IMG/VR virus record: IMGVR_UViG_3300042453_002700
Location: 1-27,237 of that record
Direction: 5' to 3' (one strand)
DNA length: 27,237 nt
DNA from: a virus
This document shows, one piece after another, positions 1-27,237 of the stretch (positions are counted from its first letter, which is position 1; every line of letters starts with the position of its first letter). A program made the translations under genes and the position numbers. The notes beneath the pieces are model-generated. The model saw nothing but the letters and a program-made list of their open reading frames with translations, was not told the origin of the DNA and made no database searches.

Positions 1-83
1 GGGTTCTGGCACGCAGCCGACACGATGGCACGGCCCAGCGTGGCCGCCCGGTTCCACGTCGGAATGACGACAGACACGCTCAC
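1..83 (-). CDS. Glycosyltransferase family 2, N-terminal fragment (runs off the window)
   Basis: The GTG at 83 opens a frame that continues off the left edge and gives the peptide VSVSVVIPTWNRAATLGRAI and a little more. The pattern of a hydrophobic strand followed by PTWNR is the classic start of GT-A fold family 2 glycosyltransferases, where it forms the first strand of the nucleotide-sugar binding fold. The GTG overlaps the TGA of the upstream methyltransferase gene by four bases (GTGA), the same coupling seen throughout this operon, which supports the start. Only 27 codons are visible, so the acceptor and the catalytic DxD cannot be judged. It may act in sugar modification of phage DNA, virion or host surface; that is inference. 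Confidence 0.7.
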   Translation of the reverse strand, partial: MSVSVVIPTWNRAATLGRAIVSAACQN

Positions 84-748
84 AGCGTCGCTCCCGTGCA
101 GATGGCAAGCCGGTAGTGGCACATCGGCCCGTAGCCCGTGTGGAGAGTCTCGTCATTCATGCCGAACACGAAGACGTTTCGGAAGTACCGCTTGAGCGTG
201 GACCGCAGCCCGTCCTCGGTCTTGCAGTTCACATGCCCGGCCCGGCTCAGTGCGGACGCATGCGGCTGCGACTCCAGCGAAGGCATGCCGCAGATGAACG
301 TGCCGTACTCGCCGATGCTAAGGGCCACGTTGCCAAGAAACGCCCCCTCATGGTGCGGCGGGATGTGCTCGAGCACGTCTAGGGCGTAGGCGGCGTCGAA
401 GAGTTTCGGCAGACGATCCGGCACGTAGCGTGGCCCGGCCACCATGTCGTGCTGCATCAGCATCGCGTTGCCTGGCCGATGCCGGGAGCGGGCCTCGTCG
501 ATGAAGGCAGCGTCGAAGTCGGTGGCCATGACGTTGCCCACGGCCTGGGCCACGATGCGGGTGGCGAACGCATCGCCGCAGCCGATCTCCAGCACCCAAT
601 CGCAGCCGGCCAGCACACGGGCCACGAACTTGTACCGGGCCAGCGTGAACCCGAGCCGCTTGGCGTCGATCTCGTACGTGTGCGAGCTCATGGCACCGAG
701 AGCGTGCCGCTCGTAGTCGCTGAACACGGCGTACTGTGGCTCGCTCAC
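80..748 (-). CDS. Class I SAM-dependent methyltransferase
   Basis: The product is 222 aa. The glycine-rich SAM-binding motif LEIGCGD lies at residues 53-59, an acidic strand end ATDFD at about 75-79, and the post-motif DVLEHIPP at 124-131. Together these mark the Methyltransf_11/23 type of Rossmann-fold methyltransferase. The substrate is not readable; small molecules, sugars and proteins are all possible, and it lacks the NPPY/DPPW motifs of DNA adenine methyltransferases. The start is GTG at 748, which overlaps the stop of the RusA gene by four bases. The next gene downstream is a family 2 glycosyltransferase. Paired methyltransferase and glycosyltransferase genes often act on one glycan, so a surface or virion sugar is a reasonable inference. 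Confidence 0.8.
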   Translation of the reverse strand: MSEPQYAVFSDYERHALGAMSSHTYEIDAKRLGFTLARYKFVARVLAGCDWVLEIGCGDAFATRIVAQAVGNVMATDFDAAFIDEARSRHRPGNAMLMQHDMVAGPRYVPDRLPKLFDAAYALDVLEHIPPHHEGAFLGNVALSIGEYGTFICGMPSLESQPHASALSRAGHVNCKTEDGLRSTLKRYFRNVFVFGMNDETLHTGYGPMCHYRLAICTGATL

Positions 749-1143
749 GAGATCCGCACGGTCGTCCGTGCCTCCTGTCCGTAGCTCTTCTCGACCACCA
801 GGCGGGCCACGTTCGTGTCGTCGCCGATCACGTCCTGTAGTGCGTCCAGCACGGCCTTCGCCAGGTTGTCCACGTCGGGCCTCGGTAGCCGTGGTGCCGT
901 GGGCTTCACGCCGGCCTTGTTCAGGTGCGACTTCGGCCGCTCAAAGACAGCGTCGATCACGACGTTCAGCGGCTCGTCTTGAGCAACAAGCCCAGCCTCG
1001 TCGGCCGCCTCTGCAATCGCCTTGCGGTACGCATGCACCGGGTGCTCTTTGGGAACGTACGCCCGTGCGAACCCGCCCCGCGTCGAGACTCGTGGCCTCG
1101 GCTGCGGGACGGGCTCGCCGGCGATGGTGAACGTGACGGCCAA
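745..1143 (-). CDS. rusA: RusA-family Holliday junction resolvase
   Basis: A 132-aa protein, close to the size of E. coli RusA (120 aa). It opens with the family's TFTIAGEPVPQPRPR strand-turn (residues 4-18). It carries the acidic site as RPDVDNLAKAVLDAL (residues 88-102, D90 and D92), followed by IGDDTNV (D108, D109), matching the metal-binding aspartates of RusA dimers. The enzyme cuts four-way DNA junctions symmetrically and would resolve recombination or replication intermediates before packaging, fitting the RecT and sliding clamp genes of the same operon. The start appears to be TTG at 1143, since the in-frame TGA just upstream and the conserved N-terminus leave no better choice. It lies three bases after the upstream stop. 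Confidence 0.92.
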   Translation of the reverse strand: MAVTFTIAGEPVPQPRPRVSTRGGFARAYVPKEHPVHAYRKAIAEAADEAGLVAQDEPLNVVIDAVFERPKSHLNKAGVKPTAPRLPRPDVDNLAKAVLDALQDVIGDDTNVARLVVEKSYGQEARTTVRIS

Positions 1144-1146
1144 GGC

Positions 1147-1446
1147 TCACCGATAGCGGATGACGGCGAACCAGCCACGCCGCAGCGGACTCCAAGCCAC
1201 GCCGATGTCCACGGGCGTCCGCTTCCCGTAGAAGCAGCACGACCGCTTGGCGTGCTCAGGCGAAACCGTCGAGAACCCGATCCCCTCGTACTGGCCGCAG
1301 CTGCTGTGCACCAGCGAGCCACGACGGGCGATCACGACGGCGTGGTCACTGGCACTGACGACCGAGCCACGACGAGCCACCACGGTGGTGTCGGCGTTGG
1401 CCACGGCGGCGAACGCAAGGGAAGCAGCGAGCAAAACGAAACGCAT
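1147..1446 (-). CDS. Small exported protein of unknown function
   Basis: A 99-aa protein with a clear Sec-type signal peptide: MR, a hydrophobic core FVLLAASLAFAAV, and a likely cleavage site near ANA-DT (about residue 19). The mature part holds an internal near-repeat, VVARRGSVVS and VVIARRGSLVHSS, and three cysteines (one in SSCGQ, a pair in SCCFYG). This would suit an exported, disulfide-bonded protein. The ATG at 1446 has a GGAGGA ribosome site five bases upstream. I do not recognise a family. An exported lysogeny-time or envelope factor is possible, but the sequence alone does not show it. Confidence 0.65.
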   Translation of the reverse strand: MRFVLLAASLAFAAVANADTTVVARRGSVVSASDHAVVIARRGSLVHSSCGQYEGIGFSTVSPEHAKRSCCFYGKRTPVDIGVAWSPLRRGWFAVIRYR

Positions 1447-1617
1447 GGCAATCCTCCGTGAACTCCCGGTATCCGCCGGGACGCACGCAACATGCCAAAC
1501 GTGTCAAGCGAGCCGACTATGCAGCACTCGGTAACGCCGTGTCTCGCGTCACGCGGCCGTGCGGCGCGGGATCGGCGGGGTGCTATGCGGCACGGGGGCG
1601 GCTATCGAGAACCGCAT

Positions 1618-1900
1618 AAACACTGGTTATGCGTCACTTTACGCGACGCTTCTTCTTTCGGATTGGTTTTGTTTCATCGTGCAGGCGGTTCAACAGTTCA
1701 CTTACCAGAAGTTGATCGCAGTCAATCGCCCGCATCGGCACACACCTGATCGCATCCAAAAACATTCGCACTGTCGCCTTCAGTCGCTTATGTTCCGGCA
1801 TCTTGTCCAGCCGCCCGAAGCGACGAGCCTCTGACGGAGTCGGAATGAAGGGGTCTTCTTCGTCTTCAAGCGTTCTCATGTCTCACCTCGTTTGACGCAG
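1618..1900. repeat. Perfect 283-bp tandem duplication, copy 1
   Basis: Bases 1618-1900 are identical, by reading base against base, to 1901-2183. The unit holds one complete small gene with its own ribosome site and stop. The left edge is sharp: 1617 is T while the matching base 1900 is G. The units directly abut. No terminal inverted repeats or target duplications are seen, so this looks like a slippage or unequal-recombination duplication rather than a transposon. Confidence 0.95.
1634..1879 (-). CDS. Small charged protein, second (downstream) copy of a duplicated gene
   Basis: An 81-aa soluble protein: an acidic N-terminus (MRTLEDEEDPF), a predicted helical middle (HKRLKATVRMFLDAIRC) and a very basic tail (KPIRKKKRRVK). 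I recognise no family. It is identical at DNA level to the gene at 1917-2162. The ATG at 1879 follows the ribosome site GAGGTG at good distance, carried inside the duplicated unit, so both copies can be translated. The basic tail would suit nucleic acid or acidic-protein binding, but that is only suggestive. Confidence 0.7.
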   Translation of the reverse strand: MRTLEDEEDPFIPTPSEARRFGRLDKMPEHKRLKATVRMFLDAIRCVPMRAIDCDQLLVSELLNRLHDETKPIRKKKRRVK

Positions 1901-2183
1901 AAACACTGGTTATGCGTCACTTTACGCGACGCTTCTTCTTTCGGATTGGTTTTGTTTCATCGTGCAGGCGGTTCAACAGTTCACTTACCAGAAGTTGATC
2001 GCAGTCAATCGCCCGCATCGGCACACACCTGATCGCATCCAAAAACATTCGCACTGTCGCCTTCAGTCGCTTATGTTCCGGCATCTTGTCCAGCCGCCCG
2101 AAGCGACGAGCCTCTGACGGAGTCGGAATGAAGGGGTCTTCTTCGTCTTCAAGCGTTCTCATGTCTCACCTCGTTTGACGCAG
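1901..2183. repeat. Perfect 283-bp tandem duplication, copy 2
   Basis: Second, abutting copy of the unit at 1618-1900. Identity runs to GACGCAG at 2183 plus two further matching A bases, then diverges. The complete identity, including third codon positions and the intergenic part, means the event is very recent, or that it is an assembly or replication artefact. Confidence 0.95.
1917..2162 (-). CDS. Small charged protein, first (upstream) copy of a duplicated gene
   Basis: Same 81-aa product as the gene at 1634-1879, with no base difference. ATG at 2162, ribosome site GAGGTG seven bases upstream. This copy keeps the original upstream flank, so it is probably the ancestral position relative to the rest of the operon; the other copy keeps the original downstream flank. 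Function unknown. Confidence 0.7.
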   Translation of the reverse strand: MRTLEDEEDPFIPTPSEARRFGRLDKMPEHKRLKATVRMFLDAIRCVPMRAIDCDQLLVSELLNRLHDETKPIRKKKRRVK

Positions 2184-2377
2184 AACCAGCGGATGAAGCG
2201 GACGGCGGGGCCGCCGCTTATCCTGCGTGTTCTCAGGTCCGTGTATCGCCGGTGCCCAAAGCGGTTCGCAATCCCGGTTTATCCTTCCGCCCGCTGCCGC
2301 CCCGAGCGACGCATGATCGCCGTCGGGCATCTGAGCTCTCGCCGCCGGCGCGGCGTCATGTTTTGTGCTGAAAAAAC
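2184..2377. other. Intergenic stretch with a hairpin, no convincing gene
   Basis: These 194 bases lie between the small membrane ORF and the duplicated genes. An imperfect hairpin at 2196-2219 pairs AAGCGG and CGG with CCG and CCGCTT around a GC-rich loop, without a T-run. The only minus-strand frame of note (26 codons from an ATG near 2358) has no ribosome site and arginine-rich composition typical of GC-rich noise. The hairpin could slow or stop transcription ahead of the duplicated genes. Confidence 0.4.
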
Positions 2378-2473
2378 TTATGCGAAGTACTCCACCGCCA
2401 CCCACATGATGACGACAGCCGCAAGGCACGCATCCGGCGGCATCGCATCCACGAGCGTCATGAGCTCGCTCAT
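2378..2473 (-). CDS. Very small membrane protein candidate (31 aa)
   Basis: ATG at 2473 overlaps the stop of the upstream helix-turn-helix gene as ATGA, and the frame ends with TAA at 2378. The peptide begins MSELMTLVDAMPPDA and then has a hydrophobic stretch, CLAAVVIMWVAVEYFA, long enough for one membrane helix. The exact ATGA coupling is the rule in this operon and is the main reason to believe it. No family can be assigned. Small phage membrane peptides act in lysis, exclusion or lysis inhibition, but none of these can be chosen from sequence. Confidence 0.5.
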   Translation of the reverse strand: MSELMTLVDAMPPDACLAAVVIMWVAVEYFA

Positions 2474-2754
2474 GCCAAGTCTCCTCGAAACCGTTCAATC
2501 GGCCACGACGAGCGGATGCGTTGGCACGCCTCCTCAATCTCGGCAGGCGTCGGGAAGTACTGCTCGCCTCTTCGCAACCCGCCGGTAGCCGTCTTGCGTG
2601 TTAGCCCCAGCTTGTGCGCGTAGTTGCGGATGCACGTCACAGAGACCTTGTATTGCACCGCCATCTGCATCAGCGTCACTGCGTCGTCCGCCCACAGCCG
2701 GGCAAACTCCTGCTCATCGGCAGGGGCGAACGACGCTACACGTCCGTACCTCAT
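2470..2754 (-). CDS. Small helix-turn-helix protein
   Basis: A 94-aa protein. The segment from WADDAVTLMQMAVQY to VSVTCIRNYAHKLGL (about residues 21-51) has the spacing of a GcrA- or MerR-like helix-turn-helix: a helix with MAVQYKV, a turn, then a recognition helix ending in HKLGLTRK. The C-terminal half (PTPAEIEEACQRIRSSW) is helical. It starts with ATG at 2754, overlapping the clamp gene stop as ATGA. A phage transcription regulator is the likely role. Its target is unknown; it is one of three small DNA-binding candidates in the window that could read the repeated operators near 9.9-10.8 kb. Confidence 0.65.
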   Translation of the reverse strand: MRYGRVASFAPADEQEFARLWADDAVTLMQMAVQYKVSVTCIRNYAHKLGLTRKTATGGLRRGEQYFPTPAEIEEACQRIRSSWPIERFRGDLA

Positions 2755-3872
2755 GCGTCCTCCGCCAGCGGCATGATGACGCCTGTGTAAGGGCCGCACT
2801 TCATAAGAACACGGCTTTGAGCGTCCTTTATGTACAGATCAACGTGCGGCTGTTCGTCGGCCGGCAAGTGCCTCGGGTCCAAGAAGTCAGCGAGGTATCG
2901 CGGGTCGAGCTTCACGCTCGCCGTGCTGCCGGCGGCGATCACAGGACATATCACCTTGCTCTCGCCGTACTCGCTTGAGCGGCCAGCCAAGACCAGCGTG
3001 TTTGAAGTCCACGTCAACGAGATGCCCTTCGACTGCTCGCTCGTCACGATAGCCGCCGACTGCACCGCCTGGAGCAGTTCGGTGGTGTCGATGACGGTGG
3101 CTTGGCCTTCAGCCTCGCCGACCACGTCACGCCAGGGCGGGAATCTCCCTTCGACCAGGCGGCCCGTCACAGTGCATCCGTCGAGAGCAAACACAACTTC
3201 CTTCGTGTTGGCTTCGACAACCACAGACCCGTCGCCGGTCGCCATTGCCGCAACCGTCGCCATGACACGAGCCGGCACGAGAGTCAAAGACGCATCCACG
3301 GCCTGATCGCTCTCTGTTTCGACGCACGCCAACCGGCGTCCGTCCGTCGCAACCCAGTGCTGCATCGAGCCGTCTTCAGTCGGCGTCACGTCAATCAGCA
3401 CGCCGCCGAGTGCGTAGCGGCTGCTCTGGCTGTCGGTCGCATACGTGGTCGCCTTGGCGGCCCTGGCGAACTGGTCAGCCGGCAGACGGCAGATCGACTC
3501 AAGTGCGGCGGCCTCCCACGTCGGGTACTCCGCAGCGTCCTCGGTCGGCAGCGTCCACGAACCGCCGCCGCACTTAACGACCACGCTGCTGTCCTTCGGC
3601 GTCAGAGTCACGGTGTCGCCGGTGGCGGCCCGAAGGATCGCCGACAGACGGTGAGCTGGCAGCAGCAAGGCATCGCCGTGGTAGTCGATCTCGCGGTCAA
3701 TGCGGACTTCAAGGTCTGTGCCCGTCAACAGCCCGTCCCCAAGGCGGACGTTCTGCAGGATGGGCTTGGCTGATCTCGTCGGCACCGCCCGCAGCACATC
3801 GGCGAGTGCCTGCTGCAGCGTAGCCTTGTCCAAAGTCATCGAAGACTTTCGTTCCTTCGTTGCCGTCGCCAT
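2751..3872 (-). CDS. dnaN: Bacterial-type DNA polymerase III sliding clamp (beta subunit)
   Basis: A 373-aa protein, close to the 366 aa of E. coli DnaN. Conserved clamp landmarks are in order: LPAHRLSAILRA (71-82), the LPTEDAAEYPTW segment that matches the domain I/II border (108-119), SRYALGGVLID (151-161) at the R-Y-x-L-x-G motif of domain II, ATDGRRLA (175-182), and the C-terminal GVIMPL that ends the clamp's partner-binding pocket. Clamps form a ring on DNA and tether polymerase. A phage copy would make the host or phage replisome processive on phage DNA, or divert host polymerase. The start at 3872 is chosen for its AAAGGA site eight bases upstream and because only one base separates it from the preceding stop; a nine-codon longer form is possible but overlaps that gene. 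Confidence 0.9.
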   Translation of the reverse strand: MATATKERKSSMTLDKATLQQALADVLRAVPTRSAKPILQNVRLGDGLLTGTDLEVRIDREIDYHGDALLLPAHRLSAILRAATGDTVTLTPKDSSVVVKCGGGSWTLPTEDAAEYPTWEAAALESICRLPADQFARAAKATTYATDSQSSRYALGGVLIDVTPTEDGSMQHWVATDGRRLACVETESDQAVDASLTLVPARVMATVAAMATGDGSVVVEANTKEVVFALDGCTVTGRLVEGRFPPWRDVVGEAEGQATVIDTTELLQAVQSAAIVTSEQSKGISLTWTSNTLVLAGRSSEYGESKVICPVIAAGSTASVKLDPRYLADFLDPRHLPADEQPHVDLYIKDAQSRVLMKCGPYTGVIMPLAEDA

Positions 3873-3873
3873 G

Positions 3874-3981
3874 TCACGAATCCTTTCGCGTGAGTGCAAT
3901 CCCTACAAAAATGCCCAGTGCGAACGTCGCAGCGAGCGAAAACTGACCAACAGAGATCCAGACCCAATCGGTGATGCTCAC
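3874..3981 (-). CDS. Very small single-span membrane protein (35 aa)
   Basis: GTG at 3981 overlaps the stop of the upstream gene (GTGA), and the TGA at 3874 is one base before the clamp ATG. The peptide starts VSITDWVWISVGQF, continues with a hydrophobic run SLAATFALGIFVGIAL, and ends TRKDS. This reads as one membrane helix with a charged, probably cytoplasmic tail. It exactly fills the gap between two coupled genes, so translation through it likely feeds the clamp gene. There is no good ribosome site of its own; coupling would supply ribosomes. Function unknown. Confidence 0.6.
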   Translation of the reverse strand: MSITDWVWISVGQFSLAATFALGIFVGIALTRKDS

Positions 3982-4247
3982 AGTGCAGCCCCCGGGTCGG
4001 TGTCGTCGTCCTCGAGCAGCGGCCACCGCTGTGCGTTAGCCGCCTCGGCGTGCTCGTAGGCAACCGCCTGCTTCACCAGCCGAGTCTGCAGCTGCAGCAC
4101 CAGGTCCGCAGTCTCAAGCAGCAACGCTGCCCCGAAGTTCAACCGGGCCCGGCTGGCTCCGTCGCTGGCCTTGGTCACGGCGGCCTGCGCCATCGCATCG
4201 GCGTAGATCCGCAGGCTGGCAACGATCTCGTGCGGACGCATGCTCAT
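3978..4247 (-). CDS. Small helical protein of unknown function
   Basis: An 89-aa protein starting MSMRPHEIVASLRIYADAM. It is predicted to be almost all helix, with LLLETADLVLQLQTRLV as an amphipathic segment, and it ends in an acidic tail (LLEDDDTDPGAAL). ATG at 4247 overlaps the LexA-like gene stop as ATGA. No family recognised. Its place between a LexA-type DNA-binding protein and the clamp suggests an accessory replication or regulatory role, which is inference from position only. Confidence 0.6.
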   Translation of the reverse strand: MSMRPHEIVASLRIYADAMAQAAVTKASDGASRARLNFGAALLLETADLVLQLQTRLVKQAVAYEHAEAANAQRWPLLEDDDTDPGAAL

Positions 4248-4465
4248 GACACCACCTCGATGTTGCGGGGCTTGCCCTTCACACGGCGGATGAAGCCCTT
4301 CTTCTCCAGGGCGTCGAGATGCACCGTGGCGGCGTGCGGGCTCTTCGCACCGATGGCCGAGGCGATCTGCCTGCACGTCGGGCTGTACAGGGCCATGTTG
4401 GCCCTGATGAAGTCCAGCACTTCTTGCTGGCGAGCGGTCAGCCGCTCCTTTGCGGTCTGCGTCAT
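4244..4465 (-). CDS. LexA-like winged helix DNA-binding domain without protease domain
   Basis: The 73-aa product lines up along its length with the first 65-70 residues of LexA: LTARQQEVLDFIRANMA matches LTARQQEVFDLIRDHI of E. coli, followed by SPTCRQIASAIGAKSPHAAT (recognition helix region) and HLDALEKKGFIRRVKGKPR (wing). The Ala-Gly cleavage site and the Ser-Lys protease domain are absent because the frame ends at 4244. Such a protein could bind SOS-type operators but could not self-cleave after DNA damage. ATG at 4465 has a strong AGGAGG site and an ATGA overlap with the upstream gene. It may be a phage repressor or a competitor of host LexA. Confidence 0.8.
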   Translation of the reverse strand: MTQTAKERLTARQQEVLDFIRANMALYSPTCRQIASAIGAKSPHAATVHLDALEKKGFIRRVKGKPRNIEVVS

Positions 4466-5283
4466 AGATCCTCCTCCTTGAGTTTCAGAGTCGATGCAAG
4501 CGCGGCGACTTCGGCTGGCCGCCGGTACGGGGCCGGGCGGTACTCGTCCTTCCACGCCTTTGGCGGCGGCTTCTCGTCTGGACGCCGTCCCGGCTCCCGG
4601 TTCGTCCCGCCCTTGTCCTGCGAGCGGGTCAGCCACGACACCACGAAACGCCGCCAGTTGCTTTTGTGTGCCTTGGCGGGGTTCGCCCGCAGCCAAGACG
4701 TGGCCTTGGCCAACTCGGCCGCCAGATCGCACGCTGGGTACGCCAAACGCCACTCCTGGCGGTCGGCGTCCGTGATGCCTTCCCAGCCAGCCGCAGGCGT
4801 CCACCGGATCGGGTCGGACGGCTGCGAGCGTGTCCGGCGTTTCGCCGGCACGGTCGTAGCTACCGGCGCAGCCGGTTGCATTTCTTCTTCTTCTTCTCTT
4901 CTCTTCTCTTCTTCTGGTGGCGCTTGTGTGGCGCTCAGTGCGCCACGGGAGCGCATCATTCGGTTCTTCTTGAGCGCCCGTGTCTTCGCCGGCTGGCCGT
5001 TGTGCCGCTCAAAGTTGCTGAAACGCACGCCAGACTCGGTGATCTCGAGCCAACCTGCGTTCTGCATGGCGGCGGCGAAGTTGGCCACCCCGGCAAACTC
5101 GTCCACCCATTCAGCGTCAAGCCCGGCGGCCAGGCCGTCTGCTGTGTGCGTGTCGGCCCACGACCACAGGCGGTGCAGCTTGCCGACGACGGCGTCAACG
5201 TCCAGGCCCGTGGCACGGCGGATGCGAATGACCGCCGGGTCCGACGCCAGATCGACACGCATCTTGATCCACTCACCGGCCAT
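4462..5283 (-). CDS. Replication initiator / helicase loader-like phage protein
   Basis: A 273-aa protein. The N-terminal ~100 residues (MAGEWIKMRVDLASDPAVIR, then KLHRLWSWADTHTADG, then FAAAMQNAGWLEITESGVRF) have the winged-helix layout of phage O-like or DnaD-like replication proteins, which often start with 'x-W-I-K-x-x-x-x-L-x-x-D-P'. A charged low-complexity linker (EEEKRREEEEE, about residues 124-134) joins it to a C-terminal part with WRLAYPACDLAAELAKATSW and KAHKSNWRRFVVSWL, the layout of a partner-binding region. By analogy with lambda O it would mark the origin and recruit helicase. The start at 5283 overlaps the GIY-YIG gene end by 11 bases. The origin could lie inside the gene (see the polypyrimidine tract). 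Confidence 0.65.
   Translation of the reverse strand: MAGEWIKMRVDLASDPAVIRIRRATGLDVDAVVGKLHRLWSWADTHTADGLAAGLDAEWVDEFAGVANFAAAMQNAGWLEITESGVRFSNFERHNGQPAKTRALKKNRMMRSRGALSATQAPPEEEKRREEEEEMQPAAPVATTVPAKRRTRSQPSDPIRWTPAAGWEGITDADRQEWRLAYPACDLAAELAKATSWLRANPAKAHKSNWRRFVVSWLTRSQDKGGTNREPGRRPDEKPPPKAWKDEYRPAPYRRPAEVAALASTLKLKEEDL
4862..4915. repeat. Hairpin next to a 35-base pure pyrimidine tract inside the initiator-like gene
   Basis: Bases 4881-4915 are only C and T on the plus strand, made of repeated TTC and TCTTC units. Five bases away is a perfect hairpin, ACCGGC-GCA-GCCGGT (4862-4876). The tract codes for the acidic/basic linker of the overlapping gene, which may be the whole explanation. 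Its position in the middle of an O-like gene resembles the place of the lambda origin, so it is a weak origin candidate. Confidence 0.4.
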
Positions 5284-5578
5284 CAGATGAACACTCCAAA
5301 GCCTTTAGCGCGTCATTAAGGGCAACATGAAACCATTCATCTCCGCCACCGGTTTTGTGGTCATTGAGCAAACGTTTAATCTCGCTCTCAATCTCCACGG
5401 CCTGCGTACTACTTCTGCAGCAAAACCACGCAGCAACCGTTAAACGGCCTGCATTGCCTGTTTGCAAAGTCACAAGCCGTGCTTTTAGGTTGTTCGTTCG
5501 CCCAACTTTGACGTGCCCCCAGGCGTCGTAAAGGAGATAGACGACGAATCCGGTTGGCAATGCTTCTCGGATGGGCAT
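5273..5578 (-). CDS. GIY-YIG superfamily protein (T5orf172 / MUG113 type)
   Basis: A 101-aa protein. VYLLYDAWGHVKVGRT (residues 13-28) is the GIY-YIG core in its T5orf172/MUG113 variant, followed by NNLKARLVTLQTGN (29-42), the helix with the catalytic-type arginine, and later VEIESEIKRLLNDH (61-74), which holds the glutamate region, then DEWFHV (80-85). The family cuts DNA, or sits as a targeting domain in phage proteins. The start at 5578 is one base after the upstream stop; a longer form from 5632 would overlap that gene by 53 bases and is not needed for the domain. It could be a freestanding nuclease or homing-type enzyme. Confidence 0.8.
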   Translation of the reverse strand: MPIREALPTGFVVYLLYDAWGHVKVGRTNNLKARLVTLQTGNAGRLTVAAWFCCRSSTQAVEIESEIKRLLNDHKTGGGDEWFHVALNDALKALECSSDGR

Positions 5579-5579
5579 G

Positions 5580-6128
5580 TCAAAAAGCCTCCGCTTCGGA
5601 GTGCAGTTCAATCGCACCATCGACTTCCGCAAGAAACACCGACACAGGGACGAGCCGAAAGACGGTTACGTTCCGCTGGTCTCTATGCGGCACAAGCTCC
5701 CGAAACTGTTCAATCCGGCGCCGAGGAATGTGCGTCATATTCTCCATCGACTTGACGCACCCGTTGGCCCAATGACGAAGAGCACCCATTCGGCAGCAGT
5801 ACGCCACGTGCCTGTCATTAAAGGCGTAGATCAACTGCACGTGGTCGGCGTAATGGCTTAGCCATCCAGGCACAAAGTTCGGCTCGTCGCTCCAGACTTC
5901 AATCGCAAGGTTGCCTGTGTACCTGCGCTCAGACTTCAACTCAGTTGGAAGTACCAACTGCGTCTCTGCGTTCTTAGCCCAGTAGTCGCCGTGGCGATGT
6001 TGCATAGGAATGCCACGGGGCACAGGCACGATTTCAAAGTCCTTGCCGTGCACTTTCTTGAGATGGGTGCGAACAAGCTCGTACGCCCACGATGCCGCGT
6101 ATTCTTCGCAACTCATAACGGCTTCCAT
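5580..6128 (-). CDS. PD-(D/E)XK nuclease-like phage protein
   Basis: A 182-aa protein. The stretch HGDYWAKN (D48) followed by TELKSERRYTGNLAIEVWSD (E63, K65, E77) has the D-x(n)-E-x-K order and the following 'GNLxIExWS' strand of PD-(D/E)XK nucleases. PGWLSHYADHVQLIYAF next to it resembles the core of small phage and archaeal nuclease-fold proteins. I infer the fold from this pattern; activity is not certain. The ATG at 6128 has a GGAG site at good spacing; a second ATG is four codons in. It lies between an adenine methyltransferase and a GIY-YIG protein, so a modification/cleavage set is possible. Confidence 0.5.
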   Translation of the reverse strand: MEAVMSCEEYAASWAYELVRTHLKKVHGKDFEIVPVPRGIPMQHRHGDYWAKNAETQLVLPTELKSERRYTGNLAIEVWSDEPNFVPGWLSHYADHVQLIYAFNDRHVAYCCRMGALRHWANGCVKSMENMTHIPRRRIEQFRELVPHRDQRNVTVFRLVPVSVFLAEVDGAIELHSEAEAF

Positions 6129-6151
6129 TCCGTTTTCTCCAATCGACAGCG

Positions 6152-7174
6152 TTACGCAGCAGGCTCATCAAACAACGGACTGCGAGAAACTTCGTTGCCG
6201 TACACCATCCAGTTGGGCACGGTCTCGCGTCCGTAGAGCTCGAGGTACGGCCCGTGGCTTACTGACTCAACAAGCCTGCGAACGTCTTTTGGCTTCTTGC
6301 TGTGTGCCGTGCGGTCAAACTGCCCCCATGACATGCAGTCGCGCCGACGAAACTCTGGCTTTCCGCGAATGCCTAGCAGCATGAACTCGTGCGACACCCG
6401 CCAGTAGTTGCCGATCCCCATCTGCGGCTTCACCCACACAAAGCACGACTTGTATTCAAAGCCCCACGATTCCATGACGCGCTTCGCATCAAACAAAAAA
6501 GCGTTGGTCGTCCATAGGTGAAGGTGGCAGTCGTCATCCGCCAACTGGCTAACAGGCTCTTCACAAATCTCGTCAACGGTCATCGTGGACTTGTACGTGT
6601 CCTCGACATTGGCCCTGGTCGCCTTGTTGCTGTAGGCCCAAGGAGGATCTGCGTAGATGCAGCCGTAGCGAAGTCCACGCTGCACGAGCTCGCCCAGGTC
6701 GGCCACAGCGCCGGACTCGTACTCGTCGATGCTCGTCTCGGCCGCTTCCGGCTTGAGCTTGGCCGCCAACTTTAGAGCGGCGGCCTGCGTCATCTCCTCG
6801 CCTGCCTCGCGGCACGAGGCGATCCACGATTCAAACTGGTCTGCAGGAACTTTGGCGATTTGCTGAAATCGACTCGACTGCTTTCGTTCAATCCCAAGGT
6901 CAGTTAAATGTGACATCGCGTCACATTTTCCTGGCCTTCCCTTCCCTCCAATCACTTTCGGAAGCATTTCGCCAAGTTGCCGCTCGGCCCGCCGCACAAT
7001 CTCCATGCCCTCAAGCACGGCCTCGGCACCCACGTCGCGCCGAGACTTAGCCAGCCTGACGGCAGCCTCGCCAACGTCTCGCACAGTCTTTAAGTCTTCA
7101 ACGGTGACCGCCTCTGCCAGCTGCCGCCTAGCAGCTGAGCAGAGAGCGATCACCTTGTCCTTGGTCTCATCCAT
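6152..7174 (-). CDS. MT-A70 family adenine N6-methyltransferase with helical N-terminal domain
   Basis: A 340-aa protein. The first ~150 residues are helical (for example TVEDLKTVRDVGEAAVRLAK) and include SHLTDLGIERKQSSRFQ (88-104), which reads like a small DNA-binding segment seen fused to phage MT-A70 enzymes. The catalytic domain follows: YADPPWAYSNK with the DPPW motif at 176-179, LHLWTTNAFLFDA, FVWVKPQMGIGNYWRVSHE, and the C-terminal GPYLELYGRE SAM-site motif. These enzymes methylate adenine N6 in DNA or RNA. A phage copy usually protects its DNA from host restriction or marks it for other use. Start ATG at 7174; a 43-bp gap separates it from the upstream gene. Confidence 0.9.
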   Translation of the reverse strand: MDETKDKVIALCSAARRQLAEAVTVEDLKTVRDVGEAAVRLAKSRRDVGAEAVLEGMEIVRRAERQLGEMLPKVIGGKGRPGKCDAMSHLTDLGIERKQSSRFQQIAKVPADQFESWIASCREAGEEMTQAAALKLAAKLKPEAAETSIDEYESGAVADLGELVQRGLRYGCIYADPPWAYSNKATRANVEDTYKSTMTVDEICEEPVSQLADDDCHLHLWTTNAFLFDAKRVMESWGFEYKSCFVWVKPQMGIGNYWRVSHEFMLLGIRGKPEFRRRDCMSWGQFDRTAHSKKPKDVRRLVESVSHGPYLELYGRETVPNWMVYGNEVSRSPLFDEPAA

Positions 7175-7217
7175 GAGTAAGCCTTGAGAGATGGTCTACA
7201 GATGTGGACGCTCGGCC

Positions 7218-8054
7218 CTAGTGAATAACGGGCGGCAGGGGAAATGCGTTCTCGTTAGTGGCATACAGCCTGCTAATGGGCCTGCCATCGAGAAAAGCAC
7301 GAAGTGCAGAGCACGACTTGAGAAATAGATCGTTCCTGGCGTGGTCGCCCTGGCCATAGTCCTTCTTCATCAGGTAATCACGCAGACGAATAGCTGCGTG
7401 GTCAGCTGGATCAGCAGCAGAACCTGTAGCAAGAATGGCCAGGAACTGAGCCAGCCGCTTGTGGCTTTCCGTAAACCACGCAGACGCTACGGCAGCAACC
7501 GCACAGGCATGCAGCCGCTTATTGGACGAGTAGGCAAAGTCGATCGCCTCGGCGAAGGCGTCGTAGAACTTTGCGAACTGCTCCGGCCGCAGTCGTCGCT
7601 TCGACCACCGCTCGCAGTTGTCCGAACGCTGGACGAAGTACTGGTTGATCATGCAGACGCATGTGGCGACCGTCCTTGTGTCAGATTTGACGCCACGGAA
7701 GTGAAGGTGATCCTTGTTGTTGCGGGGAATGCCTCGGTCGATGGCGTCTGCGTTCTCGAGCGGCATACCACGAGTGACGTTTACCCAAACCCCAACGTCA
7801 GCCTCGACGATTGCGTTGAGCCTGTGCTGGCCGTCAGCCAGAGTCCCGTCCTCGTAGAACGCGATCCCCTGATGGGTAACCCGCCATGAACCTGACAGGA
7901 TGCACTGCCGAAGGTATTCAACGTCGGTTGGCCGCAGGTTCCTGTTGTTCTCGTTGTGGGACAGCCACTCAAACGCCATTTCAGGAGTCACAAACTCCTT
8001 AGTGGTAACCATGCCGCGAGCCTGGGCCCGGCCATTCAAAGTTGCATTCGTCAT
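7218..8054 (-). CDS. DGQHR-motif phage protein (ParB/sulfiredoxin-like fold)
   Basis: A 278-aa protein. GIAFYEDGTLADGQHRLNAI (63-82) holds the DGQHRL motif of the ParB/Srx-like superfamily, preceded by LRPTDVEYLRQCILSGSWRV and followed by NADAIDRGIPRNNKDHL, a combination common in phage early proteins of unknown role. The rest is helical. ParB-fold proteins can bind nucleotides and DNA; the exact job here is unknown. The start at 8054 is chosen because AAAAAGGA lies seven bases upstream and MTNATLNGRAQARG is a natural N-terminus; the frame stays open for 131 more codons upstream, but that part is arginine/proline-rich noise and overlaps the neighbouring gene. Confidence 0.75.
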   Translation of the reverse strand: MTNATLNGRAQARGMVTTKEFVTPEMAFEWLSHNENNRNLRPTDVEYLRQCILSGSWRVTHQGIAFYEDGTLADGQHRLNAIVEADVGVWVNVTRGMPLENADAIDRGIPRNNKDHLHFRGVKSDTRTVATCVCMINQYFVQRSDNCERWSKRRLRPEQFAKFYDAFAEAIDFAYSSNKRLHACAVAAVASAWFTESHKRLAQFLAILATGSAADPADHAAIRLRDYLMKKDYGQGDHARNDLFLKSCSALRAFLDGRPISRLYATNENAFPLPPVIH

Positions 8055-8089
8055 GTCAGCGTCCTTTTTGCTTCTTTCCATCGACATCA

Positions 8090-8248
8090 TCAGACGCACG
8101 TCAACGAGACCACGTCCTTGTGTTTTGGCCCCGTCTCGTGGGGCACCCGGCGTCGGCCTTGGGTATGGAGTGCAAGCCAATCCGACGCTGCGGCGATTAC
8201 GAAGGGATTCACCGCAACCCTGCCCGCCGGCTGTCGAGGCCGGTTCAC
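8090..8248 (-). CDS. Possible small protein (52 aa), weakly supported
   Basis: In the 209-bp gap between two genes, a frame from GTG at 8248 to TGA at 8090 could encode 52 residues (VNRPRQPAGRVAVNPFVIAA at the start, ending DVVSLTCV). It has no good ribosome site and no recognisable family. An in-frame stop is shared with the upstream gene end, so it cannot start earlier. It may be real, given how tightly the operon is packed, or it may be a GC-rich chance frame. Confidence 0.3.
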   Translation of the reverse strand: MNRPRQPAGRVAVNPFVIAAASDWLALHTQGRRRVPHETGPKHKDVVSLTCV

Positions 8249-8263
8249 GCCACGGGCCTGGCG

Positions 8264-8533
8264 TTATTCCCACTGGCTCTTGTTGCTGTGCGGCGGCTCG
8301 TTGAACTTGATCGCCGGCGGCTCGTACTTGTGCAGCCGATTCAGCACCTCGTTCAGTTGCGTCCGCAACTCCGTGATCGTCTTGAGGGCTCGGTCGTAGT
8401 TGCCCCCGAGCTCGTCCACGTACGCTGCAGCCCGGGGCCGGTTGCACCGCTCAAGGAACCCGGCGATGTCATAGGCGGTAATCGTCAGCGGCTCGTGGCT
8501 CTTGGCGATGTTGGGATCGAAGCGGCTTCTCAC
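8264..8533 (-). CDS. Small helical protein of unknown function
   Basis: An 89-aa protein. The middle (YDIAGFLERCNRPRAAAYVD, then RALKTITELRTQLNEVLNRL) is strongly helical and likely a short coiled coil. The GTG start at 8533 overlaps the RecT-like gene stop by four bases (GTGA), so the two are probably made together. No family recognised; a RecT partner, such as a nuclease accessory or single-strand DNA factor, is possible by position only. Confidence 0.6.
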   Translation of the reverse strand: MRSRFDPNIAKSHEPLTITAYDIAGFLERCNRPRAAAYVDELGGNYDRALKTITELRTQLNEVLNRLHKYEPPAIKFNEPPHSNKSQWE

Positions 8534-9381
8534 GATGCCACCTCGTGCTCGGCGGCCTCGTGGGCGAAGTCGGTGCCGGTGTCCTCGGAGCCGATCAGCA
8601 TCTCGGCCTTGTGGTGGATCAGGGCCACGAGCTCGTCCTTGCCGGCCTCGCTGAAGACGCCCTCGGCGTGTCGCTTGTCCACCAGCGACCGAATCGCGTC
8701 GAGCATCTCGAACGTCGTGGCTCGGCTGACCGCCAGGCGGGCCTTGCTCATGGGATCCTCGGGCACGACCGGGGCCACGGGCGTCACCTTGACAACGCTC
8801 GGCGTGGCCGGTTTGGCCGCTTCTTTGGCCGCTTCGTTGGCCGGATAGTCCTGGGCCTCCTCGGCCGTCACGAGGCCCTTGAGCACGTCAGGGAACGCAT
8901 CTCGCAGAGCGAAGCCTCGGGCACGCAGCTGCAGCATCCGGCGTGGGTACTGCGTCCACGGGCCGCTCTTGCCCCACAGGCCCGCCTTCTTGGCGTCCAC
9001 GACGCTGAACCGGGCCACGGTGGGCTTCTCATAGCCCCGCCGCTTGGCCTCGCAAGTGGCCACCATGGCCTCGCCGTCGCCCTCGATCTGCTCTCGGACG
9101 TACTCGCAGACCGGGCTCGCCATGGCCACGGCCAGGGCGGCGTCACCCCAGATCGCCGGCCGCCCGTTGATGCAGGCGATGTTTTGCAGGCTCTGCATCG
9201 GGCTCAGGCCGATCTCGCTGCCGTGCTGAATCGCCAGCAGGCAGGACTCGGGCTTGCCCCTGAAGTCCTTCGGGGCGAAGTCCGACTTGGCCACCATGGC
9301 GGCGAAGCGGAAGGCGTCGTCGAACGTGGCGAGGGCCAGCCCCCTCGTTGGCGTCGTGTTTGTGGAAATCTCCGTGGTCAT
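8530..9381 (-). CDS. RecT-like single-strand annealing protein
   Basis: A 283-aa protein with the RecT-family core: CLLAIQHGSEIGLSPMQSLQ (47-66), NIACINGRPAIWGDAALAVA (67-86), FSVVDAKKAGLWGKSGPWTQ, and RMLQLRARGFALRDAFPDVL. RecT proteins bind single-stranded DNA and anneal complementary strands during phage recombination and replication. The C-terminal third is alanine/valine-rich and variable, as usual. ATG at 9381 is taken as the start since MTTEISTNTTPT leads straight into the family domain and has AAAGGGA upstream. A GTG at 9468 with a stronger AAGGAG site would add 29 residues and cannot be ruled out. No paired exonuclease gene is obvious next to it. Confidence 0.8.
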   Translation of the reverse strand: MTTEISTNTTPTRGLALATFDDAFRFAAMVAKSDFAPKDFRGKPESCLLAIQHGSEIGLSPMQSLQNIACINGRPAIWGDAALAVAMASPVCEYVREQIEGDGEAMVATCEAKRRGYEKPTVARFSVVDAKKAGLWGKSGPWTQYPRRMLQLRARGFALRDAFPDVLKGLVTAEEAQDYPANEAAKEAAKPATPSVVKVTPVAPVVPEDPMSKARLAVSRATTFEMLDAIRSLVDKRHAEGVFSEAGKDELVALIHHKAEMLIGSEDTGTDFAHEAAEHEVAS

Positions 9382-9514
9382 CTGCCGTGTCCCTTTCTGC
9401 GTTGTGAAAAGCCCGCTCGGCGTCCTGCTCTGCGGGTGGTCAGTGCGTCCTTGCAACCCCGGTTCCACCGGGCTCCTTCCGACGACTAGCTCCGCTGGCC
9501 GCCGGTCCTTTCTT

Positions 9515-9531
9515 GATTCGCGAATCGCGAA
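9515..9531. promoter_or_regulatory. Overlapping perfect palindromes just after a stop codon
   Basis: GATTCGCGAATC (9515-9526) is a perfect 12-bp palindrome, and TTCGCGAATCGCGAA (9517-9531) is a perfect inverted repeat around one base. They touch the TAG of the gene at 9532-9768 and precede RecT. With no T-run it is not a standard terminator; a protein-binding site or RNA processing site is as likely. Confidence 0.4.
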
Positions 9532-9768
9532 CTAGTGCGTCACGTCCCGGGCCGAAACGGCGAGCCAGCCGCCGCCCACGTCGAGCGTGAGCCGGTCGCC
9601 ATCGGTCCACTCGATGCGCCCCTGCCACCGCTTGCCGGCGGTGCAGCCGCTGACGAAGTCGCCGACGGCGTAGGTGCGAGCCGGTGCGGGGCTCTGCGTC
9701 TGCTCGCCGAGGCCGGCGATGGCGGCAAGGTATTCGTTTTCCGACGGGCTGCTGGGGTTCGTGATCAT
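9532..9768 (-). CDS. Small beta-rich protein of unknown function
   Basis: A 78-aa protein. After a flexible, polar N-terminus (PSSPSENEY) it has ARTYAVGDFVSGCTAGKRW, QGRIEWTDGDRLTLDVGG and GWLAVSARDVTH, a run of short strands with 'V-G-D-x-V' and 'G-x-x-W-x-G-x-I' that looks like an SH3/KOW-type barrel. Function unknown; such barrels bind nucleic acid or proteins. The ATG at 9768 has an AAGGAG site at about nine bases. It is the first gene after the promoter at 9898-9925 and would have a ~120-base leader with a hairpin. Confidence 0.6.
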   Translation of the reverse strand: MITNPSSPSENEYLAAIAGLGEQTQSPAPARTYAVGDFVSGCTAGKRWQGRIEWTDGDRLTLDVGGGWLAVSARDVTH

Positions 9769-9790
9769 GGGGGCTGTCTCCTTGGGTGGG

Positions 9791-9812
9791 GTAGTGTACG
9801 GCTGTCCACTAC
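9791..9812. promoter_or_regulatory. 22-bp imperfect palindrome in the leader of the 9532-9768 gene
   Basis: GTAGTGTAC (9791-9799) is followed after GGCT by GTCCACTAC (9804-9812), its inverted repeat with one mismatch. In the leftward mRNA this hairpin lies immediately before the ribosome site AAGGAG, so it could act as an operator in DNA or a hairpin that controls translation in RNA. Confidence 0.45.
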
Positions 9813-9871
9813 GCGGGCAAGATGCTGTACGAAGATTCCAGTTCTGCGGTGTTAGTCCTCCCCTGTGCGGC

Positions 9872-9887
9872 GTGCCGCTACCGTCAC
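9872..9887. promoter_or_regulatory. Operator copy 1 of the shared 16-bp palindrome (no promoter boxes of its own)
   Basis: GTGCCG-CTAC-CGTCAC fits the pattern GTNNCG-N4-CGTYAC shared by four sites. It lies 29 bp downstream of operator copy 2, just past the predicted transcription start, a position that suits cooperative repression or DNA looping. Confidence 0.6.
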
Positions 9888-9897
9888 TTCCGTGGAT

Positions 9898-9925
9898 AGG
9901 GTAGCGTTAGCGTCACTTCTGTCAA
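9898..9925 (-). promoter_or_regulatory. Leftward promoter with operator copy 2 in its spacer
   Basis: Reading leftward: -35 TTGACA (9925-9920), a 16-bp spacer, and -10 TACCCT (9903-9898). Operator GTAGCG-TTAG-CGTCAC (9901-9916) fills the spacer and overlaps the -10 box. The -35 box also holds the TGA stop of the small gene 9922-10065. It would drive the 9532-9768 gene, RecT and the rest of the early operon. Confidence 0.65.
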
Positions 9926-10065
9926 CCAAGAAACCTGAACGGGATGGCGGCCAGCAGTTCAAGCAGGTCGTGCAGGGCTCGAGCAGCCGGTGAATCGGTG
10001 CCGAGCTCCTGGCCGATGCGGATCAGGACGAGCGACTGCATGGCGTGGTTCCAGTGGCGGTTCAT
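9922..10065 (-). CDS. Small helical protein (47 aa)
   Basis: ATG at 10065 with AAGGA about ten bases upstream, stop TGA at 9922. The peptide starts MNRHWNHAMQSLVLIRIGQE and continues through SPAARALHDLLELLAAIPFR, an amphipathic helical protein with natural codon use. The stop lies inside the -35 hexamer of the next promoter, and the start overlaps the stop of a shorter upstream frame as ATGA. No family recognised. Its place in the control region suggests a regulatory peptide, which is inference. Confidence 0.55.
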   Translation of the reverse strand: MNRHWNHAMQSLVLIRIGQELGTDSPAARALHDLLELLAAIPFRFLG

Positions 10066-10145
10066 TGCGTGGCCATCCTTGGCCCGAGAATCCTGTGAGC
10101 GATTGCCACCCGTTTCGCAGCTGTCGGCAGGCCGGGTGGCCCCAC
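10062..10145 (-). CDS. Possible very small ORF (27 aa), weakly supported
   Basis: GTG at 10145 to TGA at 10062; the peptide begins VGPPGLPTAAKRVAIAHRIL. The end overlaps the next start as ATGA, as is common here, but the AAGG in front of the GTG is too close for a normal ribosome site. A GGGTG-GGGC-CACCC hairpin overlaps its first codons. It may be a real leader peptide or only sequence between genes. Confidence 0.25.
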   Translation of the reverse strand: MGPPGLPTAAKRVAIAHRILGPRMATQ

Positions 10146-10155
10146 CCTTGGTTTT

Positions 10156-10359
10156 TCAGCGGTAGTACGTGACCCGGTTGCCGACGGCGTTGATAGTGCG
10201 GCGCGTTCCGTTAGCGAACACCTGAAGCAGCAACGTAGAACCCTTGACGCCCTCGATGATGCATTGGCGAATGATGCCGAGATCACGGGCCACGTTCACG
10301 CCGACGCCGAGCTCCTGAGTGACCGTGTACTTCCGGCTGTTAAGCGTGATCGTCTCCAT
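10156..10359 (-). CDS. Small beta-rich protein of unknown function
   Basis: A 67-aa protein: METITLNSRKYTVTQELGVG, then LGIIRQCIIEGVKGSTLLLQ and ANGTRRTINAVGNRVTYYR. Predicted mostly strands, soluble. ATG at 10359 with GGGAG eight bases upstream. It is the first full-size gene after the promoter at 10411-10438. No family recognised; its place in the operator-rich control region suggests an early regulator or anti-host protein. Confidence 0.6.
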   Translation of the reverse strand: METITLNSRKYTVTQELGVGVNVARDLGIIRQCIIEGVKGSTLLLQVFANGTRRTINAVGNRVTYYR

Positions 10360-10374
10360 GTTGCTGACTCCCGG

Positions 10375-10404
10375 TTAGCGGCTGCGAGTCTCATTCGCTC
10401 GCAT
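10375..10404 (-). CDS. Nine-codon leaderless ORF candidate
   Basis: ATG at 10404 lies six bases after the predicted -10 box (10416-10411), that is at the expected transcription start; the frame MRANETRSR ends with TAA at 10375, 15 bases before the next ATG at 10359. It could be a leader peptide translated from the very 5' end of the transcript, or chance. Confidence 0.3.
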   Translation of the reverse strand: MRANETRSR

Positions 10405-10410
10405 GCCCCT

Positions 10411-10438
10411 AGTGTAGCGTTATCGTTACTTGGGGCAA
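10411..10438 (-). promoter_or_regulatory. Leftward promoter with operator copy 3 in its spacer
   Basis: -35 TTGCCC (10438-10433), 16-bp spacer, -10 TACACT (10416-10411). Operator GTAGCG-TTAT-CGTTAC (10414-10429) fills the spacer and overlaps the -10 box exactly as in the other two promoters. It would drive the 10156-10359 gene and those after it. Confidence 0.6.
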
Positions 10439-10481
10439 GGGGGCTTCAAAAGATTTTTTTAGGTGCGGTTTTCCCCGTGGA

Positions 10482-10745
10482 TTACTGGGGTTTCCGCTTA
10501 CGCTTGGGCTTCGGATCAGCCGGCCGCTCGTCCTTCCGCAGGTTCGAGCGGGTGGTCAGGCTGGCCTTGAGGGTCAGCACGTCGGCCTTAAACACCAGCC
10601 ACGCCCGCTCGCCGGCCTTCCAGCCACGCAGCCTGGTGTCCCCTTCGCCCAGCAGGCGACGCAGGTAGCCCTCGGTGCAGCCCGCCAGCTTCACCGCTTC
10701 GGCAATCGTGATCCACTCTTTGTCCGGGCTCGCCAATGCAACCAT
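10482..10745 (-). CDS. Small helix-turn-helix protein, excisionase-like
   Basis: An 87-aa protein. EWITIAEAVKLAGCTEGYLR (about 10-29) followed by RLLGEGDTRLRGWKAGERAW has the MerR/excisionase winged-helix pattern ('I-x-E-A-x-x-L-x-G-x-S-x-x-Y-L-x-x-L' then a wing), and the tail is very basic (ADPKPKRKRKPQ). It is the first gene leftward of the integrase and is divergent from it, the usual place of xis or a cro-like gene. The ATG at 10745 is chosen because the longer form from 10763 would start inside the promoter. The predicted transcript begins at this ATG, so it may be leaderless; GGGAG lies too close to serve well. Role as Xis versus transcription regulator cannot be separated by sequence. 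Confidence 0.65.
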   Translation of the reverse strand: MVALASPDKEWITIAEAVKLAGCTEGYLRRLLGEGDTRLRGWKAGERAWLVFKADVLTLKASLTTRSNLRKDERPADPKPKRKRKPQ

Positions 10746-10751
10746 GCTCCC

Positions 10752-10779
10752 ATAGTAACGCAAGCGTCACCTGCGTCAA
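10752..10779 (-). promoter_or_regulatory. Leftward promoter with operator copy 4 in its spacer
   Basis: -35 TTGACG (10779-10774), 16-bp spacer, -10 TACTAT (10757-10752), then six bases and the ATG at 10745. Operator GTAACG-CAAG-CGTCAC (10755-10770) fills the spacer and overlaps the -10 box. It would be the first early promoter next to the integrase. Confidence 0.65.
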
Positions 10780-10811
10780 ACCGACTCGCCTTGCCGCTCT
10801 CACTCGAATCT

Positions 10812-10903
10812 CTGTACAGTATCGCAGCCGGCCGAAACCGGCGATCTTTCTAGCGGATGGGGTGTAGTTCGTGATTGTGTACACCTGTACAGATGGGTAT
10901 GCT
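10812..10903 (+). promoter_or_regulatory. Integrase control region with two CTGTACAG palindromes
   Basis: CTGTACAG occurs at 10812-10819 and 10885-10892, with a further TGTACA at 10878-10883. Two possible rightward promoters match them: TTGCCG (10791) -N18- TACAGT (10815-10820), whose -10 overlaps the first site, and TTGTGT (10875-10880) -N17- TATGCT (10898-10903), whose spacer holds the second. They differ from the leftward 16-bp operators, so the integrase is likely under a separate regulator. Confidence 0.45.
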
Positions 10904-10929
10904 TGGGGCAAAACAAAAGGTGCTTAGCC

Positions 10930-11862
10930 ATGACACTCAGAGAGCTCTTTTTAGATCGGATTGCCCCCCTGAAAAACCTGAGCGACCGGAGCATCACGAT
11001 GTACTGCTCCACGCTGGACAGGTTCGCAGATTACCTTGGCCACGAGCCTACCGTGGACGACCTCGACGACCTCGTGGCGTCGAAGTTCCTCCGGTGGCGG
11101 GCCGCCACGGTCCACGACAAAAAGCGGGGCCTGATCTCGCCGGCCAGCCTGGCGAAAGACTCTGCCCACCTCCGCAGCCTGTGGACGTGGCTCGCCAAGA
11201 AGCGGTGGAAGAAGTCCAACGGCGATCTGCTGGAGTTTCCCGACTACGCCCGGCCGAGGGTGCCGAAGCCCGTTCCGAAGGCGTACAAGGCCGATGAGCT
11301 CAGCCGGCTGATTCAGGCCGCCCGGCACCGCAAGGGGCTTGTGGCGGGCAAGCCGGCCGCCTGGTACTGGATCACGAAACTGCTGGCCATGTTCCAGACC
11401 GGGGAGCGGATCGGCGCGGTGCTCGAGCTCCGGTGGGCCCAGGTCGATCTGGAGCAGCACACCCTGACGTTCCTGGCGGCCAGCCGCAAAGGCCACAGAG
11501 AGACGATTACGCGGCCGATTACCCCGGCCCTGTCTCAGATGCTGGCGATGCACGCCGGGGCTCCCAGCGAGCGTGTGTGGCCCTGGCGGGACGACCGGGA
11601 GATGCTGTCCTGCTACGGCTCGCTCAAGGTGCTGTGCCGCACGGCGGGCGTGCCGTACAAGCCGTTTCACGCCATCCGCAAAAGCACGGCGTCGTACCTG
11701 AAGCGGGCCGGAGTCTCGGCCAAGAAGCAGCTTGGGCACAGCAGCGAGGAGATGGCGGAAAACCACTACTACGACGAGGAGATCACGGGCCGGGAGTCCA
11801 ACCTCGACCACCTGCCAGACATCACGCAGCCGCCCCCCGGCGGGCCCGGGAAGCCACGGTAG
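10930..11862 (+). CDS. int: Tyrosine recombinase integrase
   Basis: A 310-aa protein. The N-terminal SAM-like core-binding domain (about 1-110: FLDRIAPLKNLSDRSITMYC, LRSLWTWLAKKRWKK) is followed by a catalytic domain with the full set of residues: R160 in FQTGERIGAVLELRW, K187 in SRKGHRE, H247-x-x-R250 in HAIRKSTASYL, H270 in QLGHSS and the nucleophile tyrosine in ENHYYDEE (Y280 or Y281). It would integrate and excise the phage genome at att sites. ATG at 10930 is chosen for its AAAAGG site; a TTG at 10903 would add nine codons. It is the only convincing plus-strand gene, divergent from the excisionase-like gene and convergent with the late operon. Confidence 0.92.
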   Translation: MTLRELFLDRIAPLKNLSDRSITMYCSTLDRFADYLGHEPTVDDLDDLVASKFLRWRAATVHDKKRGLISPASLAKDSAHLRSLWTWLAKKRWKKSNGDLLEFPDYARPRVPKPVPKAYKADELSRLIQAARHRKGLVAGKPAAWYWITKLLAMFQTGERIGAVLELRWAQVDLEQHTLTFLAASRKGHRETITRPITPALSQMLAMHAGAPSERVWPWRDDREMLSCYGSLKVLCRTAGVPYKPFHAIRKSTASYLKRAGVSAKKQLGHSSEEMAENHYYDEEITGRESNLDHLPDITQPPPGGPGKPR

Positions 11863-12011
11863 CCCGGGGAGTGAGCGCATGCTGCCGACCTAGAAAACAC
11901 GGCAACCGCTGGATGATCACGAAACCGATTTCGGGATCATCTGTGGCAGGCACAGGGCGAGCGACGGCGTGGAAAGGGTGAAACACGCCGCCGCTCAAGC
12001 CCTGGCCTAGG
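11863..12011. other. Convergent intergenic region with two long hairpins (terminator and/or attP candidate)
   Basis: Between the end of int and the end of the late operon lie two inverted repeats. At 11912-11941 GATGATC and CGAAA pair with TTTCG and GATCATC around CCGA, with one mismatch. At 11953-12004 CAGGGC, GAGCG and CGGCGTG pair with CACGCCG, CGCTC and GCCCTG around a 12-base loop, with one mismatch and a two-base bulge. No T-run follows either. A two-way terminator is the simplest reading, and being next to int the region is also a candidate for attP. No tRNA-like piece is visible. Confidence 0.5.
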
Positions 12012-12218
12012 TCATCTGTCGGGCCAACATTCGTAATACGCCGACTCGCCGTGCCTGGCCCGCTGCACAGCCGCCTCGCCCTTAAGCCGGCTAACCTCCT
12101 TGAGCAACCGCAGGACATCGGCGGCCAGCGTGCCGCTCGTGCCGGTGTAGGCACCGGAGAACTTGCGAGCACGCAGTTCGGCCTCCAGCAGGTAGGCGTC
12201 GGGAAGCGGCTCAGGCAC
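12012..12218 (-). CDS. Small helical protein of unknown function
   Basis: A 68-aa protein from GTG at 12218 (GAGG six bases upstream; a GTG at 12230 is four codons longer). LPDAYLLEAELRARKFSGAY is followed by SGTLAADVLRLLKEVSRLKG, an amphipathic helix, and the end HGESAYYECWPDR. No family recognised. It is the last gene of the late transcript, before the hairpin region. Confidence 0.55.
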   Translation of the reverse strand: MPEPLPDAYLLEAELRARKFSGAYTGTSGTLAADVLRLLKEVSRLKGEAAVQRARHGESAYYECWPDR

Positions 12219-12750
12219 GATTCGCCTCACGCAACTTCAGTAGGCAGATGAGCGACCAGTTGGCGGCGTCGATCAGAGCGTTCTCATAGTCCACCGGCTG
12301 GCCGTTTGCGTACCGCTGCATCCGCACGACGCAGTCGGACAGATCGCACAACGCTCGCCGCCAGGGCTCCACGCCGCACTTGGCCGACGCCGTGACGTTC
12401 TCGAACGGATCCGTGGCACCGCCGTATTGGCTGGTCTTCTCGTAGTGCAGCTGCCGCAACTCCTCGAGCAGGTCGAGAAACGGCAGCGAGCCGGGCCGCT
12501 GCTCGTGCTGGATGCCGTCGCCCTTGAGCCGATGCTGCTCAAGCAGGTGCTCGATGTAGGGCTCGTCGGCAATGCCGTCCCACTCGACGTGTTGCGGTTC
12601 CTCGCCTTCCGCGACATGTGGCAATGGTTCTGTCGCCGGCTGCGACACGTCGTACCACTGCTCGTGCGGTCTGCCTGCGGCCTGGGCGTCGCGCCGCTGC
12701 TGCACGGCCTGGCGGAGAGATTCGTTGGCGGCCTCAATGGTCGTCGTCAT
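12211..12750 (-). CDS. Protein with a nucleotide-modification-associated-like helical domain (tentative)
   Basis: A 179-aa protein. The N-terminal ~80 residues are polar and look flexible (EPLPHVAEGEEPQHVEWDG). The C-terminal part, HYEKTSQYGGATDPFENVTA (102-121), VEPWRRALCDLSDCVVRMQR and ENALIDAANWSLICLLKLRE, has the order 'K-x-x-x-Y-G...DPFxN....G..PW.....K/D..R......(D)..D.A.y' of all-helical phage proteins of the DUF1599/nucleotide modification associated type. I infer a link with nucleotide metabolism; the charged residues needed for hydrolysis cannot be confirmed. ATG at 12750 with AAGGGA upstream. Confidence 0.5.
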   Translation of the reverse strand: MTTTIEAANESLRQAVQQRRDAQAAGRPHEQWYDVSQPATEPLPHVAEGEEPQHVEWDGIADEPYIEHLLEQHRLKGDGIQHEQRPGSLPFLDLLEELRQLHYEKTSQYGGATDPFENVTASAKCGVEPWRRALCDLSDCVVRMQRYANGQPVDYENALIDAANWSLICLLKLREANRA

Positions 12751-12795
12751 GGTTTTCCCTTTTGGAATCTGGAAAATCGCAATCTGCGATACGAG

Positions 12796-13797
12796 TCAAG
12801 CCGACCGCACCGTGCCGTCCTTCATCACGCGATAGTTCTGCACGTCGAAGGCCCCGCCTTTGTGAACGGTGGCCATGGCAAACCCATGGTTCCAGCGGTT
12901 CACGACCGAATACTCGGGCCGCAGGTCGCACAGGCACCCGGTACTCCAGCACGCCGTCTCGTGGTGCCACATATCAGACTCGGCGTGATTGCTGGTGCGG
13001 TGCGAGTGGCCGACGAGCACCGTGGAAAGAGTCCGCAGGAACGCTCCACGGGCGACGTTGACAGGTGCCGCCATGCCTTTCGGCAACTCATGGCCGTGCA
13101 GCACAGGAAGCTTGCCGAGCATCACGGGCCTCTGGTCATCCACCATCGTGACGCCTTGGGCATCCAAGTCGAGCCACGCGCACAGGCTCATACGCGGGTC
13201 GTCGCTGATCTCAGCCGCATGCTGATAGAGCCAGTGCCGCCACCTGTCTTCATGGTTCCCAGTTTTGTAGACGATGGGAATCTTTGGGAACTCTTGCCGT
13301 AGCCAAGCTATGAACGTCCGCACGGCGTCGAGTTCGCCCTTGAAGTCCCGCTGGGCGGGATCCTTCATGTACCTCGAGATGGCGTAGAAGTCGGCGATGT
13401 CTCCATTCATCAGCAGGCCGGCTAGGTTTTGCTCCTTGAGAAAGCCAATGGCCGCCGCCACGGCGATCTCGGAGTGGTAGGGCACATGCACGTCGCTGAT
13501 GATGCCGACGGGGCCGAGCACGTCCATGACGTGCGGCGTCCACGACTCGGCCAAGCTCTTCGGCATGGCCCTCTGCTCCCCGGCCTGCCGCTGCTGGCGT
13601 GGTGCCACGGGCTTCACGGTCTTGCGGGAGCGATTGCCCTGGACGCCGAACTGCCGGCCAATCCGCTTGCGGGCCTGCTCCAGCGTGATGGCCCCTCGGG
13701 ACTCACGCACCAGGCGGCGAGCCAGCGTGCGAGCCGGTGCGTCTGGATGACGCTGGCAGAGTTTCTTCGCCATGTCGGTGATAACGTCACCTGCCAT
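12796..13797 (-). CDS. Calcineurin-like metallophosphoesterase with helical N-terminal region
   Basis: A 333-aa protein. The metal-binding motifs are in order: SDVHVP (D102, H104), NGDIADF (G132-D133), TGNHEDRW (N181, H182), LHGHE (H234-H236) and VGHSHRTS (H264, H266). This complete set predicts an active two-metal phosphoesterase acting on DNA, nucleotides or phosphoproteins. The first ~90 residues carry LARRLVRESRGAITLEQARK, a helical region that resembles an HTH and may bind nucleic acid. ATG at 13797 has GGGAGG at good spacing and overlaps the upstream zincin gene by 11 bases. The substrate is unknown. Confidence 0.85.
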   Translation of the reverse strand: MAGDVITDMAKKLCQRHPDAPARTLARRLVRESRGAITLEQARKRIGRQFGVQGNRSRKTVKPVAPRQQRQAGEQRAMPKSLAESWTPHVMDVLGPVGIISDVHVPYHSEIAVAAAIGFLKEQNLAGLLMNGDIADFYAISRYMKDPAQRDFKGELDAVRTFIAWLRQEFPKIPIVYKTGNHEDRWRHWLYQHAAEISDDPRMSLCAWLDLDAQGVTMVDDQRPVMLGKLPVLHGHELPKGMAAPVNVARGAFLRTLSTVLVGHSHRTSNHAESDMWHHETACWSTGCLCDLRPEYSVVNRWNHGFAMATVHKGGAFDVQNYRVMKDGTVRSA

Positions 13798-14074
13798 CCT
13801 GCACCTCCCGGTAGCCGAGACTCCACAGCACCTTGGCAATGTCCTTGCCTTGCTGCTCGACGTGCTCCTCGCTCTGCGTCGGATTCAAGGCGTGCAGCAG
13901 TTCATGCACCAGCACCTCGAGCTTCTTGCGGCCACGCATGCGGGCGTCGAGGATGATCCTGGGGTGCTTGGCCTTCTGCGAGAACGTGTAGCCGTAGGCC
14001 GCACCCTTGAGCGTGGTGAAACGCAAGAGCCACCGCTCGTCGCCGTTCAAAGTGAAGACGTGATCGTCGGCCAC
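13787..14074 (-). CDS. Small zincin-type metallopeptidase-like protein
   Basis: A 95-aa protein. VLVHELLHAL (55-64) holds the HExxH zinc site (H57, H61) on a helix, and SEEHVEQQGKDIA follows with glutamates that can give the third ligand. HPRIILDARMRGRKKLE is the preceding strand region. Small phage SprT-like or ImmA-like proteins have this plan. It could be a peptidase or a structural zinc domain. GTG at 14074 with AAAGGG upstream. Confidence 0.65.
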   Translation of the reverse strand: MADDHVFTLNGDERWLLRFTTLKGAAYGYTFSQKAKHPRIILDARMRGRKKLEVLVHELLHALNPTQSEEHVEQQGKDIAKVLWSLGYREVQDGR

Positions 14075-14113
14075 GGCGTGCCCTTTCGCTGCTTACCGTA
14101 GCCGACCGGTCAA

Positions 14114-15808
14114 CTACTGGACGATGTCTTCAGCAGTAGTTTGCCTAGACGCAAACGACAAAAAATGATTTTGGCTAAATGAAAACTCGCGCTTCACAAA
14201 CGCAAACACGTTGCGCCACTTGCTAGCAGTTCCGTTCACTGAACCGCCGGTGCAAGGCTGAAAAGTCGTCATGTTTGCGGTGGCGGTAGTGTTGCCCGAA
14301 AAGTCCTTCATGCCGCAGACATAGAGATGACTGCAGTCAAAATCGAAAGCACCAGGCAGGTCCGTGCCGGTGCGGACTGCCAGCGTATGCAAGCCGCTCG
14401 CTGAAAGTGACGTAGCTTGGAAATAGACGGTGTCGGGCGACGGAAGCAGCTGCACCGTGTCGGCCACGGTGTGTTCCGTAGAGCCAATGCCTAGCTGTCC
14501 TGCAGCGTTGACGCCCCACGCAATGACGTTGCTATTGTTTGAATGCGGGCTATTGAGAATGCAGAAAACCTGCGGCCCGGTGTTGTACACGTGGCCTTGG
14601 TTGTCGCCGTTGCTGCCAACAGCCGACACCACGTCATCCAGTTCGCTAGGGCCAGGGGCATAGACGCCTTGCGAGAACTTGACATTTATCAGCCCGACAG
14701 GCTTTGCCGTGTCGCGCTCAATCGTCCCATTTGATGCGTGCACGTAAGGCAGATTTCCTGAGTGCACAAACACCTTGGACGTTCCGCCTGCTCTCTGTAC
14801 TGCGACAAGTCCGTTTCGGTTTATGTGGTCAACAGATTCCCATTGGTTGTCAACACTAAGCGTCGCAATGTAGGTAACGGTTGTGTTGAGCGCCGTAGGC
14901 GTCAACGTGATGGTGGGTGGTGCTGTATATCCCCACGCGGGAGAGAATCTGACACGCACTTCCGTATCTGTACTTGAGGTGGGAGCAACATCACTGGGGA
15001 ATAGCTTTTGCGTTTGTCCTGGCGACTTATCTATGTCCAGGAACAATATCGTGGACGTTGACAGAGTCCACGGACGACTCGGCCTTAGTGATTCGATGAA
15101 ACCCTTTACTTGCATCTCAGACGTAGAAACTGGGTACTCGGCAAACCCATTGGGCCCGTTTCGGACCCAGAGCGTGCGGTCGTTGCGTATGGCCGCGATA
15201 GCTCCTCCGTTAGAAAACAACGTGGCGTCATGCCATGTTTGCGTTGACAACGGAACCAGCAGCGACGCCTCATTTGCTGTTGCTGTTGCAGAATCAAGCA
15301 GCAAGTTGGAGATGGCTCCACTTCCGTAAATCTTGCCCTGTTCCGTCAGAGCAATAACTGAACGGTTTTGCACGCATACTTTTTTCCATTTGTGCAGTTG
15401 CGTGCTCGCCGCACGTTCGTCTGCCGCAACGATGTGAACTGGTCGCGTGAATATGCTGTTGCGGGGGTTGCCTACTGACTCGCCGACTAGCAAGAATGGC
15501 TGGCCCCAGCCCGCCAAGTCCCCGTTGTCTCGAACGGCAACAGCAAAACTCCTGTTGAGACCTTGCTCGCGGTAGTCGCAGTCCAGCGAGCGAAACGATT
15601 CAAAAGACTGCTGGGCCGTGCCAATGCGGGCGAGTGAGACAACTGGCTCCGTTGTAGAGGCGTCGTGCACTGGCACGTAGTTTCTGCTTGCTCTGCCACC
15701 TTCGGATCTCCTGCCAACTGCAAGCAGTGCGTTGGCGGGCACAGTAGTGGTAGGCGTCCCAGGGTTGCCCCAAGAAAACACCCGTGGATTACCCTTGCCA
15801 CGCAGCAT
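14114..15808 (-). CDS. RCC1-like propeller tail protein
   Basis: A 564-aa protein. The segment NVIAWGVNAAGQLGIGSTEH (427-446) is a textbook RCC1 repeat. Seven 'hydrophobic strand - turn - x-h-x-x-x-G' marks recur: RVFSWG (9-14), DLAGWG (97-102), KIYGSG (159-164), TLWVRNG (212-218), KVFVHSG (345-351), NVIAWG (427-432) and HLYVCG (494-499), six of them preceded by an 'A-V/I-A-x' strand. The C-terminal SFSQNHFLSF has no mark of its own and could close the ring on the first strand. This fits a seven-bladed propeller, with a beta domain inserted at about 290-325. By position at the end of the tail operon it is likely a host-contact or tip protein. Base use is visibly less GC-rich than in neighbours, which fits exchange of host-range genes. 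It starts with a TAATG overlap at 15808. Confidence 0.7.
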   Translation of the reverse strand: MLRGKGNPRVFSWGNPGTPTTTVPANALLAVGRRSEGGRASRNYVPVHDASTTEPVVSLARIGTAQQSFESFRSLDCDYREQGLNRSFAVAVRDNGDLAGWGQPFLLVGESVGNPRNSIFTRPVHIVAADERAASTQLHKWKKVCVQNRSVIALTEQGKIYGSGAISNLLLDSATATANEASLLVPLSTQTWHDATLFSNGGAIAAIRNDRTLWVRNGPNGFAEYPVSTSEMQVKGFIESLRPSRPWTLSTSTILFLDIDKSPGQTQKLFPSDVAPTSSTDTEVRVRFSPAWGYTAPPTITLTPTALNTTVTYIATLSVDNQWESVDHINRNGLVAVQRAGGTSKVFVHSGNLPYVHASNGTIERDTAKPVGLINVKFSQGVYAPGPSELDDVVSAVGSNGDNQGHVYNTGPQVFCILNSPHSNNSNVIAWGVNAAGQLGIGSTEHTVADTVQLLPSPDTVYFQATSLSASGLHTLAVRTGTDLPGAFDFDCSHLYVCGMKDFSGNTTATANMTTFQPCTGGSVNGTASKWRNVFAFVKREFSFSQNHFLSFASRQTTAEDIVQ

Positions 15809-16197
15809 TACGACTCCACGTCAACGACCGTGAGTAGCGTGCCGATTCTTTGCACGGTGAGCAGCACGCCCTGTGTCGTGCTTGTCCCAGAGCCCGTAAA
15901 TCCTGGGATGATGGCAAACCTGTTGACGGCCATTGCGGTGTCACCAGACGCGACTATTCCGGTGGTGTTTTGCACCGCAAGATAGATCTGGCGTTGGGTG
16001 TTCTTCGTCCAGCTGGTGGTGGCGGTGTATCGTGCAAACCGCAGTTGACTTGGCACGGATGCACTGGGGATACGCTGAAAAGTCAACGGCGAAGCCGCCG
16101 GGGGCGTCAGTTCGGCCTGACGCACCACGCCCGCAATCCGCTCTGCGGATTCCCGGGTGAACTGCACGGCGTCGAATGGGCCTTTTTTGCGTGCCAT
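15808..16197 (-). CDS. Distal tail protein of unknown function
   Basis: A 129-aa protein. A charged N-terminus (MARKKGPFDAVQFTRESAER) with a helix, then strand-rich segments (RFARYTATTSWTKNTQRQIY, FTGSGTSTTQGVLLTVQRIG, LLTVVDVES). It lies between two tail genes with one-base spacing (TGACATG) upstream and a TAATG overlap downstream, so it is surely part of the tail operon. It may connect the tail tip to the propeller protein; this is inferred from order. Confidence 0.6.
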   Translation of the reverse strand: MARKKGPFDAVQFTRESAERIAGVVRQAELTPPAASPLTFQRIPSASVPSQLRFARYTATTSWTKNTQRQIYLAVQNTTGIVASGDTAMAVNRFAIIPGFTGSGTSTTQGVLLTVQRIGTLLTVVDVES

Positions 16198-16198
16198 G

Positions 16199-17080
16199 TC
16201 AGGACGGCGGCGTACCGAACAGCGTGGTGAAGTTGGCCACCTGATTCACTCGACGCTGCAAGACAGCCGGCTGGCCGCTGGTCTGGTTGCCGCTGCCGTC
16301 CAGGCCGACAGGGTTGGCCGACGCCACCCACTCGCCGTTTTCAAAGTCGAACACCATGGCCCGCCGCTTCTGGCCGCCGCTCAAATAGTTCCAGCCCACG
16401 TCGGGCAGCTGCAGAACCCAGCCGGTCTGCCGGTACATGAGCTCGATCTGAGTGGCCCAGTACGGGTAGTTCACGCCGTTGAACGCCTCGATGGTGTACG
16501 TGGAGTTCACGCCGGCACACTTCCAGCTGTACGCCGCACCGCCGAAGTACGTGCCGTCGTTGACCGTGTTGGTGGCGGCCATCTGCGACAGCGGGAATGC
16601 TGAGAAGTTCTTGCGGATCGTGGCCCGCACCATGGCCTCGTCGGTCGTGATGCCCTCGAAGTAGTCGTACGCAGAGTTGGTGAGTGGCCGCAGGTCGGCG
16701 TTGCCAGTGCCGTGGTAGTAGTACAGGGCCGGCACTTGGCTGGGCTGTGCCTCAAAAGACCACTCAGCGTCTCTGTCGGTGGGTACCTCTAGTTCGTTGG
16801 GCAGCACATTGCCGTACTCAGCAGTGAGCTCGACGTGATACGGCGAGTCGCCAAACCTCTCCGAAATCGTCACCTTCCGCAGATTGAACGCCGGCAAACC
16901 AGGATGCACAGAACCAAAGACGCCAAGTCCGCACTCCGTCAGCAGGTCCGTTTCAGAAGGCGGGTTTCCTTCAAGGGTGTCGTTCGTCAGCGTCACGGCG
17001 AAACGCCTGATGGCACGGGGCTGTGCGCTCAGTTCGTTCTCGAACGTGCGAGACAGTTCGACGTGCGATGCAACGCCCAT
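16199..17080 (-). CDS. Minor tail protein candidate
   Basis: A 293-aa protein right after the tape measure gene, with a TAATG overlap at 17080. Two regions stand out: LRKVTISERFGDSPYHVELT with a strand-turn-strand pattern, and SWKCAGVNSTYTIEAFNGVN and WATQIELMYRQTGWVLQLPD, with the aromatic/asparagine-rich look of tail baseplate proteins. In siphoviruses the gene after the tape measure is usually the distal tail protein; here the sequence does not let me name it with confidence. Confidence 0.6.
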   Translation of the reverse strand: MGVASHVELSRTFENELSAQPRAIRRFAVTLTNDTLEGNPPSETDLLTECGLGVFGSVHPGLPAFNLRKVTISERFGDSPYHVELTAEYGNVLPNELEVPTDRDAEWSFEAQPSQVPALYYYHGTGNADLRPLTNSAYDYFEGITTDEAMVRATIRKNFSAFPLSQMAATNTVNDGTYFGGAAYSWKCAGVNSTYTIEAFNGVNYPYWATQIELMYRQTGWVLQLPDVGWNYLSGGQKRRAMVFDFENGEWVASANPVGLDGSGNQTSGQPAVLQRRVNQVANFTTLFGTPPS

Positions 17081-20025
17081 TACCGTGGCTCCCCAAATGA
17101 CGAGTAGCCCACAATGGCCACCGGCTGGTTGAAGTAGTTGCTCGCCGCTTGGCCGATGCCGGTGGCGATCCGCTCAAGCAGCTTGGTCTGCAACCGCTCC
17201 TGAATGAGCCGGGGATCCTGGGCGTTGGCCGTCAGGTTCAGCACCAGGGCGGCACCCTCAGCGGTGCGGATGTCGCTGCCCGTGATGGTCTGCGAACCGA
17301 GCGTGTTCAGCTTGGTGAGCCGCTCTTCCTGTCGCTTGGCTTCGGCCTCGGCGGCCTTCTGCTGCTCCTCCAGCACCTTCTGCTGGTACTGAAAGATTTG
17401 CTCTTGCACACGCCGCTGCTCGTTGGCGGCGGCCTCAGCGGCTTGCTGCTGTTGCCGCTGGTACTGCTCTTGGGCGCGCAGGGCGTCTTCCTGCTGCCGC
17501 TTCTCGGCCGCAATGCGATCCTGAGCAGCCTTGGCCCTCAGCTTCTCGGCCTCTTCGATATTGCGGATCTCGTTGTTGAACAGTTCCTGCTGCCTGGCCA
17601 CCTCTTGGCTGAACGCCTCTTGGTTCAGGATCCCGGCCGACGCCTGCTCCTGAGCCAAGGCAATGCCTTCCTGCAGACGCAGGGCAGCGTCAAAGCCCGC
17701 CTGGCCGAACTCCTGAGACTTGGCGATTAGGGCGTTGATGTTCTCGTCAACCGCCTGGAACGCAGCCTGGAAGCCCTGGCCGAAACCCTGCTCCAAGGCC
17801 AACTGCTGGTCTTCGAGCTTGCCCTGCAACTGGTCGAGCTCGGCCTGGCGGGCGGCTGCGGAGTCTGCGTCTGCGGCATTGCCGGCCGCACGAGCGGCGG
17901 CGAGTTGCTCCGACACCCGGGCCTGTTCACGCTGCACGGCAAGCAGATCCTGCTCCAGCTTCACGGTCGCACTGTTGGCCTCCAGCAGCCCGTCGATGCG
18001 GGCTCGGTCGGCGTCAATCAGTCGCCGCTGCTCGTCCTGCAGTTGCTTTACCTTGCCGATCTGGGCGTCGTACTCAGCGTTGGCGGCGGCTACACCACGG
18101 CGAAGCGTCTCTTCGTTGATGACGCCCGCCTCGAACTGCTGCCGCAGTTCTTCGAGCTTGTTCTGGAACTGCAGTGCGGCGTCAAATCCTGCTTGCCCGA
18201 ACTGGGCGGCGTCGTTGATCGCCTGCGATATCTCGGCCCGCAGACCGGCGACGGTGGCCTGGGCATCCGCCTCAATCTGCAGTTCGATCTTGGCGTCGTT
18301 CTCCAGGCGGTCGATCTCGTCTCGGAACGCATCGCCAGCACGAGCGGCAGCACGCCGAAAGGTTTCTTCGTTGATCAGCCCGTCGTCCAGCTGTGCCTGC
18401 AGTTCTCGGATCGACTCCTGATACTGCAAGGCGGCGTCGAAGCCGGCCTGCCCAAAGGCGGCCGACTCGTCGATGGCGTCGCTCACGCTCTGTCGCACTC
18501 GGTCGAGAGACTTCTGCAACGCATCGGCCTCGGCCTGCGATTGCTCAAGCGAGTCGGCGATCTGCGACACGCCACCAGCCGAGCCGTCCGCATCATCGCC
18601 AAACTGACGCAGCGTCCTGCCGAGCAGGTTGAGTTGGCCCACGAGCGGGACGAGATCCACGAGGGACGTGGCGAGTGCCTGCGACGCCGTCTGATTCTCC
18701 TGAGAGAACCTGTTGACCGATGCAGTGATCTCCGTGAACGCCAGCGTTACGTTCGCTGCACTGTCAGCAAACGCTGCGGACGACTGGTCGGCGAAGCCCT
18801 TGGCAGCGATCGACGCCCTGTCGAGCTCGTCGCCGAACCGGGCGATCTGCTCTCGCTGCCTGTCAGAGATTGCGGCACCGAGCCGCTCGAGCTCTTCGCG
18901 GGCGGTCGCCAGTTCGTCAAACACCGGCAGCAGTTCAAGCCCAGCCTTGCCGAACAACTGCAGAGCAACCGCAGCACGCCGGGCAGGATCGTCAATCTGC
19001 AGCAGTGCAGCGGCCACGTCCGTGAACAGCTGCTCTGGCGTGGCGGAACGCACCTGATCGACAGAGATGCCCAGGTCGCCGAACGCCGACACGGCGGCAC
19101 TCGATCCGGTGCGGGCATCATTCACCGACTTCAGAAAACGGTTGAACGAACTGCCCAACTCGTCAACGCTGGTGCCCGTCTTCACGGCGGCCACCTGCAG
19201 AACTTGGATGAAATCGAACGACACGCCGAGCCGGGATGCCAACTGCGTCAGCCGCTCCACCTCGGCCTCGAGCGTCAGCAGGTTTCTGCCGACGGCCACG
19301 GCCGCGGCCCCGAACGCAGCGGCGGCAGCAGCCGCGGCAGTGAACGGCGTGATGACTGACGCAGCCGCCGTGCCGAGCGAGGCGAGGTTGGCGTAGATGT
19401 CCCCGGTGAACACCCGCTGCAATCCCTGGGCGGCACTGGAGATGCCAGACAGCCGGCCGGCGATGTTGCCAAGCGGGCCGGGCAACACAGACAAGATGCC
19501 GCTGATCTCGTTGAACTTGAGCCCCTGCACCGCCGCCCGCTGCACTTCATCAGCCAGCGTGTCTGCGGATTTGCTGGCCCGTGCCAACGCCGCATCCGCC
19601 TGAGAAACGCCACGGGCGTACGTCTCGCTGCTGATCGCACCAACACGCACCAGTTCGTTCAGTCTGGCAATCCGCTCGGCGTGAATCTCTTGCTCTGTGC
19701 GAAGTTCTCTGGTGACTCGCACGCCCTCTTCAAAGGCGTCGGCAGTCTGCCGCACCTCTTGCTGCAGAGCCTCAAACTGCTTGGCGTATTCCTGAGCGTT
19801 AAGGCCGCCGGCGAGTTGCTGCGACAGTTCCTCAAACCGCTGATTCAGAGACGCCTGAGCCGTCGCCGCCGCCTGGCTGTCCTTGGCGAACTTGTCGAAC
19901 ACGGCCGTAGTCTTGTCGGCCTGCTGCCCCAGCTTCTCAAGGGCCCGCTCGGCCGGCGTGAGGTTCTTCACCACGCCAGAGGCGTCGGCGGAAACCTTCA
20001 TCGCAAGTGAGAGGATGTTGGCCAT
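17080..20025 (-). CDS. Tape measure protein
   Basis: A 981-aa protein, the longest gene in the window. It has the typical plan: a helical N-terminus, an alanine-rich hydrophobic stretch (FTAAAAAAAAFGAAAVAVG), and a long helical, glutamine- and glutamate-rich second half. Three internal repeats start with FGQAGFDAAL (near residues 521, 605 and 770), each followed after 20-30 residues by 'G-(L/V/I)-(I/L)-N-(E/Q)-E'. It sets tail length and is ejected with the DNA. By the approximate 0.15 nm per residue rule for siphovirus tapes, the tail may be around 150 nm; this is an estimate. ATG at 20025, directly after the chaperone genes. Confidence 0.9.
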   Translation of the reverse strand: MANILSLAMKVSADASGVVKNLTPAERALEKLGQQADKTTAVFDKFAKDSQAAATAQASLNQRFEELSQQLAGGLNAQEYAKQFEALQQEVRQTADAFEEGVRVTRELRTEQEIHAERIARLNELVRVGAISSETYARGVSQADAALARASKSADTLADEVQRAAVQGLKFNEISGILSVLPGPLGNIAGRLSGISSAAQGLQRVFTGDIYANLASLGTAAASVITPFTAAAAAAAAFGAAAVAVGRNLLTLEAEVERLTQLASRLGVSFDFIQVLQVAAVKTGTSVDELGSSFNRFLKSVNDARTGSSAAVSAFGDLGISVDQVRSATPEQLFTDVAAALLQIDDPARRAAVALQLFGKAGLELLPVFDELATAREELERLGAAISDRQREQIARFGDELDRASIAAKGFADQSSAAFADSAANVTLAFTEITASVNRFSQENQTASQALATSLVDLVPLVGQLNLLGRTLRQFGDDADGSAGGVSQIADSLEQSQAEADALQKSLDRVRQSVSDAIDESAAFGQAGFDAALQYQESIRELQAQLDDGLINEETFRRAAARAGDAFRDEIDRLENDAKIELQIEADAQATVAGLRAEISQAINDAAQFGQAGFDAALQFQNKLEELRQQFEAGVINEETLRRGVAAANAEYDAQIGKVKQLQDEQRRLIDADRARIDGLLEANSATVKLEQDLLAVQREQARVSEQLAAARAAGNAADADSAAARQAELDQLQGKLEDQQLALEQGFGQGFQAAFQAVDENINALIAKSQEFGQAGFDAALRLQEGIALAQEQASAGILNQEAFSQEVARQQELFNNEIRNIEEAEKLRAKAAQDRIAAEKRQQEDALRAQEQYQRQQQQAAEAAANEQRRVQEQIFQYQQKVLEEQQKAAEAEAKRQEERLTKLNTLGSQTITGSDIRTAEGAALVLNLTANAQDPRLIQERLQTKLLERIATGIGQAASNYFNQPVAIVGYSSFGEPR

Positions 20026-20030
20026 GGCTG

Positions 20031-20339
20031 CTACTGCTCAAAGATGCCGGCGAGCTTTGCGAGCTCTCGGGCCATCTCCTCTGATGTCTGCGGTGGCTTC
20101 TCGGTAGGAACGAAATCGGACGCCTTCGGTGCCTTGCCTTTCTCGCTGTACGGTGCGAGCACGGCACTGGTGAGCAAGCCTGTCTGCTGCCACGGATCCG
20201 GCAGAGCGTGGTAGTAGCGGGTGAACGCCACCCACTCACTGAGCTCTTGCGAGTCCATGCGGCGAGACAACTCCCGCACCGTCATGCCTAGGTGCCCGGC
20301 GAGGCGGAAAAGAAACCTCCGCATCGGCCGGGTCTTCAG
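20031..20339 (-). CDS. Tail assembly chaperone, -1 frameshift extension (gpT-like)
   Basis: This frame has no good start of its own at the junction and continues the chaperone when ribosomes slip back one base at 20339-20345. It adds 102 residues (LKTRPMRRFLFRLAGHLGMT, then LSRRMDSQELSEWVAFTRYY and EEMARELAKLAGIFEQ) to make a 227-aa fusion. The LSEWVAFTRYYH motif, with W and paired Y, is the usual mark of the lambda gpT-like part. An in-frame ATG (MRRFLF) eight codons in could allow separate translation, but the frameshift is the established mechanism in this family. Confidence 0.75.
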   Translation of the reverse strand: MKTRPMRRFLFRLAGHLGMTVRELSRRMDSQELSEWVAFTRYYHALPDPWQQTGLLTSAVLAPYSEKGKAPKASDFVPTEKPPQTSEEMARELAKLAGIFEQ

Positions 20340-20713
20340 TTTTTTGCGAGTTCCTCCACGTCGCTCTCGGTCATGTTGTTGTGCTTCATGGCCCGCTCGA
20401 AGAGCTTCGACACCACGGCTGACGACTTCTTCGCCAGCTGCTCGATGCCCTGCTCGTCGAAGAGCCGCTCGCCGCTCTCGGGGTGGCACAGGCAGCGGGC
20501 CAGGTACTTCGTCCTGAAGTTGTCGATGCCTCGCTCCTTGTTGCCGATCCACTCCTTCTCGTAGGAGTCCCGCTCCTCGACGGTCATCACACGGATGCCG
20601 AGCACCAGCGGCTTACCGCTGGCGTCCTTCCACTCACGCACCGTAACCTTGAGCACGGACAGATCGTCCGAGGCGAGAATCTGGGCGGCGAGTTCCTGCA
20701 CAGTCAGAGCCAT
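20336..20713 (-). CDS. Tail assembly chaperone (gpG-like)
   Basis: A 125-aa protein: MALTVQELAAQILASDDLSV, VMTVEERDSYEKEWIGNKER, and an acidic helical tail ending ESDVEELAKN. It sits just ahead of the tape measure gene with AGGAG upstream of ATG 20713, the lambda gpG position. The last codons are GCA AAA AAC then TGA, a slippery A-AAA-AAC site that places the ribosome in the -1 frame. The short form and the long fusion together fold tape measure and tube proteins during tail assembly. Confidence 0.8.
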   Translation of the reverse strand: MALTVQELAAQILASDDLSVLKVTVREWKDASGKPLVLGIRVMTVEERDSYEKEWIGNKERGIDNFRTKYLARCLCHPESGERLFDEQGIEQLAKKSSAVVSKLFERAMKHNNMTESDVEELAKN

Positions 20714-20721
20714 GGCATCTC

Positions 20722-21039
20722 CTATGGTTGGATCCTTAACGTGACGGTGTACCGCGCCACGTCATTGGCAATGCCCTGGAGCGTGAACTTCTCGAGCACG
20801 GCGGTGCCGGAGTAGGCAAGGCCACCGCCCGCAATCGAAACCGCAGCACGCTTGGCGTACTTGGCCGTCGAGATGTTCGCAGTCGTCAGGCACGATATCT
20901 CTATAGTGCCAACGTCAAGCGTCCACGTACTCGCACGAGCCAGCGGCAGCGAGCCGCCGTGCGTCACACGCAGTTCGGTGATCTCACCGAATGACACGCC
21001 GTCCCACGTCGCCGTGACGCCCGTTGCGTATGTAGCCAT
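20722..21039 (-). CDS. Tail tube-like protein
   Basis: A 105-aa protein, all strands: YATGVTATWDGVSFGEITEL, WTLDVGTIEISCLTTANIS and ARYTVTLRIQP. 'W-D/N-G-V-x-F-G-E' and a C-terminal 'Y-T-V-T' strand are typical of small siphovirus tail tube subunits. Good ribosome site (GGAGG). Either this gene or the next upstream one (21058-21453) is the major tube protein. Confidence 0.6.
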   Translation of the reverse strand: MATYATGVTATWDGVSFGEITELRVTHGGSLPLARASTWTLDVGTIEISCLTTANISTAKYAKRAAVSIAGGGLAYSGTAVLEKFTLQGIANDVARYTVTLRIQP

Positions 21040-21057
21040 GACGGGCCTCCGTCAGGC

Positions 21058-21453
21058 TTACCGCTCGATGCGGATCGTCACCTGGCCGCGGATGGCATCG
21101 TTGGTGGCGAGCGTGAGCGTGGAGCTCTGCACCGTGCCGCCCTTGCTCAGGAGCGAAGAGCCGCCGACGGTGATGGCCAGCGTGCCCGTGGCCTTGTCCT
21201 CGATGATGCTCTTGCCGACGTAGTCGAACTGCACCGTGCGGCCGGTGTCGCCAGAGGCCGAGCCGGCCAGCGGCAGGTCGAGAGTCTTGGCCGTTTCGCC
21301 AGCGGTCTGGCCCAGATGGGCCACATTGATCTTCTCGTCCTCGGCGGCCGGGTCCGCATACGAAACGACGATATTCGTCACGGTGTACTTCGTGGCCGTC
21401 GTCGGCCACGTCACTACCGTACCGGCACCATCATGCGGAGTCTCGAAAGACAT
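21058..21453 (-). CDS. Tail tube-like / major tail protein candidate
   Basis: A 131-aa protein rich in strands (VVTWPTTATKYTVTNIVVSY, RTVQFDYVGKSIIEDKATGT, SLLSKGGTVQSSTLTLATND). It begins with MSFETPHDGAGTVV and has the Thr/Val/Gly-rich look of a tube or decoration subunit. It lies between the tail terminator and the second tube-like gene. Which one forms the tube cannot be decided by sequence alone. Confidence 0.6.
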   Translation of the reverse strand: MSFETPHDGAGTVVTWPTTATKYTVTNIVVSYADPAAEDEKINVAHLGQTAGETAKTLDLPLAGSASGDTGRTVQFDYVGKSIIEDKATGTLAITVGGSSLLSKGGTVQSSTLTLATNDAIRGQVTIRIER

Positions 21454-21456
21454 CGT

Positions 21457-21876
21457 TCAAATCTCCTGCCAGAGGATCGAATACTGTTGGTTGACCGTGA
21501 GAATCGGCGGCAAGTCGCCTCCCGCCAGCTGCACCACGCCGTCCGATTCCGTGTCCAGAGACACGTTCCTGACGCTCACGTAGTTTTCCACAGCGGTCCC
21601 GTACCCATCCAGAACCGAGCGGCATCGGTCGGCGATGTCCCGGGCCTCGCCGTACGTCTCGGCGTACACGTCCACCGACAGCAGTACGACGCCCATTCCC
21701 ATAGGGCCGGATAGCGTCTGCGTCCGCTGGATGCCCGTGCGACGCCAAGTGATGAACGGCAGATCCGCCGAGGCCGGTGCCACGACGGGGTAGACACGCT
21801 GGCCCACGACAGCCGCCACGGCGGGGTCGGCCACCAGGGCGTTGGCCAGCAGCTGCTCAGGTGACTTGAGTGGCAT
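21457..21876 (-). CDS. Tail terminator / completion protein (DUF3168, gpU-like)
   Basis: A 139-aa protein. LLANALVADPAVAAVVGQRV (residues 9-28) and YPVVAPASADLPFITWRRTG followed by VLLSVDVYAETYGEARDIAD match the DUF3168 family: a helix, 'V-G-x-R-V-Y-P', 'P-F-I-T-W', then a strand and a long helix. This family caps the tail tube and joins it to the head. It is in the expected place, between the gp10-like gene and the tube genes. ATG at 21876. Confidence 0.8.
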   Translation of the reverse strand: MPLKSPEQLLANALVADPAVAAVVGQRVYPVVAPASADLPFITWRRTGIQRTQTLSGPMGMGVVLLSVDVYAETYGEARDIADRCRSVLDGYGTAVENYVSVRNVSLDTESDGVVQLAGGDLPPILTVNQQYSILWQEI

Positions 21877-21878
21877 GG

Positions 21879-22646
21879 CTAGCCTCCGATGATGCCGCTG
21901 ATGGTGCCGGTGCTGGACTGCGTAATCTTGGAGATGGCGGCCTCAATCGAGATGCTGAGCTCACGCCGCAGGATCTCGGCCACTTGGTTCTTGGTCTGCT
22001 CGTAGGCGGTCTGCACGGGCGGGCGGCCAGCCACACCACCAGGCCGAACTACCGGCAGGCGGATTGCCCCCTGGCCCTTCTTGCCCTTCATGAAAAAAGC
22101 GTAGGGCTGCGACTTGCTGCCGTCGGGGTAGATGTCGAACGGCCCACGGGCGGCCAGGCTGGAAGCGATGACGGCCCCCTGGCCCTTCACTTGGTGGGCA
22201 CTGATGTTGGCCACCTTGCCAGACTTCATGCGGCGGGTGTGCGACTTTCGCTGGTAGGGCTTGTCCGACAGCTTGGTGACTTCCCGCTCCTTAGTGCCGA
22301 ACTCCAGCCACCACTGATGAAAGCCCCGCTCCTTGCCAATCCGCACGCTGCCAGCGGTGGCGGTGCCACGCTCTTTCTGAGACTGCCGGTAGCCGATCAG
22401 GCCAACGGCCGCCCCGTCCTTCGGGTACTTAACCGTCTTGTAATGGGCGGCCCGCTTGAGATTGCCGGTGGGGCCCACGGGCGTGACTTCCCGCAGCCGC
22501 AGGTACGCCGGCCAGATGGCTTTCTCCAGGGCCGCCTCCAGCGTGTCGGCAAGCCCGGCACGGCCGTCTTGGCCGAACAGGTTCCGCAGCTGCTCGGTCT
22601 TTTGCTTCAGGTCGGTGGAGTCCACCGTGATCGAGATGAAGGCCAC
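21879..22646 (-). CDS. HK97 gp10-like head-tail / neck protein
   Basis: A 255-aa protein. It opens with VAFISITVDSTDLKQKTEQL, a strand plus a helix typical of gp10-like proteins, followed by VTPVGPTGNLKRAAHY (the 'P-V-G-P-T-G-N-L-(K/R)-x-S/A' signature) and FHQWWLEFGTKER ('(H/Y)-x-x-x-x-E-F-G-T'). The usual length is about 130-160 aa, so the extra ~100 residues in the middle (lysine/arginine-rich KKGQGAIRLPVVRPGG) are unusual. GTG at 22646 has a perfect AGGAGG seven bases upstream and overlaps the preceding stop as TAGTG; the longer form is less likely. Confidence 0.75.
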   Translation of the reverse strand: MAFISITVDSTDLKQKTEQLRNLFGQDGRAGLADTLEAALEKAIWPAYLRLREVTPVGPTGNLKRAAHYKTVKYPKDGAAVGLIGYRQSQKERGTATAGSVRIGKERGFHQWWLEFGTKEREVTKLSDKPYQRKSHTRRMKSGKVANISAHQVKGQGAVIASSLAARGPFDIYPDGSKSQPYAFFMKGKKGQGAIRLPVVRPGGVAGRPPVQTAYEQTKNQVAEILRRELSISIEAAISKITQSSTGTISGIIGG

Positions 22647-22960
22647 TAGATCGCCTCCTGGCACAGCAACTCATGCTCGGTGCGGTTGCCGTGCTCGAGG
22701 ATGCTGACGATCTCCAGCGTGCGGCCACGCCACTGCAGACGCATCTGCTGCGTCAGTCCGGTCAGATACCGCATCCGCACCCGGTGGCTGGCCTCGGTCT
22801 GCTGCTGACCCTGCAGGAAGAACTCCCGGGCCGAGATGCCTTCGACGCTGGCCCAACGCTCAGCGAAGGTGCCCCACGTCTGCGTAGCCTCGCCCAGCGG
22901 CGTGCGGCTGTCCGTGGCCTGCTGCACCGTCACTCGCTCTCGGAGCCGGCCGGAGTCCAT
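22646..22960 (-). CDS. Head-tail adaptor / head closure protein (SPP1 gp16-like)
   Basis: A 104-aa protein. MDSGRLRERVTVQQATDSRT followed by WGTFAERWASVEGISAREFF and HRVRMRYLTGLTQQMRLQWR is the standard order of small head closure proteins ('M-x-x-G-x-L-R-x-R-V/I-T-x-Q' then 'W-A-x-V'). These seal the head after DNA packaging and form the stopper. The ATG at 22960 overlaps the upstream stop as TGATG. Confidence 0.8.
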   Translation of the reverse strand: MDSGRLRERVTVQQATDSRTPLGEATQTWGTFAERWASVEGISAREFFLQGQQQTEASHRVRMRYLTGLTQQMRLQWRGRTLEIVSILEHGNRTEHELLCQEAI

Positions 22961-23361
22961 CAGTTTGGCCCCCACAGGATCAGCTTGTAGGTGCCAGTGC
23001 CAGCCCCAGCCGTCAGCATCGGCACGGGCTCGCTGTCGGCCATCTGCGTCACGGCTACCTCGCCGTTGGACGAGATGAGCCGCCACGCATCGTCGCCGCC
23101 GTCGTTTAGGGTGCGGCGGCTAGAGCCACTCCACGAAAAGGCCAGCTTCAGCGGCGAGCCCAGCGACACAAGCGAGCCGGCGGCGTTGCGGTACGTGCCG
23201 AAGTTGATTGACACGCTCGAGGTGCCAGCGGTGCCGGTGATTGCCACCGCCTCGCCCGATGCGTACCCGGTGACGGACTGCAGCGACAGCACTTTGAGCC
23301 TGGCCGTGCCAGACGTGTCGTGGAAGAGGGCGTCAACAGTGATGCGGCCGTCGATGCTCAT
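22960..23361 (-). CDS. Structural protein of unknown function, paralogue B
   Basis: A 133-aa strand-rich protein, MSIDGRITVDALFHDTSGTA at the start and YKLILWGPN at the end. The N-terminus matches that of the neighbour 23358-23777 (MSVEGRIIVDALFHD) and both have a following VLSL segment and a hydrophobic 'Y-x-(I/L)-I-x-x-G' end. ATGA overlap with the neighbour. Possibly a head or neck decoration protein; the two may form a hetero-assembly. Confidence 0.6.
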   Translation of the reverse strand: MSIDGRITVDALFHDTSGTARLKVLSLQSVTGYASGEAVAITGTAGTSSVSINFGTYRNAAGSLVSLGSPLKLAFSWSGSSRRTLNDGGDDAWRLISSNGEVAVTQMADSEPVPMLTAGAGTGTYKLILWGPN

Positions 23362-23777
23362 GAGCCCAGCATGATGATGGTGTATCCAGACACGCCGCTG
23401 CGAGACGCAATCGTCGGCAGGTACTCAGTGCCAGCGTCGAGGTTGAACAGGTTCAGGACGGCGATGTCGCCCTCAAACAAAGTCGTCTCCAGTTGGTTTG
23501 CAAGTTCGGCGTCCCAGCGATAGAACGACAGTTCGCCAGACTCTGCCTTTACGACGGCCCGGTTGATCGCAACGAACGACACAAGGTTGCCGTCAGGGTC
23601 GCGGTACGATGTCGGCTGCAACGCAAGCGGCGTCGGGCTTTCGCCAACGGTGCCAGCGAGGATCGCCACCTTGCCAGCCGTGTACTCGTCTGACTGAGCC
23701 AGCGACAGGACATTAATGCCTGCGTTGGTTTTGTCGTGAAACAAGGCATCGACAATGATCCGGCCTTCAACGCTCAT
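23358..23777 (-). CDS. Structural protein of unknown function, paralogue A
   Basis: A 139-aa strand-rich protein with MSVEGRIIVDALFHDKTNAG at the N-terminus, and GYTIIMLGS at the end. It is a diverged tandem copy of 22960-23361: the first 15 residues align with four conservative changes, the middles differ, and the ends share pattern. It lies between the connector and head closure genes, so a virion part is likely. ATG at 23777 overlaps the connector gene stop as ATGA. Confidence 0.6.
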   Translation of the reverse strand: MSVEGRIIVDALFHDKTNAGINVLSLAQSDEYTAGKVAILAGTVGESPTPLALQPTSYRDPDGNLVSFVAINRAVVKAESGELSFYRWDAELANQLETTLFEGDIAVLNLFNLDAGTEYLPTIASRSGVSGYTIIMLGS

Positions 23778-24373
23778 CGGTAGGATCCCCAGCGTTGCGA
23801 GTCGAGCAGAGACTTGACGCCAAACTCAATCTCTTTGCTGATGCTGCCGGTGAGAACGCTAGAGCGTGACTCGTACCAGTGCCCAACGAGCATCAGGATG
23901 GCGTGGCGGATGGCGGCTGGCACGCTCGTGCCGCTGGCCCCGTAGCCGGCCCACCACGTCACAGCCACGGCGTTGTAGTCGTCCAGGTTCGCCGGCCACG
24001 TTCCGGCACGCAGCTGCCGCACCACGCCAGGCGTTGAGTGGCGGTCCACCCGGTACGCCGTCGTGGACAGCGTGGCCGTGGAGTCGTCGCCCAGCGTGTA
24101 GGTGAGTGCCACCGCCGTGGTCGTGCCACTCGTGGCAATCGGCGGCCGGGGCAGCTCGATCTCGTAGGGGAACGAGTCGAGCCGCATCGTCCACTGCGTG
24201 TTGATCAGCGTGCGGTCCAGGTACTGCTCGCACCATTCTCTCGCAGAACTTACGAGATTTTGGATATAGGAATCGTCGTCGCTGATGTCCACACGCAGGT
24301 GGGCCTTGGCCTCGGATACCGAGACGGGCTCAACCGCCGGCGGCGTCGCTCTGGTCAGGCTGCGGTACTGCAC
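23774..24373 (-). CDS. Head-tail connector protein (HK97 gp6-like)
   Basis: A 199-aa protein. VEPVSVSEAKAHLRVDISDD (about 14-33) with YIQNLVSSAREWCEQYLDRT is the hallmark of gp6-like connectors ('P-V-S-L-x-E-A-K-x-H-L-R-V...D-D-x-x-I-x-x-L-I-x-x-A-R-x-x-x-E'), ending with AIRHAILMLVGHWYESR. It forms the ring under the portal. GTG at 24373 has GAGGA upstream and overlaps the previous gene by 44 bases; the open frame upstream is arginine/serine-rich and not likely translated. Confidence 0.85.
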   Translation of the reverse strand: MQYRSLTRATPPAVEPVSVSEAKAHLRVDISDDDSYIQNLVSSAREWCEQYLDRTLINTQWTMRLDSFPYEIELPRPPIATSGTTTAVALTYTLGDDSTATLSTTAYRVDRHSTPGVVRQLRAGTWPANLDDYNAVAVTWWAGYGASGTSVPAAIRHAILMLVGHWYESRSSVLTGSISKEIEFGVKSLLDSQRWGSYR

Positions 24374-24569
24374 GGGGGCGTCCTCGTTTCCTGGGCGTGG
24401 CGTCGGCCGTCTCGGCCCGGTGCTCGATGGCCGCCGTCTCGATGGTCTGCTGCTTGTCCTCGACGGCGATGCCTCGGCTGATCCAATCGTTCGCCATGCC
24501 GTCGGGAACGTCCGGCAGCACCTGGCCACGCTTGTAGTGCCGGTAGCTCATCAGCATCCTTATCTTCAT
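24330..24569 (-). CDS. Small head-module protein of unknown function
   Basis: A 79-aa protein. MKIRMLMSYRHYKRGQVLPD, VPDGMANDWISRGIAVEDK resembles small phage proteins often found between capsid and connector genes ('K-V-R-M-L-x-s-x-x-G...G-x-V-x-x-x-p-d-x-x-A-x-x-L-I-x-x-G-x-A'). The C-terminal TPRKRGRPRAVP is AT-hook-like and could contact DNA. ATG at 24569 overlaps the upstream stop as ATGA. Confidence 0.65.
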   Translation of the reverse strand: MKIRMLMSYRHYKRGQVLPDVPDGMANDWISRGIAVEDKQQTIETAAIEHRAETADATPRKRGRPRAVPQPDQSDAAGG

Positions 24570-25303
24570 GATTCACCCACCCTCCATGCAGTTTCGGGCC
24601 GCTTGCTCGTGGACGTGAACTCATTCGCCCACTGGAACACCGGGCTTGTCAGGTTGCGGCCCGGCCACGTCACGACGTACTCGCCGTGCCCCAGAACGAC
24701 ACGGGGCGAGACGAAGATCCGGTTGCCGCTCTCTCGCCAGTTCTTCCACCACCAGATGTCGGGATCTAGCCGGCCGTCGCCCCACGAACCCTCGGGGTCT
24801 GGCTTCGACCAGAACCACGGTTTCTTGGTTCGCTTGAGTGCGGCCGTGCTGATCACCGTGAGGCCGAAGTGGGCCGTGTCCACTTCTTGAATCGGCTCGG
24901 CAAACCACGACGGCGGCAGGCTCGTGTGCCCGGCATCCGGCGGCGAATCCAGCGTGCCCTTGAGCGTGAGCATGGGGCGGCCGTCTTCTCGCTTGGTTTG
25001 CAGCCCCGTGATGGCGTCACACTGGAAAGTCATGGCCATCGCAAAGAGCGTCTCCACGTCTTCCTTCGTGAAGAACGTGTCGTAATCAATCGCCAGCAGG
25101 TACTCGGCCTTGTCGATGAACTGCTCGAACACCCGGGTGTTCACCTGGTCCCAGAAGCAGCCCGTGCCCAGCGTCGGCCGGATGCCGAGCGGCATCAGGG
25201 CCTGAGCCCAGGCGAAGAAGTTGCTGGTAAACCCCAGCCGGGGCATCGACAGCACGGCCTCGACTCGGATATCTACCTGCGTGTCACCGACACGGACGAG
25301 CAT
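24566..25303 (-). CDS. GT-A fold glycosyltransferase-like protein in the head module
   Basis: A 245-aa protein. AEYLLAIDYDTFFTKEDVET (67-86) holds a D-x-D (D73, D75) after a hydrophobic strand, the metal and nucleotide-sugar site of GT-A glycosyltransferases; AITGLQTKREDGRPMLTLKG and DTAHFGLTVISTAALKRTKK follow in the family order, with a D-x-D-x-W-W-W-K-N-W-R region (DPDIWWWKNWRESG) later. The N-terminal segment (SMPRLGFTSNFFAWAQALMP) matches the nucleotide pocket helix of this group. It is flanked by capsid and connector genes, so it may glycosylate virion proteins or be a passenger. ATG at 25303 with GAGGGG upstream. Confidence 0.7.
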   Translation of the reverse strand: MLVRVGDTQVDIRVEAVLSMPRLGFTSNFFAWAQALMPLGIRPTLGTGCFWDQVNTRVFEQFIDKAEYLLAIDYDTFFTKEDVETLFAMAMTFQCDAITGLQTKREDGRPMLTLKGTLDSPPDAGHTSLPPSWFAEPIQEVDTAHFGLTVISTAALKRTKKPWFWSKPDPEGSWGDGRLDPDIWWWKNWRESGNRIFVSPRVVLGHGEYVVTWPGRNLTSPVFQWANEFTSTSKRPETAWRVGES

Positions 25304-25322
25304 GGTGGCCCCTCAAATGGAA

Positions 25323-25355
25323 ACGGCTGGCAGAGCGTAGAGCCCTGCCAGCCGT
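25323..25355 (-). terminator. Strong hairpin after the capsid-associated gene
   Basis: ACGGCTGGCAG and CTGCCAGCCGT form a perfect 11-bp stem around an 11-base loop. In the leftward direction it is followed by TTTCCATTT. It lies in the 77-bp gap between the 25381-25824 gene and the glycosyltransferase-like gene, so it would limit read-through from the highly expressed capsid genes. Confidence 0.6.
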
Positions 25356-25380
25356 CCACTGTGCCGCATGTGTCAAGCGA

Positions 25381-25824
25381 TCAGCCGCTGACGAGCGTGC
25401 CGACGTTCTTGGTGGCCGCCGAGACCGGAGCCTCTTCGGCACGGCCCAGCCGGGCCACGCTGTTCACCGCCACGGTGTTGCCGGGCGAGGTGTACAGCGT
25501 CAGGAAGCGACGCTTGCCACGCATGTCCACGTTGAACCGAGCCACGTAGCCGACGTTCGCCCCGGTCGTGGTGCCAGCCGCCACCGTGAAGTCGGTGCCG
25601 CCCACGAACCCGCTGATGTTCGTCTGGCCGGTGCCGGTCACGTCGTGCTGCGTCAGCCGGAGCACCGGAGCCGCATTGCTGGTGGTCGCCGTGTACGGCG
25701 AGTACACCACGTCGATGGAAACGTACTCGTAGCCGAGGGTGTCGATCTCGTGGCTGTGGGTGGCCGAGGCCGCCACACTCGCCGCCGCCTTGGCGTCCGT
25801 CTTCGTTGCCGCAATCTGGATCAT
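25381..25824 (-). CDS. Capsid-adjacent structural protein, possible decoration protein
   Basis: A 147-aa strand-rich protein: MIQIAATKTDAKAAASVAAS, EYVSIDVVYSPYTATTSNAA, YVARFNVDMRGKRRFLTLYT and SVARLGRAEEAPV at the end. It follows the major capsid gene after 30 bases and is followed by a terminator, so it is likely made in large amount. The size and place suit a head decoration protein, which is inference. Confidence 0.6.
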   Translation of the reverse strand: MIQIAATKTDAKAAASVAASATHSHEIDTLGYEYVSIDVVYSPYTATTSNAAPVLRLTQHDVTGTGQTNISGFVGGTDFTVAAGTTTGANVGYVARFNVDMRGKRRFLTLYTSPGNTVAVNSVARLGRAEEAPVSAATKNVGTLVSG

Positions 25825-25854
25825 GGGAGCAGTTCTCCGTGGATGGAACTAGGT

Positions 25855-27165
25855 TCAGGACGCCGCAGTCTTCAGAGCGATCACCGGGCCCGCCTCGCTG
25901 GTCGAGCCGAGCGAGTGGAACACGGCGTTGGCCCGCACGATGCCGGTCACGAGCGTCTGGTCATACTCGACCAGCCGCTCCTGGCTGACACGCAGGGCGT
26001 AGCCCTGACGCAGGCCGAGGGCACCCGCCATGGCCATGTCGCCGAACAGCACCTTGATCTTCGACGCATCCGCACCGAGCGTGCTGTTCAGGACATGCAC
26101 CAGGGTGACGGGGTAGCCGAGGAACGTGAGGCCGAAGCCCTGGGCCACGCTGGCGTTGCCACCCTGGCCGAGATCCAGCCGCTGCATCGCAGCGTGGTAG
26201 CCGGCCGGCGAGATGTACCACCGGGCACCGGGCAGGGCGTAACGCGGAGTCTTCGCCAGCACGGCAAGGAAGTCTTCCTTGTCGAGCGTCTCGAATCCCG
26301 TGTTGCCGGGGGCCGCCGTCGCCACGCTGGCGGTGTACGGAGCGGTGTCGATCTTGACCGCCACGCCATGGTGGCCGCCGAAGGCCGAAACGCCCGTGCC
26401 CGTAAATACCGCCTCGTCGAGCGCCTTGGCCACAGCAAGGCTGTGCTCCTGGGCGATCAGGTCGGCAATGCCGACGCCGTCGGCCCACAGTTCGTTGCTG
26501 ATCTTCGTGGCCACGCCGAACTTCTGAGCGACCAGCTGCACCTGCGTGCCGGTCATGTCGCTGTAGGAGAACTCGCTGCCTTCGCCGAGCCACGCACCGG
26601 TGACGCCGGTGAGCCGCTTCGGGATCATCAGCGTGTCCGACGCCATCGAGAAGTTCTGCAGGGCCGTGGGGGCCACGCCGTACGTCTCGACGTTGCGGAT
26701 GATCTCGTTCGACACCTCGTCAGGCACGGCAAACCCGCCGGTGCTGTTGACGCCTTCGACCATCGTGCGGCTCTCGACGCCGTGGTCAGCACACCACCGC
26801 CGGGCGTTGTCGTCGCCGGCGAACTTGGCACGCAGCCACATGCCGAAACGGTACGCCGTCTCGTGCGAGCGGAACGCCTTGAGCTTCCGGCCGTCCCGCA
26901 CCGGCTCGATGCGATTCTCAACCGCACGCACCTCGGGGGCCGGCGAGCAACGCTCGGCCACGCTGCGGAGATTCTTGGCCGACTCGACCACCTTGACCTC
27001 GAAGTCGATCGAGGCGGCGAGCTTCTGAGCCCGCTCGGTCAGGCCGGTGAGCTCCGCATCACGGGACTCGAGATCAGCCTGGTTGTCGGTCTGCAGGGCC
27101 GTGAGCGAGTCAATCCGCTCGGCAACGTCGTTGGCTTCGGCGCGAAGAGTCGAGAGGCGGTCCAT
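25855..27165 (-). CDS. HK97-type major capsid protein
   Basis: A 436-aa protein. The N-terminal ~100 residues form a coiled-coil delta domain (LRAEANDVAERIDSLTALQT, LESRDAELTGLTERAQKLAA), the built-in scaffold that is cut off by the phage protease. The mature part follows with GGFAVPDEVSNEIIRNVETY, MIPKRLTGVTGAWLGEGSEF, VAQKFGVATKISNELWADG and DEAVFTGTG, then GARWYISPAGYHAAMQ and LTFLGYPVTLVHVLNS of the P- and A-domains. ATG at 27165 with GGAG seven bases upstream. The protease, portal and terminase would be expected to the right. Confidence 0.92.
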   Translation of the reverse strand: MDRLSTLRAEANDVAERIDSLTALQTDNQADLESRDAELTGLTERAQKLAASIDFEVKVVESAKNLRSVAERCSPAPEVRAVENRIEPVRDGRKLKAFRSHETAYRFGMWLRAKFAGDDNARRWCADHGVESRTMVEGVNSTGGFAVPDEVSNEIIRNVETYGVAPTALQNFSMASDTLMIPKRLTGVTGAWLGEGSEFSYSDMTGTQVQLVAQKFGVATKISNELWADGVGIADLIAQEHSLAVAKALDEAVFTGTGVSAFGGHHGVAVKIDTAPYTASVATAAPGNTGFETLDKEDFLAVLAKTPRYALPGARWYISPAGYHAAMQRLDLGQGGNASVAQGFGLTFLGYPVTLVHVLNSTLGADASKIKVLFGDMAMAGALGLRQGYALRVSQERLVEYDQTLVTGIVRANAVFHSLGSTSEAGPVIALKTAAS

Positions 27166-27237
27166 GTGTGATCTCCAGCGGCGTGATTGCCGATGGAGTC
27201 CACTGTGCCGCTACGCACCCGGCCTCTTGCAGAACCT
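27166..27237. other. Right end of window upstream of the capsid gene
   Basis: Only 72 bases. Two leftward frames are open to the edge and one ends with TAG near 27211, so an upstream gene end cannot be identified with confidence. The capsid gene's ribosome site (GGAG) lies here. Confidence 0.4.

Follow-up and report, generated by a model that had tools for sequence, protein, structure and literature searches.

The small, predicted winged-helix protein gpR is most probably an immunity-type, autoregulated repressor of the early operon of its phage, acting through palindromic operators that overlap three tandem promoters. We put the probability of this reading at about 0.72, and binding, repression, and immunity are predicted here from sequence comparison. 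The DNA analyzed (hereafter, the window) comprises all 27,237 bases of one IMG/VR virus record, and the features discussed below are listed in Table 1.

Table 1. Positions of promoters, operators, and genes in the window
Feature	Position	Strand	Details
Tyrosine integrase	10930..11862	+	Divergent from gpR
P4-type dyad	10877..10892	+	GTGTAC-ACCT-GTACAG; ahead of integrase
P1	10752..10779	-	-35 TTGACG, 16-bp spacer, -10 TACTAT
O1	10755..10770	-	GTGACG-CTTG-CGTTAC; within P1, the promoter of gpR itself
gpR	10482..10745	-	87-aa small DNA-binding protein, predicted winged helix, proposed repressor; ATG at 10745
A-tract	10448..10461	-	UP-element-like, kept in relatives; just upstream of the P2 -35
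P2	10411..10438	-	-35 TTGCCC, 16-bp spacer, -10 TACACT
O2	10414..10429	-	GTAACG-ATAA-CGCTAC; within P2
P2 transcript start	10375..10404	-	5' hairpin GCGAG...CTCGC and 9-codon leaderless mini-ORF (MRANETRSR)
67-aa ORF	10156..10359	-	Variable cargo slot after P2
47-aa ORF	9922..10065	-	Conserved, between P2 and P3
P3	9898..9925	-	-35 TTGACA, 16-bp spacer, -10 TACCCT
O3	9901..9916	-	GTGACG-CTAA-CGCTAC; within P3
O3b	9872..9887	-	GTGACG-GTAG-CGGCAC; 29 bp downstream from O3; overlaps no promoter box
P4	9793..9820	-	Different dyad, GTGGAC-AGCC-GTACAC (9794-9809), LexA-box-like
RecT-family protein	8530..9390	-	In operon downstream of P3 and P4
LexA DNA-binding domain	4244..4462	-	Stand-alone, no peptidase, 73 aa; PF01726, 5.9e-21

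Four operators and three tandem promoters

The first-pass annotation, made from the letters of the window, had reported four palindromes at 9872, 9901, 10414, and 10755, and all of them were present exactly as written. Their common pattern, GTNNCG-N4-CGTYAC, had five strand matches in the window, whereas 100 shuffles averaged 0.25 and never exceeded 2, and no copies of this kind were found inside genes elsewhere in the window. When one mismatch to GTRRCG-N4-CGTYAC was allowed, only the same four places were recovered (eight matches on both strands of the window versus 1.58 expected). Three of the four sites do lie, as had been claimed, inside leftward promoters in which 16 bp separate the -35 and -10 boxes, and the final three bases of O1, O2, and O3 double as the initial three of their -10 boxes. 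No promoter accompanies the site at 9872. Searches of the window for tRNA genes and Rfam RNAs found none.

The gpR ATG lies 12 nt past the first -10 base of P1 in the window, and this distance was 12 or 13 nt in 50 of 51 distinct homologues, a gap from which a leaderless gpR mRNA is predicted. An alternative TTG start at 10763 falls within the operator.

Conservation of promoter-embedded palindromes in relatives

Homologues of gpR are encoded by 65 IMG/VR contigs. The scan of relatives required the promoter geometry and a 4-of-5 palindrome but no set sequence. Across the gpR contigs and related loci, it returned 143 promoter-embedded palindromes, all on the gpR strand, compared with 2.0 expected from shuffles. 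This total should not be read as a number of independent events, since loci overlap and near-identical contigs each contribute their own sites. The shared geometry, which had been thought hard to explain by chance from the window, therefore recurs well beyond it. In relatives, the P1 palindromes are found 25-26 bp upstream of the gpR ATG, the P2 palindromes about 300-320 bp downstream of it, and the P3 palindromes mostly 0.5-2 kb past it, ahead of the RecT operon. Most gpR homologues have an O1-like site in their own promoter; the P1 palindrome is poor or absent in L094, L096, L099, and L111. An earlier IMG/VR pattern with a 17-bp spacer gave matches at about the estimated chance level, among which L028 and L044 were the only true relatives.

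In 23 of 24 distinct loci, O3 is followed 29-30 bp downstream by another operator of its class. Because of this recurrence, the promoter-less copy at 9872, which is this additional operator in the window, is not a stray. In class C phages (see below), this extra site is CTAACG-N4-CGTTAG and, free of promoter constraint, is nearly always a perfect palindrome.

Three co-directional promoters within 0.9 kb might be duplicates, and the pattern would then be a product of chance or of shared ancestry inside one phage. This explanation is scarcely credible given the chance expectations of just 0.25 (window) and 2.0 (relatives), the joint variation of both operator arms at all sites across phages, and the conservation of O3b even though it stands outside a promoter.

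Operator classes and gpR residue 30

The operators of gpR phages were assigned to classes, each pairing a half-site with a gpR helix: class A, that of the window (GTAACG, CTEGYLRRLL); class B (TTACCG, CTDGLIRLRL); class C (CTAACG, CTEGWVRLLL); class D (CTTCCG, CSDSWVRHLI), which was read by eye and has no clean palindrome; and class E (GTTGCG, CSEQFIRREL). For distinct proteins whose P2 operator was readable, Arg30 of gpR was paired with an outer G in 20 of 20 cases, and in all 11 of the cases with Leu30 or Gln30 the outer base was C or T (Fisher 1.2e-8, a p-value that ignores ancestry). The gpR of L078 is otherwise class-A-like and has Gln30 with the operator CTAACG, an apparent independent switch of residue and outer base, and the distant gpR of L020 has Arg30 with an outer G. 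These two phages provide more than one independent contrast for residue 30. The result is a predicted simple code between residue 30 and the outer base, which is directly testable.

Operator DNA alone also led back to gpR. Used as IMG/VR queries, the 16-bp P2 operator of class A matched 40 contigs and that of class C matched 22; gpR was located directly upstream of 24 of 28 promoter-like class A matches and 15 of 18 promoter-like class C matches. The exceptions in these two classes were two cut contig ends and matches of weak geometry without gpR, the clear cases of which lay within unrelated coding sequence. A control 16-mer had gpR nearby in 0 of 20 matches, and the class B 16-mer matched mostly by chance (4 of 76 near gpR).

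Other arrangements were observed at some loci. L024 (3353-4310) has CTARCG operators with a protein that is nearer to the L010-type HTH protein than to gpR, and it is an outlier to the co-variation. In L010 (4600-5330) and L023 (1-760), another HTH protein and GTGCAG-N4-CTGCAC-type sites replace gpR and its operators, and the integrase or backbone of this set is near-identical despite the replacement.

Operators track gpR in discordant phages

The first-pass annotation had expected a phage regulon with one repressor that governs entry into the early operon and had named the small DNA-binding proteins of the 10745, 4465, and 2754 genes as candidates. The comparative evidence supports such a regulon with a single cognate repressor, repression itself being inferred; among the candidates, gpR (10745) tracks the operators, and the products of the 4465 and 2754 genes were excluded.

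Phages in which gpR and the rest of the genome disagree were the most informative. In L006, the three promoter positions are occupied by NTACCG-N4-CGGTAN, and its gpR is only 45% identical to that of the window; gpR has thus changed along with the operators. In L006, L013, and L015, three proteins remain close to those of the window (gp9532, 89-94% identity; LexA domain, 91-98%; 47-aa protein, 87-92%), whereas gpR is just 38-45% identical and the operators differ at both P2 and P3. The opposite case is found in L028 and L072, where the integrase is 40-41% and gpR 71-76% identical and the operators are as in the window. L098-L107 combine an integrase of 73-76% and a gpR of 51-54% identity with class C operators. 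All sites of a phage switch class together, even where the flanking genes are about 90% alike. In partial Mantel tests, P3 operators correlated with gpR given the integrase (r 0.42, P 0.0005) and also with the integrase given gpR (r 0.51), so that gpR is not singled out by this test; as many of these loci have common ancestry, the argument is based on the discordant cases. As judged from these comparisons, operator class follows gpR and not the remaining genome.

LexA domain and a separate dyad at P4

The window also encodes a stand-alone LexA DNA-binding domain, and N4-spaced dyads are possible for LexA boxes, so that the operators might be SOS boxes of the host, recognized by its LexA or by this phage domain. 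The domain is 98% identical in L006, where the operators are TTACCG-type; near-identical backbones carry differing operator classes; and P4 already has a separate, class-independent LexA-box-like dyad. With these observations, the SOS-box reading is very unlikely. The 2754 gene product, gp2470, is likewise 94% identical in L006 despite the other operators there. Because both proteins are nearly unchanged next to different operators, neither is the binder of O1-O3. The LexA-domain protein is 83-99% identical in 23 IMG/VR contigs (L005-L027), of which only L011 was positive in a scan for window-type operators.

The P4 dyad, approximately TGRAC-N4-GTACA, was found in 43 loci that cover every gpR class and in none on the control strand; it was rejected as a gpR site since it occurs with all classes. 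Some Planctomycetota lexA promoters contain GTGWAC-N4-GTWCAC-like sites (exact in L133, near in L132, L135, and L114), survey matches that are suggestive only. Taken with the P4 dyad, these sites suggest that host LexA or the phage LexA domain binds at P4-type sites. The phage domain could bind there or could disturb the SOS response of the host. A planctomycete host is probable, the only two indications being this resemblance to lexA sites and a single integrase, of 32% identity, from a Planctomycetota MAG.

Predicted fold of gpR and comparison with Cox/Apl-type regulators

The HTH_17 profile matched gpR with 19.2 bits (E 0.0015), under its curated cut-off of 27, and PHROG excisionases gave weak matches. 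The AlphaFold (AF2) model, with a modest pLDDT of 69, has the element order E-H-H-E-E-H, which is the winged-helix order. Pukovnik Xis and BldC bind direct repeats as filaments. These two proteins, mycobacteriophage Pukovnik Xis (4j2n; Z 6.1) and BldC (6ama/6amk; Z 6.8), are the closest solved folds to the model, with 17-20% identity and other operators; MerR proteins were also among the nearest folds, and Pukovnik Xis matched gpR by profile with E 0.015. No cleavable domain and no clear dimerization domain were seen in gpR. A MerR family activator was rejected, because it needs a dyad in a 19-20 bp spacer and the spacers here are 16, sometimes 17, bp.

The main rival to an immunity repressor is a Cox/Apl-type early lytic regulator that also serves as recombination directionality factor, with another repressor holding lysogeny. 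Several features agree with it. The modeled fold of gpR is Xis-like, gpR is the first gene of the early operon, and gpR and the integrase were adjacent and divergent in 78 of 78 loci having both. In phage 186, Apl combines both roles, and gpR resembles Apl and P2 Cox as a small, excisionase-like HTH protein, the product of an early gene, that would regulate phage promoters (PMC7498355). Unlike gpR, whose sites are inverted repeats, Apl binds direct repeats one turn apart as well as att (PMC7498355). No gpR half-site was found between gpR and int (10771-10929), a gap that is too short for a second regulator gene; attP was not located. Diversification of the whole set is typical of immunity sets, though a Cro-like partner would share it. 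On balance, a Cox/Apl-type role for gpR is unlikely, and an immunity-type repressor is favored, since joint divergence of repressor and operators against a common backbone is the pattern of an immunity system.

Proposed mechanism and relation to known systems

In the mechanism that we propose, a gpR dimer would bind the 6-4-6 palindromes between the -35 and -10 boxes of the three tandem leftward promoters, as well as the additional site some 30 bp downstream from O3. Once bound, gpR would exclude RNA polymerase from P1, giving negative autoregulation of a leaderless mRNA, and would shut P2, the promoter of the variable early cargo, and P3, the promoter of the RecT/replication operon. Steric repression fits because the operators extend over the spacer and into the -10 box, and negative autoregulation fits because one operator sits at the promoter of gpR itself. 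We infer that gpR maintains lysogeny. The joint change of gpR and all its sites in dozens of uncultured phages is as would be expected if they set mutual immunity. No match to gpR was found in 50,697 phage records, and none in bacterial genomes and 392 Planctomycetota genomes, the latter search having no positive control and showing little; as the searched genomes contained no gpR prophage, expression in lysogens is not visible.

In lambdoid immunity regions (CI/Cro), the repressor and its operators are swapped as a set on a conserved backbone, and the operators lie inside early promoters. The gpR system shares both properties. It differs in having neither a divergent CI/Cro pair nor a cleavable repressor domain, and instead has a co-directional, autoregulated, predicted leaderless gene with another predicted DNA-binding fold. 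In Cluster A mycobacteriophages (L5, Bxb1), a repressor acts with multiple oriented sites whose consensus diverges jointly with it (PMC6550527); several oriented sites, co-divergence of repressor and site, and an operator in the early promoter are common to both systems. A Cluster A genome has 20-30 stoperators of 13 bp each, most of them located outside promoters (PMC6550527), whereas the gpR system has four dyads in 0.9 kb, three of them inside promoters, and a different protein. The many extra-promoter sites of a Cluster A stoperator system were not found here, and membership was rejected. A literature search found no paper describing the gpR-operator system; the kind of system is known, and the protein family, the dyad operator, and the leaderless tandem-promoter layout appear to be new.

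A broader scenario, doubtful as a whole, is that this uncultured, probably planctomycete, phage clade establishes lysogeny without a CI-type repressor. Immunity would depend on an uncleavable Xis-like gpR as the only repressor, and changes at a few residues of the recognition helix would re-code its specificity. The damage response would be separate, running through LexA boxes located at P4 and in the promoter of the integrase, which the phage LexA domain would modulate. The gpR phages offer a natural data set of matched repressor-operator sets, in which one very small protein has at least five specificity classes, and describe early gene control in a phage clade without an isolated member in the phage collection searched. 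They suggest that immunity groups may arise when a single gene and its four short sites are exchanged within a common backbone.

The P2 leader, the cargo slot, and a repeated ORF

The P2 leaders of relatives have a recurrent 5' hairpin, in which the stem letters vary with pairing preserved (GCGAG/CTCGC, CGTCAGG/CCTGACG, and GCGGC/GCCGC), and a short leaderless mini-ORF is often present. The cargo slot between P2 and P3 is variable, at 0.2-1.7 kb (for example, in L008, L079, L020, and L080), and in L008 and L079 it holds a C5 DNA methyltransferase-like gene; this slot is possibly a place for anti-restriction or anti-defense genes. Elsewhere in the window, one 81-aa ORF (MRTLEDEEDPFIPTP...) is present twice on the minus strand, at 1634-1879 and 1917-2162, with identical translations.
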